Shown here: positions 1 through 64,000 of the stretch, one piece after another
How the letters are laid out: each line of letters opens with the position of its first letter
Position numbering within the stretch: position 1 is the first letter of the stretch
Assembly: GCF_001592965.1 (NCBI RefSeq)
Contig: NZ_LRPC01000012.1
Coordinates: 62,001 to 126,000, forward strand
Source: Roseivirga spongicola
GTDB taxonomy: Bacteria > Bacteroidota > Bacteroidia > Cytophagales > Cyclobacteriaceae
Reading direction: 5' to 3'
DNA: 64,000 nucleotides
Program-made: the position numbers and the translations under genes
Notes under the pieces: generated by a model
Databases searched by the model: none
Seen by the model: only the letters and a program-made list of their open reading frames with translations
Told to the model about the DNA's origin: nothing

Positions 1-61
1 GAGAAAAGAAAACTACCGCATCCTGAAAAAGCATACCATTCCGGGGAGGCGAATGCAGTAG
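1..61 (+). other. 3' end of an upstream gene, frame uncertain
   Basis: The window opens inside a coding stretch whose frame cannot be fixed. Frame 2 ends at a TAG at 59-61, leaving a clean gap before the DUF2256 gene. Frame 1 stays open to a TGA at 151-153 but would overlap the DUF2256 gene by 56 bases. The non-overlapping reading is more economical. Neither short C-terminus is one I recognise. Confidence 0.3.
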
Positions 62-97
62 CCAAAACCTTTCCATATACACGGGGTTATTTGCCTA

Positions 98-274
98 ATG
101 AAAAAAGGACAGTTACCAACCAAGATTTGCCCCGTTTGCAATCGCCCATTTGAGTGGCGCAAGAAATGGAGAAACTGCTGGCAAGAAGTGGTTTACTGTT
201 CAGAAAAATGTAGAAGAAATAAAACCCCTTCGGTTCATGACGACCTTGCTAATAGAAATGGTGGGCTTTCCTGA
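98..274 (+). CDS. DUF2256 zinc-binding small protein
   Basis: A 58-residue protein with two cysteine pairs, C11-x2-C14 and C34-x3-C38, around a basic tryptophan-rich core (PFEWRKKWRNCW). That is the DUF2256 signature. The pattern suggests one bound zinc ion, and the function is unknown. The ATG at 98 fits because family members start just before the K-x-LPTK-x-CPVC segment. In many bacteria DUF2256 genes sit beside cryptochrome/photolyase genes. Here it lies 77 bases upstream of an FeS photolyase in the same direction, so a role in the same light or repair module is plausible but inferred. Confidence 0.85.
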   Translation: MKKGQLPTKICPVCNRPFEWRKKWRNCWQEVVYCSEKCRRNKTPSVHDDLANRNGGLS

Positions 275-351
275 AAGCTGGTAGAATTAAGGTTGGGTAG
301 TGCTCCCATTGATAAGGGGAGCTGTCCAGAGGACTGAGGGGTAAGGGGTCT

Positions 352-1881
352 ATGAAAAAACTAAGACTAATTCTAGGAGATCAGCTGAATCACCAACATT
401 CTTGGTATCAAGAAAAAGAGGGAAATACGCTTTATGTAATGATGGAGATGGGGCAGGAGCTGACCTACACCATACATCATGTTCAGAAGGTTATCGCATT
501 CTTTCTAGCCATGCGAGCCTTTGCTGAGCATTTGGAAAAGCAAGGACATCAAGTGCTCTATCTAAAGCTAGATGATGAAAGGAATCAGCAGTCCTTGACA
601 GATAACCTCTCTTGGATAATAGAGGAGCATAAAATTGAAAAGTTCGAATACCAGATGCCTGATGAATACAGGCTAGATAAGCAACTTCAGGGGTATTGCG
701 GAGCAATTGAAGCAGACTTCGAAGTCTTCGATACAGAGCATTTCATGACTTCTCGAACTGATCTTGCTGACTTTTTTAAAGGTAAAAAGCAGTTGCTCAT
801 GGAGTCATTCTACAGAAACATGCGCAAAAAGTATAAGGTGCTAATGGACGAAGGCGAGCCTGTTGGAGGTAAATGGAATTATGACCACGACAATAGGAAC
901 AAAATGCCAGAAGATACCTATGTACCTGAACCAAAGTCATTTCAAAGAGATGTAACAGACTTGGTTGAGCTGTTAGAGGAAAGAGGTGTTAAAACAATAG
1001 GAAATGTAGATTCTAAAGATTTTCTGTGGCCCGTAACAAGGGAAGAAGGGTTAAAACTCTTCGATTTCTTTCTGAATGATTGTATGCCATTCTTTGGCAA
1101 GTATCAAGATGCCATGACCACCAAAGGTTGGTCTTTATTCCACTCGAGAATATCTTTCTTACTGAATTCGAAAATCCTTTCTCCAGAAGAGATTATTCGA
1201 AAATCTGAAGAATACGGGCGGAATAATGAGGATGTTCCGCTTTCAGCAATCGAGGGCTTTATTAGGCAAATACTAGGTTGGCGAGAGTATATGCGAGGCA
1301 TCTATTGGAAATATATGCCGGACTATGCCAAAGAAAACTTCTTCAACCATAAGAGAAAACTACCAGACTGGTTTTGGACAGGTGAAACCAAAATGAAGTG
1401 CCTTTCTCACACCATCGGACAATCTCTAGATTATGCTTATGCACACCATATTCAGCGATTGATGGTAACGGGGAATTTTGCGCTGTTGGCGGGCATAGAT
1501 CCCGATGAGGTAGATCAATGGTATCTAGGTATTTACATAGATGCAATTGAGTGGGTGGAAATTACCAATACTAGAGGAATGAGCCAGTTTGCTGATGGAG
1601 GTATAGTGGCTACTAAGCCCTACGTTTCTTCTGCCAATTACATGCATAAAATGAGTCATTACTGTGGTTCATGTCATTACAAGTACAAGGAGAAATTAGG
1701 TGAGAAGGCCTGTCCGTTCAACAGTCTATACTGGGATTTTCTCGATAGAAACAGAGAGAAGCTCGAGAAGAATCATCGAATGGGCATGATTTACCGAGTT
1801 TGGGATAAAAATTCTACTGAAAAGAAAAACCAAATCATTGAACAAGCGGCTAAGTACCTGAATAAGATGGAGGAAATATGA
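352..1881 (+). CDS. FeS-containing prokaryotic (6-4) photolyase / cryptochrome (FeS-BCP)
   Basis: A 509-residue flavoprotein of the deoxyribodipyrimidine photolyase-related family (PhrB of Agrobacterium, CryB of Rhodobacter). It is expected to repair UV (6-4) photoproducts with light, using FAD, a lumazine-type antenna and a [4Fe-4S] cluster. The four cluster cysteines are all present at residues 350, 438, 441 and 454, as in KMKC, CGSC and KACP. These are the same numbers as in Agrobacterium PhrB, so the family fold appears unbroken. The FAD-binding C-terminal half is intact (GWREYMRG, TNTRGMSQFADGG). The ATG at 352 follows a purine-rich TAAGGGG. The stop overlaps the next start by four bases (ATGA), indicating translational coupling with the DASH cryptochrome. 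Confidence 0.93.
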   Translation: MKKLRLILGDQLNHQHSWYQEKEGNTLYVMMEMGQELTYTIHHVQKVIAFFLAMRAFAEHLEKQGHQVLYLKLDDERNQQSLTDNLSWIIEEHKIEKFEYQMPDEYRLDKQLQGYCGAIEADFEVFDTEHFMTSRTDLADFFKGKKQLLMESFYRNMRKKYKVLMDEGEPVGGKWNYDHDNRNKMPEDTYVPEPKSFQRDVTDLVELLEERGVKTIGNVDSKDFLWPVTREEGLKLFDFFLNDCMPFFGKYQDAMTTKGWSLFHSRISFLLNSKILSPEEIIRKSEEYGRNNEDVPLSAIEGFIRQILGWREYMRGIYWKYMPDYAKENFFNHKRKLPDWFWTGETKMKCLSHTIGQSLDYAYAHHIQRLMVTGNFALLAGIDPDEVDQWYLGIYIDAIEWVEITNTRGMSQFADGGIVATKPYVSSANYMHKMSHYCGSCHYKYKEKLGEKACPFNSLYWDFLDRNREKLEKNHRMGMIYRVWDKNSTEKKNQIIEQAAKYLNKMEEI

Positions 1882-3149
1882 GCAGGGCGATTTACTGGTT
1901 TCGGAACGATTTGAGGTTGGAGGATAATGAAGTCTTAAACAAGGCTGTTGAGGAGAATCCAGAGATTTTGCCCGTTTATGTTTTTGATGAGAGCCTATTG
2001 AGGGGAGAGCAGTGGGGTATTGAAAGAATGGGCTCTCATCGTCTTAAATTTCTCTTGGAATCGCTGGCGGATCTTAAGGCTCATTTACAACAACTAGGCT
2101 CAGACTTATTGATTAAAGTTGGAGATACAGTTACTGTACTTAACGATATCAGGAAAAACTATAATTGCGATGTGCTTTATGCTCAAAAGGCTTCTGCTTA
2201 TGATGAAGTACAGTTGGAGAAAAAGCTCTCAGCAACCATAAACACTAAGTTCATTTGGGGTGAAACGCTCTATCACCTGAACGATTTGCCTTATCATTTA
2301 GATGAACTTCCAGATATATTCATGCAGTTCAGAAAGTCGGTTGAGAAAAAGGTCGATGTAAGAAAAATACTAGAAGCACCTTTGCAAATTCATTCGCCCC
2401 AAGGTTTCGATTCTGAAGTGCCTTCTATGGAAGACTTAGGCTTTGAGCCCGTTGAAGAAGATGATAGGTCAGTTATTCAGTTTCGTGGAGGAGCTAAAGC
2501 AGCCAATGATAGGTTGAATTATTATTTATGGGATAAGGAGTTGCTAGGTAACTATAAGCAAACGCGTAATGGCCTTATGGGAGGTGATTACAGCAGCAAG
2601 TTCTCTCCTTGGTTGGCTCATGGTTGTACTTCACCACGACAAATCTATTGGCAAGTAAAGAAATTCGAGAAGTACGTAAAGAAAAACAGCTCAACCTATT
2701 GGTTGGTTTTCGAACTGGTTTGGCGAGATTATTTCCACTTTGTGGCCAAGAAATACGGCAATCAGATTTATCAGAGAAAAGGAATTTTGGGTGAAGATAA
2801 AATCGACTGGGGATCTGATAAACTCTTTCACTTATGGCGAGATGGTAAAACAGGTGAACCTTTTGTTGATGCCAATATGCGGGAAATGAATGCTACGGGA
2901 TTTATGAGTAACAGAGGAAGGCAAAATGTAGCCTCATACCTAATGCACCAAATGAAGATTGATTGGAGGCTAGGAGCTGCTTATTTCGAGAAAATGCTGA
3001 TAGACTACGACCCATGTTCAAACTACGGTAATTGGATTTACATTGCCGGAGTTGGAAACGACCCAAGAGAAGGTAGAGAGTTCAACATTGAACGTCAAAA
3101 AGAGATGTACGATCCCAAAGGAGAGTACCAGGAGTTGTGGGCAGATTAA
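1878..3149 (+). CDS. DASH-family cryptochrome / deoxyribodipyrimidine photolyase
   Basis: A 423-residue photolyase-superfamily protein. The N-terminal antenna domain opens with the usual YWFRNDLRLEDN. The DASH subgroup is shown by the LPDIFMQFRKSVE segment in the middle and the C-terminal block NATGFMSNRGRQNVASYL followed by DYDPCSNYGNW, which lines the FAD pocket. DASH proteins bind FAD and MTHF and repair CPDs mainly in single-stranded or looped DNA; some also act in light signalling. It overlaps the FeS photolyase by four bases, so one transcript would supply repair of two lesion types. Whether it repairs or signals cannot be read from sequence. Confidence 0.93.
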   Translation: MSRAIYWFRNDLRLEDNEVLNKAVEENPEILPVYVFDESLLRGEQWGIERMGSHRLKFLLESLADLKAHLQQLGSDLLIKVGDTVTVLNDIRKNYNCDVLYAQKASAYDEVQLEKKLSATINTKFIWGETLYHLNDLPYHLDELPDIFMQFRKSVEKKVDVRKILEAPLQIHSPQGFDSEVPSMEDLGFEPVEEDDRSVIQFRGGAKAANDRLNYYLWDKELLGNYKQTRNGLMGGDYSSKFSPWLAHGCTSPRQIYWQVKKFEKYVKKNSSTYWLVFELVWRDYFHFVAKKYGNQIYQRKGILGEDKIDWGSDKLFHLWRDGKTGEPFVDANMREMNATGFMSNRGRQNVASYLMHQMKIDWRLGAAYFEKMLIDYDPCSNYGNWIYIAGVGNDPREGREFNIERQKEMYDPKGEYQELWAD

Positions 3150-3162
3150 GCCTAATTCTTTC

Positions 3163-3170
3163 TACATTTG
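3163..3170 (+). promoter_or_regulatory. TAnnTTTG -7 box just upstream of the amidase gene
   Basis: TACATTTG matches the Bacteroidota -7 consensus exactly and ends three bases before the ATG at 3174. If used, transcription would start at or just after the start codon. The nearest upstream TTG (3135-3137) is 25 bases away, longer than usual, so this is only a candidate. Confidence 0.35.
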
Positions 3171-3173
3171 GCT

Positions 3174-3950
3174 ATGCAAAACCTTCGTGTAGCTCTTATC
3201 CAATCTGATATTCATTGGCATGAAATAGGTGCGAACCTAGCCATGTTTGAAGAGAAAATCTGGCAAATACAGAATGATGTGGACCTTATTCTACTTCCAG
3301 AGATGTTCCAGACAGGCTTTACTATGGAGCATAAGGGGTTAGCCGAGCCCATGAACTTCAACACTTTTAAGTGGATGAAGCAAATGTCTGCGCAAAAGAA
3401 TGCAGCTATTTGCGGTTCTTACATCGTCAAGGAGGAGGGCAAGGTGTTCAATAGGCTCTTGTGGATGCAACCCGATGGACAGTTTAAGACCTATGATAAG
3501 CGTCACCTTTTCCGAATGGCCAATGAGCACAAGCATTTCGATATGGGTGCAGAAAAGCTCATAGTAGAGTGGAGGGGCTGGAAAATCTGCCCAATGGTTT
3601 GCTATGATCTAAGGTTTCCTGTGTGGTCTAGAAATGTAGACTTAGCCTATGATCTGTTGGTTTATGTGGCGAATTGGCCAGCTGTTAGAGTAAATGCTTG
3701 GGATACTTTACTGGAAGCAAGAGCTATTGAGAATGTGAGTTATTCTATTGGTCTCAATCGTGTAGGGAAAGATGGAGTTGGCATTGGATATAATGGTCAT
3801 TCAGCGGCTTACAGTCCAAAAGGAGAGCAGTTGGCGTTTTCTGAAAAGGAAGAGATTATTTACGTAGAACTTTCTGCTGAAAGCCTTCAGTCGTTCCGTA
3901 AGAAGTTTCCTGCTCACCTAGATGCAGATGAGTTTGAAATCAAGAGTTGA
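3174..3950 (+). CDS. Nitrilase-superfamily amidohydrolase (omega-amidase / YafV-like)
   Basis: A 258-residue carbon-nitrogen hydrolase. The catalytic triad is visible as E43 (LLPEMFQTGF), K109 (YDKRHLFRM) and C143 (CPMVCYDLRFP). Length and the CYDLRFPVWSRN block match the Nit2/YafV omega-amidase group. That group hydrolyses alpha-ketoglutaramate and alpha-ketosuccinamate left by glutamine or asparagine transaminases, so metabolite repair is the likely role. The frame is open from a TTG at 3168, but the ATG at 3174 matches the family N-terminus. It lies 24 bases after the cryptochrome and its 3' end overlaps the convergent gene by 11 bases. Confidence 0.88.
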   Translation: MQNLRVALIQSDIHWHEIGANLAMFEEKIWQIQNDVDLILLPEMFQTGFTMEHKGLAEPMNFNTFKWMKQMSAQKNAAICGSYIVKEEGKVFNRLLWMQPDGQFKTYDKRHLFRMANEHKHFDMGAEKLIVEWRGWKICPMVCYDLRFPVWSRNVDLAYDLLVYVANWPAVRVNAWDTLLEARAIENVSYSIGLNRVGKDGVGIGYNGHSAAYSPKGEQLAFSEKEEIIYVELSAESLQSFRKKFPAHLDADEFEIKS

Positions 3951-4329
3951 TAGATTTAGTTAAGACGGCTTTCAACTGTGCGGTAGATTCAAAGTTGTGC
4001 ACCGGTTGTTTCAACATCTGTAAGACTTTTTGCAGTTGTTGGTTTTTCCCATCAACAAAGAATAGCCGGTTTGCTTTGCTTTTTCTTAAGGCTTCTATCG
4101 CTTTGGAAAGAGCGCCTAGACCTTCTGATTCAACTACATCGAAAAAGCATATGACTTGTTCTGATTCAGCTATCATTTTAGCGATCTCCTGAACTAAAAA
4201 TGGCTCCGATTTACTGTCGGCTTCCACAAAGTTAAACGCTGCATCAATTTCACTTAATACGTCTTTCTCGGTAAAGCTAAAAGCGATTCGCTCTATGGGT
4301 TTTATCTGAAAGTAACAGAAGAGGATCAT
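3940..4329 (-). CDS. Hypothetical protein coupled to the T9SS FG-GAP gene
   Basis: A 129-residue soluble protein with no signal peptide or membrane segment; I do not recognise the family. Alternating beta/alpha pattern and segments such as QVICFFDVVES and NRLFFVDGK suggest a small Rossmann-like fold. Its ATG overlaps the stop of the upstream FG-GAP gene by four bases (ATGA on the minus strand), so translation is probably coupled. Its 3' end runs 11 bases into the convergent amidase gene. Real coding is supported by the coupling and by the uninterrupted frame. The function is unknown. Confidence 0.7.
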   Translation of the reverse strand: MILFCYFQIKPIERIAFSFTEKDVLSEIDAAFNFVEADSKSEPFLVQEIAKMIAESEQVICFFDVVESEGLGALSKAIEALRKSKANRLFFVDGKNQQLQKVLQMLKQPVHNFESTAQLKAVLTKSINS

Positions 4330-6482
4330 CGCTGAATCAGTATTCTTTTTGTCAAACTCTTTCCGTTATTCGCTCTTACTCGAATAAGGTAAATGCCAGC
4401 AGGTAGTGAGCCAAATTGCAAGTTGAGTACTGTGGATTGCTGAATAGGAATAGCTTCTTGAATAAGCTTTCCATTTAAACTTATGATGTCTACACGCCCA
4501 GAATTATTAGTCAGTATTTGCGTTTGGTTGTCGGTTGGGTTTGGAGAAATAGAAACTCTCAAATCTGTTTCAGATGAGTTGTCATCTTGTATGTTCCTCA
4601 GAAATAATAATCCTCCCTTAGAACTGCCTACCACTAATGAGGGGCTACCGTCACCAAAAAGGTCTACCGCTGCCAAGTAGCTAGCTCGTCCCAGTCTAGT
4701 GTTGGTAAGGGTTTCATTATTTAAAAGTAAGTCTTGATTGGTGTCTGACTTTCTAAAATTTTCATCTGCTTGGTCGCTGTGCAGAGTAAGCATTCCACGA
4801 CTATCTACGGTTATCACTTGTGGCTTTGCATCGGAAGAGAATCTCCCTATGGCAATTGAAAGGTTCTGTCTGCTAAAGTCATTTTCAAAACTACCAAAAT
4901 CGGTTTGCTCATCGGAGAAAGTGAAGCTTCCTCGATTATAATATGCAGACATGCTTCCGAATTGTTGGCCTATGATGAAGTCATCAAGACCATCACCATT
5001 CAAGTCGAATAGAGTAGGGTTACTGGCTTCACTCACGTTTAGTTCTAGGTCTATTGGAGAACCAAAGTTTCCGGAGTTGTCTCTTGGAAGAACAAAAACT
5101 CTTGCATCCAAAGGGCCAACACGTGCTTGCAAGATTAGGTCTGTATTGCCGTCTCCATCTAAGTCGGAAAAAAGAGCTTTAAGTTGGCTGAACCCAAGGC
5201 TAGAGAGGCTCTGAAAGTCATTAGTTATAAGTTCGAAACTTGGGTTGAAGCGGTTGCCTGTGTTTTCATAGTGCCAAATAGTTCCTATAAATTCACCGTT
5301 GATTTGAGTCCCTGAGTTGCTGATGAACATATCCAAATCTCCATCGCTATCTATGTCGAAAAAAGTAGGAAAGGCATTCTCTCCAACATCAATCATCTCG
5401 TTTTGTAAAAAGGCTGAAGATGTGTTGAAATCAGGGTTCTCATTAGAGCCTAAATTGATGAATGAATTGACGTTTTTCTGAAAGTCTACCAAGTTGCCAA
5501 CGTTGTTGTCAAGGTTGCTAGAAACAACGAGGTCCTTCAGTCCATCAAAATTGATATCTTCCAAGAAGGCAGCGGGAAAAAACTGAAGACTCACAGGGTC
5601 GTCTGGGGGGTAAGTCTCAAAGGCTGTCATTAGCGCTTGGTTAGCGCTTCCTTCATTCCTGAAAAAGTATAAATTCTCGCAGAGTTCATCGGAAGCAATG
5701 ATGTCTATGTCACCGTCATTGTCGGCATCAAATGGGGTAATCGTTTTTCCTCCAGCATGCAAAATCACCTGTTGGTCTGAAGGTTCGCTTACTAAATTGC
5801 TGAATCCACCTACAGTGCCACAAGGCTGTCCAAACGAAAAATCGTTACATCCACAATCATAAAAATCGCCCCAAGTTCTAGTGACTCGCGTGAAGGTCAA
5901 GTTCCCACAGTTGCCAGTGTTTTCATAATAATCAATTGAACCTGCGCTCCCGAATCGGTAGGTGAGAATATCCAGTGCACCGTCTCCATTAACATCTGCA
6001 ATACCCGGAATGTCAGTTGGAGCCACCTGAATGTTCGACCCAGAATCCCATGTCAGAAATTCGCTGGCCAATTCCCACGTAACACTGTTGGCAGTACTCG
6101 TGTTTCTATACACCTTAATCCCCAAAGCCGTGCTAGTGAAAAGGTCCTTTAGCCCATCGCAATCATAGTCTTTCAGAATCATCCAATTCACTACATCTTC
6201 AGGAAAAAGGTTTTGGTAATTAGGACTAAAAACCCACTGGTTATTTATGTTTAAGTAAGTTGAAAGGCTTCTTGAGATACGGTGAAAAATTACTAGATCT
6301 AAAATTCCATCACCATTTAGGTCCATTGTTTGAAACTGAGCCGAGTTCAATCCTCCTTCAAAAGCCCTGTTCATTATCTCATTGTTTTCTGAAACAGGAA
6401 TACTCTGATCGAACTTAAATTGAACCTGAGCTTGTATGCTCAGAGCAAAAGAAAGTAGAAAGGCAGTTAGTGAGTACCGCAT
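4326..6482 (-). CDS. Secreted FG-GAP/VCBS repeat protein with type IX sorting domain
   Basis: A 718-residue exported protein. Residues 1-19 form a signal peptide ending in QAQ. The body contains many FG-GAP/VCBS repeats with calcium-binding DxDxDGxxD loops, such as DLNGDGILDL, DADNDGDID, DIDSDGDLDM and DLDGDGNTD, which fold as a beta-propeller. The last 75 or so residues form a Por-type sorting domain: SISPNPTDNQ, then PAGIYLIRV and a basic end KSLTKRILIQR. That domain directs export by the type IX system and cleavage or anchoring at the cell surface. A role in adhesion or gliding-related surface functions is possible; no enzyme domain is visible. Confidence 0.9.
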   Translation of the reverse strand: MRYSLTAFLLSFALSIQAQVQFKFDQSIPVSENNEIMNRAFEGGLNSAQFQTMDLNGDGILDLVIFHRISRSLSTYLNINNQWVFSPNYQNLFPEDVVNWMILKDYDCDGLKDLFTSTALGIKVYRNTSTANSVTWELASEFLTWDSGSNIQVAPTDIPGIADVNGDGALDILTYRFGSAGSIDYYENTGNCGNLTFTRVTRTWGDFYDCGCNDFSFGQPCGTVGGFSNLVSEPSDQQVILHAGGKTITPFDADNDGDIDIIASDELCENLYFFRNEGSANQALMTAFETYPPDDPVSLQFFPAAFLEDINFDGLKDLVVSSNLDNNVGNLVDFQKNVNSFINLGSNENPDFNTSSAFLQNEMIDVGENAFPTFFDIDSDGDLDMFISNSGTQINGEFIGTIWHYENTGNRFNPSFELITNDFQSLSSLGFSQLKALFSDLDGDGNTDLILQARVGPLDARVFVLPRDNSGNFGSPIDLELNVSEASNPTLFDLNGDGLDDFIIGQQFGSMSAYYNRGSFTFSDEQTDFGSFENDFSRQNLSIAIGRFSSDAKPQVITVDSRGMLTLHSDQADENFRKSDTNQDLLLNNETLTNTRLGRASYLAAVDLFGDGSPSLVVGSSKGGLLFLRNIQDDNSSETDLRVSISPNPTDNQTQILTNNSGRVDIISLNGKLIQEAIPIQQSTVLNLQFGSLPAGIYLIRVRANNGKSLTKRILIQR

Positions 6483-6576
6483 TGAAAGTTTTCAGCTGGC
6501 TAAGTTAAGTTCAACTGGTTAGAATAACGTAATTTCTGGTCGATTGATATTAACTTCGGGCTTATAACTATTTCGA

Positions 6577-7857
6577 ATGATTGAACAGCTGTATCAAACC
6601 TTTTTAAAGAGCACTGGTGTTTCTACCGATACTCGTACTATTCAAGATGGAAATATCTGGTTCGCTTTAAAAGGGCCTAATTTCAATGCGAATAAATTTG
6701 CTCAACAAGCATTAGAATCTGGGGCCATGGCCGTAGTTGTAGACGACCCTGAATTTGCTAATAATGATCAATGCATTTTGGTTGAAGATGGTCTTGTGAC
6801 ATTACAGAAGTTGGCTAATCATCACCGAAAACAGTTCAAAATTCCGGTTTTGGGCATTACTGGAAGCAACGGAAAAACCACCACAAAAGAACTGGTTAGA
6901 GATGTGCTGGCTAAGAAGTTCAATGTTCTAGCCACAAAGGGTAATCTTAACAATCATATTGGAGTGCCTTTAACACTGCTTAGGCTAAATAGTGATATTG
7001 AGTTTGCTATTATTGAAATGGGGGCGAATCATCAGAAGGAGATAGCTGCACTTAGTAGCATAGCTGAGCCAGAGTTTGGACTGATTACCAATATTGGTAA
7101 GGCTCATTTAGAGGGCTTTGGAGGTCTTGAGGGTGTATTTAAGGGTAAGACAGAGCTTTATGAGTTTATCTCGGCTAGAAAAGGAAAACTATTTGTGAAC
7201 AGCCGAAATGAAAGATTGCTAAAAAAGGCGCAAGCACTAGTAGACGAGGTTTACACCTATCCAGAAGAAGGAGACTATTTTCACGCTAAGTTGATGTCTA
7301 ACAAGCCCAATGTTAAACTCAAATCTGATTCAGGCCAGTTGATAAGTACCAATCTTGGGGGAGAGTATAACTTTGAGAATATGTGTGCAGCCTTGTGTAT
7401 TGGAAGATATTTTGGTGTGGAGGAAGATGATGCACTAGAAGCTATAGCTGCTTATCAGTCAGACAATAACAGATCGCAATTATTAAAAAGAGACTCCAAT
7501 ACTATCTTTTTAGATGCTTATAATGCCAACCCCACATCTATGAGTCTATCGCTACAAAATTTTGCTAGTGAAGAGGGGTATAAGGTGGCGATTTTAGGAG
7601 ATATGTTTGAGCTAGGCGATGAAGCGCAGCAAGAACATTATGCCATTGGAGAGCTCAGTGCTACACTTTCAATAGACTTGGTAATATTTTGTGGTAAGCT
7701 GATGGAAGCTGCACATAGGGCCAACCCAGATTCATTGTACTTTGAGTCTAAGTCTGATTTAGCGTCATTTTTGACTGCTAATAAGCGAACAGACACGTCT
7801 TATTTGGTGAAAGGTTCTAGGGGTATGAGTTTAGAGAGCCTAGTAGAATTGCTTTAA
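6577..7857 (+). CDS. murF: UDP-N-acetylmuramoyl-tripeptide--D-alanyl-D-alanine ligase
   Basis: A 426-residue Mur ligase that adds D-Ala-D-Ala to UDP-MurNAc-tripeptide, the last cytoplasmic step of the peptidoglycan precursor. The P-loop TGSNGKTTT lies at residues 95-103. IIEMGANHQKEI and NIGKAHLEGFGG (conserved Mur ligase centre) and LDAYNANPTSM (MurF-specific C-terminal motif) all follow in the right order. Length is normal for Bacteroidota MurF. It stands alone here, away from the dcw cluster, as is common in this phylum. It runs divergently from the FG-GAP gene across a 94-base gap and is convergent with the FecR gene. Confidence 0.96.
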   Translation: MIEQLYQTFLKSTGVSTDTRTIQDGNIWFALKGPNFNANKFAQQALESGAMAVVVDDPEFANNDQCILVEDGLVTLQKLANHHRKQFKIPVLGITGSNGKTTTKELVRDVLAKKFNVLATKGNLNNHIGVPLTLLRLNSDIEFAIIEMGANHQKEIAALSSIAEPEFGLITNIGKAHLEGFGGLEGVFKGKTELYEFISARKGKLFVNSRNERLLKKAQALVDEVYTYPEEGDYFHAKLMSNKPNVKLKSDSGQLISTNLGGEYNFENMCAALCIGRYFGVEEDDALEAIAAYQSDNNRSQLLKRDSNTIFLDAYNANPTSMSLSLQNFASEEGYKVAILGDMFELGDEAQQEHYAIGELSATLSIDLVIFCGKLMEAAHRANPDSLYFESKSDLASFLTANKRTDTSYLVKGSRGMSLESLVELL

Positions 7858-7957
7858 AATAGAGAGAGGGACGGCACCACCCATCCCTCAACCTCAACCT
7901 AAGAATTGGTGACATGTACTGCTTAACCATTTAAACAATAGTCACCTTTTTTTAATG

Positions 7958-8902
7958 TCATTTAACCTTGAAGACGGCTGTGTTCTCCTCTTCATTAACT
8001 TCAAAGCCTCTACCTTTTTGAACTGCTATAGTTTGAGCTGCGTCTTTCAAACTCGAAAAAGTGGTTGTTATCGGGCTAGTCAATTCGCTTGAAGAGAAGT
8101 CATGTTCAATTTCAACCTTGTATAGTCTTTTTATTTCGTTGAGAACTTGCTCAAGAGGAATGCTCTCGTAATCATACTGGCCATTTCTCCAACTATCAAT
8201 TCTGTCTGCCCTGGTTTCTAGTATTTCGGAAATTGAACCATTTTCTACATTGACGGCCATTCCTGCGGTCAGATATTGTTCATTGCTCTCGTCCTGAGTA
8301 GTAACTCTCACTTTTCCCGTTTTACATGCTACATGTAATAAGTTAGCTCTAGAGCGAACATTAAAACTAGTGCCTAGTACCTGTACCAAGCCATTAGTGG
8401 TTTCTACAGTAAAGCTGCTGCCCCGTTTCACTTCGAAAAAAGCTTCTCCAGTCAAAATGACTTTGCGAGCCGTGGCCCAGCCCTTCTCAGGAAATGAAAC
8501 AGAACTTTCAGCATTTAAGTAAACTGTAGAGCCATCTGGTAGCTCAACATTGCGCACTTCCGCAAGGGAAGTTTCTATAGTGATTTGATTGGTATTCTGT
8601 TTTAGAATGAAAAAAGCACCGATTGCTAAGATGAAAGAGGCCGCTATTCCGATTACCCAACTTCTTCGCGAAATGGATATTACTTTAGGTGAATAGATTT
8701 CTGAAATTCTACTTTCAAGCTTACTCCAAGCCTCTGCTTTAGATATTCCATCTGGAATATTGAGCTGCTTGGCTTTCGAAACGAATTTGTCCAATGACTC
8801 GAATTGGAGATCATTTTTAGCCTTTTCTTTGGCTTCTTGACTAGAGATTTTACCCTCAAGCCAATCTTGTTCCCAATCCGTTAGGTGCTCTTTTCCGGTC
8901 AT
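7958..8902 (-). CDS. FecR-family anti-sigma factor (second copy)
   Basis: A 314-residue inner-membrane regulator. The N-terminal cytoplasmic part (residues 1-75, anti-sigma domain) is followed by one membrane helix near residues 80-100 (SWVIGIAASFILAIGAFFIL). A periplasmic FecR domain (VELPDGSTVYLNAESSVSFP) and a C-terminal DUF4974 domain (WRNGQYDYESIPLEQVLNEI) come next. FecR proteins pass the signal from a TonB receptor to an ECF sigma factor. This copy lies 53 bases downstream of the receptor, while another FecR lies upstream of it. The cluster therefore holds two anti-sigma factors for one visible sigma factor and one receptor. Confidence 0.88.
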   Translation of the reverse strand: MTGKEHLTDWEQDWLEGKISSQEAKEKAKNDLQFESLDKFVSKAKQLNIPDGISKAEAWSKLESRISEIYSPKVISISRRSWVIGIAASFILAIGAFFILKQNTNQITIETSLAEVRNVELPDGSTVYLNAESSVSFPEKGWATARKVILTGEAFFEVKRGSSFTVETTNGLVQVLGTSFNVRSRANLLHVACKTGKVRVTTQDESNEQYLTAGMAVNVENGSISEILETRADRIDSWRNGQYDYESIPLEQVLNEIKRLYKVEIEHDFSSSELTSPITTTFSSLKDAAQTIAVQKGRGFEVNEEENTAVFKVK

Positions 8903-8955
8903 TGCGCTCTTAATACCCTGAGCGTCAAGAAGACCCTACTATTATTGGATAAAAT

Positions 8956-11697
8956 TTAGAAGTTTAGATTCAGAAAAATAGATGGGGTCCTGTCTAGTAA
9001 TATAATATTACGGAAGAGATCTTCTGGTAACTGGGCGTTCGATCCATCACTAATAGCACGCTCAATCTCATCTCTTTTTAGCCTTTTGCTGTGAATGTTC
9101 ATTCGGTTATACAAGTTGAGTATAGATAGGCCAATCTCACCTTTCATATACTCGTTACCAAATTTCAAGGCAACAGAAATATCCATTCGGTGATAGGCTG
9201 GTAGCCTCTCTACTGTTTTTAACGTGTTTACTACCTCGTAGTCAATTATCTGATTTTGGTTGTCTCTTATAAAGTTTATTGTGGGACTATAAAATGGTTT
9301 ACCACTGCCATATACCCATGTAGCAGATAGATTCCAGTTTGGTAGCTCTAAGATGTTCACCAATTTGAGTTCATTGCGCTGATCTTCTCGCGCAGCAAAA
9401 AACTCATTGTTGTTTATTTCTTCAAACCTGTTTTGAGCCCTGCTATGTGTGTAAGAAATCCACCCTTGGTAGTTGCTCCAGCGCTTTTGAAGGAGCACGT
9501 CTATGCCTTCAATTTCGCTAGTTCCTTGTGTTATGTTAATGGAAGGCACTTGTTGCTGTTCGGCCGTATTATACAAGTGAGAGATGTTGTATTCAGTGAG
9601 GCCAGAAACGTTCTTTTTATAGTACTCAACATCAAAGGTCAGGTCATTCTTCTGATATTGAAAACCGGCTATGTAGTGGTCGGACTCCATTACCGGAAGA
9701 CTACTTCTACCGTTCGGATCATTTCTGTCGTATGCTAAGTTCCAGCCGTTTTCACTATTAGAATAGGGGTCGTCATACACCTCTTCTCGCATAAATTGAA
9801 AATACTTTCCTGTGGTGGCTTTCAGTTCAAGCGAAGGGCTGAGTTGGTAAATAAGTGCCAATCGCTGACCAAAATAGCTGTTGTCACTAACGTTAGTAGT
9901 GTTGAATCTCCCGCCTATTTTTAGCTGTAGCTTTTTGCTCAACGAAATATTATCAGAGAAATATGCCGAAAGAATATTGCCCTTAGCACTTGGGTCTCTA
10001 TTATCGGGAGTTGCTCCAGAAAGGTCTCTAATATTGTTTTGACTGAATACATTGATATTAGAAAATGTTAGGCCAACATTTAAGTTGTGTCTGCTGCCTA
10101 AGCTTACTTCGTTTCTAAAGTTTAACTGAAAGTCTTCAACGGAGTTATTTCTTTCTAATTCATAAAGCCCCGTGATGTCACCAGTGTCGGTTCTACGTTC
10201 ATTATTGTAGAAATAATCGAAGAAATGGCGAGAGTATGCGGCTTGGAGGCTAGAATAATAGTTTCTGTTCCAGTTTCTGGACCATATAAAACCTACTCCT
10301 GTATTACCCCAGTCAGCTTTTTCTTTGTAGCTATCTATTTGATCGATTGTCGATGGATCGTTAGGGTCTTGAAAACTGACTATATCAAAGTCAGTGTCTA
10401 AGTCATCATTTCCCTTATAAAGGCTCAAGCTCATTACATCTCGTGTAGATACTTTGTAAGAAGCCTTTAGGTTTACATCGTAGAAATGAAAGTCAGGCCT
10501 TATAAAATCAGATTCATTCTGGCCATTGTTGAAGGCCTGTTGGTTAACCTGATTCGATTTATTACGATAGTTAGAATATAGGTTTTCAAAAAGATTACTT
10601 CGGATGATGTCAGTATAAGCTCGTCTTCCGCTTATATGAATTGCTCCTCTGCCACTTGCAAATGGAAGATTAGCACTGAGTCTAGCACTTAATAAGTTAA
10701 TACCGAAAGAATAATGGGGTTCATTAAAGTTTCCTGTGGTACCTGTAATGTCTACAACTCCTGATACTCTTCCTCCATATTTAGCATCGTAGCCCCCTTT
10801 GTAGACTTGAATATCTCTTACGGCATCCGCATTAATAGCACTAAACACTCCAAAGAAATGGTCTAGTCGGTAAATGGTGAACCCATCAAAAAGTACAAGG
10901 TTGTGTGCCGAAGGGCTGTTTCTGATGGTAAGTGCCGAAGAGGTTTCATCTGCACCACCTATTCCAGGTAAGTACTGCAAAGATCGGAAAATGTCTAATT
11001 CCCCTAAGCTGGGAAGAGCTGATAAGTTTTTCGGGTCGATGGTGATTTGAGATATTTCATCTCCATACTTTACAGTGGTGAATTTGTTTTCAACCACAGT
11101 GAAATCAGAAAGGTCTATCGCACTTTCTTGCATCAAAATTCTCATGGTTTGTTTAGAACCACCCGGCTGTAGTTTAACCTCCTCTTTTTTATAACCTAAA
11201 TAATTGACCACAATAGTGCTGGTGTCTGATGGTACCTGAGGGAGGGAAAAGTATCCGTCTTTGTTGGTGATTACGCCTTTGCTGAGTCCACTTACACTTA
11301 CTAAAGCATTAGGAAGGCTTTCTCCTGTGTTGGCATCTTGTACTAGGCCGAATACAGTAATGTCAAAGAGGCTTGGTGTGTTTAGGTCTAGGTCTACATT
11401 CTTGGGGATTAGAATTATTTTATCATTCAGTAATTGATAGTCAATGCCCTTATTGGCCAGGATTTTATTCAGAAAGTCGGTTACTGGTCTATTAGAGAAG
11501 TCGCCACTTACTGTAGTTCCAGTAATTAAGGCATCATCATAAGCAATTTTCAGGTCGTACTTGTTCTTAAGAATACGCAGTACTTTGGCTAAAGAAGCAT
11601 TGTCGAAACTTTCTGAAATAACAATGGAATTGATGTCTTGAGCCAGACTGATTTGGCTGAAAATCAACAAGCATATAAAGCACTTGACTAACCGCAC
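8956..11697 (-). CDS. TonB-dependent receptor with STN signalling domain
   Basis: A 913-residue outer-membrane transducer. A signal peptide at residues 1-19 is followed by a secretin/TonB short N-terminal (STN) domain at about 25-105, a carboxypeptidase-like beta domain at about 112-195 (TGESLPNALVSVSGLSKG), a plug domain at about 215-325 and a beta-barrel ending in the aromatic terminus IFLNLNF. The STN domain contacts FecR, so substrate binding should control the sigma factor. No SusD partner is adjacent, so the cargo is not obviously a glycan; siderophores, peptides or other ligands are possible. The start codon is GTG at 11697 and overlaps the FecR stop by one base (TAGTG). Confidence 0.92.
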   Translation of the reverse strand: MRLVKCFICLLIFSQISLAQDINSIVISESFDNASLAKVLRILKNKYDLKIAYDDALITGTTVSGDFSNRPVTDFLNKILANKGIDYQLLNDKIILIPKNVDLDLNTPSLFDITVFGLVQDANTGESLPNALVSVSGLSKGVITNKDGYFSLPQVPSDTSTIVVNYLGYKKEEVKLQPGGSKQTMRILMQESAIDLSDFTVVENKFTTVKYGDEISQITIDPKNLSALPSLGELDIFRSLQYLPGIGGADETSSALTIRNSPSAHNLVLFDGFTIYRLDHFFGVFSAINADAVRDIQVYKGGYDAKYGGRVSGVVDITGTTGNFNEPHYSFGINLLSARLSANLPFASGRGAIHISGRRAYTDIIRSNLFENLYSNYRNKSNQVNQQAFNNGQNESDFIRPDFHFYDVNLKASYKVSTRDVMSLSLYKGNDDLDTDFDIVSFQDPNDPSTIDQIDSYKEKADWGNTGVGFIWSRNWNRNYYSSLQAAYSRHFFDYFYNNERRTDTGDITGLYELERNNSVEDFQLNFRNEVSLGSRHNLNVGLTFSNINVFSQNNIRDLSGATPDNRDPSAKGNILSAYFSDNISLSKKLQLKIGGRFNTTNVSDNSYFGQRLALIYQLSPSLELKATTGKYFQFMREEVYDDPYSNSENGWNLAYDRNDPNGRSSLPVMESDHYIAGFQYQKNDLTFDVEYYKKNVSGLTEYNISHLYNTAEQQQVPSINITQGTSEIEGIDVLLQKRWSNYQGWISYTHSRAQNRFEEINNNEFFAAREDQRNELKLVNILELPNWNLSATWVYGSGKPFYSPTINFIRDNQNQIIDYEVVNTLKTVERLPAYHRMDISVALKFGNEYMKGEIGLSILNLYNRMNIHSKRLKRDEIERAISDGSNAQLPEDLFRNIILLDRTPSIFLNLNF

Positions 11698-12596
11698 TAC
11701 TCAACTATTACTTGATTGCCTTCGGTTTGAATAGATAACCCCATTGGTACGAAAACAAGTTGTAAGGCTTCTTTCATATTGGTTTTACTAAAAAAACCAG
11801 AGTAAAAGCGTTGGCCTATTTCCGACTTTACTTCAATCTCTATCTCGAATTGTCTTTCTAGCTCTTCTATCACGTTGTTCAATGGTTCGCTGTTAAAATA
11901 GAAGTTACCCTCTCTCCAGGTAGCAGTTTGGTTTAGGTTGAACTCACTGACAGCTAACTCTCCTTCTATAAGTTGAGCTTCTTCTTCTTTCTCGATAATT
12001 ACACTGTTGCCTCTCGATTCTACCTGAACCTTACCTGTAAATACGGAAACCTTCAGTTGGTTAGATCTACTATAGACATTAAAAGAGGTGCCCAACACAG
12101 TAATGTGCGAATGATTACCTAAGACCTTGAAGGCTTCTCCATGTTCAACATCAAAGAATGCCTCTCCCGAAAGAGTAACCCATCTGTTTTTCTCAAAATC
12201 TTTCTCTTTGAAAGAGAGTGTGCTTCCTGCGTTTAGGGTCACAGTTGAATTATCGGGCAGTACAATAGTGGCGAGCTCGCCATCTGAAGCTGTATAGGTT
12301 GTTAGCTTTTCTCCTTTATTGAGGTAGCCAAAGACCGCTACTAGGGCTATGATAGCCGCAGCTACTAACCAGAGCCATGGAGTTTTTTTAGTACCGTTCG
12401 GTTGTAGGACTCTGAGATTATCTGATGGCTTTGACTCTATTTTGGCGATTAGATCACTCCATGCTTCCTCTTTACTCTTGCCAAAATCAGGCACTTTTAA
12501 TCTCTCAGTGAATTCAATGACTTCCTCCACCTGAAGTTTCTCTTCAGTAGATAACTCTTTATCGAGCCAGTCTTGTATGAGTTGGTCTTTTTTCAC
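11697..12596 (-). CDS. FecR-family anti-sigma factor (first copy)
   Basis: A 299-residue inner-membrane protein: cytoplasmic N-terminal region, one transmembrane helix near residues 73-91 (PWLWLVAAAIIALVAVFGYL), FecR domain (VLPDNSTVTLNAGSTLSFKE) and C-terminal DUF4974 domain (WREGNFYFNSEPLNNVIEEL). It should hold the neighbouring ECF sigma factor inactive, or act as its pro-factor, until the STN domain of the receptor signals. It sits between the sigma gene (14-base gap) and the receptor gene (1-base overlap), so the three form an operon. Translation starts at GTG 12596. It is diverged from the second FecR at 7958-8902, so it is not a recent duplicate. Confidence 0.9.
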   Translation of the reverse strand: MKKDQLIQDWLDKELSTEEKLQVEEVIEFTERLKVPDFGKSKEEAWSDLIAKIESKPSDNLRVLQPNGTKKTPWLWLVAAAIIALVAVFGYLNKGEKLTTYTASDGELATIVLPDNSTVTLNAGSTLSFKEKDFEKNRWVTLSGEAFFDVEHGEAFKVLGNHSHITVLGTSFNVYSRSNQLKVSVFTGKVQVESRGNSVIIEKEEEAQLIEGELAVSEFNLNQTATWREGNFYFNSEPLNNVIEELERQFEIEIEVKSEIGQRFYSGFFSKTNMKEALQLVFVPMGLSIQTEGNQVIVE

Positions 12597-12610
12597 TGTT
12601 CTAAAATAGC

Positions 12611-13102
12611 TTAAATTTTATACTTAATGTGCTCTCTAATATGGCCTAAAGCTCCATGCATTCTTTTTTCTACTGCTTTAACACTCAGCCCTAGCCGGTC
12701 AGCAATTTCCTTATAGGTCATTTCTTCAATGCGATTCATCAAGAATACCTCTCTTTGTTTTTCTGGCATGGCCGAAATAACCCTTTCAAGTTCAGCTTTG
12801 AACTCTTTCTCTTCTAAGGCAAATTCGGGTGATTGCTCTTCTTGGTGCTTATTCTGTTTCTCAGCAAATGTCAACACTACCTTGTCATGCCTGATTTTAT
12901 TAAGCAACATGTTATTGGCAATGGTATAAAGATAGCTTTTGACAGTTTCTTGCTGTACATCGTCTCGCTTATCCCATAGCTTCATGAAAACATCTTGGGT
13001 AATGTCTTCCGCTAAATCACCGTCACCAGACTTGTAGTACAAGAAGTTCTTGATTGGGGAGTAGTACTGATCAAAAATGCTCTTAAATTCAGAAAGAGTC
13101 AT
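12611..13102 (-). CDS. ECF RNA polymerase sigma-70 factor (FecI-like)
   Basis: A 163-residue ECF sigma factor. Region 2 covers about residues 8-75 (YYSPIKNFLYYKSGDGDLAEDITQDVFMKLW), and region 4 about residues 108-158 with an HTH (MTYKEIADRLGLSVKAVEKRM). The length and the QREVFLMNRIEEMTYKEIA stretch are typical of Bacteroidota ECFs paired with FecR and TonB receptors. It is the first gene of a minus-strand operon followed by FecR, receptor and FecR. It should direct transcription of this cluster, possibly including itself, when ligand binds the receptor. No SusD or polysaccharide genes accompany it. Confidence 0.93.
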   Translation of the reverse strand: MTLSEFKSIFDQYYSPIKNFLYYKSGDGDLAEDITQDVFMKLWDKRDDVQQETVKSYLYTIANNMLLNKIRHDKVVLTFAEKQNKHQEEQSPEFALEEKEFKAELERVISAMPEKQREVFLMNRIEEMTYKEIADRLGLSVKAVEKRMHGALGHIREHIKYKI

Positions 13103-13208
13103 GCAAGGTTAAAGCTTTGGCTAAAGATAAAGAAAAATAGATTTTTTGGGAATTCTCTAGGCTTGAGAGCTATGATGAAAAATTTATTAAAATATTTTCG
13201 CCTACCTA

Positions 13209-13239
13209 TTTGCATTAATGAAAACTGGGGTTACCTTTG
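13209..13239 (+). promoter_or_regulatory. Housekeeping promoter of the tRNA-Val gene
   Basis: TTTG at 13209-13212 and TACCTTTG at 13232-13239 are separated by 19 bases. This matches the Bacteroidota sigma-A consensus (TTTG, then TAnnTTTG after about 19-21 bases). The predicted start lies about 40 bases before the mature tRNA. Confidence 0.8.
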
Positions 13240-13289
13240 CACTCCCATTACGACAAAAGCAGCTAAAAACTGCGAAAAAGTCAGGAAAT

Positions 13290-13364
13290 GGGCGCTTAGC
13301 TCAGTTGGTTCAGAGCACCTCGTTTACACCGAGGGGGTCGGGGGTTCGAATCCCTCAGCGCCCA
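13290..13364 (+). tRNA. tRNA-Val (anticodon TAC)
   Basis: A complete cloverleaf: acceptor stem GGGCGCT paired with AGCGCCC, D-arm GCTCAGTTGGTTCAGAGC, anticodon stem CCTCG/CGAGG around the loop TTTACAC with anticodon TAC, and T-arm with loop TTCGAAT. The discriminator base is A at 13364 and CCA is not encoded. There is no intron. It is followed directly by a terminator and by the GIY-YIG tandem array, whose units repeat the 3' end of this tRNA. Confidence 0.96.
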
Positions 13365-13367
13365 CAC

Positions 13368-13401
13368 AAAAAAAGCCAGTTCAAAAGATCTGGCTTTTTT
13401 T
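13368..13401 (+). terminator. Terminator of tRNA-Val
   Basis: Stem GCCAG/CTGGC (13375-13379 with 13390-13394), flanked by A-run 13368-13374 and T-run 13395-13401. It lies four bases after the tRNA. Confidence 0.85.
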
Positions 13402-13451
13402 ATGCTCTATAATTTGGTGTTTGTTTCCCTAGGCATAACTTCATTCTTGTT

Positions 13452-13736
13452 ATGCACACGCTTTATATTCTTTATTCAAAGGGCCTCGATCGATACTATG
13501 TCGGTGAAACTGAGGATTTCGATGTTAGATTAGAACAATATAATACAGGTTATTTCAAAGACTCATCAACATCAAATGCCAGTGATTGGGAAGAATATTT
13601 AACTGCATTTTGTCAAGATAGGTCTTATGCTAGGAGGGTTGAAATGTTCATCAAGAGGCAGAAGAACCGCGTTTTTGTAGAGTCTTTGAGGGGTGATAGT
13701 CAAAAGCTAGGTTCGATTATTAAGAGGTTTATGTAG
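13452..13736 (+). CDS. GIY-YIG nuclease-domain protein, array copy 1
   Basis: A 94-residue single-domain protein of the UvrC/URI-like GIY-YIG superfamily. The core is visible: TLYILYSK (GIY strand), RYYVGET (YIG strand, Y16-V-G18), the catalytic arginine R26 in VRLEQ, and the metal-binding glutamate E64 in RRVEMFIKRQK. These residues support an intact active site. The family cuts DNA, but the target here is unknown. This copy is the most divergent: it differs from copy 2 at nine residues, including Y30 where the others have H, and D37. The TAG stop is also the first base of the tRNA-like remnant. Confidence 0.9.
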   Translation: MHTLYILYSKGLDRYYVGETEDFDVRLEQYNTGYFKDSSTSNASDWEEYLTAFCQDRSYARRVEMFIKRQKNRVFVESLRGDSQKLGSIIKRFM

Positions 13737-13780
13737 GTCGGTGGTTCGCCCCGAAGCCTCGGGGCCCTCAGCGCCCACAC
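13736..13780 (+). repeat. tRNA-Val 3'-end remnant with inserted hairpin, copy 1
   Basis: GGTCGGTGGTTCG matches the tRNA T-arm (GGTCGGGGGTTCG). Then, where the tRNA has AAT, there is a 16-base hairpin (CCCCGA-AGCC-TCGGGG), after which CCCTCAGCGCCCACAC matches the tRNA 3' end and its flank exactly. The 5' half of the tRNA is missing, so it cannot be a functional tRNA. Confidence 0.85.
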
Positions 13781-13814
13781 AAAAAAAGCCAGTTCAAAAG
13801 ATCTGGCTTTTTTT
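13781..13814 (+). terminator. Array terminator, unit 2
   Basis: Identical to the terminator after the tRNA: A-run, GCCAG/CTGGC stem and T-run. It would end transcripts of GIY-YIG copy 1. Confidence 0.8.
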
Positions 13815-13864
13815 ATGCTCTATAATTTGGTGTTTGTTTCCCTAGGCATAACTTCATTCTTGTT

Positions 13865-14149
13865 ATGCACACGCTTTATATTCTTTATTCAAAGGGCCTC
13901 GATCGATACTATGTCGGTGAAACTGAGGATTTCGATGTTAGATTAGAACAACATAATACAGGTTATTTCAAAACCTCATCAACATCAAATGCCAGTGATT
14001 GGGAAGAATATTTAACTGCAGTTTGTCAAGATGGGTCTCATGCTAGGAGGGTTGAAATGTTTATCAAGAGGCAGAAGAGCCGCGTTTTTATAGAGTCTTT
14101 GAGGGGTGATAGTCAAAAGCTAAGCTCAATTATTGAGAGGTTTATGTAG
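13865..14149 (+). CDS. GIY-YIG nuclease-domain protein, array copy 2
   Basis: A 94-residue GIY-YIG protein of the same design as copy 1, with the YIL and YVG strands, R26, H30 and E64 retained. It carries T at position 37. It differs from copy 3 at seven residues (17, 24, 32, 37, 44, 57 and 94). The leader from the preceding terminator to the start codon is identical to that of copy 1, so both should be expressed alike. No domain besides the nuclease core is present, and no partner protein or DNA-binding domain is visible. Confidence 0.9.
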   Translation: MHTLYILYSKGLDRYYVGETEDFDVRLEQHNTGYFKTSSTSNASDWEEYLTAVCQDGSHARRVEMFIKRQKSRVFIESLRGDSQKLSSIIERFM

Positions 14150-14193
14150 GTCGGTGGTTCGCCCCGAAGCCTCGGGGCCCTCAGCGCCCACAT
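14149..14193 (+). repeat. tRNA-Val 3'-end remnant with inserted hairpin, copy 2
   Basis: Same design as remnant copy 1: T-arm-like GGTCGGTGGTTCG, the CCCCGA-AGCC-TCGGGG hairpin, then CCCTCAGCGCCCA. The flank reads CAT instead of CAC. Confidence 0.85.
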
Positions 14194-14226
14194 AAAAAAG
14201 CCAGTTCGAAAGATCTGGCTTTTTTT
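14194..14226 (+). terminator. Array terminator, unit 3
   Basis: A-run, GCCAG/CTGGC stem with loop TTCGAAAGAT, then a T-run. One A is missing relative to units 1 and 2, which explains the 412-base spacing. Confidence 0.8.
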
Positions 14227-14276
14227 ATGACCTATAATTTGGTGTTTGTTTCCCTAGGCATATCTTCATTCTTGTT

Positions 14277-14561
14277 ATGCACACGCTTTATATTCTTTAT
14301 TCAAAGGGGCTCGATCGATACTATGCCGGTGAAACTGAGGATTTCAATGTTAGATTAGAACAACATAATGCAGGTTATTTCAAAAAATCATCAACATCAA
14401 ATGCCAATGATTGGGAAGAATATTTAACTGCAGTTTGCCAAGATAGGTCTCATGCTAGGAGGGTTGAAATGTTCATCAAGAGGCAGAAGAGCCGCGTTTT
14501 TATAGAGTCTTTGAGGGGTGATAGTCAAAAACTAAGCTCAATTATTGAGAGGTTTGTGTAG
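14277..14561 (+). CDS. GIY-YIG nuclease-domain protein, array copy 3
   Basis: A 94-residue GIY-YIG protein. R26, H30 and E64 are kept. The YIG strand reads RYYAGET, with A instead of V before the glycine; this small change may be tolerated. Position 37 is K. The last residue is V rather than M. The frame is intact, but the V17A change in the core strand makes this the copy most likely to have altered activity. Confidence 0.88.
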   Translation: MHTLYILYSKGLDRYYAGETEDFNVRLEQHNAGYFKKSSTSNANDWEEYLTAVCQDRSHARRVEMFIKRQKSRVFIESLRGDSQKLSSIIERFV

Positions 14562-14605
14562 GTCGGTGGTTTGCCCCGAAGCCTCGGGGCCCTCAGCGCC
14601 CACAC
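14561..14605 (+). repeat. tRNA-Val 3'-end remnant with inserted hairpin, copy 3
   Basis: As in the other copies, but the T-loop reads GGTTTG instead of GGTTCG. The hairpin and the acceptor-stem half are unchanged. Confidence 0.85.
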
Positions 14606-14638
14606 AAAAAAGCCAGATCGAATGATCTGGCTTTTTTT
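14606..14638 (+). terminator. Array terminator, unit 4
   Basis: The stem is longer than in the other units: GCCAGATC pairs with GATCTGGC around loop GAAT. The T-to-A change extends pairing, which suggests the hairpin is maintained as a structure. Confidence 0.8.
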
Positions 14639-14688
14639 GTGCCCTATAATTTGGTGTTTGTTTCCCTAGGTATAACTTCATTCTTGTT

Positions 14689-14973
14689 ATGCACACGCTT
14701 TATATTCTTTATTCAAAGGGCCTCGATCGATATTACGTTGGTGAAACTGAGGATTTCAATGTTAGATTAGAACAACATAATACAGGTTATTTCAAAAACT
14801 CATCAACATCAAATGCCAGTTATTGGGAAGAATATTTAACTGCAGTTTGTCAAGGTAGGTCTCATGCTAGGAGGGTTGAATTGTTTATCAAGAGGCAGAA
14901 GAGCCACGTTTTTATAGAGTCTTTGAGGGGTGATAGTCAAAAACTAAGCTCAATTATTGAGAGGTTTATGTAG
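14689..14973 (+). CDS. GIY-YIG nuclease-domain protein, array copy 4
   Basis: A 94-residue GIY-YIG protein. The YIL and YVG strands, R26, H30 and E64 are retained. Position 37 is N. The otherwise invariant QKSR segment reads QKSH (R73H), and M65 is L. Whether the R73H change matters is not clear, since this arginine is widely conserved in short bacterial GIY-YIG proteins. It is the last full copy; the next unit has lost the gene. Confidence 0.88.
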   Translation: MHTLYILYSKGLDRYYVGETEDFNVRLEQHNTGYFKNSSTSNASYWEEYLTAVCQGRSHARRVELFIKRQKSHVFIESLRGDSQKLSSIIERFM

Positions 14974-15017
14974 GTCGGTGGTTCGCCCCGAAGCCTCGGG
15001 GCCCTCAGCGCCCACAC
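14973..15017 (+). repeat. tRNA-Val 3'-end remnant with inserted hairpin, copy 4
   Basis: Same structure as copies 1 and 2. It leads into the fifth, truncated unit. Confidence 0.85.
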
Positions 15018-15019
15018 AG

Positions 15020-15050
15020 AAAAGCCAGTTCGGAAGATCTGGCTTTTTTT
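15020..15050 (+). terminator. Array terminator, partial unit 5
   Basis: GCCAG/CTGGC stem with a shortened A-run (GAAAA) and a seven-T run. Similarity to the other units ends at 15069. The next 200 bases hold only a decayed GGGGTTCGCCCCGAG fragment (15158-15172) and the terminator of the following minus-strand gene. Confidence 0.75.
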
Positions 15051-15208
15051 ATGCCCTATAATTTGGTGTCGAGATTTTTGGCGATAACTACTAATACTTT
15101 TCAGGTACTATGAATTTCCTATTTAAGGGAGTCAATTATAAAAAGGCAAGTGGTTCAGGGGTTCGCCCCGAGATTCTCTTTAGTTTAAAACTGAAAAATA
15201 TGGGTATC

Positions 15209-15234
15209 AAAAAGCCCTTCCATAGAAAGGGCTT
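15209..15234 (-). terminator. Terminator of the minus-strand small conserved gene
   Basis: Read on the minus strand, AAGCCCTTT pairs with AAGGGCTT and is followed by a run of T. It lies 43 bases after the stop of the gene at 15277-15579. Confidence 0.75.
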
Positions 15235-15276
15235 CCAATATAAATCTATCACACTGAACTCAGGAAGCTCAGTTAA

Positions 15277-15579
15277 TTACTCCTCAGGAATTTGATTGAG
15301 TACAGTTTGGTGTTCTTCTGAGTTTACATCTCCAGAAATAACTAAGGTTCCTTTTAAGCCGCCTTTAGATTCTAACGAATAAAGTGTCGATTCGTCTCCA
15401 GGATTGGTCATCCCGTCAAACCTATACTTCTTGATAATCTTAAGGTCGGTAGGCTTAAACTTTTGCTTAGACGCCAAAGCATTTACTCCATCTTCCGTTA
15501 ATTCAAATTGTTCTTTATATCCTCTCTCATTTAATGTAGCCATTACCTGAGATAGTGTTTCTTCATTTGTTTTCATCAT
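15277..15579 (-). CDS. Small conserved Bacteroidota protein (often mislabelled PRPP synthetase)
   Basis: A 100-residue cytoplasmic protein. The pattern LNERGYKEQFELTEDGVNAL followed by KKYRFDGMTNPGDESTLYSLES is that of a small, widespread Bacteroidota family. Its members are frequently annotated as phosphoribosylpyrophosphate synthetase, but they are far too short and lack the PRPP-binding motif. The function is unknown. It starts at the first of two adjacent ATG codons (15579). It is transcribed alone, divergently from the glycosyltransferase, and has its own terminator. Confidence 0.8.
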   Translation of the reverse strand: MMKTNEETLSQVMATLNERGYKEQFELTEDGVNALASKQKFKPTDLKIIKKYRFDGMTNPGDESTLYSLESKGGLKGTLVISGDVNSEEHQTVLNQIPEE

Positions 15580-15662
15580 ATTTATGAAACGGAGCAGTTC
15601 GCTGAATGTTTATTCAAAAGGCTGTTCAATCTGTCTGAATATCTATTTTCGTAGGTCTTTTT

Positions 15663-16373
15663 ATGAAGCTGAGTATTATAATTCCCACACTCAATGAGGC
15701 TGCCATTATTGGCAAACAAATACAATCGATAGCCCAAAAAGCCAATACAAAAGACATTGAGATTATTGTGGCCGATGCGTATAGTGAAGACGACACAGCC
15801 GATATAGCTAGGGAGGCTGGTGCTAGTGTGGTTTTGGTAGATCGATGCTGCAGAGCTCGTCAAATGAATGAAGGAGCTAAGGTGGCTACGGGCGATGTTT
15901 TTTACTTTGTTCATGCAGACCTAACCTTGCCTGATGGTTTTTTCGATGATATACTGGAAGGAGTCGCTGCTAAACGGTCTTACGGTTGCTATCAGGTAGC
16001 ATTTGACAGGCCTGTAAAGGGGCTTCAGTTTAACAGTAGTTTATCCAAATATCAGGGGATATTTTTTAGAGGAGGAGATCAGACCCTCTATATGACCAAG
16101 GCATTCTTTAGTAAGATTGGAGGTTTTGATAATGACATAGTCATAATGGAAGACTATGAGATTCTTCTTCGCGCTAGTCGTTACGAGAAAATAAATATTA
16201 TGCATGCAAAGGTTATTATCTCAGCAAGGAAGATGGAGCAAAATAATTATTTCAGAACCAATTTGGTTAATGTGCTGGTTTTCAGTCTCTTCTTTCTTGG
16301 CGCTTCTCAGAATACCCTTGTTCGTATTTATCAGAGGTTTGTGAAAGGTGCAAAGTACAGAGAGATCGAATAG
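15663..16373 (+). CDS. Family 2 glycosyltransferase, TIGR04283-like
   Basis: A 236-residue GT-A glycosyltransferase without the usual C-terminal membrane anchor. The fold begins at IIIPTLNEAAII. The nucleotide-sugar site includes ADAYSEDDT, and the HAD motif in YFVHADLTLP takes the place of DxD. The RCCRARQMNEGAKVATGD block is typical of the TIGR04283 group. Acceptor and product are unknown. It lies 127 bases upstream of a B12-radical-SAM gene in the same direction; joint work on a surface lipid or glycan is possible but unproven. Confidence 0.88.
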   Translation: MKLSIIIPTLNEAAIIGKQIQSIAQKANTKDIEIIVADAYSEDDTADIAREAGASVVLVDRCCRARQMNEGAKVATGDVFYFVHADLTLPDGFFDDILEGVAAKRSYGCYQVAFDRPVKGLQFNSSLSKYQGIFFRGGDQTLYMTKAFFSKIGGFDNDIVIMEDYEILLRASRYEKINIMHAKVIISARKMEQNNYFRTNLVNVLVFSLFFLGASQNTLVRIYQRFVKGAKYREIE

Positions 16374-16500
16374 AATTTTTTTAATAAAAGTTGTCTTCGA
16401 AGCTGTTTTAGTAAAACATCATTTTGCATCTTTAGTACAGTCACGACAGGTAGGGCGTATGATTTTGTAGAGGTCGGGCTATTCAACCAAATCTTCTGCT

Positions 16501-18135
16501 ATGAACGTTCTACTGAGTTACCCAATTTTCCCAACAAGTTTCTGGTCTTTTGAAAAAGCCGTACAAGGTATTGGCAAGAAAGCATTTATGCCGCCTCTGA
16601 GCCTTGTTACTGTTGCAGCTCTGCTTCCACAAGAATGGAATTTCAGACTTAGGGATAGAAACATTGAGCCTGTTACTGAAGATGACTGGGAGTGGGCCGA
16701 TATGGTAATGCTTTCTGGTATGATTGCCCAGAAGGAGGACTACATGGCACAAATACAAGAAGCCAAGAGAAGGGACTTGCCTGTAGTTGTTGGCGGCCCT
16801 TATGCCACTTCCCTTCCGAATGATATGCTAGCTGCTGGTGCAGATTTTTTAGTTCTAGATGAAGGTGAGTATACCATAAACCTATTTGTAGAGGCCCTTA
16901 AAAGGGGTGAAACTTCAGGCATATTTAGGTCGAAAGATAAGCCTGACGTGACTTTGAGTCCAGTGCCTAGGTACGACTTGTTGCAGCTAGACGCTTACTT
17001 CTTAATGGCGATTCAATATTCGAGAGGCTGCCCTTTCCAATGCGAGTTTTGCGACATCATTATTCTATATGGAAGAAAGCCTAGGACGAAAACTTTTAGC
17101 CAGGTAGAAAAAGAGCTAGACGTCTTATTCGACCTAGGTTGGAGGGGAGGAATCTTCTTTGTAGATGACAACTTCATTGGAAATAAACGAACCGTGAAGC
17201 CATTCCTTGAGAACCTTATCGAGTGGCAGACTAATAAGGGGTATCCATTCAGCTTTACCACGGAGGCTTCCATAGATATGGCTCAAGACGATCGTCTTTT
17301 GGAGCTTATGGCCTTGAGTAAATTCTCTACTGTATTTATAGGTATTGAAACGCCAGATACGGATAGCTTGAAGCTTACTATGAAGCATCAGAATAACAGA
17401 AAGCCAATGAACGAGTCGCTGGAAAAGATTGCGAAATCTGGGCTCAGAATTATGGCGGGCTTCATTATTGGTTTCGATGATGAGAAAAAAGGTGCTGGAG
17501 AACGAGTGTTCCAATTTGCAACAGAGAATGCTATTCCTGGGGTAACATTCAGTATGCTACAGGCTTTACCGGGAACAGCTTTGTGGGATCGCTTGAAGGC
17601 AAGTGGTAGACTGTTGGATGACGCTAACCTGAATCAAACCACGTTGCTCAACTTTGTGCCTACGCGACCTATCGAAGAAATTGCTGAGGAGTACGTAAAT
17701 GCATTCTGGAAACTCTATGACCCGAAAGTTTACTTAAAACGAGTGTTTGATCACTTTATGCTGGTTGGGCAAGCCAAGGTTCACCAAGACCCTGAATTAA
17801 GAAAGAAACTTGCGAACCAACATAAAACGGACTTCGATCTTAAAGGAGTTTTGTTCGGTCTGAAAATGCTTGCTAAGCTAGGCTTTGTTAGAAGTACACG
17901 CTTCGTTTTCTGGAAATACCTCTACTTAATGTTTAAGAAGAACCCTGGTGGAATTGGCAACTTCTTGTCATTCGCTGCATTTATGGAGCATTTCCTTCCA
18001 TATCGTAAAATGGTGAAGAAAGAGATTCAAGAAGCGTTACAGGCCAGAATCGATGGAAAAGTGAAGGTGTTAGATACCAACATTGAGCTATCGGATGAGC
18101 TCACAGAAGGAGTAGAGTGGTATAAGGCGAGTTAA
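16501..18135 (+). CDS. B12-binding radical SAM protein (DUF4070, HpnP-like)
   Basis: A 544-residue class B radical SAM enzyme. Residues 1 to about 140 form a cobalamin-binding Rossmann domain. The [4Fe-4S] ligands are C177, C181 and C184 in SRGCPFQCEFCD. The region after about 360 matches DUF4070. The sequence around the cluster (QYSRGCPFQCEFCDIIILYG) resembles hopanoid C-2 methylase HpnP, but this family is broad. No squalene-hopene cyclase is in the window, so a methyl or methylene transfer on an unknown substrate is the safe call. The stop is followed directly by the convergent toxin gene. Confidence 0.88.
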   Translation: MNVLLSYPIFPTSFWSFEKAVQGIGKKAFMPPLSLVTVAALLPQEWNFRLRDRNIEPVTEDDWEWADMVMLSGMIAQKEDYMAQIQEAKRRDLPVVVGGPYATSLPNDMLAAGADFLVLDEGEYTINLFVEALKRGETSGIFRSKDKPDVTLSPVPRYDLLQLDAYFLMAIQYSRGCPFQCEFCDIIILYGRKPRTKTFSQVEKELDVLFDLGWRGGIFFVDDNFIGNKRTVKPFLENLIEWQTNKGYPFSFTTEASIDMAQDDRLLELMALSKFSTVFIGIETPDTDSLKLTMKHQNNRKPMNESLEKIAKSGLRIMAGFIIGFDDEKKGAGERVFQFATENAIPGVTFSMLQALPGTALWDRLKASGRLLDDANLNQTTLLNFVPTRPIEEIAEEYVNAFWKLYDPKVYLKRVFDHFMLVGQAKVHQDPELRKKLANQHKTDFDLKGVLFGLKMLAKLGFVRSTRFVFWKYLYLMFKKNPGGIGNFLSFAAFMEHFLPYRKMVKKEIQEALQARIDGKVKVLDTNIELSDELTEGVEWYKAS

Positions 18136-18441
18136 TTATTTCAGTATATCTAGCAATTTTTTAGGGTCTTGTCTGTTGTCCCAGAATGCAATAATTATGA
18201 TTCTGCCTTCTTTGACCTTATAGAATAGACTATAATGATTCATTGCTGCAACTCTGACTTCTGGTAAAGAGGTTTGTGGGTGTTCAAGAGGGAAAGAAGC
18301 AACAAGTGTAAGTCTCTGATCTATTTTGTCGAGAAGCTTATTAGAAAATCGATTTGAGTGTGTGCGTTTATTCCAAAAAGAAAGTACCTCTCGAAGCTGT
18401 TTGCTGGCTGTCTGTGTCCAGATTATTGTGTTTTGAGCCAT
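18136..18441 (-). CDS. ParE/RelE-family toxin
   Basis: A 101-residue protein of the ParE/RelE fold. QTASKQLREVLSFWNKR at the start, LTLVASFPLEHPQT in the middle and MNHYSLFYKVKEGRIIIIAFWDNRQDPKKL at the end follow the family order. ParE types poison gyrase and RelE types cut mRNA; the sequence does not settle which. The start codon lies inside the upstream antitoxin gene (19-base overlap), the usual coupling of type II toxin-antitoxin pairs. Its 3' end abuts the radical-SAM gene with no gap. Confidence 0.87.
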   Translation of the reverse strand: MAQNTIIWTQTASKQLREVLSFWNKRTHSNRFSNKLLDKIDQRLTLVASFPLEHPQTSLPEVRVAAMNHYSLFYKVKEGRIIIIAFWDNRQDPKKLLDILK

Positions 18442-18662
18442 TCGCGTTCTTGATCGAATAGTTCTTTATGAGGGATGGTCTGTCCGCTCTCTAAGTCTTG
18501 CAGAGACATTTCTATCATCAGCATTTGCTCTTTGGTGAGCTCAATTTGTTTCTCGTCAGAAAAGGTGCTGAGTAGCTTGTCTACGGCATTAAGTATATCC
18601 TTATCACTTACTGCCATGAGCTTAGTGATAAGTGTATTTCGAAGGTTTTCAACAGTTGCCAT
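18423..18662 (-). CDS. Putative antitoxin of the ParE/RelE pair
   Basis: A 79-residue acidic-ended protein directly upstream of, and overlapping, the toxin gene. It does not show a clear ribbon-helix-helix or Phd motif. The N-terminus MATVENLRNTLITKLMAVSDKDILNAVDKLL looks helical, and the C-terminal SLQDLESGQTIPHKELFDQEREWL resembles toxin-wrapping tails of Bacteroidota antitoxins. Assigning it as antitoxin rests mainly on position and size. Its promoter should lie in the roughly 200-base gap before the decarboxylase gene. Confidence 0.78.
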   Translation of the reverse strand: MATVENLRNTLITKLMAVSDKDILNAVDKLLSTFSDEKQIELTKEQMLMIEMSLQDLESGQTIPHKELFDQEREWLKTQ

Positions 18663-18707
18663 GCTTAAAATTAGAAAACGATTTGATTAGTACTTAGTTG
18701 CAAACCC

Positions 18708-18733
18708 AAAAAAAGCAGTCTTCCCAAACTGCC
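18708..18733 (-). terminator. Minus-strand terminator with no obvious gene upstream
   Basis: On the minus strand GCAGT pairs with ACTGC around TTTGGGAA, followed by seven T. The next gene on its upstream side runs in the opposite direction, so it would end either antisense transcription from the decarboxylase gene or a small RNA from 18734-18876. Confidence 0.5.
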
Positions 18734-18876
18734 TACTCTTAATTTATAATCTCTAATTACACATTAATTCCAAAAGCAGGTTGTATTACTTGATCTAGGA
18801 ATCGAGTAGTTATGCCTGTCAATGAGATAAGAGTATTATGTAGTTTTATCTCGTCAATAAATTAAAACACACACAA

Positions 18877-20193
18877 ATGGAATATCAATCTTTAGAGGTT
18901 ATTGCTAGCCTCAAAAAACAAATCAATGACGACAAGATCTTTGCTCAAGCACTTGTTCTATCGCTAAAGACAGCAAAAGAGAATGCTACAGGTGGTAAAC
19001 TCAATGCAGACCTTTATGATGCATTGAATAAGTTGTATGACGACAATGCTTGGCCAACAACATCTGACGATTACCTCAGGTATCTCAAGACTTTTGCTGA
19101 AGTGGTTCCTTCAGAAAACCAAGTGCCTGGCTATACAGCCTGGAATAATAACGATCAACAAAACGGCTATAGCCAACAGGTATATGATAGGCTGTGTCAG
19201 TTTTATTGGTTGGTAGATCAAGGTCCTAAAGTAGATGGTGCAAAAGTTACTTTGCAGGATTACAAGAGTAAAATCAACGATTTTAGCTTTGCTGAATGGT
19301 TAGATCAGTATGCCGATGCTTGGGGAAGCTTCTTGAATACAACGGCCTCCATGACTCCTGAAACGCTCAAGTCTTTTGAAGATGACGTGATGTACAATCT
19401 TCCAGACTACTCAGACGATAAGCCTAATTGGACTACATTCAATAAGTTCTTCTTCAGACAACTGAATTCAATTGAGCCTAATTTACAACCTATGCGTCCG
19501 GTTGCGGCACCTGATGATAATACCATTATCAGCTCGCCAGCAGACTGTACGTTTAAGGCGATATACAATATTGATGATCAGGGTAATGTAGTTGAGCCGT
19601 TGTCCAATGCGGAAGGTATTACCTTGAAGCATACGCATACCATTGGTACTGTACAGCAATTGCTGAATGACAGTCCATTGGCTGAGCGTTTTTACGGAGG
19701 CACCTTTGTTCACTACTTTTTGAATCCGTTTGATTATCACCGTTTTCATGTGCCTGTAGCTGGTAAAGTGGTAGATTCTCAAAAAGTGCATGGCAATGTT
19801 TTCTTGAATGTTGAGATTACAGATAACCAATTTGATGCTCCTGATGGTGCTGGTGACGGCTATGAGTTTACTCAGGCCAGAGGAGTTATTATCGTGGATA
19901 CTGCTGGTAGTGATGCTGGCGATGTAGGCTTAGTTGCTACTATTCCAATTGGAATGGCGCAGGTGTCTTCTGTGCACATGGAATTGCAAAACGGTGCTTT
20001 GGTAAACAAAGGGGATGAGTTTGGCTATTTTGCTTTCGGTGGGTCCGATATCATTATGGTGTTCGAACGCCCACAAGAGGCCTTAAGGTTTGTAAAGCAT
20101 TGGGACAACCGACAAGTGAATGCTACAGACGAGCAAAAGCAGATTGCTCCGTTCCACTTTAAATATGGACAGCCTTCAGTGATTTTTAAATAG
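18877..20193 (+). CDS. PSD-fold pyruvoyl decarboxylase with PSDC N-terminal domain
   Basis: A 438-residue protein related to phosphatidylserine decarboxylase. The C-terminal half has the catalytic core: LSPF-like FLNPFDYHRFHVPVAGKV, then VPIG-like ATIPIGMAQVSSVHM, and FGGSDIIMVF with G389-S390. S390 should be cleaved to form the pyruvoyl group. Residues 1 to about 185 resemble the PSDC domain found in PsiD-type tryptophan decarboxylases. There is no membrane segment. Decarboxylation of a free amino acid is therefore as likely as phospholipid synthesis. The canonical psd is expected elsewhere. A strong terminator follows. Confidence 0.8.
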   Translation: MEYQSLEVIASLKKQINDDKIFAQALVLSLKTAKENATGGKLNADLYDALNKLYDDNAWPTTSDDYLRYLKTFAEVVPSENQVPGYTAWNNNDQQNGYSQQVYDRLCQFYWLVDQGPKVDGAKVTLQDYKSKINDFSFAEWLDQYADAWGSFLNTTASMTPETLKSFEDDVMYNLPDYSDDKPNWTTFNKFFFRQLNSIEPNLQPMRPVAAPDDNTIISSPADCTFKAIYNIDDQGNVVEPLSNAEGITLKHTHTIGTVQQLLNDSPLAERFYGGTFVHYFLNPFDYHRFHVPVAGKVVDSQKVHGNVFLNVEITDNQFDAPDGAGDGYEFTQARGVIIVDTAGSDAGDVGLVATIPIGMAQVSSVHMELQNGALVNKGDEFGYFAFGGSDIIMVFERPQEALRFVKHWDNRQVNATDEQKQIAPFHFKYGQPSVIFK

Positions 20194-20208
20194 ACTGGGA
20201 TATAATAG

Positions 20209-20246
20209 AACTTGAGAGGTGGCTTCCAGAAGCCACTTCTCAAGTT
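20209..20246. terminator. Bidirectional terminator between decarboxylase and valS
   Basis: A long stem, AACTTGAGA-GTGGCTT pairing with AAGCCAC-TCTCAAGTT around a short loop, is followed by a T-rich tract on the plus strand. It serves two convergent genes. Confidence 0.75.
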
Positions 20247-20254
20247 TCTCTTTT

Positions 20255-22939
20255 CTAACCGAGTGAAGCCAATTTCTCTTCTAAGACCTTAATCTTAGAT
20301 TCGGCATCGGCCTGCTTCTTCTTCTCATTGGCCACTACTTGCTCAGGAGCTCCATTGACGAACTTTTCGTTGCTCAGCTTTTTCATTACGCTGTTGAGGA
20401 AGCCTTTGGTGTACTCCAATTCCTTAGTGATTTCCTCCTTTTCAGCCTCTACATCTATTGAACCTTCAGGTAGTGGTAGGTAGAATTCATCCGATTTGAT
20501 TACAAAACTCAATGAGTTGTCAATCTTTTCTTCAGTGAATTTCAGTTCTCCAATGTTACAAAGCTTTTTAATGGTGCCTGCAAATCTTTGATAAGCCTCC
20601 TGCTCGTTCGCTTTAATGTATAGATCAAGAGAGTCTTTTGGCGAAATGCCTTTGCTACTTCTGGCGTTTCTGATTTGTGAGATCAGTTCAAAAGCCACTT
20701 CAGCATTCTTTGTTAGTCCTGAATCGGTACTTCCAACTACTGGCCAAGAAGAAACAATGATGTCATCACCTTCCGCTCTGTCTCTCATTTCAGACCAAAT
20801 TTCTTCCGATATAAATGGCATGAAAGGATGTAATACCTTCATGATCTTCTCGAAGAAGTTGAGCGTTACTTCATAAGTTGCTGGATCGATTGGTTCACCA
20901 TAGTTTGGCTTAATCATTTCTAGGTACCAAGAACAGAAGTCGTTCCAGATGAGCTTATAGGTAGCCATTAGTGCATCTGAAATTCTAAACTTGCTGAAAT
21001 GGTCTTCAATCTCAGCCAATGTCTCATTAAATCTAGAGTCGAACCACTGAATAGCTATTGTATTCTCACCTGGAGTTGAGTTGCCGCTAACTTCCCAGCC
21101 CTTAACCAGACGGAAGGCATTCCAAATTTTGTTGGCAAAGTTTCTTCCTTGTTCTACTAGTTTCTCATCGTACAACAAGTCATTTCCGGCAGGAGAAGAG
21201 AATAACATTCCCGTTCTAATGGCATCTGCTCCATAGTCTTTAATCAAGTCCAACGGATCAGGTGAGTTGCCCAATGACTTAGACATTTTTCTTCTCTGCT
21301 TATCGCGAACAATACCCGTTAGGTATACGTGCTTAAATGGTTTTTCACCAGTGTATTCATAACCAGCAATAATCATTCTGGCTACCCAGAAGAAAAGAAT
21401 CTCAGGAGCAGTTACTAATACCGAAGTAGGGTAGAAGTAGTCCAAGTCTGCATTCTTTCCTTTGATGATTTTGCCCGTTTCTTTGTCCCAGCAGTCGTCA
21501 TTGAAGCCATCGAAAACAGACATAGGGAATAACCATGATGAAGCCCATGTGTCTAGTACATCTTCATCTTGGTGTAAATCTGCTTCAGTTAAGTTTTGGT
21601 TGCCAGACTTTTCTTTGGCCAATTGAATGGCTTCTTCTAAGCTTTCTGCAACTACGAAGTCATCATCACCTTTACCATAGAAGTAAGCTGGAATTCTTTG
21701 CCCCCACCACAGCTGACGAGAAATACACCAGTCGCGTACATTTTCCATCCAGTGGTTGTAGGTGTTCTTGAATTTCGATGGAAGTAACTCTACTTCGTCA
21801 TTCATTACCACTTCATGGGCTGTTTTGGAAATATCTTTCATGTTGATGAACCACTGAAGCGAAAGCTTCGGCTCAATCACTGTATTAGTTCTTTCAGAAC
21901 GACCGATTTTGGTAGTGAACTCCTCAAAGCCCATCATAATACCTGCTTCATCTAGGTCTTTGATAATCTGCTTACGAACAGCAAAGCGCTCCATTCCAAT
22001 ATAGGCTTCAACTCCGCACTTTTCATTCAATGTGCCATCAAGATTGATGGTGTCGATTACCTCAAGGTTGTGTCTCTGACCAATTTCGTAGTCATTCGGG
22101 TCGTGTGCAGGCGTAACTTTCAGGCAACCAGTTCCGAATTCAATGTCTACATAGTCATCGCCAATAATCGGAATCTCACGATTTACGAAAGGAACAATAG
22201 CCATCTTACCGATGAGGTGCTTAAAGCGCTCATCTTTTGGGTTAACGGCAATACCAGTGTCACCCATAATGGTCTCAGGGCGCTGTGTTGCTATAACTAG
22301 CGTCTCGTCTGAGTCCTTTATCTTATATTGAACTTTATAGAGTTTTGAAGTTTCTTCTTTATCGGCATAGATTACCTCTTCGTTTGAAACCGTGGTTTGG
22401 GCTTCAACATCCCAGTTTACCATTCTCCATCCACGGTAGATGTAGCCCTTTTTGTAAAGGTCAACAAATACCCGAATTACCGACTTATAATAAGCATCGT
22501 CCATGGTGAACGCAGTGCGATCCCAGTCACAAGATGCTCCTAATTTCTTAAGCTGCTCAAGGATAATTCCACCATACTTTTCTTTCCATTCCCATGAGTA
22601 TTTCATGAACTCATCGCGAGAAAGGTCCGATTTCTTGATTCCCTTTTCGCGAAGCATTCTCACCACTTTAGCTTCAGTGGCAATCGATGCGTGGTCGGTA
22701 CCCGGAACCCAAAGGGCTTCCTTGCCTTCCATTCTGGCTTTACGAATAAGAATATCCTGAATGGTGTTGTTGAGCATGTGGCCCATGTGCAATACACCCG
22801 TCACGTTTGGAGGCGGAATGACTATTGTGAATGGCTCTTTTTCCGGATTGACTTTGGCTTTGAAATAGCCTTTATCCATCCAATGCTGATACCATTTGTC
22901 TTCTACCTTTTGCGATTCGTATTTACTTGAAAGTGACAT
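20255..22939 (-). CDS. valS: Valyl-tRNA synthetase
   Basis: An 894-residue class I aminoacyl-tRNA synthetase that charges tRNA-Val. PPPNVTGVLHMGHM at residues 42-55 contains the HIGH signature (HMGH 51-54), and KMSKS lies at residues 551-555. The editing domain sits between them (TQRPETIMGDTGIAVNP). The C-terminal 65 or so residues form the tRNA-binding coiled coil (EKEEITKELEYTKGFLNSVM). Length is normal. It is a single-gene unit, convergent with the decarboxylase. A tRNA-Val gene lies 7 kb away, but the two are not linked in one transcript. Confidence 0.97.
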   Translation of the reverse strand: MSLSSKYESQKVEDKWYQHWMDKGYFKAKVNPEKEPFTIVIPPPNVTGVLHMGHMLNNTIQDILIRKARMEGKEALWVPGTDHASIATEAKVVRMLREKGIKKSDLSRDEFMKYSWEWKEKYGGIILEQLKKLGASCDWDRTAFTMDDAYYKSVIRVFVDLYKKGYIYRGWRMVNWDVEAQTTVSNEEVIYADKEETSKLYKVQYKIKDSDETLVIATQRPETIMGDTGIAVNPKDERFKHLIGKMAIVPFVNREIPIIGDDYVDIEFGTGCLKVTPAHDPNDYEIGQRHNLEVIDTINLDGTLNEKCGVEAYIGMERFAVRKQIIKDLDEAGIMMGFEEFTTKIGRSERTNTVIEPKLSLQWFINMKDISKTAHEVVMNDEVELLPSKFKNTYNHWMENVRDWCISRQLWWGQRIPAYFYGKGDDDFVVAESLEEAIQLAKEKSGNQNLTEADLHQDEDVLDTWASSWLFPMSVFDGFNDDCWDKETGKIIKGKNADLDYFYPTSVLVTAPEILFFWVARMIIAGYEYTGEKPFKHVYLTGIVRDKQRRKMSKSLGNSPDPLDLIKDYGADAIRTGMLFSSPAGNDLLYDEKLVEQGRNFANKIWNAFRLVKGWEVSGNSTPGENTIAIQWFDSRFNETLAEIEDHFSKFRISDALMATYKLIWNDFCSWYLEMIKPNYGEPIDPATYEVTLNFFEKIMKVLHPFMPFISEEIWSEMRDRAEGDDIIVSSWPVVGSTDSGLTKNAEVAFELISQIRNARSSKGISPKDSLDLYIKANEQEAYQRFAGTIKKLCNIGELKFTEEKIDNSLSFVIKSDEFYLPLPEGSIDVEAEKEEITKELEYTKGFLNSVMKKLSNEKFVNGAPEQVVANEKKKQADAESKIKVLEEKLASLG

Positions 22940-22966
22940 AAAAGTGTACTACTTAAAATTGAGGTG

Positions 22967-22974
22967 CAAAAATA
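22967..22974 (-). promoter_or_regulatory. Candidate -7 box for valS
   Basis: TATTTTTG on the minus strand matches TAnnTTTG and lies 27 bases before the valS start. No TTG is seen at the usual -33 spacing. Confidence 0.4.
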
Positions 22975-22986
22975 GAGTATTAAGTC

Positions 22987-23014
22987 GGAAGACGGAAGAT
23001 GGAAGACGGAAGAT
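22987..23014. repeat. Four tandem copies of a 7-base repeat
   Basis: GGAAGAC, GGAAGAT, GGAAGAC and GGAAGAT follow one another in the valS upstream region. This looks like simple-sequence expansion. Confidence 0.7.
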
Positions 23015-23054
23015 TCGTCTGTTTAAGGTTTATTGTTTTAAGTTCTATGTTTTT

Positions 23055-23130
23055 ACCCCTAAATCCCCTGAAGGGGACTTTTGTTAATCTGGGGAACAGG
23101 CTTTATCTCTCACCCTTTAGGGCCGGGGTC
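23055..23130. repeat. Dispersed intergenic palindromic element, member A
   Basis: Left part CCCCTAAATCCCCTGAAGGGG, shown as a TCCCCTGAAGGGGA hairpin, and right part CACCCTTTAGGGCCGGGGT, separated by about 35 bases. Related copies occur at 27713, 42339, 54270 and 63899. Confidence 0.75.
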
Positions 23131-23159
23131 AAATCCGAGTTAGAACATTGAACTTAAAA

Positions 23160-24509
23160 CTATGAACTAATCCTAATTCTCCAATTCGTAGGATAGTAGT
23201 TATTCACTCTTTGCTGAATGCGATTGGCCCAACCAAGTCCGAGTCCTTTGTAAGTGATCAGGTTCCAGCCGTTGGGCATCGATTCAAAGTCGAAACTCTC
23301 TTTGCGCAGGTAGTTTAAGGTCTCTTCAAGGTTGAGCTCGAAGGTTGAGGCTTTTTCTAAATTTAATTCGGTTGAAAAGGCCAAAGCTTCATTAGGTATG
23401 AGTTTTTTGCCTTTTAGTCTGCCAATGTTAATACCTTCTGAAATGATGTAGAGGTTAGAGTTGATGTCATGAATCACCTCTTTCCAATGATTCGGCAAGG
23501 CTATGAACAAGTCGTTGTGTTTGATGAAATCGAACTTTTCTGGGTTCATGAGCCAAGGTTTAATGCTGTCAATCTCTTGTCTCGAAGCGAAGTTCATCGG
23601 CTTCTTCTGCTTTCTAAGTTTTTTCTCACGCCCTTCCGTTTTTCTAACTGCGGCAATAAAGAGACCTTCACCTTTTACTTTGTGTGGGTAGGCATGAAAG
23701 CCCTTAATGCCGTTCGTTTCTGTTTCGGTAAAGCCCCAGTCATTATTAAGGTTAATAGAAATACCTTCGGCATCTAGTTGCTCATTTAACCATTGAAGAT
23801 TTTCTTCATTTTCTAGCGAATTGTAGGTACAGGTGGAATAAATCAACACACCTCCCGGTTTTATGGCTGGCCAAATATCGGCCAGAATACGTTGCTGACG
23901 AGTTGCACAAAGCTTGACTGCTTCAGGGCTCCACTCGTTCATAGCCTCGGGTTCTCTGCGGAAAAGTCCTTCTCCCGAACAGGGTGCATCCACCACGATT
24001 ACATCGAATTGTATGTTCAGCCTATCAAAATGTGAAGGATCATTATTGGTGATTACTGTATTAGGCAAGCCCCACTTGGTGATGTTTTCGGAAAGGATAT
24101 TCGCTCTGCTTTTAATGACTTCATTGGAAACCAATAGGCTGCCTTCGCTCAACAAGCTTTGAATGTGGGTGCTCTTTCCTCCTGGAGCAGCGCAGAGGTC
24201 AAGCGCAAAAATGTCTTCCTCTAAATCTACCGCCTGTTTCAAAACCTCCTCCAATACCATGGAGCTTGCTTCCTGTACATAATAGGCTCCGGCATGAAAC
24301 GCAGAATCTAGGGTGAATGATGGACGCTCTGACAAATAAATACCATTGTCAGCCCAAGGGATTTTTTCACCACCTAACTTACTAGAATAACTTTTTAATG
24401 GATTGAAGCGAATGCTGGTTGGAGAATCAGTGTCAAGGGACTGAAAGAAAGCTTCGGCTTCAGAAGGAAGTAGTTCTTGGATTTTGGATTGAAATTCTGC
24501 TGGAATCAT
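23160..24509 (-). CDS. rRNA (cytosine-C5) methyltransferase, RsmB/NOP (RsmF-like)
   Basis: A 449-residue SAM-dependent RNA m5C methyltransferase. FALDLCAAPGGKSTHIQSLL binds SAM. The two catalytic cysteines are in VVDAPCSGEGLFR (motif IV) and YSTCTYNSLENEE (motif VI). The order and the extra C-terminal domain (LNYLRKESFDFESMPNGW, LGWANRIQQRVNNYYP) resemble RsmF/YebU, which methylates 16S rRNA. The exact site cannot be told from sequence. It starts one base after the stop of the Lrp gene, so the two form an operon. Confidence 0.9.
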   Translation of the reverse strand: MIPAEFQSKIQELLPSEAEAFFQSLDTDSPTSIRFNPLKSYSSKLGGEKIPWADNGIYLSERPSFTLDSAFHAGAYYVQEASSMVLEEVLKQAVDLEEDIFALDLCAAPGGKSTHIQSLLSEGSLLVSNEVIKSRANILSENITKWGLPNTVITNNDPSHFDRLNIQFDVIVVDAPCSGEGLFRREPEAMNEWSPEAVKLCATRQQRILADIWPAIKPGGVLIYSTCTYNSLENEENLQWLNEQLDAEGISINLNNDWGFTETETNGIKGFHAYPHKVKGEGLFIAAVRKTEGREKKLRKQKKPMNFASRQEIDSIKPWLMNPEKFDFIKHNDLFIALPNHWKEVIHDINSNLYIISEGINIGRLKGKKLIPNEALAFSTELNLEKASTFELNLEETLNYLRKESFDFESMPNGWNLITYKGLGLGWANRIQQRVNNYYPTNWRIRISS

Positions 24510-24971
24510 TTAAATCTTGTAAGCCGTTGTGTGAAGGTTTTCTGAAAGTACAAAAGAACTTTGAACCTGACCTAAATTGGCAATAGTAGAAAGCTTGGTA
24601 AGCACAAATGTTTCATATACCTCCATACTTCGCACCACTACTTTTAGCAGGAAATCGTAGTTGCCAGCAATATGGTAGCACTCCATTACCTCAGGGTATT
24701 GTTCTACCTCGTTTACAAACTTTTCAAGATAAGACCGTGAATGTTTTGTAAGGCTGATGGATATGAAAGCAATAAGTCGTAAGCCAAGTTTTTTGTTGTC
24801 GACTAGGGCCACATATTTCTTAATCAGTCCCTCTCTTTCCAGTCGCTTCACTCGCTCAAAAACGGGAGTAGTGGAGAGGTTCAACTGATCGGCCAAAGCC
24901 TTGGTGGTAATTCGAGCATCGCCCTGAAGTACTTCTAATATCTTAATGTCAACAGCGTCTAGCTTAAGCAT
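24510..24971 (-). CDS. Lrp/AsnC-family transcriptional regulator
   Basis: A 153-residue regulator. The N-terminal winged HTH (LDAVDIKILEVLQGDARITTKALADQLNLST) is followed by an AsnC ligand-binding (RAM) domain with GNYDFLLKVVVRSMEVYETF. Proteins of this group sense amino acids. It is divergent from an amino-acid dehydrogenase gene that begins a phenylalanine/tyrosine degradation block, so control of that block is a reasonable inference. It is followed without a gap by the rRNA methyltransferase gene. Confidence 0.93.
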   Translation of the reverse strand: MLKLDAVDIKILEVLQGDARITTKALADQLNLSTTPVFERVKRLEREGLIKKYVALVDNKKLGLRLIAFISISLTKHSRSYLEKFVNEVEQYPEVMECYHIAGNYDFLLKVVVRSMEVYETFVLTKLSTIANLGQVQSSFVLSENLHTTAYKI

Positions 24972-24994
24972 AGAATATTATTCTAGTTCAAGCT

Positions 24995-25002
24995 CAAATT
25001 TA
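24995..25002 (-). promoter_or_regulatory. Candidate -7 box of the Lrp gene
   Basis: TAAATTTG on the minus strand, 23 bases before the Lrp start, matches TAnnTTTG. No TTG lies at the usual -33 distance, as expected if activation is needed. Confidence 0.45.
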
Positions 25003-25106
25003 GCAAAAGAAAATGTGTTTATTCTTTTTTGTATATGATTTGTAGAATGATAGTCTGTTTATGAGAACAATGATGGGGGAATAATACAGCAGGTTCAACT
25101 TCTACA

Positions 25107-25114
25107 TAGATTTG
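25107..25114 (+). promoter_or_regulatory. Candidate -7 box of the amino-acid dehydrogenase gene
   Basis: TAGATTTG matches TAnnTTTG and lies 79 bases before the ATG. No good -33 box is seen. It faces the Lrp promoter across about 100 bases, where Lrp sites would be expected. Confidence 0.4.
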
Positions 25115-25193
25115 TAATAGTGTATTGAAGTATGAGTTGGGGATTCCTGCCTTCGGAGGGATGACAAGTACTCGGAACAGCATCAATTAACCT

Positions 25194-26420
25194 ATGGAAG
25201 AATTATTAGAAAAGTTTGAGAATAAGCGGCCTGAGATTGTTTTTGAATGGCAAGATCAGGAAACTGAGGCAGAGGGTTGGGTAGTGATCAACTCCTTACG
25301 AGGAGGTGCTGCTGGTGGCGGAACCCGGATGAGAAAAGGCTTGAATAAGCGAGAAGTAGAATCGCTCGCCAAAACGATGGAAGTGAAATTTACTGTGTCT
25401 GGTCCTCCGATAGGTGGTGCTAAATCGGGTATCAATTTCGACCCAAACGACCCTAGGAAAGAGGGAGTGCTCCGCAGATGGTTTACTGCTGTAAGCCCAT
25501 TGTTGAAGTTCTACTATGGTACTGGTGGTGATTTGAATGTAGATGAGGTACACGAGGTAATCTCGATGACCGAAGAAGCTGGAATCTGGCATCCTCAGGA
25601 AGGTGTTTTCAACGGCCACTTTAAGCCCAATGAGGCTTCAAAAATCAATAGAATCGGTCAGCTAAGAAATGGCGTGGTTAAAGTGATTGAAAATCCATTT
25701 TTTTCTCCTGACGTGAACCGCAAGTACAAGATTGCGGATATGATCACAGGTTATGGTGTGGCAGAGGCAATTCATCATTACTACGATATCTGGGGTGGCG
25801 ATTATAAAACTAAGAGAGCAGTAATTCAAGGCTGGGGAAATGTAGGTGCAGCAGCCGGATTCTATCTAGCACAAATGGGTGTTTCGGTTGTCGGAATTAT
25901 CGATAGAGAAGGTGGTGTCTTGAAGCAAGAGGGTTTCACTTTCGAAGAAATTCGCGACTTATTCCTCAATAGAAAAGGAAATCAACTAGTAGCTGATGAT
26001 ATGGTTCCTTATGACGAGATCAACGAACAGATTTGGGATTTAGACTTCGAGATATTTGTGCCAGCGGCTGCCTCTAGGCTAATCACTAGAGAGCAGGTCG
26101 ATCGCATGATTAAGACGAATTTAGAAGTAGTGTCATGTGGAGCCAATGTTCCATTCAATGACCCTGAAATCTTCTTTGGAGAGACAGGTTTGTATGCAGA
26201 TAGTAACCTTTCTGTCTTGCCTGATTTCATAGCGAACTGTGGAATGGCGCGCGTTTTTGCGTATCTTATGCAGAGAGGTGTGGCGCTTACCGATGAGGCA
26301 ATTTTTGCCGATACTTCTGAGGTAATTGCCAAAGCCTTGAAGAACGTACACGATATTTCAAATGACCGTACAGGAATATCAAAAAGAGCGTTAGGCTACT
26401 CACTTGAGCAGCTGGTTTGA
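25194..26420 (+). CDS. Glu/Leu/Phe/Val dehydrogenase family protein
   Basis: A 408-residue NAD(P)-dependent amino-acid dehydrogenase. The dimerisation/catalytic domain carries the GGAAGGGTRM glycine loop and the active-site lysine in PPIGGAKSGINFDP. The nucleotide-binding domain has RAVIQGWGNVGAAAGFYLAQMGVSVVGIID. It oxidatively deaminates an amino acid to a 2-oxo acid. The pocket cannot be typed by eye, but it heads a block with homogentisate and 4-hydroxyphenylpyruvate dioxygenases, so Phe or Tyr are sensible substrates. That would replace a tyrosine aminotransferase, which is not present here. An Lrp regulator is divergent. Confidence 0.9.
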   Translation: MEELLEKFENKRPEIVFEWQDQETEAEGWVVINSLRGGAAGGGTRMRKGLNKREVESLAKTMEVKFTVSGPPIGGAKSGINFDPNDPRKEGVLRRWFTAVSPLLKFYYGTGGDLNVDEVHEVISMTEEAGIWHPQEGVFNGHFKPNEASKINRIGQLRNGVVKVIENPFFSPDVNRKYKIADMITGYGVAEAIHHYYDIWGGDYKTKRAVIQGWGNVGAAAGFYLAQMGVSVVGIIDREGGVLKQEGFTFEEIRDLFLNRKGNQLVADDMVPYDEINEQIWDLDFEIFVPAAASRLITREQVDRMIKTNLEVVSCGANVPFNDPEIFFGETGLYADSNLSVLPDFIANCGMARVFAYLMQRGVALTDEAIFADTSEVIAKALKNVHDISNDRTGISKRALGYSLEQLV

Positions 26421-26536
26421 GCTGAGCCCCCTCTCGGTCCCCCCCAAGGGGGAGATGATTCCTTCAGCTCTTTGAAAGGATCATAGGAGTGAGGAGTCGC
26501 AGAAAGAGTAAAGTGAAAATTAATAAAAGGTAAGCT

Positions 26537-27694
26537 ATGCCATTTTATCATCGCCTAGGAAAAATACCGCACAAGCGGCACACCACTTTCAAAAAACCTG
26601 ATGGTGGTTACTATTACGAGCAACTTTTTGGCACCATTGGTTTCGATGGTATGTCGTCTTTGCTATACCATAATCACAGACCTACACAGGTTAAAGAGGT
26701 GCTGAAGTCGTACGATGTGTCACCAAAAATTGCGGTCGATAAGAACATGCTTTCGCTCGGAATTAAGGGGTTCGATGTAAAGCCAAAAGAAGACTTTTTA
26801 GATAGCAGAACAGCTGTTTTGGTCAACAATGATTGCGAAATTGTATTGGCTGCCCCTAAGAAATCGCTTAGAGAATACTTCTACAAAAATGCCGATTGTG
26901 ATGAATTGCTATTCGTACATGAAGGAAGCGGAACTTTAAGAACGCTTTTGGGGAATATTCCATTCTCTTATGGAGATTATCTACTCATTCCTCGTGGAAT
27001 GATTTATCAGATAGATTTCGATACCGAAGCGAATCGACTGTTTATTGTTGAGTCGCACCGACCCATGTATACCCCGAAAAGGTATCGTAACTGGTTTGGT
27101 CAGCATTTGGAGCATTCTCCTTTCTGTGAGCGCGATTTTAGAGCACCATCTGAACTAGAAACGCATGACAAGAAAGGTGACTTTGTCGTGAAGGTGAAAA
27201 AGGAGGGGATGATTCATGAGTACGTTTATGCTTCGCACCCTTTCGATGTAGTAGGTTGGGATGGCTATAATTTTCCGTACGCATTCAGTATTCATGATTT
27301 TGAGCCAATAACTGGTCGTGTGCATCAGCCGCCACCAGTACACCAAACTTTCGAGACCGATGCGTTCGTGGTTTGCTCTTTCGTGCCAAGGCTTTATGAT
27401 TATCATCCAGAGGCAGTGCCTGCTCCATACAATCACAGCAATATCGATTCTGATGAAGTGCTGTACTATGTAGATGGAGACTTTATGAGCCGCAATAATA
27501 TTGAACGTGGTATGATTACGCTGCATCCAGCTGGTATACCTCATGGGCCACATCCGGGAGCCATGGAGCGCAGTCTGGGTAAAAAGTTAACGGAAGAGTT
27601 GGCGGTAATGGTGGATACTTTCAAACCGCTGAAAGTAACGGAAGCAGCCATGCAAATGCTTAATAAAGATTACCACAAATCGTGGTTGGAATAG
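26537..27694 (+). CDS. hmgA: Homogentisate 1,2-dioxygenase
   Basis: A 385-residue cupin-fold iron dioxygenase that opens the ring of homogentisate to maleylacetoacetate. The N-terminal MPFYHRLGKIPHKRHTTF is typical of the shorter bacterial form. The iron site residues fall in the C-terminal region around PPPVHQTFETDAFVVCSFVPR and ITLHPAGIPHGPHPG. It lies 116 bases after the dehydrogenase and upstream of hpd. The order dehydrogenase, hmgA, hpd, fumarylacetoacetase gives the lower tyrosine pathway. Confidence 0.94.
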   Translation: MPFYHRLGKIPHKRHTTFKKPDGGYYYEQLFGTIGFDGMSSLLYHNHRPTQVKEVLKSYDVSPKIAVDKNMLSLGIKGFDVKPKEDFLDSRTAVLVNNDCEIVLAAPKKSLREYFYKNADCDELLFVHEGSGTLRTLLGNIPFSYGDYLLIPRGMIYQIDFDTEANRLFIVESHRPMYTPKRYRNWFGQHLEHSPFCERDFRAPSELETHDKKGDFVVKVKKEGMIHEYVYASHPFDVVGWDGYNFPYAFSIHDFEPITGRVHQPPPVHQTFETDAFVVCSFVPRLYDYHPEAVPAPYNHSNIDSDEVLYYVDGDFMSRNNIERGMITLHPAGIPHGPHPGAMERSLGKKLTEELAVMVDTFKPLKVTEAAMQMLNKDYHKSWLE

Positions 27695-27712
27695 TTGAAG
27701 GTTCAAGGTGAG

Positions 27713-27798
27713 CCCCTAAATCCCCTGAAGGGGGCTTTAGTTCATCATTGACGTAACTTCATCTTTCACCCTCCCGATGTTTCGGGAAGGGTTGGGAT
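27713..27798. repeat. Dispersed intergenic palindromic element, member B
   Basis: Left hairpin TCCCCTGAAGGGGG and right part CACCCT...AGGGTTGGG. The right palindrome is split by an extra hairpin CCCGATGTTTCGGG, as in member C. Confidence 0.75.
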
Positions 27799-27884
27799 AA
27801 AAACCTTAAAGCTTAGAGCATAAAACTAGTCGTAGTATTCGTGCCAACAGACCAAAAGAAAAGTAAAACAGTAAACTAAAGAAT

Positions 27885-29024
27885 ATGGCAACAGAGAACG
27901 TAACCTATTCAGGAGAGAAAATATTTAAAGATGCGCAGGATTTTCTGCCCATTAACGGAACAGACTATGTAGAACTATATGTGGGGAATGCCAAGCAGTC
28001 GGCTCACTTCTACAAAACCGCATTTGGCTTTCAGTCGGTGGCCTATGCTGGACTGGAGACAGGTGTTAAGGATCGCGTGTCTTATGTGCTTCAGCAAGAT
28101 AAAATCAGGTTGGTCTTGACTTCACCGCTGAAGCAAGATGGCGATATCAATGCACACATTAATAAACATGGTGACGGTGTAAAAGTAGTAGCCCTTTGGG
28201 TAGAAGATGCTACAAAAGCCTGGGAAGAAACTACTAGTAGAGGTGCTAAGTCTTACTTCGAACCAACAGTGGAGGAAGATGAATACGGAAAAGTGGTTCG
28301 TTCAGGAATTCACACTTATGGCGAAACAGTTCACGTGTTTGTGGAGCGCAAAGAATACAAAGGTGCTTTTTTACCTGGATTCAAAGAATGGAAATCAGAC
28401 TATAACCCTTCAGAGGTTGGCTTGCGCTATATCGATCACATGGTTGGAAATGTAGGCTGGGGCGAAATGAACAAATGGTGTGAGTTCTACGCGAAGGTGA
28501 TGGGCTTCACGCAATTGGTTTCATTTGACGATAAGGATATTTCTACGGAATACACTGCTTTAATGAGTAAGGTAATGAGCAATGGTTCTGGAAGAATCAA
28601 ATTCCCGATTAACGAACCAGCAGAAGGTAGAAAGAAGTCGCAGATCGAAGAATACATCGATTTTTATAATGGGGCAGGGGTTCAGCATATCGCTGTGGCC
28701 ACTAATAATATCCTAGAAACTGTAGCTCAGCTAAGGGAGAGAGGTGTTGAGTTTCTTCGAGTTCCTGAAGTGTATTATGACGATGTGCTTGACCGTGTGG
28801 GTGAGATTGATGAAGACCTTGAGCCTTTGAAGGAATTGAACATCTTAATCGATAGGGATGATGAAGGCTATTTGCTGCAGATTTTCACCAAACCTGTTTT
28901 GGACAGACCAACTATGTTCTTTGAGATAATTCAAAGAAAAGGGGCTCAGTCTTTCGGTAAAGGAAATTTTAAAGCGCTTTTTGAAGCGATTGAAAGAGAG
29001 CAAGAGGCAAGACAAACACTGTAG
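27885..29024 (+). CDS. hpd: 4-hydroxyphenylpyruvate dioxygenase
   Basis: A 379-residue non-haem iron enzyme that converts 4-hydroxyphenylpyruvate to homogentisate. Two vicinal-oxygen-chelate domains are seen, at about residues 18-150 and 180-340. The iron ligands are the histidines in YIDHMVGNV and GVQHIAVATNNI and the glutamate in FFEIIQRKG near the C-terminus. Length is normal. It lies in the same direction as hmgA and fumarylacetoacetase, with short repeat-bearing gaps on either side. Confidence 0.95.
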   Translation: MATENVTYSGEKIFKDAQDFLPINGTDYVELYVGNAKQSAHFYKTAFGFQSVAYAGLETGVKDRVSYVLQQDKIRLVLTSPLKQDGDINAHINKHGDGVKVVALWVEDATKAWEETTSRGAKSYFEPTVEEDEYGKVVRSGIHTYGETVHVFVERKEYKGAFLPGFKEWKSDYNPSEVGLRYIDHMVGNVGWGEMNKWCEFYAKVMGFTQLVSFDDKDISTEYTALMSKVMSNGSGRIKFPINEPAEGRKKSQIEEYIDFYNGAGVQHIAVATNNILETVAQLRERGVEFLRVPEVYYDDVLDRVGEIDEDLEPLKELNILIDRDDEGYLLQIFTKPVLDRPTMFFEIIQRKGAQSFGKGNFKALFEAIEREQEARQTL

Positions 29025-29040
29025 CAAGTTTAATTTAGAA

Positions 29041-29106
29041 CGTCATTCCCGTGAAAACGGGAATCTCTCAGGTTATTTGGAGATCCCCGCCTGCGCGAGG
29101 ATGACG
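29041..29106. repeat. CGTCAT...ATGACG dispersed palindromic repeat
   Basis: The ends CGTCAT and ATGACG are inverted and an inner hairpin CCCGT-GAAA-ACGGG lies near the left end. GAGATCCCCGCC-type sequence on the right resembles a repeat common in many bacterial genomes. It fills the hpd to fumarylacetoacetase gap. Confidence 0.75.
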
Positions 29107-29120
29107 AAAAAGAATAAAAT

Positions 29121-30392
29121 ATGATCAAAGCAAACGATCCAAAACTTAAAAGTTGGGTAGAAGTACCTGCAAATTCAGACTTTTCAATACAGAATATACC
29201 ATTCGGTATTTTCAAAACAGATAGCCTAGGGCCAAGAGCCGCTACCGCTATTGGTACGCAAGTACTCGACCTAATGGTGCTTGAGCAGAATGGTTATTTC
29301 GAAGGACTAGATTTGCCTGAGAACATTTTCGCTCAGCCAACTTTGAATGCCTTCATGGAATTGGGTAAAGCCAAAACTAGAGCGGTAAGAAACAAAATAT
29401 CCGACCTATTAGAAGAAGGAAATACCGAGCTGAAGAATAATGCAGAGGTATTAAAAGAAGCCTTCTTTGAACAGTCTGAAGTAGAAATGTGTATGCCTAT
29501 TCAGGTGCCCAACTACACAGACTTCTATTCTTCGGAACAACACGCATTCAATGTGGGGACTATGTTCCGTGGACCAGAGAATGCACTAATGCCTAATTGG
29601 AAACATATTCCGGTGGGTTATCATGGTCGTGCTTCGTCTATTGTGGTTTCAGGTACTGACTTTCATCGTCCAAAAGGACAAACGAAAGCCGATGATGCTG
29701 ATATGCCGTCTTTCGGGCCTTGCCGATTGCTCGATTTCGAATTAGAGATGGGCTTTATTACCTGTAAGGAGAATCCGCTAGGTCAACCAGTAAGTACTGC
29801 CGAAGCTGATGAATACATTTTCGGTTTTGTGCTGCTTAATGACTGGTCGGCTAGAGATATTCAGAAATGGGAATACGTGCCGTTGGGTCCATTCTTGGCC
29901 AAGAATTTTGCCTCGCATGTTTCTCCATGGATTGTTACCATGGACGCACTTGAGCCATTTACAGTTACTGGTCCAGTCCAAGACCCAGAAGTATTGCCAT
30001 ACCTAAAATATGAAGGGGATAAACACTTTGACGTGAAGCTTCAGGTGGGTATTCAGCCGGAAGGAGTTGAGGAAACAGTGGTTTCTAACTCCAATTTTAA
30101 GTACATGTATTGGAATGTGAAGCAGCAGCTGGCACATCATACAGTCAATGGTTGTAACATGCAGGTGGGCGATCTTTATGGTTCGGGTACTATTTCAGGG
30201 CCAACCAAACCAGAGTTTGGTTCCATGTTGGAAATCACTTGGAGAGGAAGTGAGCCAGTAAAAATGGCTGATGGAACGGAACGCAAGTTTATTCAAGATG
30301 GTGATACCGTAATTATGAGAGGTCACGCTGAAAAGGACGGTGTTCGGGTGGGCTTTGGTGAGGTAACTGCCAAAGTTTTACCAGCCAAGTAA
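29121..30392 (+). CDS. fahA: Fumarylacetoacetase
   Basis: A 423-residue hydrolase that splits fumarylacetoacetate into fumarate and acetoacetate, the last step of tyrosine breakdown. An SH3-like N-terminal domain (residues 1-118) precedes the FAH core. That core contains DFYSSEQHAFNVGTMFRG, with the catalytic histidine, then GYHGRASSIVVSG and the metal ligands in FELEMGFI and LLNDWSARDIQ. Length fits the full eukaryote-like form. Maleylacetoacetate isomerase, which makes its substrate, is not in the window. Confidence 0.95.
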   Translation: MIKANDPKLKSWVEVPANSDFSIQNIPFGIFKTDSLGPRAATAIGTQVLDLMVLEQNGYFEGLDLPENIFAQPTLNAFMELGKAKTRAVRNKISDLLEEGNTELKNNAEVLKEAFFEQSEVEMCMPIQVPNYTDFYSSEQHAFNVGTMFRGPENALMPNWKHIPVGYHGRASSIVVSGTDFHRPKGQTKADDADMPSFGPCRLLDFELEMGFITCKENPLGQPVSTAEADEYIFGFVLLNDWSARDIQKWEYVPLGPFLAKNFASHVSPWIVTMDALEPFTVTGPVQDPEVLPYLKYEGDKHFDVKLQVGIQPEGVEETVVSNSNFKYMYWNVKQQLAHHTVNGCNMQVGDLYGSGTISGPTKPEFGSMLEITWRGSEPVKMADGTERKFIQDGDTVIMRGHAEKDGVRVGFGEVTAKVLPAK

Positions 30393-30492
30393 TTGGTTAG
30401 ATTGTTCATATCTGCAATTGTTGTCGGCTGGCGGATAATCTATTTCATCTGGAAATGAAATACTGCGTATTGCTTTTGAAACATTGATAGAT

Positions 30493-30894
30493 ATGAACAG
30501 TTCTAAATCCAAAACAATCATCACCTGGGTGTTACGTGTAGTGCCGGCACTCATTATGCTTCAAACCTTATACTTTAAGTTCACGGGTGCAGAAGAGTCG
30601 GTCTATATTTTTACTCAAATAGGAATGGAGCCATGGGGTCGATATTTGGTAGGGACCACTGAGTTGATTGCTGGCATTCTTCTATTTACGAGATGGTACG
30701 GACTTGGGGCGCTTATTGGCATTGGAGCCATGGCTGGTGCTGTATTTTTCCACCTAACTAGCTTAGGAATTGAGGTGCAAGGCGATGGTGGTTACTTATT
30801 CGCTTTAGCACTTACAGTATTAATTAGTTGTGCGGTTCTAGTAATTTTGAACTTCAACGACATAAAAACTAAACTACTTTCAATCATCAAATGA
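30493..30894 (+). CDS. DoxX-like small membrane protein
   Basis: A 133-residue protein with four predicted membrane helices (about residues 8-25, 45-62, 70-90 and 100-120). The first helix holds VLRVVPALIMLQTLYFKFTGA and the second GTTELIAGILLF, in the style of the DoxX family. DoxX members are linked to redox stress and thiosulfate metabolism, but no activity can be assigned. The frame is open from a TTG at 30484; the ATG at 30493 is preferred. Its stop overlaps the flavin reductase start by four bases (ATGA). Confidence 0.78.
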   Translation: MNSSKSKTIITWVLRVVPALIMLQTLYFKFTGAEESVYIFTQIGMEPWGRYLVGTTELIAGILLFTRWYGLGALIGIGAMAGAVFFHLTSLGIEVQGDGGYLFALALTVLISCAVLVILNFNDIKTKLLSIIK

Positions 30895-31793
30895 TTATAG
30901 ATCCGAAAGAGATTTCTCAACCACAACTTCACGGTTATATGCTGGGGGTTATAGGGCCTCGGCCAATTGCCTTTGCCAGCACAGTAGATGCTCAAGGCAA
31001 TGTAAACTTGGCTCCTTATAGCTTTTTTAATGTGTTTAGCTCTAACCCGGGTACACTTATTCTTTCTCCTGCATTACCGCGAGACAAGGCCAAAAAGCAT
31101 ACCCTGACCAACGCTATGGAAACGGGTGAGATTGTCATCAATATAGTGAGCTATCCAATTGTCGAGCAGATGTCTTTGGCAAGCACAGCATATCCGAAAG
31201 GTGTAAATGAGTTCGTGAAGTCGGGGCTTACAGAGGAAAAATCTCAATTGGTGAAACCTCCTTATGTGAAAGAAGCCATTGCAGCTTTTGAGTGTAAGGT
31301 GAAAGAAGTAGTGCATATGGGTGATGAACCTGGTGCCGGAAACCTGATTATTTGCGAGGTTGTTTTGGCTCATTTGAAAGAAGAGGTGTTAGGTGAGGAT
31401 GGAATGCCCGACCCTTTCAAAGCAGATTTGGTAGGTAGAATGGGAGGCGACTGGTACTGTCGAGCAAATGGTGATGCTATTTTTAAGTTGCCTAAGCCAA
31501 ACAGAAACTTGGGGATTGGTGTTGACATGATACCGGATGCAATCCGTAATAGTTCAGTGCTTACTGGCAACAACTTGGGTAGATTAGGGAATATTGAAAA
31601 ACTACCAGGAGTTGATGCCGTAGAGGCATTTTCTCAGACTGATGAAATAGTTGAAATACGGCAACGTTTTTCTGATGACCGAGCGGGTTTTGTAGATGCA
31701 TTACATACCTTAGCGCAGAAATTTTTAGAAAATAATCAGCTGGAGAATGCGTGGTTAGCACTTCTTCAAACACCTAAAAAACCTACAAAATGA
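30891..31793 (+). CDS. Flavin reductase-like FMN-binding protein
   Basis: A 300-residue split-barrel flavoprotein of the flavin reductase family (COG1853). The N-terminal part carries the FMN-binding pattern MLGVIGPRPIAFASTVDAQGNVNLAPYSFFNVFSSNPG, followed by KHTLTNAMETGEIVINIVSY. Such proteins supply reduced flavin or act as FMN-dependent oxidoreductases. It is translationally coupled to DoxX upstream and to an outer-membrane protein downstream (both four-base overlaps). This small operon is often found next to tyrosine degradation genes in Bacteroidota, but the link is unexplained. Confidence 0.87.
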   Translation: MIIDPKEISQPQLHGYMLGVIGPRPIAFASTVDAQGNVNLAPYSFFNVFSSNPGTLILSPALPRDKAKKHTLTNAMETGEIVINIVSYPIVEQMSLASTAYPKGVNEFVKSGLTEEKSQLVKPPYVKEAIAAFECKVKEVVHMGDEPGAGNLIICEVVLAHLKEEVLGEDGMPDPFKADLVGRMGGDWYCRANGDAIFKLPKPNRNLGIGVDMIPDAIRNSSVLTGNNLGRLGNIEKLPGVDAVEAFSQTDEIVEIRQRFSDDRAGFVDALHTLAQKFLENNQLENAWLALLQTPKKPTK

Positions 31794-32389
31794 AAAAACT
31801 CTTAATTGTATGCATGTTGATGACCATCGGTTTTGGTGCGTCAGCTCAGTTCACTCTTGGACCAAGAGTGGCTATTACCTCAACTAATCTAGATATCAGA
31901 GAAAATGTAGCAGATGTAAAATCGGGAGACGCTGAATTCGGTTTTCAGTACGGTGCATTTGCCAGAGTGAAAGTGCCTATTGTTGGCTTATATGTTCAAC
32001 CTGAATTACTTTTTAGTAAAACTGAATCTACGGTGACTACAAATACCAGTACTGTAGATTTAAGCTTTAATAGAGTAGATGTCCCTGTTATGATTGGTGG
32101 TAAGCTTGGACCATTGAGAATAAATGCCGGTCCATCATTCAGCTTTTTGACTAGTGCTGAAAGTGATGTTGCAGGAACCGTAACGGATATCAAAGACAAT
32201 TACAGCGATACTACTGTTGGTTTTCAAGCTGGGATAGGCGTTGACTTCTTAAAGTTTGTTATCGACTTAAAGTATGAAGGCTCTCTTAGTGAGAGATTTG
32301 GAGAGTCTATTACTGCTGGTGGCGCTACTTTCTCTACTGATGAGAGGCCAAGCCAGTTGCTATTGGCAGTGGGTTTCAAATTATTCTAA
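31790..32389 (+). CDS. Outer-membrane beta-barrel protein (porin-like)
   Basis: A 199-residue exported protein. The signal peptide covers residues 1-19 (KKLLIVCMLMTIGFGASAQ). The rest alternates polar and hydrophobic residues in short strands (FGFQYGAFARVKVPIVGLYVQPELLF) and ends in FKLF with a C-terminal aromatic residue, as in eight- to ten-stranded barrels. It resembles the OMP_b-brl_2 group. No ligand can be inferred. It overlaps the flavin reductase gene by four bases and is followed by a strong terminator. Confidence 0.82.
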   Translation: MKKLLIVCMLMTIGFGASAQFTLGPRVAITSTNLDIRENVADVKSGDAEFGFQYGAFARVKVPIVGLYVQPELLFSKTESTVTTNTSTVDLSFNRVDVPVMIGGKLGPLRINAGPSFSFLTSAESDVAGTVTDIKDNYSDTTVGFQAGIGVDFLKFVIDLKYEGSLSERFGESITAGGATFSTDERPSQLLLAVGFKLF

Positions 32390-32413
32390 TCAGATATAGA
32401 AATTTTATACATG

Positions 32414-32447
32414 AAAAAGCCTCGGAGAGAAATCTCTGAGGCTTTTT
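32414..32447. terminator. Bidirectional terminator
   Basis: AAAAAGCCTC-GAGAG pairs with CTCT-GAGGCTTTTT. It has a T-run on both strands and lies between convergent genes. Confidence 0.88.
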
Positions 32448-32466
32448 AGATTAAAGTAGAATTACA

Positions 32467-33366
32467 TCAAAACCCTTCCTGAATCAAGTCGAAATTGATT
32501 ACAGAACCAACTACAGTTCCTGAAGATACTGCGATTGAAACGGCTCGCATGTTAGATGCGTCTCCACAGGCATAAACACCCGGTACCGTTGTCATTTGTT
32601 TGGGATCTACCTCTATAAGTCCATGTTCTCCTATTTCGCAACCTAGACTTTGAGCTATATTAGTGTTTAGCTCGAACTCAGGACCATGATATAGTGCACT
32701 GATTGTGTGACTACTGCCGTCTCTTAAAATGATTTTGGAGATCTGCCCATTTTCATGAACAACAGATTGGATCTCTGTTTCAATAATGTTGATATTATTG
32801 CGGTTGATGGCCTCCAATTGTTCAACTGGTAAATCAAGCTTGCCATTCGAGAAAATAGTCAGCTCTTTGGTGAGGTTGGAAATGAGTTGAGCATAATGGA
32901 AGGCTTTCTCTCCATTAGCTAGTATACCTGTTGGTTGCCCATGAAACTCATAACCGTGGCAGTATGGACAATGTATGACCGATTTTCCCCAGCATTCGGC
33001 AACTCCAGGAATATCGGGTAGAATGTCTTTAATGCCAGCAGCTAATACAAGCCTCTTGCTGCTAAAAGAGCCTTGATCTGTTTCTACAGTAAAACCTTCA
33101 GGTGTTTTATCGACACTCAAGGCCATGCCATCCAAAAACTCTACCGTTTTGTATTGTTGAACTTGCTCCTTTGCAATTGCGCTGATTTCGGAAGGTTTTC
33201 TTCCATCGTGAGTAAGGAAGTTTTGTGAATGAGGGGTGAAGCGATTACATGGCTGACCAGCATCAATAACTAGTGTTTTTCTCAATGACCTACCAAGCGT
33301 CAACGCTGCTGAAAGCCCTGCATAACTTCCACCTATAATAATTACCTCATAGTTCTTCATACCCAT
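32467..33366 (-). CDS. Thioredoxin reductase-like FAD/NAD(P) oxidoreductase
   Basis: A 299-residue two-dinucleotide-binding-domain flavoprotein. The FAD site is IIGGSYAGLSAALTLGRSLRKTLVID at the N-terminus. The redox-active CxxC is present in HCPYCHGYE. The second nucleotide motif is weak (GILANGEKAFHYAQL), and GVYACGDASNMRAVSIAVSSG closes the FAD site. This form differs from standard TrxB and commonly works with small thiol substrates or as a peroxide-linked reductase. Met codons at 33366 and 33360 could both start it. A clear promoter and a palindrome lie just upstream. Confidence 0.88.
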   Translation of the reverse strand: MGMKNYEVIIIGGSYAGLSAALTLGRSLRKTLVIDAGQPCNRFTPHSQNFLTHDGRKPSEISAIAKEQVQQYKTVEFLDGMALSVDKTPEGFTVETDQGSFSSKRLVLAAGIKDILPDIPGVAECWGKSVIHCPYCHGYEFHGQPTGILANGEKAFHYAQLISNLTKELTIFSNGKLDLPVEQLEAINRNNINIIETEIQSVVHENGQISKIILRDGSSHTISALYHGPEFELNTNIAQSLGCEIGEHGLIEVDPKQMTTVPGVYACGDASNMRAVSIAVSSGTVVGSVINFDLIQEGF

Positions 33367-33376
33367 CTCTTTTGAG

Positions 33377-33406
33377 CAAAGGTAGTTCAGAAATCAGCAA
33401 ATGCAA
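33377..33406 (-). promoter_or_regulatory. Promoter of the thioredoxin reductase-like gene
   Basis: On the minus strand, TTG (33404-33406) and TACCTTTG (33377-33384) are 19 bases apart, an exact Bacteroidota sigma-A promoter. The leader would be very short. Confidence 0.75.
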
Positions 33407-33419
33407 CTTTGTTGCATTT
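33399..33419. promoter_or_regulatory. 21-bp perfect palindrome over the -33 box, probable operator
   Basis: AAATGCAAC and GTTGCATTT are perfect 9-bp arms around TTT. The palindrome covers the -33 box of the flavoprotein promoter. It lacks a T-run on the minus strand, so an operator fits better than a terminator of the ATP-grasp gene. Confidence 0.6.
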
Positions 33420-33423
33420 TAAT

Positions 33424-34338
33424 TCAGCAAGATAAATTAGTTTGAAGTTGAATTGATTCTGCCAAAACCTTTGCAGCTTTTGGCTTTAACCTAAACCAAA
33501 GCTCTGGTTCAATCATTTCCATTTCAATAACCGCAAGCTCATCATTGTTATCTCTGATAATATCAACTCTAGCGTAATGAGGCTGAGGATCACAGGCCGC
33601 TACGGCTTTTTCAGCAAAAGTAATTTCTTCAGCTGTTGGTTCATATTCATGCACTGATCCGCCAAAATCGTCTTGTACCCTAAAGTCACCAGGTTTGGCA
33701 ATTTTGAGTACAGCATGTGTGAACTGCCCACCCATCACCATCAGTGATATCTCGCCTTTTTCTACCACGTTTTTCTGGAAAGGCTGAAGCATCATGGCTT
33801 CTTCCTGAATTAGCTTTTGGAAAATAGGCTCATGCTCATGAATGTTAGATAGGTCGATACGGTAGGTATGTCTGGCAGCTCCAGAAATGCAAGGTTTTAA
33901 GATGCATTCATTCCATTCTTTCTGGGCAAAAAGAGCTGTAAGGGTAGTTACTACTCCAATTTCAACATAATGGGTTTCAGGGATGTTAATACCTTTCTCT
34001 TGTAGATCGCGCAGGTAGTGTTTGTCCATATTCCACTGAATTAGCTCATATGGATTAATCATTTTGGTGACCTTGCTCACTCTTTCGAGCCAAGCTTTCC
34101 ATTCTTCGTATCTATCGAAATAGTCCCAAGTAGTTCGGAAAATCACAGCTTTGGTGCTTGACCAATCGAAATCAGGATCACTCCAGCTCTTTCGTGCAAC
34201 TTTGAACCCTTTGCCTTCAAGAGCTTCTTTTACTAGCCCATCTTCCTTCAAAATATTCTGAACGTACCAGTCTGGGTTTTCAGGGATTACATAGCGATCG
34301 TCAGTGAGGATTACTACGTCAAAGATTTTTTCGGTCAT
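33424..34338 (-). CDS. ATP-grasp domain protein (RimK/DcsG-like)
   Basis: A 304-residue ATP-grasp ligase. VIFRTTWDYFDRYEEW in the N-terminal half and the lysine in ECILKPCISGAARHTYRI, followed by MLQPF and the metal-binding VIEMEMIEPELWFRL, mark the fold. The family (COG0189 group, including cycloserine ligase DcsG) forms amide bonds with ATP, but the substrates here are unknown. No other biosynthetic genes flank it. Its ATG overlaps the stop of the IscA-like gene by one base (TAATG), so the two are cotranscribed. Confidence 0.85.
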   Translation of the reverse strand: MTEKIFDVVILTDDRYVIPENPDWYVQNILKEDGLVKEALEGKGFKVARKSWSDPDFDWSSTKAVIFRTTWDYFDRYEEWKAWLERVSKVTKMINPYELIQWNMDKHYLRDLQEKGINIPETHYVEIGVVTTLTALFAQKEWNECILKPCISGAARHTYRIDLSNIHEHEPIFQKLIQEEAMMLQPFQKNVVEKGEISLMVMGGQFTHAVLKIAKPGDFRVQDDFGGSVHEYEPTAEEITFAEKAVAACDPQPHYARVDIIRDNNDELAVIEMEMIEPELWFRLKPKAAKVLAESIQLQTNLSC

Positions 34339-34670
34339 TACTGAGCTGCGTTATTAGGTGGGTTAAAGGTAAAGCCTCGGGCATCACTACCTTCGTAAAA
34401 ATCTACCTCTAAGCCAATCAGATACATGGTTTGCCTCTTTTCTACATGAACAGGAATTTCATTAATCGAGTAAGTGATGTCCCCATCTTTGGGTTTGTCA
34501 AAACCTAGCATGTAGCCTAAACCGGCACATCCCATGCCTCCTTTAACACCTATTCGTAGGCCATATCCTTCAGGAATACTTTTATTTTCCATGATATTCT
34601 TGACCTCGATGATGGCCTTTTCGGTCAACTTCACTGGCTCTAAAGCGGGAATGGTAGAATTTTTCTGCAT
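34338..34670 (-). CDS. HesB/IscA-like iron-sulfur cluster protein lacking two ligand cysteines
   Basis: A 110-residue A-type carrier fold. The first ligand region is present as KGGMGCAGLGYMLGFD with C48. The C-terminal CGCG pair is absent; the chain ends ARGFTFNPPNNAAQ. This shortened form is common in Bacteroidota, so it is not a local mutation. With one cysteine it may bind clusters across a dimer, or it may have lost that role. It is the first gene of a two-gene operon with the ATP-grasp protein and is divergent from the DUF7935 gene. Confidence 0.85.
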   Translation of the reverse strand: MQKNSTIPALEPVKLTEKAIIEVKNIMENKSIPEGYGLRIGVKGGMGCAGLGYMLGFDKPKDGDITYSINEIPVHVEKRQTMYLIGLEVDFYEGSDARGFTFNPPNNAAQ

Positions 34671-34752
34671 TTCTCTCGTAAAATTAATAGGTAAAAGAGA
34701 TTCTCACTATTTTCAAATCCAATTTCAGTCCAAACATTACGGACACCCATTT

Positions 34753-35274
34753 ATGGATTATATAACCGAATTAATCAAAATCTTAGTTCCTGCCTTATTG
34801 GTAATGTATGCCATGTTTTTAGTGGTAAGGAATTTTCTTCAAAAACAGTTCGATCAGAAGCTCATTGAAGTGAAGCTAAAGAATACGGAAACTACTTTGC
34901 CTTTAAGATTGCAGGCCTATGAGAGAATGGCTCTTTTATTAGAGAGAGTTTCGCCCAACAATATGTTGTTGAGGTTGAGCGAGCCGAGTATCTCCGCTTT
35001 TGAATTTCAGCATTTGTTGCAGAAAGAAATTAGGGAAGAGCTGAACCATAACCTCTCCCAGCAGGTCTATATTAGTGATGAAGGCTGGAAGAAAACTAAG
35101 GCCGCAGTGAATGAAGTGGTTGCCATAATTCAAGGCGCTGCAGAAAAGATGAATGAGAAAAATAATGCCATTGATTTGGCCGAGGCCATTTTTGATCTTA
35201 TGATTAAGGAGAACAAAGAGCCGACAGCAGATGCGTTACTTTTTATAAAAGCAGAAGCTAGACAATTACTTTAA
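34753..35274 (+). CDS. DUF7935 family protein with N-terminal membrane helix
   Basis: A 173-residue protein with one N-terminal membrane segment (ELIKILVPALLVMYAMFLVV) and a helical cytoplasmic part rich in charged residues (LLQKEIREELNHNLSQQVYI). It matches the DUF7935 group found in Bacteroidota; the function is unknown. The frame is open from 34534, but that would overlap the divergent IscA gene; the ATG at 34753 gives the natural start, directly before the hydrophobic segment. It ends one base before the YkvA gene and is probably cotranscribed with it. Confidence 0.8.
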   Translation: MDYITELIKILVPALLVMYAMFLVVRNFLQKQFDQKLIEVKLKNTETTLPLRLQAYERMALLLERVSPNNMLLRLSEPSISAFEFQHLLQKEIREELNHNLSQQVYISDEGWKKTKAAVNEVVAIIQGAAEKMNEKNNAIDLAEAIFDLMIKENKEPTADALLFIKAEARQLL

Positions 35275-35275
35275 T

Positions 35276-35695
35276 ATGAGCAGAACTGAACCGAATTCTA
35301 CTGAGAAAAGATTTTTTGAGCGTTTTAAGCAAAAGGCTACAAAAATTGTGGGCGATTCTTCGGCATTAAAGAATCTATTAGTGAAGGTTCAGAATAAGAT
35401 GGATGACATGGAAGATGACGATAGCCTCAAAGGTAAAATTGTCGCTTACCTGAATCTTGTGGTTCGAATGATCTCCAATTCTGTTTCGGGTCGATACCCA
35501 GATATGCCTTGGCAAACGTTAGTGATGATTGTTGCAGGGCTTATTTACTTCATCGCTCCAATTGATGCTCTGCCTGACTTTATTCCTGTTGCTGGGTTTC
35601 TAGATGATGCTACAATACTCGCTTGGCTTGGCAAATCTTTCCAAGACGATCTGAATAAATACAGAGAGTGGGAAGAATTGAACCTTTCGCGTTAG
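35276..35695 (+). CDS. YkvA family (DUF1232) membrane protein
   Basis: A 139-residue protein. The diagnostic YkvA block is LIYFIAPIDALPDFIPVAGFLDDATILAWLGKSFQDDL, which holds a hydrophobic hairpin. The N-terminal 75 residues are polar and helical. The family is widespread and uncharacterised. It sits one base after the DUF7935 gene and 39 bases before the thioredoxin-like gene, all in one direction. Confidence 0.88.
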   Translation: MSRTEPNSTEKRFFERFKQKATKIVGDSSALKNLLVKVQNKMDDMEDDDSLKGKIVAYLNLVVRMISNSVSGRYPDMPWQTLVMIVAGLIYFIAPIDALPDFIPVAGFLDDATILAWLGKSFQDDLNKYREWEELNLSR

Positions 35696-35734
35696 TAGTA
35701 GTGTTTGCTCAATGCTAATACATTGAGAATTGAA

Positions 35735-36364
35735 ATGAATATCTCCCCAGAATTACTTAGAACAACATACGATTATTCAACCTACAGAGCACTTATAGAT
35801 GGGCTTTTGGAAGAAGGAAAGACAACGGGTGCTAACCAATCTGAGTCTTACATCAGTTATGCTTTGATGAACCAGAAGCGGATGCGCAAATGGGAGAAAA
35901 TTGGTAAGATCAATCTTGAGCTGAAAGAAAGAGTGATGGATGTTGACAAACCCATGACTTGGCTAGTGATTACAGAAGGTTGGTGTGGAGATGCTGCTCA
36001 GATTTTGCCTTTTGTGGCCAAACTGGCAGAAGAAAACCCTATGATCAATATGCAGTTGGTTTTGCGCGATGAGCACCCAGAACTAATGGATATGTTTTTA
36101 ACTAATGGAGGTCGTTCTATTCCCATCATTATAGGGCTGTCGGAGAAAATGGAAGTTCTAGGGCATTGGGGCCCAAGGCCAGAACCAATTCAACGCGAGT
36201 TTCTAGAGAATAAAATATCTGGAGCTAAGACTGGTAAGGAATTTTCAGAGTACATGCATTTATGGTATGCCAAAGACAAGGGGGTTAGCTTCCAAAGTGA
36301 ATTTTTGGCTATTTTAGATGTATGGATTCAAAAACTGCAATCATTGCCGGTGCAAGCGGGTTGA
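35735..36364 (+). CDS. Thioredoxin-fold protein without CxxC
   Basis: A 209-residue protein. The thioredoxin-like part is TWLVITEGWCGDAAQILPFVAKLAEE, in which the usual WCxxC is WCGDA, so only one cysteine remains. RSIPIIIGLSE supplies the cis-proline loop. Proteins of this type are common in Bacteroidota and Firmicutes, and their role is not established; a disulfide-exchange function is unlikely. A TTG at 35705 could start it earlier, but the ATG at 35735 is preferred. Its end overlaps the next gene by 43 bases. Confidence 0.82.
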   Translation: MNISPELLRTTYDYSTYRALIDGLLEEGKTTGANQSESYISYALMNQKRMRKWEKIGKINLELKERVMDVDKPMTWLVITEGWCGDAAQILPFVAKLAEENPMINMQLVLRDEHPELMDMFLTNGGRSIPIIIGLSEKMEVLGHWGPRPEPIQREFLENKISGAKTGKEFSEYMHLWYAKDKGVSFQSEFLAILDVWIQKLQSLPVQAG

Positions 36365-36972
36365 TTGGAAAGTCACTCACTCAAAGCCTATTACAAAGTA
36401 AGAACTATGGTCAGGTCATTGCTTTGGTTCGCAAGCCATTAGGCATCCAACACGAGAAGCTCAAGGAACTCACGGTAGATTTCGATAAGCTTTCTGAAAT
36501 GACAGATTTTCCCAAGGGAGATGATATTTTTTGTTGTTTGGGAACCACCATGAAGAAGGCAGGCTCAAAGGAGGCTTTCTACAAAGTAGATTTCACCTAT
36601 TGTTATGAACTGGCTAAAACTGCTTTAAGTGCAGGAGCCGATCGTTTCTTCCTTATTTCTGCTATGGGTTCAGACAAGAACAGTCGCTTTTTTTACAATA
36701 GGGTGAAAGGCGAATTGGAAGATAAAATCTCTTTTCTGAACTATAGAACCATCTACATTTTTAAGCCCTCACTGATTAGAGGCCCTAGAGAAGAGAGACG
36801 GCCGGGAGAGAAGTTTGCACAAGTCTTCACTCGCATCATTCCTTTTATTGGTCCACTGAAAAAGTACAAACCCATTCATGCTGACAAAATCGTAGATGCC
36901 ATGATGAAAGTAGCCCGTCAAGAAGACAAAGGCTGCTATTTCTACGAGTCTGAGATTATGCAGAAGATGTAA
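36322..36972 (+). CDS. NAD(P)-binding epimerase-like oxidoreductase
   Basis: A 216-residue Rossmann protein of the atypical short-chain dehydrogenase group (HTATIP2/YfcH-like). The nucleotide loop is AIIAGASGLIGKSL at the N-terminus. LISAMGSDKNSRFFYNRVKGELE holds the YxxxK-like segment, and IYIFKPSLIRGPREERRPGE follows. The substrate is unknown; family members act in lipid or quinone chemistry or bind NADP as sensors. It begins inside the 3' end of the thioredoxin-like gene, so translation may be coupled. Confidence 0.83.
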   Translation: MDSKTAIIAGASGLIGKSLTQSLLQSKNYGQVIALVRKPLGIQHEKLKELTVDFDKLSEMTDFPKGDDIFCCLGTTMKKAGSKEAFYKVDFTYCYELAKTALSAGADRFFLISAMGSDKNSRFFYNRVKGELEDKISFLNYRTIYIFKPSLIRGPREERRPGEKFAQVFTRIIPFIGPLKKYKPIHADKIVDAMMKVARQEDKGCYFYESEIMQKM

Positions 36973-37005
36973 AGTGATTTGATGATTCGGTAATGGGTTG
37001 ATTTG

Positions 37006-37257
37006 ATGATGAAAATTAGAGTTTGGAAGGTTTGGTTGTTGTCGAGTTTGATTATGGCCATTGCTGTCTACTTTTCTACCTCAATTGATCCATTAGATTT
37101 AGATAAATCCAATGACGTACAGCTTCATGACACCTATTTTGTTATACAGAATTGGTCGTTTCTGTTGATTTGGACTCTTCTGTTTTTAATAATCAATGGA
37201 ATTATTGCCCTGATCTATAAACTCATTCGTTACTTCATTGCTTGCTCCACACCCTAA
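37006..37257 (+). CDS. Small two-helix membrane protein with a COX1-like HDTYFV motif
   Basis: An 83-residue membrane protein. Helix 1 is about residues 7-25 (VWLLSSLIMAIAVYF) and helix 2 about 48-72 (FLLIWTLLFLIINGIIALIY). Between them lies DVQLHDTYFVIQNWSF, strikingly like the DxxLHDTYFVVAHFHY segment of cytochrome oxidase subunit I. Haem-copper ligands are otherwise absent. The function is unknown. The frame also has a TTG at 37003 and ATG codons at 37006 and 37009. The stop codon falls at the very edge of the downstream REP element. Confidence 0.65.
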   Translation: MMKIRVWKVWLLSSLIMAIAVYFSTSIDPLDLDKSNDVQLHDTYFVIQNWSFLLIWTLLFLIINGIIALIYKLIRYFIACSTP

Positions 37258-37259
37258 CT

Positions 37260-37305
37260 CATCCTCGTTTCTAACGAGGATGTCTGAACAAAGCATTTTA
37301 AATGC
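37260..37305. repeat. REP unit, left copy
   Basis: Hairpin 1: CATCCTCGTT-TCT-AACGAGGATG (37260-37282). After ten bases, palindrome 2: GCATTTTAAATGC (37293-37305). The same two-part unit recurs at 37947-37992 in the same orientation. Confidence 0.85.
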
Positions 37306-37334
37306 TAAATTGAAATACACACAATCTTAACCCT

Positions 37335-37880
37335 ATGTCAGGCGATCAATACAATATTCAAGACCAATACGGTTACTATTTTTTAACAATGACCGTGGTT
37401 TATTGGGTAGATGTCTTCACTAGAGCTGAATATCGAGATGTAATTGTTGATTCCCTTAATCACTGTATTGAGCACAAGAATCTAGAATTAAATGCATGGG
37501 TTGTGATGTCAAATCATGTTCATCTAGTTGGAAGGGTGAATGGAGGTCAAGGGATGTCTGCATTTTTAAGAGATTTCAAAAAGTATACTTCTAAACGTAT
37601 TCTAGAGCTAATCGAAGAGCTGCCAGAAAGCAGAAGGGACTGGTTGCTTGATAAGCTTTCATGGGAAGCTAGAAGAACGAAAAGGGCAGAAAACTATAAG
37701 TTATGGAAAGACGGAAGTCATGCTATTAGCTTACAAAACATTGATGCCATGGGCAAAGTGGATTACATCCATATGAACCCAGTCAGAGCTTATTTAGTAC
37801 AAGCCCCAGAACATTATATTTACAGTAGCGCGATTGACTATTCTGGAGGTAAAGGGTTGGTGAAAGTCAATGTTCTTTAA
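37335..37880 (+). CDS. REP-associated tyrosine transposase (RAYT)
   Basis: A 181-residue HUH single-strand transposase of the Y1 family. HVH at residues 61-63 (MSNHVHLVG) is the metal-binding HUH motif. Y144 in KVDYIHMNPVRAYLV aligns with the nucleophile Y115 of E. coli TnpA-REP. Both sets of catalytic residues are intact, so the protein could cut and join REP DNA. It is flanked by REP hairpins whose stem sequence should be its recognition site. RAYTs are usually single-copy, domesticated genes that spread REPs rather than themselves. Confidence 0.93.
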   Translation: MSGDQYNIQDQYGYYFLTMTVVYWVDVFTRAEYRDVIVDSLNHCIEHKNLELNAWVVMSNHVHLVGRVNGGQGMSAFLRDFKKYTSKRILELIEELPESRRDWLLDKLSWEARRTKRAENYKLWKDGSHAISLQNIDAMGKVDYIHMNPVRAYLVQAPEHYIYSSAIDYSGGKGLVKVNVL

Positions 37881-37883
37881 TGC

Positions 37884-37896
37884 GCGATATAATCGC
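37884..37896. repeat. Short perfect palindrome after the RAYT gene
   Basis: GCGAT-ATA-ATCGC, three bases past the stop codon. Confidence 0.6.
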
Positions 37897-37907
37897 CCTT
37901 TTCAAAT

Positions 37908-37928
37908 GTCCTCGTTATAAACGAGGAC
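37908..37928. repeat. REP hairpin, middle copy
   Basis: GTCCTCGTT-ATA-AACGAGGAC, a perfect variant of the flanking REP stems. Confidence 0.8.
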
Positions 37929-37946
37929 AAGTTAGGCGCTTCAACT

Positions 37947-37992
37947 CATCCTCGTTTCTAACGAGTATGCAAGAGCAGTGCATTTTCAATGC
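37947..37992. repeat. REP unit, right copy
   Basis: Hairpin CATCCTCGTT-TCT-AACGAGTATG (one mispair), ten bases, then GCATTTTCAATGC. It has the same layout and direction as the left copy. Confidence 0.85.
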
Positions 37993-38029
37993 TTATACGT
38001 TGCTCAATTATTAAGTAGGCTAGGCATTC

Positions 38030-39847
38030 TTACTTCATAGCTCCATCCACTGTCTTCCTACCACCAACTACTGGCAATGTTAAACTCGTACCGTTAAGGT
38101 CAATAGTTAATTGAGTACCCGGTTGTGGGTGAAGAGTGAATTCCTTGTCACTAGAGAAAATCATCAAACCAATCTGCTGGCCGGCTGGAATAATCTGATC
38201 ATCAGGTTGTAAGTCGAATGAGACAGAGTAGAACTTACCTGGCTCCAAAGGCTCACTCTTGCTAATCGACTTATAGTTCTGTGGATCTGCCCAGCCTCTA
38301 GTGATGATGTTATCGTATATCTTGGCATTATCTGCCGTATTCCATGGCAAAGAAACCAACCAAACTGAAAGGTTGGCAGCAGGCTTACTGCTAGCAAGTT
38401 TAACTGTTACTTTGGCCACACCAGACAAATGCATTGGTTCGGTTAAAGTAGGAGTTAGGTAAAGCAATCTGTTTTCTGAGTTAGTAGCTTGAGCCAGTTC
38501 AGCTCCAGAAATATTTACATCATCAATCAATGTTTCGGTAGTTTTTGACTTTCCTTTTGAGGTAGAAAGTACTCCTGCGCTATTTCCTCCTGCTTGTAAA
38601 TAGAAAGTGACATCCTTTGCTCCAGGGTTAGGATAATCAGCATAGGCTGTTGGTTCTTGCTGGCTATCATATTCTCTTACAATCTGAGCTTTCGGATCAT
38701 TTTCTACGCCATTGTCTACTCCGTGAAGATACTTGGTAAACCATCTATTCATCATGCGCATTGGTGGAGGTCCACCATGGCCTGCCTGGTGATAGTAGAT
38801 TTGAACTGGTAAGCCCATCTTCTTTGCTTGCATGGCTATGCGGTAGCTATGCTCTGGCATTACATTCCAGTCGTTAAAACCATGCGACATTAACAGTGCG
38901 GCTTTCATAGGCTTCATTTCGTTCAGGTAATCTCTACCAGCCCAGAAGTCATTATAATCGCCTGTAATTCGGTCTAAATTATTGGCTAGTTCCGTATCTC
39001 TTACGGTTTTGTTGTTGTAGGGTCTTTTCGACTCCTCACCACTATGGATGAAGTCGTATAATACATCAATATCTTCGCCTAAATATCCACCAGGGCTTCT
39101 TACTAAGCCATTCGATCTATAGTAGTGATAGTACGAGGTGTTAGGAGCAATTGGAATGATGGCTTTTAAAGCGTCTACTCCAGTCGTGGCAGCAGCTAGT
39201 GGCAGCGTTCCATTGTATGAAGTTCCTGTCATGCCGACTTTTCCAGTCGACCAATAGGCTTCTACTTTCTCATTTCCTTCGCGGTTTTTGTAACCGTTGT
39301 CCTTTCCCGCTAACCACTCAATAACAGCTTTTGGAGCTAAAGACTCATTATCTCCACCAACTGTTGGAGAACCATCAGATAGGCCTGTTCCGGGTGAAGA
39401 AGAGTGAATTACTATATATCCTCTTGGTACCCAAGTTCTGATTTGAGAGTTAGATATGATAGGTCTTTCTCCTCTTCTTTGAACTTCTACATGTGTTCTT
39501 GGAGGAGGAGTGTCGCCTAATTCATGCTTAACGTCCCAAAAGAGCCCCTTTGCCATGCCAGCAGTACCTGCATAATATGGACTGGTTTCAAATACTACCG
39601 GTAGTTTCAGGCCTTCTGTTTCAGTTTGTTTAGGGCGAGTAACAGCTACGTGCATCCTATCCAATTTGCCATCACCGTCAGTATCGAATTCCGTTTCTAC
39701 CCAAAGGTCTTCACGAATCCATTCTTCAGGATTGCTGAAAGCTTCAACAATTTGTGCCTCACCATCCTTGAAAATGGGTTTAGCATTTTGGGCCAATGAA
39801 ACTTGAAGAAATAGAGCTAATAGTAATGATATGGAAAGACGCTTCAT
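38030..39847 (-). CDS. Secreted CocE/NonD hydrolase, Xaa-Pro dipeptidyl-peptidase (S15) family
   Basis: A 605-residue exported serine hydrolase. The signal peptide covers residues 1-20 (KRLSISLLLALFLQVSLAQ). The alpha/beta-hydrolase core has the nucleophile serine in GMTGTSYNGT, an acid in SHGFNDWNV and the histidine in YHQAGHGGPP. The C-terminal 200 residues form the jelly-roll PepX_C domain. S15 enzymes release X-Pro dipeptides; CocE relatives cleave esters. A nutrient peptidase is likely. The frame is open to a TTG at 39874, but the ATG at 39847 gives a proper signal peptide. A promoter is not evident. The upstream alpha/beta-hydrolase gene is 45 bases away. Confidence 0.87.
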   Translation of the reverse strand: MKRLSISLLLALFLQVSLAQNAKPIFKDGEAQIVEAFSNPEEWIREDLWVETEFDTDGDGKLDRMHVAVTRPKQTETEGLKLPVVFETSPYYAGTAGMAKGLFWDVKHELGDTPPPRTHVEVQRRGERPIISNSQIRTWVPRGYIVIHSSSPGTGLSDGSPTVGGDNESLAPKAVIEWLAGKDNGYKNREGNEKVEAYWSTGKVGMTGTSYNGTLPLAAATTGVDALKAIIPIAPNTSYYHYYRSNGLVRSPGGYLGEDIDVLYDFIHSGEESKRPYNNKTVRDTELANNLDRITGDYNDFWAGRDYLNEMKPMKAALLMSHGFNDWNVMPEHSYRIAMQAKKMGLPVQIYYHQAGHGGPPPMRMMNRWFTKYLHGVDNGVENDPKAQIVREYDSQQEPTAYADYPNPGAKDVTFYLQAGGNSAGVLSTSKGKSKTTETLIDDVNISGAELAQATNSENRLLYLTPTLTEPMHLSGVAKVTVKLASSKPAANLSVWLVSLPWNTADNAKIYDNIITRGWADPQNYKSISKSEPLEPGKFYSVSFDLQPDDQIIPAGQQIGLMIFSSDKEFTLHPQPGTQLTIDLNGTSLTLPVVGGRKTVDGAMK

Positions 39848-39892
39848 GACTTGAGTTTTAATGCAGGTCACCAATTTATGAAATTATGCTTT

Positions 39893-40879
39893 CTAATCTT
39901 TGGCTAATTCCATGAGCATGTTTTTGATTACTGATGCGATTAACTCGGGTTGATCTAGATGGATACTATGTCCACTCTTTTTAGCTATGATTTGTTGGCT
40001 GTTGGTGGACAATTTCAAAAAGTCTTTTTGAAGCTGCCTCGAGTGTTGCCTTAGTGCTTTGCCACTCCAATTTTCATCACCCTCTGGTTTTTTCTTCTTA
40101 CCCCCAGTGATAACGACCAGGGGGATATCGCCTAAATCATATTGATCGTAGTGTTCATGCATTTCCTGAAATATTTCGGCCTCATAGGTAGAAGACTGCC
40201 CTTTAATATAGGTCCATAGACGTTCATTGTAAATCCAGTTGAATCTTTGCTGATCCTCTTTGCTGAACTTTTCTAACTGATCTCCAAAGTCTCGTTTTGC
40301 CTTGAAGGAAGCGATTTCCCTCTCAGGATTTACGGGGTCTGTGGATACTGCGGGGATTTCTTTTTTAGCGTTGAGTCGCATTTGTTTCCACTCCATAGTT
40401 TCACTTTCCCGATTGAATATTTTTAAGACTACATCAGGATGAGTAGCATCTACAAATATTAAACCTGCTGTTTCACTTTTGTACTGAACAGCGAACTGAT
40501 GGGCCAATATCCCGCCCAATGAATGACCTACTATAATGTAAGGCTCAGGAATGTCAGCTTCTTTGAGCATTTGGTAGGAGTCATAAACCTGTTGTATTAG
40601 AGAATTACCGTGACCATGTTCGCTCCAGCCTTCTCCATTCTGATCAATGGCTATAGCATGAGCAAACTCCCCCACAAGAGGCAGAACAAGGTTCCAATGT
40701 AAAGCGATTTCGCCAGCACCGTGAAAAAATATAACTGTAGGTCCATCCTTAGATTCGCCTGCTTCGAGGTAGTGCATCTTGTAACCACCCATTTCCACCA
40801 TTTTACCTGGAGGAGGGAAGTCTTTTTCTTGAGCAAAGAGTGCTTGGGAGTAGAGTAAAAGGATTAGTAGTTTCTTCAT
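39893..40879 (-). CDS. Exported alpha/beta hydrolase
   Basis: A 328-residue alpha/beta hydrolase with a short signal peptide (KKLLILLLYSQALFAQ). The oxyanion region is VIFFHGAGEIALHW, the nucleophile elbow VGHSLGGILAHQF, and the histidine AKKSGHSIHLDQPE near the end. The substrate is unknown. Two Met codons are possible (40888 and 40879). A perfect palindrome covers the first one, so the second start is favoured. It shares direction with the S15 peptidase downstream. Confidence 0.83.
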   Translation of the reverse strand: MKKLLILLLYSQALFAQEKDFPPPGKMVEMGGYKMHYLEAGESKDGPTVIFFHGAGEIALHWNLVLPLVGEFAHAIAIDQNGEGWSEHGHGNSLIQQVYDSYQMLKEADIPEPYIIVGHSLGGILAHQFAVQYKSETAGLIFVDATHPDVVLKIFNRESETMEWKQMRLNAKKEIPAVSTDPVNPEREIASFKAKRDFGDQLEKFSKEDQQRFNWIYNERLWTYIKGQSSTYEAEIFQEMHEHYDQYDLGDIPLVVITGGKKKKPEGDENWSGKALRQHSRQLQKDFLKLSTNSQQIIAKKSGHSIHLDQPELIASVIKNMLMELAKD

Positions 40880-40884
40880 CTCAT

Positions 40885-40912
40885 TCATTTATGTAAGTGC
40901 TTACATAAATGA
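40885..40912. promoter_or_regulatory. 28-bp perfect palindrome, probable repressor operator
   Basis: Arms TCATTTATGTAAG and CTTACATAAATGA (13 bp each, no mismatch) flank TG. It lies at the 5' edge of the alpha/beta-hydrolase gene. The length and symmetry suit a homodimeric repressor such as TetR or MarR/GntR type. No such regulator gene is in the window. Confidence 0.6.
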
Positions 40913-40968
40913 TGTATTGCCTGAAAGAAAAGTTCTATTTGATGTGATGAACTTGAGCTTCAACAAAG

Positions 40969-42147
40969 TCAGTTCTTCAATTTAGAATTCGGCCAATTTC
41001 TATTGATTAGAATTGAAGTGATTAAAACGTAAGCGAGGAAGATGAGTGCCATTTTCGATTCCATAAATTCCGGATACCAACTTTCCCATGCTTCCCATTG
41101 CCAGGCTGGGTCGGGAATTGTCTTCCAGATAAAGGTGAGGGGAAGAGAAAGTAGTCCGAGTAAGATCAGCTTTGAGCGGTTGATTTCCTGCAACTCATAG
41201 ATGATCCATGTTGCTATAAAAGGAAAGCCCAAGAAGATGATGCGCGTCATATCGCCACCAGCCAGAATACCAAAGGCCAGATACAAGCCAGAGTACATCA
41301 GTAATAGGTTTCGGGTATTATCGTAGCGATTAGTTTTTCGATAATGGTTAAATGCTAACCAAAGTGCAGGCCCAAAAGCCATCGACATGGCAGCTAACCA
41401 CCTGACTAATTCAAAAGGGTTTAGAATAGCTTCTTTTGCATGATATGCCAAAGTGATAAAGGCGCCTCTTCCTTCTTCAGCAGGAGGAAAGTAGAAGTTG
41501 GCCAAGTATTGTGCAGTTACGGACAATACAATTGCAGCAATGATCAGAGGAACATTATAAAAGCCTTCTTTGGTTCTTCTATCGTGCCAGACAGCATAAA
41601 TGAAAAGTATAATGGGTAAAGCAATAAATGACTCTTTCTGAATGGTGGCTAGTGGTGCGAGCCATAGCAAATGGATGAACTTTCTTTTCAATACGAGCCA
41701 AAGAAAGAGTGCCTGAAAAGTGTAAGTAGGTAAATCCACTGTTATCGGGTCGAAGGCGTTAAGCCGAATCATGCCCGTCCAGTGAAAGATGAGCCAGGTA
41801 AATCCTGTCCAAAACCATTTCAGCTCGAAGCCTAAATCTCTCCAGAGTAGGAAGAGTACGGCTACTGAAAGTAAGCTGAAGATCAGGTTGACATATTGAA
41901 AGGAAGGGATGATGTCCGAGCCAAAAACTGAAGCTATCAATGGTACGAAAACCCGCTGATGAAAAGGGTGAGGCACTTTGTAGTCTTCGCGATAGCCTTT
42001 AAAGTAATCGTAGATATTGCGGTAGTCATTACCATCGAATTGAGGAGCGAAGTCATAGCTCAAAGAAGGTTGAGTCTTCTGGTAAAAGAAAAATGCACCA
42101 AGCGTAAGACCGAGAAAAACGAAAAGCCAGTAGCCCTTAATCCGCAT
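40969..42147 (-). CDS. Polytopic membrane protein of unknown function
   Basis: A 392-residue integral membrane protein with about nine to ten hydrophobic segments. The first is GYWLFVFLGLTLGAFFFY; a periplasmic loop follows with an acidic DFAPQFDGNDYRNIYDYFKG segment. The layout (short N-helix, large first loop with acidic residues, many helices) resembles GT-C-type glycosyltransferases, but I see no diagnostic motif. The frame is open to a TTG at 42168; the ATG at 42147 is preferred. It stands alone with a repeat-filled upstream region. Confidence 0.72.
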   Translation of the reverse strand: MRIKGYWLFVFLGLTLGAFFFYQKTQPSLSYDFAPQFDGNDYRNIYDYFKGYREDYKVPHPFHQRVFVPLIASVFGSDIIPSFQYVNLIFSLLSVAVLFLLWRDLGFELKWFWTGFTWLIFHWTGMIRLNAFDPITVDLPTYTFQALFLWLVLKRKFIHLLWLAPLATIQKESFIALPIILFIYAVWHDRRTKEGFYNVPLIIAAIVLSVTAQYLANFYFPPAEEGRGAFITLAYHAKEAILNPFELVRWLAAMSMAFGPALWLAFNHYRKTNRYDNTRNLLLMYSGLYLAFGILAGGDMTRIIFLGFPFIATWIIYELQEINRSKLILLGLLSLPLTFIWKTIPDPAWQWEAWESWYPEFMESKMALIFLAYVLITSILINRNWPNSKLKN

Positions 42148-42523
42148 AGGGTGAAAATACCAAAACAATCACGTCATGCCGGAAAAATCGTCTATATATT
42201 TTCCAATGGACTATTTTATCTGGTATTTCCTATGGCTTGAGATTCTAGATATTTTTATTCTCTCAAGAAAGTTGAGAATAAAAATTCTGGAATGACGAAT
42301 TAAGCTGTGGTAGATCCCTCGCTCACTCGGGATGAAAACACCCCTAAAACTAATTCAGTGAACTTCCGTCCATTGGTTTAAAGGCTTTTTTACTCACCCT
42401 CCCGATGTCTCGGGAAGGGCTGGGGTAGGAATTAGGTTGATTTGATGAGCTAAAATTGAATGCATTTTTGAATTATTCTCATGGACTCTTCAGATTTAGA
42501 TTGCTAACCCTTTCTTTTGAATC
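42148..42523. repeat. Gene-free stretch with palindromic repeats
   Basis: About 375 bases without a gene. It holds a CGTCAT...ATGACG element (42173-42297) with an inner perfect 12-bp stem (ATTTTTATTCTC at 42251 and GAGAATAAAAAT at 42274). Dispersed element member C (42339-42427) follows, including the split CCCGATGTCTCGGG hairpin. No promoter for dtd was recognised. Confidence 0.65.
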
Positions 42524-42976
42524 ATGATAGCAGTAGTGCAGCGAGTTTCGGAATCGGCAGTGAAAATTGATGGCAAGATAAAAGCCGAGATTGGTATTGG
42601 TGTGATGGTTCTTCTGGGAATAGAAGAGGCCGATAATCAGGAGGATGTAGAGTGGCTCAGTAGGAAGATTTCAAACATGCGCATTTTTGATGATGAAGCT
42701 GGAGTAATGAATAAAAGTCTTCTCGATATTAATGGTGAGGCTTTGGTAATTAGTCAATTTACGTTGCATGCGAGTACTAAGAAGGGGAACAGACCTTCAT
42801 ATATTAAAGCAGCCAGACCAGATGTCGCGATTCCGCTTTATGAGGCTTTCAAAAAGCAATTAGTGACTGATTTAGGAAAAGAGATAGGTTCCGGTGAATT
42901 CGGAGCTGATATGAAAGTATCTTTGGTAAATGATGGTCCAGTCACCATCATCATCGACACAAAAGACAAAAAATAA
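42524..42976 (+). CDS. dtd: D-aminoacyl-tRNA deacylase
   Basis: A 150-residue DTD1-type deacylase that removes D-amino acids from tRNA. The start MIAVVQRVSESAVKIDGK, the SQFTL motif in ALVISQFTLHAS and the GP-Pro-type motif in VSLVNDGPVTIIID are all present. Length is exact for the family. It overlaps the MazG-like gene by one base (TAATG), so the two quality-control enzymes are made from one transcript. Confidence 0.96.
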   Translation: MIAVVQRVSESAVKIDGKIKAEIGIGVMVLLGIEEADNQEDVEWLSRKISNMRIFDDEAGVMNKSLLDINGEALVISQFTLHASTKKGNRPSYIKAARPDVAIPLYEAFKKQLVTDLGKEIGSGEFGADMKVSLVNDGPVTIIIDTKDKK

Positions 42977-43320
42977 TGAGTATGGATAGTAAAGGAATAA
43001 GCGCACTGCAGGAAGAAGTAGATCATTGGATTAAAACAGTGGGAGTTCGATACTTCAATGAATTGACCAATATGGCTCAGTTGAGCGAGGAGGTTGGTGA
43101 AGTAGCGAGAATTATTGCACGCAGATATGGAGAGCAGTCGGAAAAGGAATCTGATAAGTCTAAAGACTTGGGCGAAGAATTAGCCGATGTGCTTTTTGTG
43201 TTGGTCTGCTTGGCCAACCAAACAGGAACTGACCTTCAAGCTGCTTGGGAAAAGCGAATGGAGAAAAAAACTTCTCGAGATAAGGATAGACACAAGAATA
43301 ATGAAAAGCTAAAGAAGTAG
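42976..43320 (+). CDS. MazG-like nucleotide pyrophosphohydrolase
   Basis: A 114-residue all-alpha NTP pyrophosphohydrolase. The metal ligands follow the family pattern: LSEEVGEVARIIARR (E-x2-E) and DLGEELADVLFVLVCLANQ (E-x2-D). Members hydrolyse non-canonical or damaged nucleotides. The protein is short, with a single MazG domain and a basic tail (SRDKDRHKNNEKLKK). It is coupled to dtd upstream. Confidence 0.9.
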   Translation: MSMDSKGISALQEEVDHWIKTVGVRYFNELTNMAQLSEEVGEVARIIARRYGEQSEKESDKSKDLGEELADVLFVLVCLANQTGTDLQAAWEKRMEKKTSRDKDRHKNNEKLKK

Positions 43321-43354
43321 AATTTTACTTTCTTTGATAACCAAAAGAAAAACC

Positions 43355-44209
43355 ATGAAAAAACTAATTTGCCTAAGCCTAATGTTTGTATCGCTTGCTG
43401 CCTTTGCGCAAAAGCCTTACGAATATAACCTGTCTGCTGGAGATAAATTTGAGGTCTCTGTAGATATGGTTCAGAATATCGAACAAAACGTAATGGGACA
43501 GAGTGCAGAAACGCAACAAGATGTAAACTCTGTAGACCTTTTCGAGGTGCTCTCTGTTTCCAATGGAATTTATACTATTAAGTCTACAGCTATTTCTAGA
43601 AAGGTATCTATCAGTGCGCCAATGATGTCTATGGAAATGAACTCTGATGGAGAAGCTCAAACAGACTTGCCTTTTAAAGTAATGGCGGGTAAAACGTTTC
43701 AGTTTACCATGAATAAAAAAGGTGAAGTGTTACAAGTTATGGGCTTGGACAAAGTTAGAGCAGCCATGAAAGATGAGCTTGCTGGGACACCTTTTGCTGC
43801 TCAGGTAGATCAGCTGACGGCAACTTATCAAGACGAATTTATCAAAGGTACACTAGATAGCCAGTTCAATATTTACCCTAAAACCAAGCAAGACACATGG
43901 GATAAGTCGGTGTCACTTGTTATGAATAATGCGCCAGTAGAAACAGTGGTGAACTTTGCTTACACAGGTGCTAATCAGATTACTGGAACCGGAGATGTAA
44001 CTATGAAGGGAGAGCAAGAGCAAATGGGGATGACGGTTTCTTCAGATCTTTCTGGGAAGCAATCTTCAGTGTTTGACATCGATGCTAAAACAGGCTTGCC
44101 TGCTAAAGTAACGGTTAGCCAAGATGTATCTGGTAATATGTCTGCTCAAGGAATGGACATTCCAATGAAGTTAAAGACAAATGCCACTACCTCTATTACT
44201 ATGAAGTAA
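43355..44209 (+). CDS. Exported DUF6263-like protein
   Basis: A 284-residue exported protein. The ATG at 43355 gives a clean signal peptide (KKLICLSLMFVSLAAFAQ); an earlier in-frame start at 43334 would add seven residues before it. The mature part is mostly beta strands with a repeated style of amphipathic segments (YNLSAGDKFEVSVDMVQNIEQNVMG) as in DUF6263. The function is unknown; periplasmic lipid or ligand binding would fit the fold. An inverted repeat follows 6 bases after the stop. Confidence 0.75.
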   Translation: MKKLICLSLMFVSLAAFAQKPYEYNLSAGDKFEVSVDMVQNIEQNVMGQSAETQQDVNSVDLFEVLSVSNGIYTIKSTAISRKVSISAPMMSMEMNSDGEAQTDLPFKVMAGKTFQFTMNKKGEVLQVMGLDKVRAAMKDELAGTPFAAQVDQLTATYQDEFIKGTLDSQFNIYPKTKQDTWDKSVSLVMNNAPVETVVNFAYTGANQITGTGDVTMKGEQEQMGMTVSSDLSGKQSSVFDIDAKTGLPAKVTVSQDVSGNMSAQGMDIPMKLKTNATTSITMK

Positions 44210-44215
44210 TTGTAA

Positions 44216-44240
44216 GGGGAGGATGAAACTATTCCTCCCC
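44216..44240 (+). terminator. Stem-loop after the DUF6263-like gene
   Basis: GGGGAGGA pairs perfectly with TCCTCCCC around TGAAACTAT. The tail AATAATTTG is only weakly T-rich, so efficiency is uncertain. Confidence 0.55.
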
Positions 44241-44280
44241 AATAATTTGTTAGCACTCATAATTCTCAACAACACTGGTC

Positions 44281-45057
44281 ATGTTAATTCTAGAAATTAT
44301 AGGAATCGTTCTTCTGGCATTCCTGGTGCTCAATGTCATTCTTTACTTTGTTGAGCCTAGCCTTATAGCTATTACATTTTCATTAGTGCTACGTCTATTT
44401 TTTAGGAATCCGCCTATGGTGGACATGGAAAAGCATTTTAAGGCACATCAAATACTGAAAGATAACTGGAAGGTTATTCAAGAAGAACTATTAGAGGTGC
44501 TGAGAGATGAAAAAAGTATCCCTAAGTTTCACGAAGTAGATAAAATTCAGAGATTTATTAATGATGGTGATAAGTCGCCTTGGAGAGTGTTCATGTTTAA
44601 GGCTTATGACAACTGGCAAGAAAAGAATTGCGAGAAAGCGCCTAAAACTACCGCTCTGTTAAAGCAAGTGCCAGAAATTACCACGGCCATGTTCTCTATT
44701 TTAGGGCCTCAAAAGCATATTCCACCTCACAACGGTTTTTACAAAGGAGTTTACAGATATCATTTAGCGCTGATAATTCCCAAAGAAGGTGAGTGCTACA
44801 TTGTAAATGGTGGTCAGAGGTACGATTGGAAAGAAGGTGAAGACGTACTTTTTGACGATACGTACAAGCACGCAGTATGGAATGCTACCGATGAAACTAG
44901 GGTTGTCCTTTTCTGTGATGTTTTCCGTACAGACCTCCCAAAGATTTTCCAACCTGTGAACAGATGGGTGTATGGCTTAAGAGAAAAAAGCCAAAGGCTT
45001 CAGTCTGTTCTTAAAAAGGCCGAGGTACAGGTGGATTTAAAGCCACAAGCAAGTTAA
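44281..45057 (+). CDS. Aspartyl/asparaginyl beta-hydroxylase family protein
   Basis: A 258-residue 2-oxoglutarate/Fe(II)-type oxygenase with an N-terminal membrane helix (residues 4-30). The double-stranded beta-helix core is seen in IPPHNGFYKGVYRYHLALIIP, with the first metal histidine and the oxoglutarate arginine, and in DDTYKHAVWNATDETRVVLFCDVFR, with the distal histidine. The acidic ligand is weak, as in many members of this family. Bacterial relatives act on lipid A or on unknown targets. It follows the DUF6263-like gene by 71 bases. Confidence 0.86.
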   Translation: MLILEIIGIVLLAFLVLNVILYFVEPSLIAITFSLVLRLFFRNPPMVDMEKHFKAHQILKDNWKVIQEELLEVLRDEKSIPKFHEVDKIQRFINDGDKSPWRVFMFKAYDNWQEKNCEKAPKTTALLKQVPEITTAMFSILGPQKHIPPHNGFYKGVYRYHLALIIPKEGECYIVNGGQRYDWKEGEDVLFDDTYKHAVWNATDETRVVLFCDVFRTDLPKIFQPVNRWVYGLREKSQRLQSVLKKAEVQVDLKPQAS

Positions 45058-45126
45058 TGCCATAGTTGTTTTTGTTGGTCAGCCTACCTGTTTTAAAGGT
45101 GTGCATATCGGTAGCATTAAAGATTC

Positions 45127-45588
45127 CTAATTGCGGTTTTGTTCAAGACGATTGATCATTTTCTTCATCTGATCAATTTCTTTTTCTTGAGCCTTGATAA
45201 TTTCAATAGCCAGTTGTTTTACTTCAGGGTCTTTTAAGTCAGCATTATTGCTTGTAAGTATGGCAATAGAATGATGAGGTATCATAGCCCTCATCCATTT
45301 GACATCGTCAATAGGAACTTGCTGCCTTACTAAAAATGTCGAAACAGAAATTAGCATAACACTGCCAACAATTATAAGGCTGTTCTTCATTCTGTTCTTG
45401 TACATGTTTTTCATAAACAGGAACATGATGATAGCCATTCCACCAAGCCCAATGAAGGTCATGTACATTCGTGTCCAACTGAAATATACATGGTTGAACT
45501 CATATGTATTGAAATACATAGTCAAATACATTGAAATAGCTGAACAAAATAGCATCAAGATAAACCGAGTATAATTAGCACTTTTCAT
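45127..45588 (-). CDS. DUF305 membrane protein
   Basis: A 153-residue protein with three N-terminal membrane helices (about residues 8-24, 33-56 and 68-88) and a C-terminal DUF305 part. The latter shows WMRAMIPHHSIAILTSNNADLKDPEVKQLA, in which the HH pair and spaced acidic residues may bind metal. Related genes often sit near copper-handling loci, but none is seen here. The gene is convergent with the hydroxylase gene, and its upstream region is a long repeat-rich gap. Confidence 0.84.
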   Translation of the reverse strand: MKSANYTRFILMLFCSAISMYLTMYFNTYEFNHVYFSWTRMYMTFIGLGGMAIIMFLFMKNMYKNRMKNSLIIVGSVMLISVSTFLVRQQVPIDDVKWMRAMIPHHSIAILTSNNADLKDPEVKQLAIEIIKAQEKEIDQMKKMINRLEQNRN

Positions 45589-46108
45589 GAAAAAGAATGT
45601 TGATATGAACTGTCTTATTAACAGGGGCAGGGCTATTATGTTAGATTAATTATGCCTTGGAGGGTGCTTTTTAGTCCAATAGTTCTATTAATAATAGGAA
45701 ATAGCCATGGGTGCTGGGTAGTTTGGTTGGCAGTTATCCGTTAATCGGGAATCAGAAATCAGTACCGGATCCGTCATTGAGAGGCGCAAAATGAACGTAG
45801 TGGAATTTTGCAACGAAGCAATCTCTCTGTTAAGATGCAGAGTGCAAAGAACTGGTTGATTGACCGCGTCATAAGTTTGACTTAGGTCAAATTTTCCCCT
45901 CGAAAAACAGCTTCAGAGGGAGTAGAAGATAATGACGGATTAATCCCTTTGTTGAGGCTCAGACAGCCCATGACTGACGGATTGCCACGTCATGAATCCT
46001 TACTGGCGTAGGATTCATTTCTCGCATTGACGGAATCGATTGATAAAGTGAATTAATGACTTGATTAATAAGTTCTTTGCGAACTTAGCTTTCTATGCGG
46101 ATAAACCC
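45589..46108. repeat. Gene-free stretch of about 520 bases with dispersed repeats
   Basis: No convincing ORF. It contains GTCATTGAGAGGCGCAAAAT... with ...GCAACGAAGCAATCTC, a well-known extragenic repeat type (from 45772). An AATGACGG-bounded tract (to about 45937) and a second CTGACGG...TTGACGG tract (45972-46032) follow, the latter with a perfect stem ATGAATCCT/AGGATTCAT around TACTGGCGT. The upstream DUF305 promoter must lie at the left end. Confidence 0.6.
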
Positions 46109-46807
46109 TTAAACCACCAACTCCCCATTCTTCAATTTCGGTACTACATCAAACTCATTGCAACGAGAGCAGTACTCGATATCTTTTAGTATTCCGAATT
46201 TAGAGAGACGCTTGGCATGGTTACTTCGGCTAATGAAGTAGTAAGGGTCTTTTCCCATCGACTGGTAAAGATAGAAAGCCGCAGTGGCAGCATCAGAGTC
46301 AAACTCTGCTTGCTTTTTCAGACCATCTAAAACAGCTCCAGCAAAAAGGCTATCTTCTAAGTTGTATTTTCCTTTCCAGCCAGCGCAGAAAAGCAAGATG
46401 TCTCGCTTTGATTTAGACAGGTGATTAACTACCGCTTTTAAGTTTAGGAATGCCCCAATAATTACCTCAGGAGCATCTTTTGAAAGGTATAAGGCTCTTG
46501 TTCCATTGGTTGTAGTGGTGGCTATTTTCTGCCCTTTCAGGCTCTTTTCCATATAGTCGAAAGGAGAGTTACCTAAGTGGAATTGTGGGAGTTTTTCTCC
46601 ATTTCTTTCTCCTGCCATTACATAGCCCTGAGCACCTAATGCTTCACATTCCTCTACTGAGGCAACAGGAGTAATACTAGCCACTCCAGAACCCAAGCCT
46701 GCTACCATACAAGATGTAGCTCTTAGCACATCAATCACCACAACGGTTTTATCGCTTACATCAAATTGATGAATCAATTCTGGGGTGTAACAAACGTCTA
46801 TGTTCAT
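46109..46807 (-). CDS. comB: 2-phosphosulfolactate phosphatase
   Basis: A 232-residue ComB-family phosphatase. VVVIDVLRATSCMVAGLGSGV near the N-terminus, VMAGERNGEKLPQFHLGNSPF in the middle and ATTTTNGTRAL with LLFCAGWKGKYNLEDSLFAG are all diagnostic. In methanogens it makes sulfolactate for coenzyme M. In Bacteroidota it most likely contributes to sulfolactate or sulfonolipid precursors such as capnine, common in gliding Cytophagales; that role is inferred. No other sulfonate gene is adjacent. Confidence 0.9.
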   Translation of the reverse strand: MNIDVCYTPELIHQFDVSDKTVVVIDVLRATSCMVAGLGSGVASITPVASVEECEALGAQGYVMAGERNGEKLPQFHLGNSPFDYMEKSLKGQKIATTTTNGTRALYLSKDAPEVIIGAFLNLKAVVNHLSKSKRDILLFCAGWKGKYNLEDSLFAGAVLDGLKKQAEFDSDAATAAFYLYQSMGKDPYYFISRSNHAKRLSKFGILKDIEYCSRCNEFDVVPKLKNGELVV

Positions 46808-46908
46808 TAAATAAGGGTAATGTTCTTTTGTTTAGTTGTGCCCAATGTTGAGGGCGTCATTCTGAGCTTGTTTCAGAGCCTTAGTGTAGAAGCTCCTGAA
46901 ATAAATTT

Positions 46909-46943
46909 AGGGTGATGTTTCTTTTGAGGGTTCACATCACCCT
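46909..46943 (-). terminator. Stem-loop after gcvT
   Basis: AGGGTGATGT pairs perfectly with ACATCACCCT. On the minus strand it is followed by AAATTTATT, a weak T-run, 10 bases beyond the gcvT stop. Confidence 0.6.
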
Positions 46944-46952
46944 TTTATTGTT

Positions 46953-48041
46953 TTATTTCTTAACGAAAGGTAGTTTTACTACTTCGGCTTTAAGTCTTCT
47001 ATTTCTTACGGCAACCATTATTTCGGTTCCAGCTTTAGCAAATTCTTTCTTTACATAACCAAGACCAATGCCAACTCCAAGTGTTGGAGACTGACTACCA
47101 GAGGTTACTTCTCCGATTACGTTTTCTTCAGCATCCATTAACTCATAATGGCTTCTAGGAATACCTTTGTCAATCATTTTGAAGGCTACTAACTTGGTGT
47201 CAACGCCTTCTTCTTTGTCTTTCTTAATGCCTTCGCTGTTGGTGAATTCTTTAGTGAATTTGGTTACCCAACCTAAACCAGCTGCAATTGGAGACGTTTC
47301 ATCGGTGATGTCATTTCCATAAAGGCAGTAACCCATTTCAAGCCTTAAAGTGTCTCTTGCACCGAGGCCAATTGGTTTAATATCGAATTCAGCCCCCGCT
47401 TCAAAAATCTGTTTCCAAACAGTCTCTGCATGGTCATTGTGAACGTAGATTTCGAAACCACCAGCTCCCGTATAACCCGTTGCCGAGATAATAACGTGGT
47501 CAACACCTGCCATTGGTCCAACAACAAAGTTGTAGAACTTAATCTCAGAAAGGTCAACACTAGTAAGTTTTTGTAAGCTTTCTACAGCTTTTGGACCTTG
47601 TACTGCAAAAAGTGAATAGCCGTCTGAAACGTTTTTCATATTCACACCTTTGGTGTTGAATTGGCTAATCCAGTTCCAGTCTTTTTCAATATTGGAAGCA
47701 TTCACTACCAACATGTATTTAGTTTCGTTGAAACGGTAAACCAAAAGGTCGTCTACTATACCGCCATTCTTGTTAGGAAGGTATGAATACTGAGCTTGAC
47801 CATCAACTAACTTAGAAGCGTCATTACTGGTAACTCTTTGGATTAAATCTAGCGCATCTGGGCCTTCTAGAACAAACTCACCCATGTGTGAAACATCAAA
47901 AACACCTACACCATTTCTTACGGTGTTATGTTCTTCAATATCAGATGAATATCTCACCGGCATGTTGTATCCGGCAAATGGAACCATCTTGGCTCCAAGG
48001 CTTTCGTGAAGGTCGTTTAATGCTACTTTTTTCAATTCCAT
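46953..48041 (-). CDS. gcvT: Aminomethyltransferase (glycine cleavage T protein)
   Basis: A 362-residue T protein that transfers the methylene group from the H-protein-bound intermediate to tetrahydrofolate. The N-terminal [36 protein letters not shown] and the folate-site region [20 protein letters not shown] are diagnostic. The C-terminal barrel follows ([16 protein letters not shown]). Length is normal. The P and H proteins are not nearby, as is usual in this phylum. A TACTTTTG box lies 20 bases upstream. Confidence 0.96.
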
Positions 48042-48060
48042 TTCTTTCTCGTTTACCCGA

Positions 48061-48068
48061 CAAAAGTA
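48061..48068 (-). promoter_or_regulatory. Candidate -7 box of gcvT
   Basis: TACTTTTG on the minus strand matches TAnnTTTG and lies 20 bases before the start codon. The -33 region has no TTG. Confidence 0.45.
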
Positions 48069-48188
48069 AGCATTGAGCTATAAAAATATCATGCGAACCT
48101 CATTTATTATAAGCAGTGGTTTTGCATGCAACCAAATCATATTTCCTGTCGTCTTTTTAACAGTCAAACCAAAAACTCAATTAACAAC

Positions 48189-50570
48189 ATGTTTCAGAAT
48201 TTTTTAAAAGTAACAGTCAGGAGTCTGCTGAAGAGCAAGGTGTTTGTTTTCATTAATATAGTCGGATTAGGCTTGGCACTAGCCTGTTGTATTATTGCCT
48301 TCCTCAATTATGAATTCGCCCAAACGTTCGATAGGCAGCACGAGAATTTTAGTGAGCTTTATGAAGTCTCTGTTCGAATAGATCAGAACGGAGCAGAGGT
48401 GCCTCATGGTTATGTGCCTATGCCTTTGGGGCCCGCAATTAAAGTTGAAAACCCTTCCATAGAAAGAGTGAGCCGTTTTGAAAGAGCGGGAGTCACCATT
48501 AAAAAAGGTGATAACGTCTTCAATAGGTCAATGGCCTTTGTAGATGAAGATTTTCTGAAGATGTTCAGCTTTCCCATGCTTCATGGTAATGCCGATAGTT
48601 ACAGTGAGCTTTCCACAGTACTTATTTCAGAAAAGGTAGCTGTTTCCCTTTTTGGGAGAGAAAATGCCGTTGGAGAAACTATTGAATTGGTAGTGTCTGA
48701 AAGACCAAATCTGTTCTTAACAGTAGGAGGCGTCTTTGAAGAACCAGGTCTGCAAAGTTCTTTGCGCTTTCAATTGATAGCCGATTTCGAGAATTTCTAT
48801 AGAAACTTCAATGTGGAGAAAGGAGATTGGACTCGGTTTGTTGACGGGCTATTCATTCAAACCAATGATGAATCTATAGCTGAAAATTTACCTTCAGCAC
48901 TCCAGAAATATGCCGCAATTCAGGCCGAAGTAAGGAAAGATTTACCCGCCAGCAGCTTCTGGATTACCCCAATGAAAGATGTTGCTTTTGTACAAAGAGA
49001 CTATAATGCTACCAACTTAGGGAATGAAACATTGCACCCAGCACATATTTTGGCCCCTAATGTAATGGCATTGCTCATTTTACTTTTGGCGTGCTTCAAC
49101 TTTACAAATACCGCCATAGCCATGTCTAATAAGCGCCTGAAGGAAATTGGTGTGAGAAAGACAGTGGGTGGCTCTAGAGCTCAATTGGTGTTTCAGTTTT
49201 TGGGCGAAAATTTGGTTTTATGTCTGCTAGCATTAGTTATAGGGCTTCTTTTTTCGCTCTGGCTGGTAGATAAGTACAATGGTATGTGGGCGAACCTAGA
49301 TATACAGGTCACACTTTTAAATAACCCAGGAATGCTGATCTTTCTCGTGGCTACTTTAATAGGAACAGCACTTTTAGCAGGAGGGTACCCTGCCATATTT
49401 GTGAGTAGATATAAGCCTGTTGCTATACTTAGAGGAACACTTCGGGTGGGGTCTTCTAGTGTTCTATCGAAGGTGTTATTAGGCTTTCAGATGCTCATTT
49501 CTGTAATGGCTTTAGTCTTCGGGTTTACTTTTTTGCAGAACTCTAGTTTCCAAGAAAATATGGATATGGGGTATGAGAAACAAGGAATAGTGATGGCTCC
49601 ATTAAGTACTCCGCAAGAAGCAGAGCGGTTTAAATTGGCTGTTCAGGCCAACCCTCTAATAGAAAGTATGGCAGTTACTAATGGTCATGTAGCGTGGAGT
49701 TCTTACCAAAGAGAAGTGAAGACTGGAGATAATCAGGCTAATGTAATGGTGCTAGATGTAGGGCCAAATTACATGGAGACTTTAGAGTTTAAGCTGTTAG
49801 AAGGGAGGCTTTTCACACCGCAAAACCAAGAGTCTGATAAGCTAGGCAGTATAGTTATTAATGAAAAATTTGCAGCTAGATTTGGATGGGATAACCCGAT
49901 AGGCCAAAGAATTACATTCACCGATAACAATCAATATGCGGTCGTTGGTATGGTGAAAGACTTTTATCAGTTTGGGGTTTGGGGAACCATAGACCCTGTC
50001 ATGTTCAGGTTAAGAGATGAAAGCGATTTGAGCATGGTAATTGCCAAGACTACTCCTGAGCAAGAAGCGGCTGTAAAAGACTATTTTGAAAAAGTATGGG
50101 GTGAAGTTATTTCGAATAGACCTTCAGATGTTTGGACTCACGAAGTTAGCGTTTTGGGAGAAGCCAGAGATATCAATAAAAACATCGTTCAGATGTTTCT
50201 CTTCCTTGCGGTAATTGCAGTTGTACTTTCCGCTATAGGTTTGTTTACACTAGTATCAATTAATATTCAGAGCAGAACCAAAGAAATCGGAATTAGGAAA
50301 GTATTGGGAGCCTCCATTGCTCGCATTACAACACTTATCAACAAACCCTTCCTGATTATAGTAGGTATTGCTTCTCTTCTGGGTGGAGGAATTGGTATTT
50401 ATGTTTCGTCTATGCTTATGAGTAGTATTTGGACTTACCACGTTACTCCAGGAATTATTAGTGCTTTGGTGCCCATAGTAGTTATTCTATTAGTGGCATT
50501 ACTCTCAATTTCAGGTAAGGTTATTAACGCAGCACGAAGAAATCCGGTAGAGTCGTTGAGGTACGAATAG
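48189..50570 (+). CDS. MacB/FtsX-type ABC transporter permease
   Basis: A 793-residue permease with two FtsX domains. The N-terminal MFQNFLKVTVRSLLKSKVFVFINIVGLGLALACC is the typical Bacteroidota start, followed by a large periplasmic MacB_PCD domain, then three helices (ending near residue 385), a second periplasmic part and three last helices (AVIAVVLSAIGLFTLV and after). KEIGIRKVLGAS appears near the end and KEIGVRKTVGGS in the first half. The frame is open to an ATG at 48126, but the start at 48189 matches the family. The matching ATPase is not adjacent; a LolD-like ATPase lies at 60384. Confidence 0.9.
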   Translation: MFQNFLKVTVRSLLKSKVFVFINIVGLGLALACCIIAFLNYEFAQTFDRQHENFSELYEVSVRIDQNGAEVPHGYVPMPLGPAIKVENPSIERVSRFERAGVTIKKGDNVFNRSMAFVDEDFLKMFSFPMLHGNADSYSELSTVLISEKVAVSLFGRENAVGETIELVVSERPNLFLTVGGVFEEPGLQSSLRFQLIADFENFYRNFNVEKGDWTRFVDGLFIQTNDESIAENLPSALQKYAAIQAEVRKDLPASSFWITPMKDVAFVQRDYNATNLGNETLHPAHILAPNVMALLILLLACFNFTNTAIAMSNKRLKEIGVRKTVGGSRAQLVFQFLGENLVLCLLALVIGLLFSLWLVDKYNGMWANLDIQVTLLNNPGMLIFLVATLIGTALLAGGYPAIFVSRYKPVAILRGTLRVGSSSVLSKVLLGFQMLISVMALVFGFTFLQNSSFQENMDMGYEKQGIVMAPLSTPQEAERFKLAVQANPLIESMAVTNGHVAWSSYQREVKTGDNQANVMVLDVGPNYMETLEFKLLEGRLFTPQNQESDKLGSIVINEKFAARFGWDNPIGQRITFTDNNQYAVVGMVKDFYQFGVWGTIDPVMFRLRDESDLSMVIAKTTPEQEAAVKDYFEKVWGEVISNRPSDVWTHEVSVLGEARDINKNIVQMFLFLAVIAVVLSAIGLFTLVSINIQSRTKEIGIRKVLGASIARITTLINKPFLIIVGIASLLGGGIGIYVSSMLMSSIWTYHVTPGIISALVPIVVILLVALLSISGKVINAARRNPVESLRYE

Positions 50571-50639
50571 AGAAAGCGGAATATGTCAGCTTTTTTGATG
50601 AATTAATCGGCTCATCAGTATGATGTTTTTTGCAGGTTT

Positions 50640-50830
50640 GAGGCTTACTTTTCTTTTGATTCTCCAAAAGAAAAAGCGACCAACATCAAAACCATCTAGG
50701 TTGTGGATTGCCTTTAGTAGCTTTATCAGTCGATGGTCACGTTCCGATATTTATAGGGATTGGAGCCCAACCCTTGTAGATGTAATTATTATATTTTACA
50801 ATGGTCTGTGGACAATCGTCCATGGACCAC
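50640..50830. repeat. Intergenic inverted repeats between ABC permease and rnhB
   Basis: A near-perfect hairpin (CTTTTCTTTTG / CAAAAGAAAAAG) and an imperfect one (GGTCTGTGGAC / GTCCATGGACC) lie in this 260-base gap. Both types are frequent in Bacteroidota intergenic DNA. No gene is convincing here. Confidence 0.5.
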
Positions 50831-51436
50831 CTAAAACAACTCCATCTGTTCTGGTAGCAACCTAAATGACTTTCTGTGATATGGGGTAATCCCTAATTGT
50901 CTAATGGCATCTCTGTGTTTTATGGTCGGGTAGCCAGCATTGGTTTCCCAGCCATAGCCAGGGTATTGTTGAGCTAGCTCTGCCATTACACGGTCGCGAT
51001 GAGTTTTGGCCAAAATAGATGCTGCGGCAATACTCATGTACTTGCCGTCACCTTTCACAATGCACTCGTGAGGAATGCCATCATAAGCCTTAAATCGGTT
51101 GCCATCTATTAGTAAGAGATCGGGTTGAATGGAAAGGTCTCTCACCGACAGGTGCATGGCCAAGTATGATGCATTTAGAATGTTGATTTCATCGATTTGA
51201 GTATGGCTTACTTCCTGAACCGAATAGGCTAAAGCATCTCTTTTAATCACCTCTTCGAGTATTTCAAGCTGCTTTTTATTGAGCTTTTTGGAGTCGTTAA
51301 GAAGTTCGTTTTCGTAATCAGCAGGCAATATAACTGCAGCGGCCACAACAGGACCGGCTAATGGTCCTCGTCCGGCTTCATCGCAACCAGCTTCAACAAT
51401 TCCTTCTTTAAAATAGGGCTTTAGCATCTGAGGCAT
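50831..51436 (-). CDS. rnhB: Ribonuclease HII
   Basis: A 201-residue type 2 RNase H that nicks RNA in RNA-DNA hybrids and removes misincorporated ribonucleotides. The first catalytic pair is in AGCDEAGRGPLAGPVVAAAVIL (D19, E20). LLIDGN supplies the third acidic residue, and SIAAASILAKTHRDRVM the fourth region. Met codons at 51436 and 51427 can both start it. It is convergent with nothing nearby and divergent from the NUDIX gene. Confidence 0.96.
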   Translation of the reverse strand: MPQMLKPYFKEGIVEAGCDEAGRGPLAGPVVAAAVILPADYENELLNDSKKLNKKQLEILEEVIKRDALAYSVQEVSHTQIDEINILNASYLAMHLSVRDLSIQPDLLLIDGNRFKAYDGIPHECIVKGDGKYMSIAAASILAKTHRDRVMAELAQQYPGYGWETNAGYPTIKHRDAIRQLGITPYHRKSFRLLPEQMELF

Positions 51437-51475
51437 TAAACATAATGAATGAGTCTAGAACTTGAAAGCTTTCTC

Positions 51476-51483
51476 TATTTTTG
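51476..51483 (+). promoter_or_regulatory. -7 box close to the NUDIX start codon
   Basis: TATTTTTG matches TAnnTTTG and ends four bases before the ATG at 51488, so the transcript would have almost no leader. No TTG at the normal distance. Confidence 0.35.
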
Positions 51484-51487
51484 AACC

Positions 51488-52036
51488 ATGAGCGAAGAGA
51501 AGAATCCTTGGAAAACTTTAAGTGGTAAGCTGGTTTATGAAAATCCATGGATTAAGGTTGATGAGTTTCAGGTCATTAATCCATCGGGTAATCCAGGAAT
51601 CTATGGGAAGGTTTCTTTTAAAGGGTTGGCCGTGGGAATTATCCCTATCGATGAGGAAGGGAATACTTGGTTGGTAGGTCAGTACAGATACACGCTAAAC
51701 GAGTATAGTTGGGAGATTCCTATGGGAGCGGTTCCTACTTCAGAAACTTATGAAGAAGGGGCTTTGCGTGAACTAAGAGAGGAGACAGGATTAACAGCTC
51801 AAAAACTAGAGTTTCTATGCAAAATACATACTTCCAACTCTGTGACTGACGAAGTTGGAATGGTTTACGTAGCTAGGGAACTATCTGAGGGTGAAACAGA
51901 GTTTGACGATACCGAAGACATTCAAGTGAAGAAAATTCCTTTTAAAGAAGCCCTAGAATGGGTTATGGATGGAAGGATTACCGATAGCTTGAGTGTTGGC
52001 GGAATACTAAAATTAGCTCGCTTGCTGAATATATAA
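51488..52036 (+). CDS. NUDIX hydrolase (ADP-ribose pyrophosphatase-like)
   Basis: A 182-residue NUDIX protein. The full box GX5EX7REUXEEXGU lies at residues 80-102 (G80, E86, R94-E95, E98-E99, G101). The sequence around it (WLVGQYRYTLNEYSWEIPMGAV) is like ADP-ribose or sugar-nucleotide pyrophosphatases. The exact substrate cannot be told. Its stop overlaps the MATE exporter start by one base (TAATG). Confidence 0.92.
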   Translation: MSEEKNPWKTLSGKLVYENPWIKVDEFQVINPSGNPGIYGKVSFKGLAVGIIPIDEEGNTWLVGQYRYTLNEYSWEIPMGAVPTSETYEEGALRELREETGLTAQKLEFLCKIHTSNSVTDEVGMVYVARELSEGETEFDDTEDIQVKKIPFKEALEWVMDGRITDSLSVGGILKLARLLNI

Positions 52037-53385
52037 TGCAAAGTCCACTCTCATACAAAAATCATTTCGGAAAGACCTTCCACCTAGCATACCCTGTAAT
52101 GCTTAGTCAGCTTGGCCACATTATGGTGGGCATCGTGGACAGTATTATGGTGGGGCAGCTCGGGCCAACAGAGCTGGCTGCTTCTTCCTTTGCCAATAAT
52201 TTTATGGCTGTGTTCATGATGTTCGGTATTGGTGTAACCTATGGAATTACGCCAATGGTAGCTCAGGCCGATGGCAAGCAAGATCAATCTAAATTAGTGC
52301 GATTACTGAGGCATGGTATTATTCTTAGTTTGATTGTGGGAGTGTTCTTAGTGCTGCTCATGTTCAGTCTTTCCACTCTCTTTCCTTATATGAGGCAACC
52401 AGATGAGGTGATTGAAATAGGCAGGCCTTATTTCTTTATTATTGCCAGTTCCTTATTTCCAATGTTGGTTTTTCAAGGGTTCAGGCAGTTCTCTGAAGGC
52501 ATGTCGGTTACCAAACCAACCATGTTTATTACCATTCTGGCAAACATAGTGAATGTAGTACTGAACTATTTGCTTATCTATGGTAAGCTCGGTTTTCCTG
52601 AGCTTGGTTTGAATGGTGCTGGTTGGGCAACTCTCATTTCTCGTGTAGTAATGGCCATTGGAATGTTCTGGTTTGTTAGAAATTATTCCAAGTTTAAAGA
52701 ATTCAAGGCTGGTTTTTTGTTGAATCAGTTTAAAGCCGACTTTTTCAAACCTATGCTTAAAATAGGTATCCCAACGGGTGGTCAGTTTGTGTTTGAAGTA
52801 GGCGCATTCGCCATGTCGGCAATCATGATGGGATGGTTAGGTACTATTCCGTTGGCAGCTCACCAGATCGCCATCAGCTTGGTGTCCTTGAGTTATATGA
52901 TGGCTTCAGGAATTTCTGCTGCTTCTACGGTGAGGGTTGGGAATCAGCTTGGTCAAGAAGATTATCCGAACTTAAAGAGAGCAGGAAATACCAGTTTCTT
53001 AATGGTTTTGGTTTTTATGGCTATTTGTTCAGCCATTTATATTCTCTTTAACGGGTTCTTCCCAACCATATATGTAGACGAGCCAGAGGTGATAGGAATA
53101 GCTTCTTCGCTTATAGTAATTGCGGGTTTATTTCAGCTTAGCGATGGGGTGCAAGTTGTTGGTCTTGGTTGTCTCAGAGGAATGTCTGACGTAAGAATGC
53201 CCACAATCATAACCTTTGTGTCTTATTGGGGGCTGGCTATTCCCGCTAGTTATCTTTTTGGGTTTGTTCTAGATTTTGGTGCTCCTGGCATATGGTATGG
53301 TTTATTGATTGGACTTACAGTTGCTGCAATTTTGCTCTATATTCGCTTCAATAAGCTATCAAATAAAAAGATTTTAAGTGCTTAG
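52036..53385 (+). CDS. MATE-family multidrug efflux transporter
   Basis: A 449-residue NorM-like exporter with twelve predicted helices in two similar halves. LAYPVMLSQLGHIMVGIVDSIMVGQLGPTELAA at the start is characteristic, as is GIPTGGQFVFEVGAFAMSAIMMGWLG in the second half. It uses a cation gradient to expel drugs or metabolites; the substrate is unknown. It is coupled to the NUDIX gene by a one-base overlap. Confidence 0.94.
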   Translation: MQSPLSYKNHFGKTFHLAYPVMLSQLGHIMVGIVDSIMVGQLGPTELAASSFANNFMAVFMMFGIGVTYGITPMVAQADGKQDQSKLVRLLRHGIILSLIVGVFLVLLMFSLSTLFPYMRQPDEVIEIGRPYFFIIASSLFPMLVFQGFRQFSEGMSVTKPTMFITILANIVNVVLNYLLIYGKLGFPELGLNGAGWATLISRVVMAIGMFWFVRNYSKFKEFKAGFLLNQFKADFFKPMLKIGIPTGGQFVFEVGAFAMSAIMMGWLGTIPLAAHQIAISLVSLSYMMASGISAASTVRVGNQLGQEDYPNLKRAGNTSFLMVLVFMAICSAIYILFNGFFPTIYVDEPEVIGIASSLIVIAGLFQLSDGVQVVGLGCLRGMSDVRMPTIITFVSYWGLAIPASYLFGFVLDFGAPGIWYGLLIGLTVAAILLYIRFNKLSNKKILSA

Positions 53386-53442
53386 GTGTTAAGGTGCAAC
53401 CATTTCAGCGCTAGCTAGTCTTTCCCTTGTAAACATTATAAC

Positions 53443-54144
53443 ATGAGAAGAATTTCCTTATTACTTACTTTCAGTTTATTGGTTTCATTGGCTTGGGCAC
53501 AAAGCAAAGAGACTAGAGATGTCGGTAACTTCGATTATATCTCAATGAGTATTTCTGGGAAGGTGTACGTGACCCAAGGGAACAAGAATGAAGTGATAGT
53601 TGAGGCGGATCGTGATGATATGGAAAACATCAGAACCGAGGTAAGAGGAGGTAGGCTATCTATTTCTACCAAGGGCAAAGGTGGATGGTTCAGTTGGGGC
53701 GATGGTTTAGATGGAAAAGTGAATATCTATGTTACCGTAAAGGAATTGACCGGAGTAAACGTGAGTGGTTCAGGAGATGTAATTAGCAGAAATACAATCA
53801 AGGCCGATTTGTTTGAAGCGTCTATTTCTGGCTCGGGCGATATTGAAATAGAACTAGACGCCCGTGCTGTTCAATCTAAAATTACGGGCTCTGGAAATAT
53901 TGAGCTTTCGGGTTCGGCACAAAGAGCAAAATTGGGCATAAGCGGGTCAGGAAAGTACTACGCGGAAGACTTAAAAGTAGACGATTATGAGGTCTCTATT
54001 TCTGGATCAGGAAGAGCTGCTATTAATACTGATGGAGAGTTAGATGTTAGAATCTCTGGCAGTGGAAGTGTCTATTACTCTGGCAACCCAACAGGAGTGA
54101 ATACCAATGTTTCAGGCTCAGGAAGAGTAAGAAGAAATAATTAA
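53443..54144 (+). CDS. Exported head GIN-domain (DUF2807) protein
   Basis: A 233-residue exported protein. The signal peptide covers residues 1-19 (RRISLLLTFSLLVSLAWAQ). The remainder is a right-handed beta-helix of the DUF2807/GIN type, with regularly spaced SGSG turns (GVNVSGSGDVISR, EASISGSGDIEIE, KLGISGSGKYYAE). Family members are placed in the periplasm or at the surface; the function is unknown and adhesin-like roles are speculative. A good terminator follows 24 bases after the stop. Confidence 0.9.
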   Translation: MRRISLLLTFSLLVSLAWAQSKETRDVGNFDYISMSISGKVYVTQGNKNEVIVEADRDDMENIRTEVRGGRLSISTKGKGGWFSWGDGLDGKVNIYVTVKELTGVNVSGSGDVISRNTIKADLFEASISGSGDIEIELDARAVQSKITGSGNIELSGSAQRAKLGISGSGKYYAEDLKVDDYEVSISGSGRAAINTDGELDVRISGSGSVYYSGNPTGVNTNVSGSGRVRRNN

Positions 54145-54167
54145 GAAAGATACTGATAGAAGGTATT

Positions 54168-54203
54168 AAGCCTGCTTGGATGATAGCCTGAGCAGGCTTT
54201 TTT
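54168..54203 (+). terminator. Terminator of the GIN-domain gene
   Basis: AAGCCTGCT pairs perfectly with AGCAGGCTT and is followed by six or more T. Confidence 0.88.
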
Positions 54204-54269
54204 ATCCCATGGAATTCGAAATATCTAGACCTGGTCGATTCCTCGATAGGCTCGGGATAAAAAGAGGAT

Positions 54270-54346
54270 ACCCCTAAATCCCCTAAAGGGGACTTTGGCT
54301 TCATTGCTTTGATAAACTTCATCGCTTCACCCTTTAGGGTTGGGGT
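54270..54346. repeat. Dispersed intergenic palindromic element, member D
   Basis: Left hairpin CCCCTAAAGGGG, right palindrome CACCCTTTAGGGTTGGGGT without the inserted CCCGA hairpin. About 45 bases separate the halves. Confidence 0.75.
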
Positions 54347-54423
54347 TAAAGTTCTTTCTAAATAGAGATTTATATGTTATAGCTGAGGTTTTCGTCTGAC
54401 GACTTGGAATGTTATGATGATTT

Positions 54424-55095
54424 TTAAGAAAGCTTCTCAACGAACCTCTTATAACCTTCCACCAATAAGAATTGAGCTAATAGGTAGGTAGTCATAATGG
54501 CTAGGTTACTCATTTCAAACTCACCTAAAAACCTGTTGACAGCCAAAATAGAATCACTGACTACAAAAAAGCTAGCGCCAATCATTACTAGCCAAAAGCT
54601 CTGATTGTCTGATTTCTTCCATCTTTTTCTAGCCATAATAGCCATTAGGCAGATTATAACCGTGTAGGCAAGTGCCGGGAAATACATGTCGCCCAATCCA
54701 TCTTTTATAGCTGAAAACATCAGTAGGCCATAGAGTAGAAAAGGAATGTCTTGCCATTGAGGTTTGATGCCTTTTTCATAAACGCTTTTCGCACTCATAC
54801 TTACCACTATGTATACCATATGGGCGAGTAAAAAACTGATAAGCCCTGTTAAGAAGAAGATTGAATTTCGTTCGGCAAACATCAAAAGTGTATCTCCCAA
54901 AAAGGAAAAGAATAGCGCAATAGAAATGTATCGGTTTAGTGGTGAATCGGGCGTTGTTTTCAAAAAATAAAACAATAGGCTGGGAATAAGTATTGGCTTT
55001 GTGACCATCCCTATCAAGACAAAACCTCCAGCCAGCGACACCAAGTGAAGTACAGAAATGATAATAAATGGAAGTAGCTTCTTATCGACCTTCAT
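54424..55095 (-). CDS. YhhN/TMEM86 family (lysoplasmalogenase-like) membrane protein
   Basis: A 223-residue protein with about seven to eight helices. LVTKPILIPSLLFYFL-like MVTKPILIPSLLFYF, ALFFSFLGDTLLMF and GASFFVVSDSILAVNRF are the conserved segments of YhhN, with the conserved acidic residues within membranes. Animal TMEM86 relatives hydrolyse lysoplasmalogen; bacterial activity is unproven. It follows the MFS gene with a one-base overlap (TAATG on the minus strand). Confidence 0.88.
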   Translation of the reverse strand: MKVDKKLLPFIIISVLHLVSLAGGFVLIGMVTKPILIPSLLFYFLKTTPDSPLNRYISIALFFSFLGDTLLMFAERNSIFFLTGLISFLLAHMVYIVVSMSAKSVYEKGIKPQWQDIPFLLYGLLMFSAIKDGLGDMYFPALAYTVIICLMAIMARKRWKKSDNQSFWLVMIGASFFVVSDSILAVNRFLGEFEMSNLAIMTTYLLAQFLLVEGYKRFVEKLS

Positions 55096-56285
55096 TAGTC
55101 TTGAACCTTAAAAAGTTTATTTCCCCAATTTAGCCCGAAATTCAAAAAGAGGAATCCTAAGAATGAAAGAATAGCGCTTACTATAAAGGCATTTCGTAAA
55201 TTCTCAATCTCGTTGGCATAGATAAACCCTGCAGAAAATGCTCCCAAACCGATTCCAATTTCAAGGGCAATATACATGGTGGCTAATCCTTTGCCTCTTT
55301 TTTCATCGTGGCTTAAGTCAATGGTCCAGGCGTAAATGGTTGGCGTATTCAAGCCTACAGCTATACCAAAGGCTATAGAACTAGCAATTAGCATAAATTC
55401 CGTGTGTGTGAAGGCAACCATTAGGTCGGCTACTACAATGGCTAAAGCCGCCCATTTCAGAACAATTACTCTTCCGTATTTGTCGGAAGCTTTGCCAGCC
55501 AAAATTCTTATGAGCAATGAAGAGAATACGAAAATGGTGAAGAAAATACCTTTGTTACCTTGGTCAAACCCAATGCTAATGGTAAGGTCTGGCATAAGCG
55601 TTAGTGCCGCCCCAAATGAAAATGAGGTAAGCAGAAATAAGATAGATGGGTTAATTACCCTTGGTTCGAAAATGTCGGACTTGTTGATCTTTAAAAGTTC
55701 TAAACTGAACTTCTGCTTATTCGGTAGAGTTTCTTTCATGCCCGCCAATATTAGAACGGAGAGAATAGCCAGCGCTGAAGAACTGTAAAACATAGCGTCT
55801 AACCCGAATTGCTCGGTAATCATAGGGCCAAAACTTGGTCCGGCAGCCATACCCAAACTTCCGAATAGTCCAGAATAACCCATGGCTTCACCTCTTCTAT
55901 GTCTGGGGACTATATCTGCTAGGTAAGCGGCAGTTCCTGTAGGTTTAAAACCAGTAGAGAAACCATGTAAGAATCTAAGTAGTAGGAAAGCCCAAACTGT
56001 TCCGAGCATGGGGTATAGGAAGCCAACTACAAAGCAGACACCAGCACCAAAGATCATTACAGGAATTCGGCCTATAGTGTCTGAAAGCTTCCCACTAAAT
56101 GGTCTTGAAAGCCCCGCAGTAACAGTAAATAATGAAATAACCAGACCTTTCAACTCTCCACCACCTAAAGAGGTGAGGTAGTCGTAGAGGTCGGGCACAA
56201 TCATGTTGAAGCTCGAAAAGAACAGTAAAGAACTAAGGCAGAGCAAACAGAACTGCAATGAAAAAATACTCTTTTGCTCTGCCAT
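55095..56285 (-). CDS. MFS transporter
   Basis: A 396-residue major facilitator with twelve helices. The loop 2-3 signature GKLSDTIGRIPVM and a matching GKASDKYGRVIVL in the second half are clear. The GFSTGFKPTGTAAYLADIVPRHRRGEAMG segment is like drug or metabolite antiporters of the YfcJ/TetA-like type. The substrate is unknown. The gene starts three bases after the prfB stop, so it may be cotranscribed with RF2 and YhhN. Confidence 0.9.
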   Translation of the reverse strand: MAEQKSIFSLQFCLLCLSSLLFFSSFNMIVPDLYDYLTSLGGGELKGLVISLFTVTAGLSRPFSGKLSDTIGRIPVMIFGAGVCFVVGFLYPMLGTVWAFLLLRFLHGFSTGFKPTGTAAYLADIVPRHRRGEAMGYSGLFGSLGMAAGPSFGPMITEQFGLDAMFYSSSALAILSVLILAGMKETLPNKQKFSLELLKINKSDIFEPRVINPSILFLLTSFSFGAALTLMPDLTISIGFDQGNKGIFFTIFVFSSLLIRILAGKASDKYGRVIVLKWAALAIVVADLMVAFTHTEFMLIASSIAFGIAVGLNTPTIYAWTIDLSHDEKRGKGLATMYIALEIGIGLGAFSAGFIYANEIENLRNAFIVSAILSFLGFLFLNFGLNWGNKLFKVQD

Positions 56286-56288
56286 GTC

Positions 56289-57366
56289 TTATTGCTGCAT
56301 TAAGAATGCTTTGATGTAATCGTCAAGGTCTCCGTCTAGCACGTTCTGAACATCTGTTCGCTCTACACCAGTACGGTTGTCCTTTATGAGTTTATATGGG
56401 TGTAACACATAGTTTCGAATCTGTGACCCGAAATCCACACGCATTTTTTCACCTTCAACTTTGTCTCGCTCAGCATTACGCTTGTCCATCTCTAGCTGAT
56501 AGAGTCTGGATTTTAGCAATGCCATGGCATTTTCCTTATTGTCTAGCTGCGAACGGGTTTCTGTGTTTTCGATCACAATTCCGGTAGGAGCGTGCCTCAA
56601 ACGAACACCTGTTTCAACCTTGTTCACGTTCTGACCACCAGCACCACCCGAACGGAAGGTGTCCCAAGTAATGTCCGATGGATTAACCTCAATTTCAATG
56701 GTGTCATCAATAACAGGATAGGCAAATACCGATGCGAAAGAGGTGTGTCTTCTTCCTCCTGAATCGAAAGGAGAAATTCTAACTAAACGGTGCACTCCAG
56801 TTTCAGATTTCAGTTGACCGTAAGCAAACTCTCCATCGAACTCCAATGAGCAAGACTTTAGTCCTGCAACTTCTCCTGGTTGGTAGTTGAGTTGCTTCAC
56901 TTTCATGCCTTTGCTTTCGCCCCACATAATGTACATACGCATGAGGATTTCGGCCCAGTCATTACTTTCCGTTCCGCCCGCCCCTGGGTTAATCTCGATC
57001 ACCGCTTTTAGCTGATCTTCTTCACCACTAAGCATTTTCTTGAATTCTACTTCTTCTAGAACTTCTAGGGCGTTTTCGTAAGCACTTTGGATTTCGGATT
57101 CGTCACCTTCTCCCATTTCGAAGAACTCGAAAAGGGTCTCTAGGTCTTCCACGGCCTCGTTGGCTGTCTCAAAACTGTTGGTCCAAACTTTCTTGGCTCG
57201 AATGGCCTTGAGCGTTTTTTCTGCTTCTTTTGGGTCGTTCCAGAAGTCTGGTTGAGCAGTAACCAGTTCTTCTTCTTCTACTTCACGTTTCTTGACATCG
57301 TAGTCAAAGATACCTCCTCAAGGCCGAGATACGAGCCTTCAAATCTTTTAATTGATCTGCATTCAT
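56289..57366 (-). CDS. prfB: Peptide chain release factor 2 with programmed +1 frameshift
   Basis: RF2 releases polypeptides at UGA and UAA. The gene starts at ATG 57366 and reads 20 codons to CTT at 57309-57307, followed in frame by TGA (57306-57304). The AGGAGGTATCTTTGAC context is the classic RF2 frameshift site: ribosomes slip +1 so that T is skipped and GAC (57305-57303) is read. The full product has 358 residues. SPF, the RF2 stop-recognition motif, is in VRISPFDSGGRRHTSF, and GGQ is in RSGGAGGQNVNK. When RF2 is scarce, slippage rises, so expression is self-regulated. Confidence 0.97.
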
Positions 57367-57388
57367 GGTGGATAATTTTTTGAAGATG

Positions 57389-57419
57389 CAAAGGTGCGTA
57401 TTTGATTCGCAATTGACAA
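57389..57419 (-). promoter_or_regulatory. Candidate prfB promoter
   Basis: On the minus strand TTG (57417-57419) and CACCTTTG (57389-57396) are 20 bases apart. CACCTTTG differs from TAnnTTTG at two positions of its TA. Confidence 0.45.
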
Positions 57420-57461
57420 TTTTCAATTACGAATTATCAGAGTCAAACTTGAAACGGTGGT

Positions 57462-58025
57462 TCAGGATTTACGTATAATTTGCGGGTGGTATCTTTTTAT
57501 CAAGATAGAAATTACCCCTGCGAGCAGAGATATACAAGCATATAGGATATTGGTATAAGAGGATTCAATTTCCTTCATTAATGTGTCACCATCTTTAAGG
57601 TATGCTCTCTTTGAGGATTTGATTGAATAGATAAAAAATGTATTACCCGGTTTTTCGAGGTGTTTAAGGTCGTATTTTGGAATTTCCAGTGTTAATTGAT
57701 CGCCTTTTTTAAAATCTCGTATGAAGTCATTTTTATCAAATAGACTTAGGAAGTCAGCTTTGATTTTAAAAGTACAATCATAATTATTGAGCCAGATGTT
57801 ATTTATTCTTTTGGTTCCTCTGAAACCTCTAATATGTTTGAATTCGTAATCTTGAATTAGTCCTTGAACTTCATGAAGGTCATCATCCGTTTCTGGTTTG
57901 TCTTGACCTATTTCCTGATATAGAAATGTGCAAAATATAATGAGGCAGAAGAAGGCGAAAAAGTTCTTATCAATGTTGTTGAATATTAATTTGAGTATTC
58001 TGAATTGGTGTTTTGTTTTTCTCAC
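57462..58025 (-). CDS. Hypothetical two-helix membrane protein
   Basis: A 187-residue protein starting at GTG 58025. Helices lie near residues 22-40 (FFAFFCLIIFCTFLY) and 157-177 (LYACISLLAGVISILI). The loop between them is beta-rich and charged, with EVQGLIQDYEFKHIRGFRGTKRINNIWLNNYDCTF and GDQLTLEIPKYDL, and may form a small periplasmic domain. I do not recognise the family. It follows the gene at 58031 by five bases, so the two are cotranscribed. Confidence 0.68.
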   Translation of the reverse strand: MRKTKHQFRILKLIFNNIDKNFFAFFCLIIFCTFLYQEIGQDKPETDDDLHEVQGLIQDYEFKHIRGFRGTKRINNIWLNNYDCTFKIKADFLSLFDKNDFIRDFKKGDQLTLEIPKYDLKHLEKPGNTFFIYSIKSSKRAYLKDGDTLMKEIESSYTNILYACISLLAGVISILIKRYHPQIIRKS

Positions 58026-58030
58026 AGATG

Positions 58031-58534
58031 CTACCTACTCACAATGTAAGCCTCAAATTTCTCATTGGTGAGGTCTACTCGTTTTCTTCGGAAGGCCTTC
58101 ATGGCATAACCGGTGCCTACAAGTGCCGCAGCAGAGATAGTTGTCCCTTTGTCGAATGAAAATTTATTGCCCGATACCACAGAGTTATTGAATAAATCTA
58201 GGGCTAGAAGGCCATAGCCAGCTGTGGGCAAAACCCGCTCTGCAGCCCTTAGAATTTCAGCTCGGTTGGTAGTGGCATTCTGAACATCAACTTCAGCAAC
58301 TTGCTCAATAAGTATAATGTTGTTTTCCATTACTATGGTGCTGTCCACAAACTCAGTGATTCTATCTTTGAAAAACTCTTTGCTTCCTTTTTGCTTGTAT
58401 ACAAAGTAGTCGCCTACTCTATATTCATATCGCCTAGTAGATCCGTTTTTACGGATTAACAGATAATCTTGCGCAGAAACCCCTTCAAAAAGAAAAAGCA
58501 GCAATAGGAAAAAGAGAATGTTTCTAACTTTCAT
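58031..58534 (-). CDS. Hypothetical exported protein
   Basis: A 167-residue protein with a signal peptide (residues 1-21, ending VSA). The mature part opens with YLLIRKNGSTRRYEYRVGDYFVYKQKGSKEFFKDRITEF, a beta-rich pattern found in several Bacteroidota exported proteins of unknown role. A hydrophobic glycine-rich segment follows near residue 130 (TISAAALVGTGYAMKAF). No enzyme motif is visible. It lies between ilvE and the small membrane protein gene in the same direction. Confidence 0.68.
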   Translation of the reverse strand: MKVRNILFFLLLLFLFEGVSAQDYLLIRKNGSTRRYEYRVGDYFVYKQKGSKEFFKDRITEFVDSTIVMENNIILIEQVAEVDVQNATTNRAEILRAAERVLPTAGYGLLALDLFNNSVVSGNKFSFDKGTTISAAALVGTGYAMKAFRRKRVDLTNEKFEAYIVSR

Positions 58535-58572
58535 ATTGCTGCTAAGTAACGTAAAAACTTCGTTAACGTGAG

Positions 58573-59637
58573 TTAAATTTTATATACCCAGCCTCGCTGG
58601 TCTTCTACCTCTCCGGTTCTAATAGCGTCTAATTCTTTTAAAACTTTTTTAGAGAAGAATGAATCATCTGCAGCAGGCAGATCGAATAATTCATCTTCAA
58701 AGCCAATGGTGGCAATAGGGGCAATAGTAGCGGCTGTGCCTACACCGAAAGCTTCTTGAAGTCTACCTTCTTTAGCGGCAGCAACTACTTCAGAAACTTT
58801 TACTGGCGCTTCTTCTACCTGCATTCCCCAGTCTCTAGCAATGGTCAGTACAGAGTCTCTGGTAATACCTTTAAGGATTGTACCAGAAGTAGGAGCTGTT
58901 CTTAAAACACCATCAATCATAAACATTACGTTCATGGTGCCAGACTCTTCAATAAATTCATGGCTCTTGCCATCAGTCCAGATCAATTGATCGAAGCCTT
59001 GTTGTTGGGCTAAGCGTGCAGGGTAGAGGCTGGCAGCATAGTTTCCACCAGCTTTAGCATAACCAGTTCCTCCTTCAAATGCTCTTGAGAATTTAGTTTC
59101 AATCTTCACTCTTACTGGTTTGGTGTAGTAAGAACCAACCGGGCAAGTAATGATCATAAACCTGTAATTATTTGAAGGTCGAACGCCAATGTATTCATCG
59201 GTTCCGAAAACGAAAGGTCTAACGTAAAGCGCAGTACCTGGTTTAGAAGGCACCCAAGCTGAGTCTAACTTCAATAACTCAGTAAGCCCATCCATGAATA
59301 ATGACTCAGGTACCTGAGGAATACACATTCTTTCAGCAGAAACGTTTAGCCTGGAAGCATTGGCTTCAGGTCTAAAACTTACCACTTCACCAGCAGCATT
59401 TTTGTAGGCTTTTAGGCCTTCGAAAATTGTAATGGCGTAGTGCAATGTTGTCATAGCCGGAGATACCGACATGTTCTGATAAGGTACGATTCTTAAGTCT
59501 TGCCATTCGCCATCTATGTAATCGGCAATGAACATGTGATCCGAATAGAGCTTTCCGAATGGAATGTTGTCTTCATCCAATTCATTAATTCTAGACTGAG
59601 ATGTCTTTTCTATGCGAATGGTAGAGGTGTCAATCAT
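58573..59637 (-). CDS. ilvE: Branched-chain amino acid aminotransferase
   Basis: A 354-residue fold-type IV PLP aminotransferase for leucine, isoleucine and valine. The catalytic lysine is in GTGYAKAGGNYAASLYP. QLIWTDGKSHEFIEESGTMNVMFMI holds the phosphate and carboxylate contacts, and TSGTILKGITRDSVLTIA the PLP cup. The length matches the longer BCAT type (IlvE class II). It has a full promoter upstream. It is followed by two unknown genes in the same direction. Confidence 0.95.
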   Translation of the reverse strand: MIDTSTIRIEKTSQSRINELDEDNIPFGKLYSDHMFIADYIDGEWQDLRIVPYQNMSVSPAMTTLHYAITIFEGLKAYKNAAGEVVSFRPEANASRLNVSAERMCIPQVPESLFMDGLTELLKLDSAWVPSKPGTALYVRPFVFGTDEYIGVRPSNNYRFMIITCPVGSYYTKPVRVKIETKFSRAFEGGTGYAKAGGNYAASLYPARLAQQQGFDQLIWTDGKSHEFIEESGTMNVMFMIDGVLRTAPTSGTILKGITRDSVLTIARDWGMQVEEAPVKVSEVVAAAKEGRLQEAFGVGTAATIAPIATIGFEDELFDLPAADDSFFSKKVLKELDAIRTGEVEDQRGWVYKI

Positions 59638-59661
59638 CGTTTTAATCTTTTAGGTAGTCTA

Positions 59662-59692
59662 CAAATTTAACTAAAATCGACCTTGGTGCAAA
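59662..59692 (-). promoter_or_regulatory. Promoter of ilvE
   Basis: On the minus strand TTTG (59689-59692) and TAAATTTG (59662-59669) are 19 bases apart, a close match to the Bacteroidota consensus. It lies 25 bases before the start codon. Confidence 0.75.
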
Positions 59693-59828
59693 TCTAGGTG
59701 AAGGTGTAAGATTCTAGTTTTCAGTAAGTTATATTTAATTTACTCAGAACAAATGATTCTGAATGAGGGTGGTTTTGGTCGAAAATTCCGCAATTAACTC
59801 AAAACGCCCAATAATTTTCTGAGCAACT

Positions 59829-60380
59829 TTATTTCTTTCTCGGTTCCCACTTCACTTCTTCGGCCTGAAGCTCTTGAGCCATTATTCTGCCAAGTACAAA
59901 GAGATAGTCGGAAAGACGATTGAGATACTGAATGACCAACGGAGAAATAGGTTCTTGATCGTTTAAGGCGATGCTTATTCGTTCGGCTCTTCGGCACACA
60001 CAGCGTGCGATATGCGAAAACGAAACTGATTGATGCCCCCCCGGAAGAACAAAGCTGGTAAGTGCTGGCAGTTGATCGTCCATGGCATCCATGGCGCTTT
60101 CCAATACTTGAATGTCAGACTCTAGTAAATCAGGTTTCACCACCTTGTCTTTACCTGGTTCGGTAGCTAAATCTGCCCCTATGGTGAACAGTCTGTCCTG
60201 AATGGTTTTTAGAATTTCTTTTCTAGAAGAATTGACTTCCTGATCTCTGAGTAGACCAATGTAGCTATTCAATTCATCTACTGTTCCATAGGCTTCAATT
60301 CGGATGTGTGCCTTTGAAACACGAGCACCACCTAGTAATGAGGTGGTGCCAGAATCTCCAGTTTTAGTATATATTTTCAA
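59829..60380 (-). CDS. PduO-type cob(I)alamin adenosyltransferase
   Basis: A 183-residue ATP:cobalamin adenosyltransferase that makes adenosylcobalamin. The ATP-binding N-terminus KIYTKTGDSGTTSLLGGARVSK is clear, as are YGTVDELNSYIGLLRD and the CRRAERISIAL segment with the conserved arginine. The start codon must be TTG at 60380: an in-frame stop, which is that of the upstream gene, lies two codons earlier and no other start precedes the conserved residues. It follows the ABC ATPase gene by three bases. Confidence 0.93.
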   Translation of the reverse strand: MKIYTKTGDSGTTSLLGGARVSKAHIRIEAYGTVDELNSYIGLLRDQEVNSSRKEILKTIQDRLFTIGADLATEPGKDKVVKPDLLESDIQVLESAMDAMDDQLPALTSFVLPGGHQSVSFSHIARCVCRRAERISIALNDQEPISPLVIQYLNRLSDYLFVLGRIMAQELQAEEVKWEPRKK

Positions 60381-60383
60381 ATC

Positions 60384-61136
60384 TTAGAATACTCTTTTAG
60401 CAACTTCTGCCTCGTATGCGGCCCTCATTACGGCAGTGTTGGTAGGATTTTCATTGATAATATCTTTCTCAATAAGTCCATCTCTCAACCTGATAACACG
60501 GTGCGAGTATTGAGCAATATCGTCTTCGTGAGTTACCATAATAATGGTGTTGCCTTTTTCATGAAGAGCGGCAAATAGGTCCATAATGTCGTAAGACGTT
60601 CTGGTGTCCAAGTTACCTGTAGGCTCATCGGCAAGAATAATCGATGGATCATTCACCAACGCTCTAGCAATAGCAACACGTTGTCTCTGACCACCAGAAA
60701 GCTCATTCGGCTTGTGGAAAGATCTTTCACCAAGTCCAACACTTGTTAGTGCAGCCTGGGCTCTGTCTTCTCTTTCAGACTTGCTATAACCAGCATAGAT
60801 AAGCGGAAGAGCAACATTTTCTAAAGAAGATGCTCTAGGCAAGAGGTTAAAAGTCTGGAAAACGAAGCCAATTTCTTTGTTTCTGGTCTCGGCCAATTCA
60901 TTTTCAGTCATGTCCGAAACATCTTGGCCATTTAGAATATATGTTCCGCCAGAAGGAGTATCTAAACAACCAATGGTGTTCATAAGAGTAGACTTACCAG
61001 AACCTGATGGCCCCATGAATGCTACATATTCACCTTGCTTGATTTCGATGCTCACAGATTTCAGAGCCTGGATTTTCTCACTACCCATCTGGTAGACCTT
61101 AGAGATGTTGGTAGTTTTGATTATTGTTTTACTCAT
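60384..61136 (-). CDS. LolD/MacB-type ABC transporter ATP-binding protein
   Basis: A 250-residue ABC ATPase. Walker A is GPSGSGKST at residues 42-50, the signature is [15 protein letters not shown], and Walker B with the following turn is [12 protein letters not shown]. The family works with MacB/FtsX-like permeases in lipoprotein sorting or efflux. One such permease is encoded at 48189-50570, but not adjacent; whether they pair is unknown. The stop lies three bases before the cobalamin adenosyltransferase. Confidence 0.93.
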
Positions 61137-61304
61137 ACTGGTTGGACGTATCTAAATGCCGAAAAGTTTAATACAGAACTTGGTAATTATTTAAATGGTT
61201 TTACCACAAACAAAACAATCAAAAGAAGTTGGTGTACTAAAAGGACTTTCCGTGAACGGAATACGTAAAGGATTACAGGTGGTAGATTGGCCTAAGATTT
61301 TCTC

Positions 61305-63860
61305 TTAGCGGATTTGGAAGGTTGTTTTTTCTTCCAGAATTTGCTCAAACTCAGACCTTACCTCAGCTACTTTCTGTTGGTCAGCCAGTTCTGATAGCTG
61401 GTCTAGGGCTGTTTCTCCAAAGGCGGTGAAGTTATTTTTAGCGCAAGAGTAAATGTAAGCTTCCCATAAGTCGGTAGATTTTCTATTCACTTCCAATGCT
61501 TCGCGAAGTAGATCATATTCTACCTGACTATCTATTTCGGTTTGGTTTAAAAGTTCAATCGCTTTAAGCGTAGTGTTTACATCAAAGGCGTTGGTTTCAG
61601 CTACTCGAATAAGCGCCTGCTGATATTCGGCTTCTGAAAGTTCAGCTTTTTCAGCTTGAACTCCTTTTAATTGCTGGCTAATGTCTGCGGTTTGATCAAA
61701 GTCAGTAACGAACTTTAAGTCTTCCATAAACTCGTTCAATGGTTCTGCATCAAACCCTCTTTTCTTAGCATTATTGATCGACTCAACCGTTAAATCTGAC
61801 TGCCCCTGATCGAAAGCCCATACAGCCTTAATGTAGTATGGAAAGCCTGCGGCTGAAAGGTTCGAAGAAATGACTGATTCAAGCGTTCTGAAACCTTTGT
61901 TTACTTGACCTGAATTGTAGTAGAGGAACGATTGAGCAGTAAGTAAGAAAGTGTTGTAAACCGCGTTTTTAGGGCTCGATTGGTAATATTGAATAGCATC
62001 ATCAACAACCTTCCAGTCTTCTCTTTGTCTGCTTAAAGCAGCATTGTATAAGTAGAATAGTTGTTCTCGAGTTAGAAGTGTGTCAGCCCTTAGCTCAATG
62101 CTGAAAAGTAAAGATTGACCTTGTGCATTAGCGAGCGCCTGTCGGTTTAGTTTTAAATGAATATTGTCTTGATATTCATAATTAATGGTAGTGTCGAAGT
62201 CTACCTGAGCGGCTACATCATAGTTGAGGGCAGCCAAATTGCCTTCGCTTACAAAAGCCCCTCCACCCAATGATTCTCTGAAGTACTTAAAGGCTGAGTC
62301 GTAGTTCTGATATTTGTAGTGAGCTAAGCCTAAGTTGTTCTGAACTTTGTCATCATACTCCACTTCTTTAGAATACATAAGTGAGCTGAGTGTTCGGTAC
62401 AAATCACCTTTTTCATCGAAGTGGTTGGAGTAGGCTACTCTGGCTTTCGGGTTTTCGCCACCTCTCAGAATTGCCACCAATCTTTCCTGAATCTCTTCCT
62501 TCTCTTTTTCGGTTTTAGCTTTCTGGGATAAAGCATAATTAGATCTATAATTATAGAACTCAAAGTAGTTGCTCTGCTTATGGTATTGATCGGCCAAGAG
62601 GTCATTGTCGATGTGTTCAGCCAAACTTGCCAACATGGTATACTGTCCAGATTTAGCCATGTAATACGGTCGGTATTCTAGGTAGAGGAAACCGCCAACC
62701 ACCATAATCATGCAGAAAAGCCTTACCGTAAGCATTGGTGTTCTTGGGCCTTGAAAGAAAATGTGCCATACCTGAATGTTCTGGAAAAGGGCAGGGGTAA
62801 AGTTGATTAGCGCATAAACAAAGAAGCCAGCGCCAAAGGCTAAATGACTAATGATTATCACCCATTCAATAGCGTCTTTTAAAGAGCTGTTAGCTGTAAT
62901 TTCGGCATAGGCTAACACACCTAAAGTCATGGCGCATAGGGCAGGGTAGAGCCAGTCTTTTAATACGAAAGTATCGCCAGAGACATTGATGGTTTTGATT
63001 TTTGGGTCGAAGCAAAAGTAGCCCGAGATCATTGAGGCAATCAGAAGCGTGCTTGGTTCAATCAGGTATAGATTTAGCTCGATGTCTTCATTCTTTTCCA
63101 TGAAAAGTAGACTGACCAAAATCACATACACGAAGCCTATAATACCGAAGTGTAACAGTCCATTCTTGCCTTTCGATTCTCCTTGCGTAGTGAGCTTAAA
63201 CAGACTGAAGATATTATCCCCGGCAATGAAAATGATGAAAAGGGTTGTCCAGAGCAGTGGTCCAACCATGCCGAATGAAAGCACTACCAAGTTAGGGTAG
63301 TCCATGTTTGGGAGGAAATTCACCAGTAAGCCGAAGGTCAGATAAAGCAGTAGAATTCCTATTAATCTGACTAGTACCGAAACCTTCTTATTGATGGCTT
63401 GGAAGTAGTAAGTGAGCAGTAGAAATGCTCCTATGAGACCATAGCTCAGGTAAGGATCTGCAACACCGAGTTCCTCCAGTCGCAACTGGATAAAGCAGAA
63501 TACGACAATACCTGAGAATATAAAGTAACTGAATCTGTCAAGGTAAGTGATGGACAGAGTTCCAAGTACCAGAACTGCTACTATCGAGATTAGTAAGAGC
63601 TTCTCAGGCCAAACTAAGTACTGTAACTCACCTGTTCTGAACTTCTGCCAGCTAATCAATTGATCCACCACAACTCCTCCAGGCTTTCCATTAATCTGGA
63701 AGTACTCTAAAAGAAAAGGGCGTGTTTTAAAGGTAGACTCTACTTGCCAAGGGAGTGTGAGCTCATCTCCAACAAACCACGCATAGCCAAACCATATCAC
63801 CGCAAAAGCAGCAAGGGTCGGGCTTAAGTATTTTAGAAAGTTGAAGGTGGTTGAGTTCAA
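61305..63860 (-). CDS. Large membrane protein with TPR-like soluble half
   Basis: An 851-residue protein. The first 400 or so residues carry about a dozen hydrophobic helices; the rest is soluble and helical, with TPR-like pairs such as VQNNLGLAHYKYQNYDSAFKYFRES. I do not recognise the family. The only start consistent with the frame is TTG at 63860: an in-frame TAG lies six codons upstream, and no Met occurs before residue 180 or so. It may scaffold envelope assembly, but that is a guess. Confidence 0.75.
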   Translation of the reverse strand: MNSTTFNFLKYLSPTLAAFAVIWFGYAWFVGDELTLPWQVESTFKTRPFLLEYFQINGKPGGVVVDQLISWQKFRTGELQYLVWPEKLLLISIVAVLVLGTLSITYLDRFSYFIFSGIVVFCFIQLRLEELGVADPYLSYGLIGAFLLLTYYFQAINKKVSVLVRLIGILLLYLTFGLLVNFLPNMDYPNLVVLSFGMVGPLLWTTLFIIFIAGDNIFSLFKLTTQGESKGKNGLLHFGIIGFVYVILVSLLFMEKNEDIELNLYLIEPSTLLIASMISGYFCFDPKIKTINVSGDTFVLKDWLYPALCAMTLGVLAYAEITANSSLKDAIEWVIIISHLAFGAGFFVYALINFTPALFQNIQVWHIFFQGPRTPMLTVRLFCMIMVVGGFLYLEYRPYYMAKSGQYTMLASLAEHIDNDLLADQYHKQSNYFEFYNYRSNYALSQKAKTEKEKEEIQERLVAILRGGENPKARVAYSNHFDEKGDLYRTLSSLMYSKEVEYDDKVQNNLGLAHYKYQNYDSAFKYFRESLGGGAFVSEGNLAALNYDVAAQVDFDTTINYEYQDNIHLKLNRQALANAQGQSLLFSIELRADTLLTREQLFYLYNAALSRQREDWKVVDDAIQYYQSSPKNAVYNTFLLTAQSFLYYNSGQVNKGFRTLESVISSNLSAAGFPYYIKAVWAFDQGQSDLTVESINNAKKRGFDAEPLNEFMEDLKFVTDFDQTADISQQLKGVQAEKAELSEAEYQQALIRVAETNAFDVNTTLKAIELLNQTEIDSQVEYDLLREALEVNRKSTDLWEAYIYSCAKNNFTAFGETALDQLSELADQQKVAEVRSEFEQILEEKTTFQIR

Positions 63861-63898
63861 ATGGTCAAATTTGGTCTAAGAATTTTAAAACTTTTTTT

Positions 63899-63974
63899 AC
63901 CCCTGCCCTAAAGGAAGAAAAGTTTGAAAATCATTCAGACGCCCTTTAGGGTTGGGGTAGATTGAATGATTTTC
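63899..63974. repeat. Dispersed palindromic element, member E, with interlocked inverted repeats
   Basis: CCCTAAAGG (63906) pairs with CCTTTAGGG (63943), and GAAAATCATTCA (63926) pairs with TGAATGATTTTC (63963). The two pairs cross (order A-B-A'-B'). Confidence 0.65.
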
Positions 63975-64000
63975 ATTTAGTAACGTCTTTATTGCCTTAA

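Follow-up and report, generated by a model that had tools for sequence, protein, structure and literature searches.

tRNA-linked GIY-YIG nuclease genes and hairpin-bearing tRNA copies in Bacteroidota: a candidate self-amplifying genetic element

In one stretch of Roseivirga spongicola DNA, a tRNA gene is followed by a row of small nuclease genes, each accompanied by a further piece of the same tRNA. Is this a local accident of duplication, or do nuclease and tRNA copy form an element with a life of its own? We analyzed the whole stretch (64 kb, the window) and compared it with other genomes of Bacteroidota, to which the genome comparisons were confined.

The tRNA-Val array and its nuclease

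The only tRNA that ARAGORN calls in the window is tRNA-Val(TAC), and downstream of it lie four direct-repeat copies with start-to-start distances of 413, 412, and 412 (Table 1). Each unit has the order terminator, 94-aa GIY-YIG gene, tRNA-Val 3′ fragment, and a fifth terminator copy closes the array. In these respects the array is as the preliminary description had it, namely an intact tRNA-Val(TAC) and four units of 412-413 bp, each with a terminator and one 94-residue GIY-YIG gene. That description also spoke of a damaged tRNA T-arm. The tRNA fragments are present, but the damage is not random, as part of the T-loop is replaced in all four by CCCCGAAGCCTCGGGG, an inverted repeat whose arms match perfectly. 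The four genes differ from one another at 11-20 of 282 nt, too much for identical copies made in a single very recent event, and dN/dS among them is 0.4-0.8.

Table 1. Features of the tRNA-Val(TAC) array, in window positions
Feature	Position	Strand	Basis or remark
Intact tRNA-Val(TAC)	13290..13365	+	ARAGORN; sequence same in 18/19 genus genomes, window's included
Terminator-like hairpin + T run, copy 1	13371..13402	+	Repeat comparison; 13366-13410 folds, z -5.65
GIY-YIG nuclease gene, unit 1, 94 aa	13452..13736	+	ORF call, Pfam, alignment
tRNA-Val 3′ fragment (T-arm + acceptor strand), unit 1	13736..13778	+	Hairpin CCCCGAAGCCTCGGGG at 13749-13764 replaces part of T-loop
Terminator-like copy 2	13784..13815	+	Repeat comparison
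GIY-YIG nuclease gene, unit 2	13865..14149	+	ORF call, Pfam, alignment
tRNA-Val 3′ fragment, unit 2	14149..14191	+	Hairpin at 14162-14177
Terminator-like copy 3	14196..14227	+	Repeat comparison
GIY-YIG nuclease gene, unit 3	14277..14561	+	ORF call, Pfam, alignment
tRNA-Val 3′ fragment, unit 3	14561..14603	+	Hairpin at 14574-14589
Terminator-like copy 4	14608..14639	+	Repeat comparison
GIY-YIG nuclease gene, unit 4	14689..14973	+	ORF call, Pfam, alignment
tRNA-Val 3′ fragment, unit 4	14973..15015	+	Hairpin at 14986-15001
Terminator-like copy 5 + ~20 bases of unit leader (array end)	15020..15069	+	Repeat comparison
Possible decayed older fragment end, holds GGGGTTCGCCCCGA	15150..15171	+	82% of 22 nt; weak

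The GIY-YIG gene is the sole gene called inside a unit, and no repeat was noted apart from the tRNA end with its terminator. In a Pfam scan of six neighboring ORFs (TonB receptor, FecR, ECF sigma factor, one without a match, glycosyltransferase, and radical SAM), none was an integrase or transposase, in agreement with what had been noted before.

All four window ORFs match the GIY-YIG family PF01541 above the cutoff (E 1.6e-9 to 3.5e-11), with the domain at residues 1-73 of the 94-aa proteins. In alignment A1, all five proteins have Y5, Y16, G18, R26, and E64 (R26 and E64, reported as intact at the outset, in 4/4 window proteins); in the 52-row alignment A5, Y5, Y16, G18, and E64 are invariant and R26 is found in at least 90%. 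The catalytic Tyr, Arg, and Glu and the fold (PF01541, AF2, and Foldseek) place the proteins in the GIY-YIG superfamily, and the small genes likely encode DNA-cutting enzymes. For the AF2 model (pLDDT 94.7), the best PDB matches in Foldseek were UPF0213 BH0048, HIGLE, and Slx1, with I-TevI at rank 9; no match reached E 0.001 (best, 2.6e-3). A profile search matched UPF0213 EF2693 (E 9e-4), and ncbifam, phrogs, and padloc gave weak partial matches only. By profile and modeled fold, the protein resembles UPF0213 and the branched-DNA nuclease Slx1 as its nearest solved relatives. In pairwise comparisons dN/dS was ~0.05-0.14 in five pairs (two with dS >1), 0.44 in one, and not computable in four, which indicates that the nuclease is under purifying selection. 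Decayed gene copies with stops are present among the genome-search matches.

Linkage to tRNA genes across Bacteroidota

A profile match was found in 242 of 395 phylum genomes, and profile A2 matched in 163 of 196 family genomes. The genome searches yielded best-scoring matches, so the loci are a top-scoring sample; 20 regions (E about 1e-16 to 1e-12) and a further 40 were hand-picked from match listings rather than drawn at random. A same-strand tRNA lies within 500 bp in 150 of 191 GIY-selected clusters (136 upstream and 14 downstream), an opposite-strand tRNA alone within 500 bp in none of the 191, and the rest are cut by a contig end (16) or have no tRNA within 500 bp (25). This set leaves out L044-L089 and L190-L199, which were chosen by tRNA or palindrome, and retains one cluster of the hairpin-chosen L013, counted as "none"; L270-L306 stand outside the linkage analysis, and duplicate clusters were dropped when they shared a 100-nt gene stretch. 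Upstream, a same-strand tRNA is found at 0-250 bp in 126/173 and at 1000-1400 bp in 1/157. The linked clusters involve 19 tRNA isoacceptors. Profile A4, on which the named census relied, was made with genes linked to Met, Leu, and Asn tRNAs, which biases the census to those tRNAs.

Units are about 0.3-0.5 kb long, and 60 of the 191 clusters are tandem arrays. When tested with a 12-nt anchor (at most one mismatch) on an earlier cluster set that includes tRNA-chosen loci, a copy of the neighboring tRNA was found on the far side in 72 of 98 linked clusters and not in 26. This copy varies in its side of the gene, 5′ or 3′, and in the arms that it contains. The window genome itself has a second locus of like plan, at tRNA-Met, whose protein is 38% identical. 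The tie between the GIY-YIG gene and the tRNA end, and with it the suggestion of a minimal self-duplicating unit, is strengthened by this comparison; a one-off amplification in the window strain is ruled out, since in relatives, too, the gene occurs next to tRNAs and is arrayed. Viral contigs yielded no confirmed relatives (profiles A3 and A4), and single-query tblastn searches of 50,697 phage records with the window protein and of plasmids with the L005 protein gave no match, so that within these collections a phage or plasmid origin is not supported.

At tRNA-Val, 14 genus genomes in which 1.4 kb is available after the tRNA could be assessed. Four, three, two, and one full units are present in one genome each, a fragment in one, and none in nine; this fixed site is thus polymorphic for presence and absence at the species level, as expected of a homing endonuclease gene, with the change in copy number (0-4 full units) that had been proposed as a check. 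The 5′ flank of tRNA-Val matches over at least 400 bp in 16 of 19 genus loci, among them the window's and six of the nine empty ones, and a 3′ flank is common to one two-unit genome and one fragment-only genome. Read by eye, the terminator-like sequence directly 3′ of the tRNA is also present in loci without the gene, and tRNA and terminator adjoin each other, with no alteration of the tRNA, whether or not a locus is filled. In homing, insertion of the gene would disrupt the enzyme's own target and make filled alleles immune. As the intact tRNA is unchanged by the presence of units, self-protection of the tRNA gene is not visible.

These observations limit the first interpretation of the array, which is supported in part. 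It had the endonuclease cut near the tRNA end and so promote insertion there, as at integrase sites, which is not supported by the contiguous tRNA-terminator junction (by eye) or by a tRNA-Val that is identical in 18/19 genus genomes with or without the gene. Insertion that disrupts the tRNA 3′ end is ruled out by the kept junction. In addition, some units lie 5′ of the tRNA and carry a duplicated promoter region and the tRNA 5′ part, which integration at the 3′ end would leave unexplained.

On the nuclease tree, the tRNA label changes 39 times, compared with at least 96 in 100 shuffles, and 21 of 22 genes (ten genomes) are nearer to another genome's gene at the same amino-acid tRNA than to their own genome's gene at another tRNA. 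By these measures nuclease phylogeny follows tRNA identity. Host-family labels cluster too (24 changes versus 38.6 when shuffled), so much of the inheritance may be vertical.

Lineages that are largely tRNA-specific and partly track host family fit a passive history, in which a UPF0213-like host repair gene settled long ago behind tRNA promoters and was multiplied by unequal crossing-over without any role of its protein. Purifying selection fits a host function, and repeats of tRNA end and terminator, tens of bases long, could support unequal exchange. Unequal crossing-over, the simpler alternative in the preliminary description, can indeed account for array growth, but explains neither the hairpins nor why nuclease lineages are tRNA-specific. 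Presence is also patchy after one tRNA within one genus, 19 different isoacceptors and both sides of the tRNA are used, and decayed copies with stops, like hairpins in tRNA copies, are unexpected for a plain host gene. We consider a passive history rather unlikely.

tRNA genes are common att sites, and tRNA-specific nuclease lineages located at tRNA genes would also suit a unit that guards the attachment site, with the nuclease attacking integrative elements that carry the same tRNA end in attP and the hairpin-bearing copy serving as a blocked site. However, 5′-side units do not fit 3′-end att sites, and the host tRNA would bear the same target unaltered, which makes such a guard highly improbable.

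Hairpins in the tRNA copies

A search with 8-nt tRNA anchors alone, run on the sequence flanking every tRNA in every locus, including the loci chosen by tRNA or palindrome, found 193 inserts in tRNA copies, compared with 6 for a reversed-tRNA control. A perfect stem of at least 6 bp is present in 160 of these inserts and in 3.6 when the inserts are shuffled, so that at the sequence level hairpins are the predominant insert; among the 33 without such a stem, several of those listed are near-hairpins and others are not. The 160 hairpin inserts comprise 120 distinct sequences, which rules out one fixed sequence motif. They fall in a loop in 150 cases (random placement: mean 127, maximum 140 of 200), a targeting of loops moderately above random placement. 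A tRNA copy whose loops are replaced by hairpins looks nonfunctional as a tRNA, and Lys copies with hairpins are called tRNA-Cys by ARAGORN. Hairpin-bearing tRNA pieces also occur without a GIY gene inside the locus examined (L077 and L086).

The hairpin-bearing copy could instead act as RNA, giving the nuclease mRNA a tRNA-like end through which processing or stability of the message is controlled. It lies inside the putative nuclease transcript and has a stable fold (z -4.73 for the tRNA-Val fragment with the following terminator; -2.19 for the fragment alone). Yet the 774 stem cells in 129 inserts, which were pre-filtered and trimmed in a way that favors Watson-Crick pairs, hold 747 Watson-Crick pairs, 5 G/T, and 22 other; wobble tolerance is not evident, and the rarity of G/T, allowing for that bias, fits selection on DNA rather than RNA. 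The copy, moreover, stands on either side of the gene with differing arms. RNA-level selection on the hairpin is thus not supported, and we regard an RNA role as improbable.

The palindrome CCGATAGCTATCGG is present in 97 of 196 family genomes, in up to 77 copies (in G160, which has two A2 matches). Of the 163 family genomes that profile A2 matches, 89 carry it, as do 8 of the 33 that the profile does not match (table 89/74/8/25; odds ratio 3.8, phylogeny-uncorrected); the exact 14-mer is absent from 74 of the A2-positive genomes. The hairpins may be an independent dispersed palindromic repeat that enters spare tRNA copies, with the nuclease as fellow traveler or beneficiary, a possibility compatible with an element at tRNA loci. 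In its favor, the palindrome has no tRNA context at 9 of 12 places read by eye, and one of the eight A2-negative genomes that carry it has 21 copies. On the other hand, it co-occurs with the nuclease above expectation; the genus tRNA-Val hairpins vary by paired changes that leave the arms complementary (CTCCGA..TCGGAG, TCCCGA..TCGGGA, and CCCCGA..TCGGGG); and 24 of the 160 hairpin inserts lack the CCGA..TCGG core. An independent origin of the hairpins is possible, although we doubt it. Rickettsia palindromic elements and REP sequences are short palindromes inserted in genes or spacers at many places, whereas the present palindromes replace tRNA loops in duplicated copies beside a nuclease gene.

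A candidate element at tRNA loci

Based on the above comparisons, we tentatively favor, ahead of the alternatives but with real reservation, a Bacteroidota-wide family of minimal elements on tRNA loci, in which recombination at tRNA copies with hairpins is promoted by the nuclease. A unit pairs one small GIY-YIG gene with an additional copy, partial or whole, of the adjacent tRNA locus (tRNA 3′ part and terminator, or promoter region and tRNA 5′ part), in which DNA hairpins stand in for one to three of the tRNA loops, with the intact tRNA at the other edge. At the tRNA copies, the nuclease would cut or nick either a hairpin that has extruded or an intermediate of recombination, and homologous-recombination repair between repeated tRNA and terminator stretches would copy the unit, giving tandem growth and gene conversion; the same repair might rarely seed a unit at another, sequence-similar tRNA. 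A place beside an indispensable tRNA could provide expression, by promoter or read-through, and a conserved site in every host. A more far-reaching proposal is that this is a new selfish element of tRNA loci, in which a structure-selective GIY-YIG enzyme makes spare tRNA copies into hairpin-armed recombination hot spots, makes the hairpin-for-loop swap itself, and amplifies, converts, and spreads phylum-wide between sequence-similar tRNAs (e.g. Leu, Pro, and Ser isoacceptors); this we hold to be possible but doubtful.

The closest parallel is SegB, a free-standing GIY-YIG homing endonuclease of T-even phages that is reported to promote tandem amplification of a tRNA and nuclease segment in T6 (PMC13096335). 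Both SegB and the present units place a GIY-YIG nuclease gene beside tRNA genes (PMC13096335). In contrast to SegB, the present units are in bacterial chromosomes, their additional tRNA copies bear hairpins and seem nonfunctional, and the window proteins have 94 aa, with UPF0213 and Slx1 as nearest folds. With these two, UPF0213 (YhbQ-type) and Slx1, the present proteins share conserved Tyr, Gly, Arg, and Glu residues in the GIY-YIG motif region. Slx1 acts together with Slx4; to our knowledge, neither tRNA linkage nor arrays nor tRNA specificity is known for UPF0213 and Slx1 nucleases. As in the present units, elements that tyrosine recombinases integrate at tRNA 3′ ends have this end repeated on their distal side. 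Unlike them, the present unit is without an integrase and about 0.3-0.5 kb long, its repeated end is disrupted by a hairpin, and 5′-side units exist.

Our literature searches found no description of tRNA-linked GIY-YIG units with hairpin-bearing tRNA copies, and the units have the look of a self-amplifying genetic element of a kind not yet described. If this is true, a large part of Bacteroidota would carry small nuclease genes bound to particular tRNA genes by a rule not described in the literature searched, and a minimal mobile element, of one gene of about 94 codons, would be added to those known. It would also account for one class of tRNA pseudogenes and of mistaken tRNA calls, and would offer a test system for how palindromes and a structure-selective nuclease might drive tandem amplification in bacteria, with the tRNA-specific lineages as a natural variant set for learning how the enzyme recognizes its target.

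tRNA-linked nuclease units in the window's genome and genus

The tRNA-Val(TAC) gene of the window is followed by four units at spacings of 413, 412, and 412 bp, each made of a terminator-like sequence (a hairpin plus T run; z −5.65 for the fold of the one in unit 1), a 94-amino acid ORF, and a 3′ fragment of tRNA-Val. All four ORFs match GIY-YIG (PF01541) with R26 and E64 intact, and dN/dS among the copies is 0.4–0.8, on 11–20 differences. The fragment reads GGTCGGTGGTTCG, CCCCGAAGCCTCGGGG, CCCTCAGCGCCCAC, with one base different in unit 3, and the corresponding stretch of the intact tRNA-Val reads GGTCGGGGGTTCG, AAT, CCCTCAGCGCCCAC; because CCCCGAAGCCTCGGGG occupies the place of AAT, this inverted repeat replaces part of the T-loop. 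No integrase was found among the six ORFs scanned beside the array.

Besides the four copies, a protein search of the same genome returned three weak matches and a single good one (39% identity, E = 8.5e-13). The good match lies ∼50 bp from tRNA-Met(CAT). Read on the strand of that gene, the tRNA comes first, then the terminator, the GIY-YIG gene, a 3′ fragment of tRNA-Met whose T-loop holds TCCCGATAGCTATCGGGA, the terminator again, and finally the truncated beginning of a further gene copy. The plan of this locus is that of the window array, but the tRNA and terminator are different and the protein is 38% identical.

The tRNA-Val locus was compared in 19 genomes of the genus, 14 of which have 1.4 kb of downstream sequence (a contig end cuts the other five). 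Among the 14, full units number four (the window), three, two, and one in one genome each; one has a fragment, and nine have none. The tRNA-Val itself is identical in 18 of the 19 genomes regardless of what comes after it. A profile found a gene start in two of the five cut loci, and traces of a tRNA end or terminator persist in L058 and L059, both among the nine empty loci. The 5′ flank matches that of the window over at least 400 bp in 16 of the 19 loci (the window's included), over just 44 bp in L052 and 81 bp in L054, and not at all in L056; the two-unit genome and the genome with only a gene fragment have a common 3′ flank (77% identity). Since terminator-like sequence is seen by eye immediately 3′ of tRNA-Val in the empty loci, we take the terminator to be the tRNA's own, duplicated along with the unit. 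For pairs of nuclease genes, dN/dS was about 0.05–0.14 in five (two of them at dS above 1) and 0.44 in one, and was not computable in four.

Hairpins and layouts of the tRNA copies

As a guard against circularity, inserts were sought with no palindrome requirement in the sequence flanking all tRNAs of the fetched loci, the condition being that an exact 8-nt stretch of the tRNA in question bound them on either side. This search found 193 distinct inserts (6 in a control with reversed tRNA). Hairpins are the rule among these inserts into tRNA copies, as 160 of the 193 contain 6 bp or more of perfectly paired stem, compared with 3.6 for shuffled inserts; of 25 inspected among the remaining 33, some are near-hairpins and others are not. 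The hairpin inserts show a moderate preference for loops, part of a loop being removed by 150 of the 160 (random placement, mean 127 and maximum 140 in 200 trials), and T-loop positions are the most frequent replacement site.

The core CCGA(N1-8)TCGG is common to 136 of the 160 hairpin inserts and absent in 24 (e.g. TCCCGCCAAAGGCGGGA and TCCGTTAGCTAACGGA). Watson-Crick pairing holds at the position adjoining the core in 131 of 137 cases and at the next position outward in 132 of 135, with C-G, T-A, G-C, and A-T all represented. Stem cells in 129 inserts comprised 747 Watson-Crick, 5 G/T, and 22 other pairs, in a set filtered (at least 4/6 Watson-Crick pairs) and trimmed to favor such pairs. 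In the tRNA-Val hairpins of the window's genus (CCCCGAAGCCTCGGGG, CTCCGAAGCTTCGGAG, CTCCGAGGCTTCGGAG, TCCCGAAGCTTCGGGA, and CCCCGAAGCTTCGGGG), the outer pairs vary jointly on both sides, and in one genome the acceptor part has decayed while the hairpin arms are still complementary.

Among 98 tRNA-linked clusters of an earlier set, which included loci chosen for their tRNA, a tRNA copy on the far side was present in 72 and not found in 26. A minority of loci have the intact tRNA at the end. Here the nuclease gene is preceded by a duplicate of the upstream region and the 5′ portion of the tRNA, with a hairpin in the D-arm, and followed by the upstream region and the intact tRNA itself. In some cases the copy spans the whole tRNA or nearly so, with hairpins in place of two or three loops. 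The intact tRNA of L169 is flanked on both sides by hairpin-bearing copies, and L112, L148, and L178 have tRNA fragments at the nuclease gene and no intact tRNA.

Positions and layouts of selected tRNA genes and copies
Feature	Locus	Coordinates	tRNA
Sole tRNA of the window	window	13290-13365	Val(TAC)
Intact tRNA last	L183		Asn
Intact tRNA last	L124		Met
Intact tRNA last	L138		Met
Intact tRNA last	L151		Asn
Full-length or nearly full-length copies, multiple hairpins	L025, L022, L017		Thr
Full-length or nearly full-length copies, multiple hairpins	L043, L158		Leu
ARAGORN calls in array copies	L090	2347-2416, 2751-2820	called Cys(GCA)

Several single loci are also of note. In L163 (Flavobacterium sp. 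14A), one nuclease gene and an intact tRNA-Asn are surrounded by repeated fragments of this tRNA from its 5′ and 3′ parts, many of them hairpin-bearing. In L027, tRNA-Met 3′ fragments at 153-bp spacing and without a nuclease gene precede a full unit at tRNA-Met, and these are possibly non-autonomous derivatives. In L077 and L086, the sequence directly upstream of intact tRNA-Asn and tRNA-Lys holds a short piece of a tRNA 5′ part whose D-arm carries a hairpin, with no nuclease gene within the fetched 3 kb. The nucleases of L103 and L106 end in ...LAQLVRVPHVRD or similar, a C terminus encoded by the tRNA copy and hairpin. The L090 calls are array copies of tRNA-Lys in which a TCCCGACTTGCAAAGTCGGGA hairpin replaces the anticodon arm, and false tRNA genes like these may stand in genome annotations.

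Distribution and lineages of the nuclease genes

A narrow profile built from five proteins (A1) matched 107 of 196 genomes of the family at E ≤ 1e-6, and a broader one (A2) matched 163 of the same 196 and 242 of 395 genomes of the phylum; a genome with a profile match is not equivalent to one with a proven tRNA-linked gene. From a scan of named relatives with A4, made from Met-, Leu-, and Asn-linked genes, 80 of 313 relatives were kept, 77 with Bacteroidota names in their titles (Algoriphagus, Pedobacter, Flavobacterium, Psychroflexus, Salinimicrobium, and many MAGs) and three being MAGs labeled Chlorobiota, Ignavibacteriales, and "Rickettsiales."

After duplicates and loci picked by tRNA or palindrome pattern were dropped, 191 clusters were analyzed. 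Within 500 bp, a same-strand tRNA lies upstream in 136 and downstream in 14, an opposite-strand tRNA alone in 0, and no tRNA in 25; a contig end cuts 16. The upstream enrichment is limited to the first few hundred bases, with same-strand tRNAs at 0–250, 250–500, 500–1000, and 1000–1400 bp in 126/173, 17/167, 3/165, and 1/157, respectively, and opposite-strand tRNAs in 0, 0, 2, and 0. The linked clusters involve 19 isoacceptors, most frequently Met (35), Asn (30), Ala (14), Val (13), Asp (12), and Gly (10), and the A4 scan has probably inflated the Met and Asn counts. Arrays with at least two genes make up 60 of the 191 clusters (median spacing 390 bp); in arrays of three or more, neighboring genes are 68–100% identical, with five tRNA-Asp-linked genes, for example, at 99–100%.

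On a FastTree phylogeny of the 191 nucleases, in which single branches are not to be relied on, tRNA identity at 150 labeled tips requires 39 changes, compared with at least 96 (mean 102) in 100 shuffles. Ten genomes carry nuclease genes at more than one kind of tRNA; of their 22 genes, 21 are closer to a gene from another genome at a tRNA for the same amino acid than to their own genome's other gene. Genes linked to Leu (GAG, CAA, and TAA; 11 of 12), Pro (CGG, TGG, and GGG; 5 of 5), and Ser (TGA and GCT; 3 of 3) group together on the ladderized tree. Host family carries signal too, requiring 24 changes versus 38.6 shuffled in the phylum sample (tRNA label, 21 versus 41.6) and 9 versus 14.1 among named loci (tRNA label, 11 versus 24.0).

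The palindrome CCGATAGCTATCGG, which is also found outside a tRNA context, occurs in 89 of 163 A2-positive and 8 of 33 A2-negative family genomes (counts without phylogenetic correction), an association with exceptions in both directions. Within the family sample, G177 has 21 copies and no A2 match at E ≤ 1e-6, and G160 has 77 copies and just two A2 matches.

The enzyme and a proposed mechanism

An AF2 model from 52 aligned sequences had a pLDDT of 94.7. Its best Foldseek matches in the PDB were UPF0213 BH0048 (E = 2.6e-3), HIGLE, and Slx1; I-TevI ranked 9th, and no match had E = 0.001 or better. By profile, the match was UPF0213 EF2693 (E = 9e-4), with Slx1 and UvrC weaker; PDB titles state that Slx1 acts on branched DNA.

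Among the matches listed in open PMC full text, there was no description of tRNA-linked GIY-YIG genes in Bacteroidota (subscription journals and preprints lie outside this scope), and CCCGATAGCTATCGGG, searched as letters, was absent from that text. Any novelty of the units is thus relative to the open PMC literature. SegB of phage T6, a GIY-YIG nuclease encoded beside phage tRNAs, reportedly causes a segment holding tRNA and nuclease to be amplified in tandem, the tRNA and the end of the gene sharing microhomology (PMC13096335). Because SegB is reported to drive such amplification, nuclease-promoted recombination at the tRNA copies is plausible. We propose that the predicted nuclease would act at the tRNA copies, on DNA in hairpin or branched form, and would thereby promote recombination between the repeated tRNA-terminator stretches, and that such recombination could yield the arrays, the homogenized copies, and rare transfers from one tRNA to a similar one.
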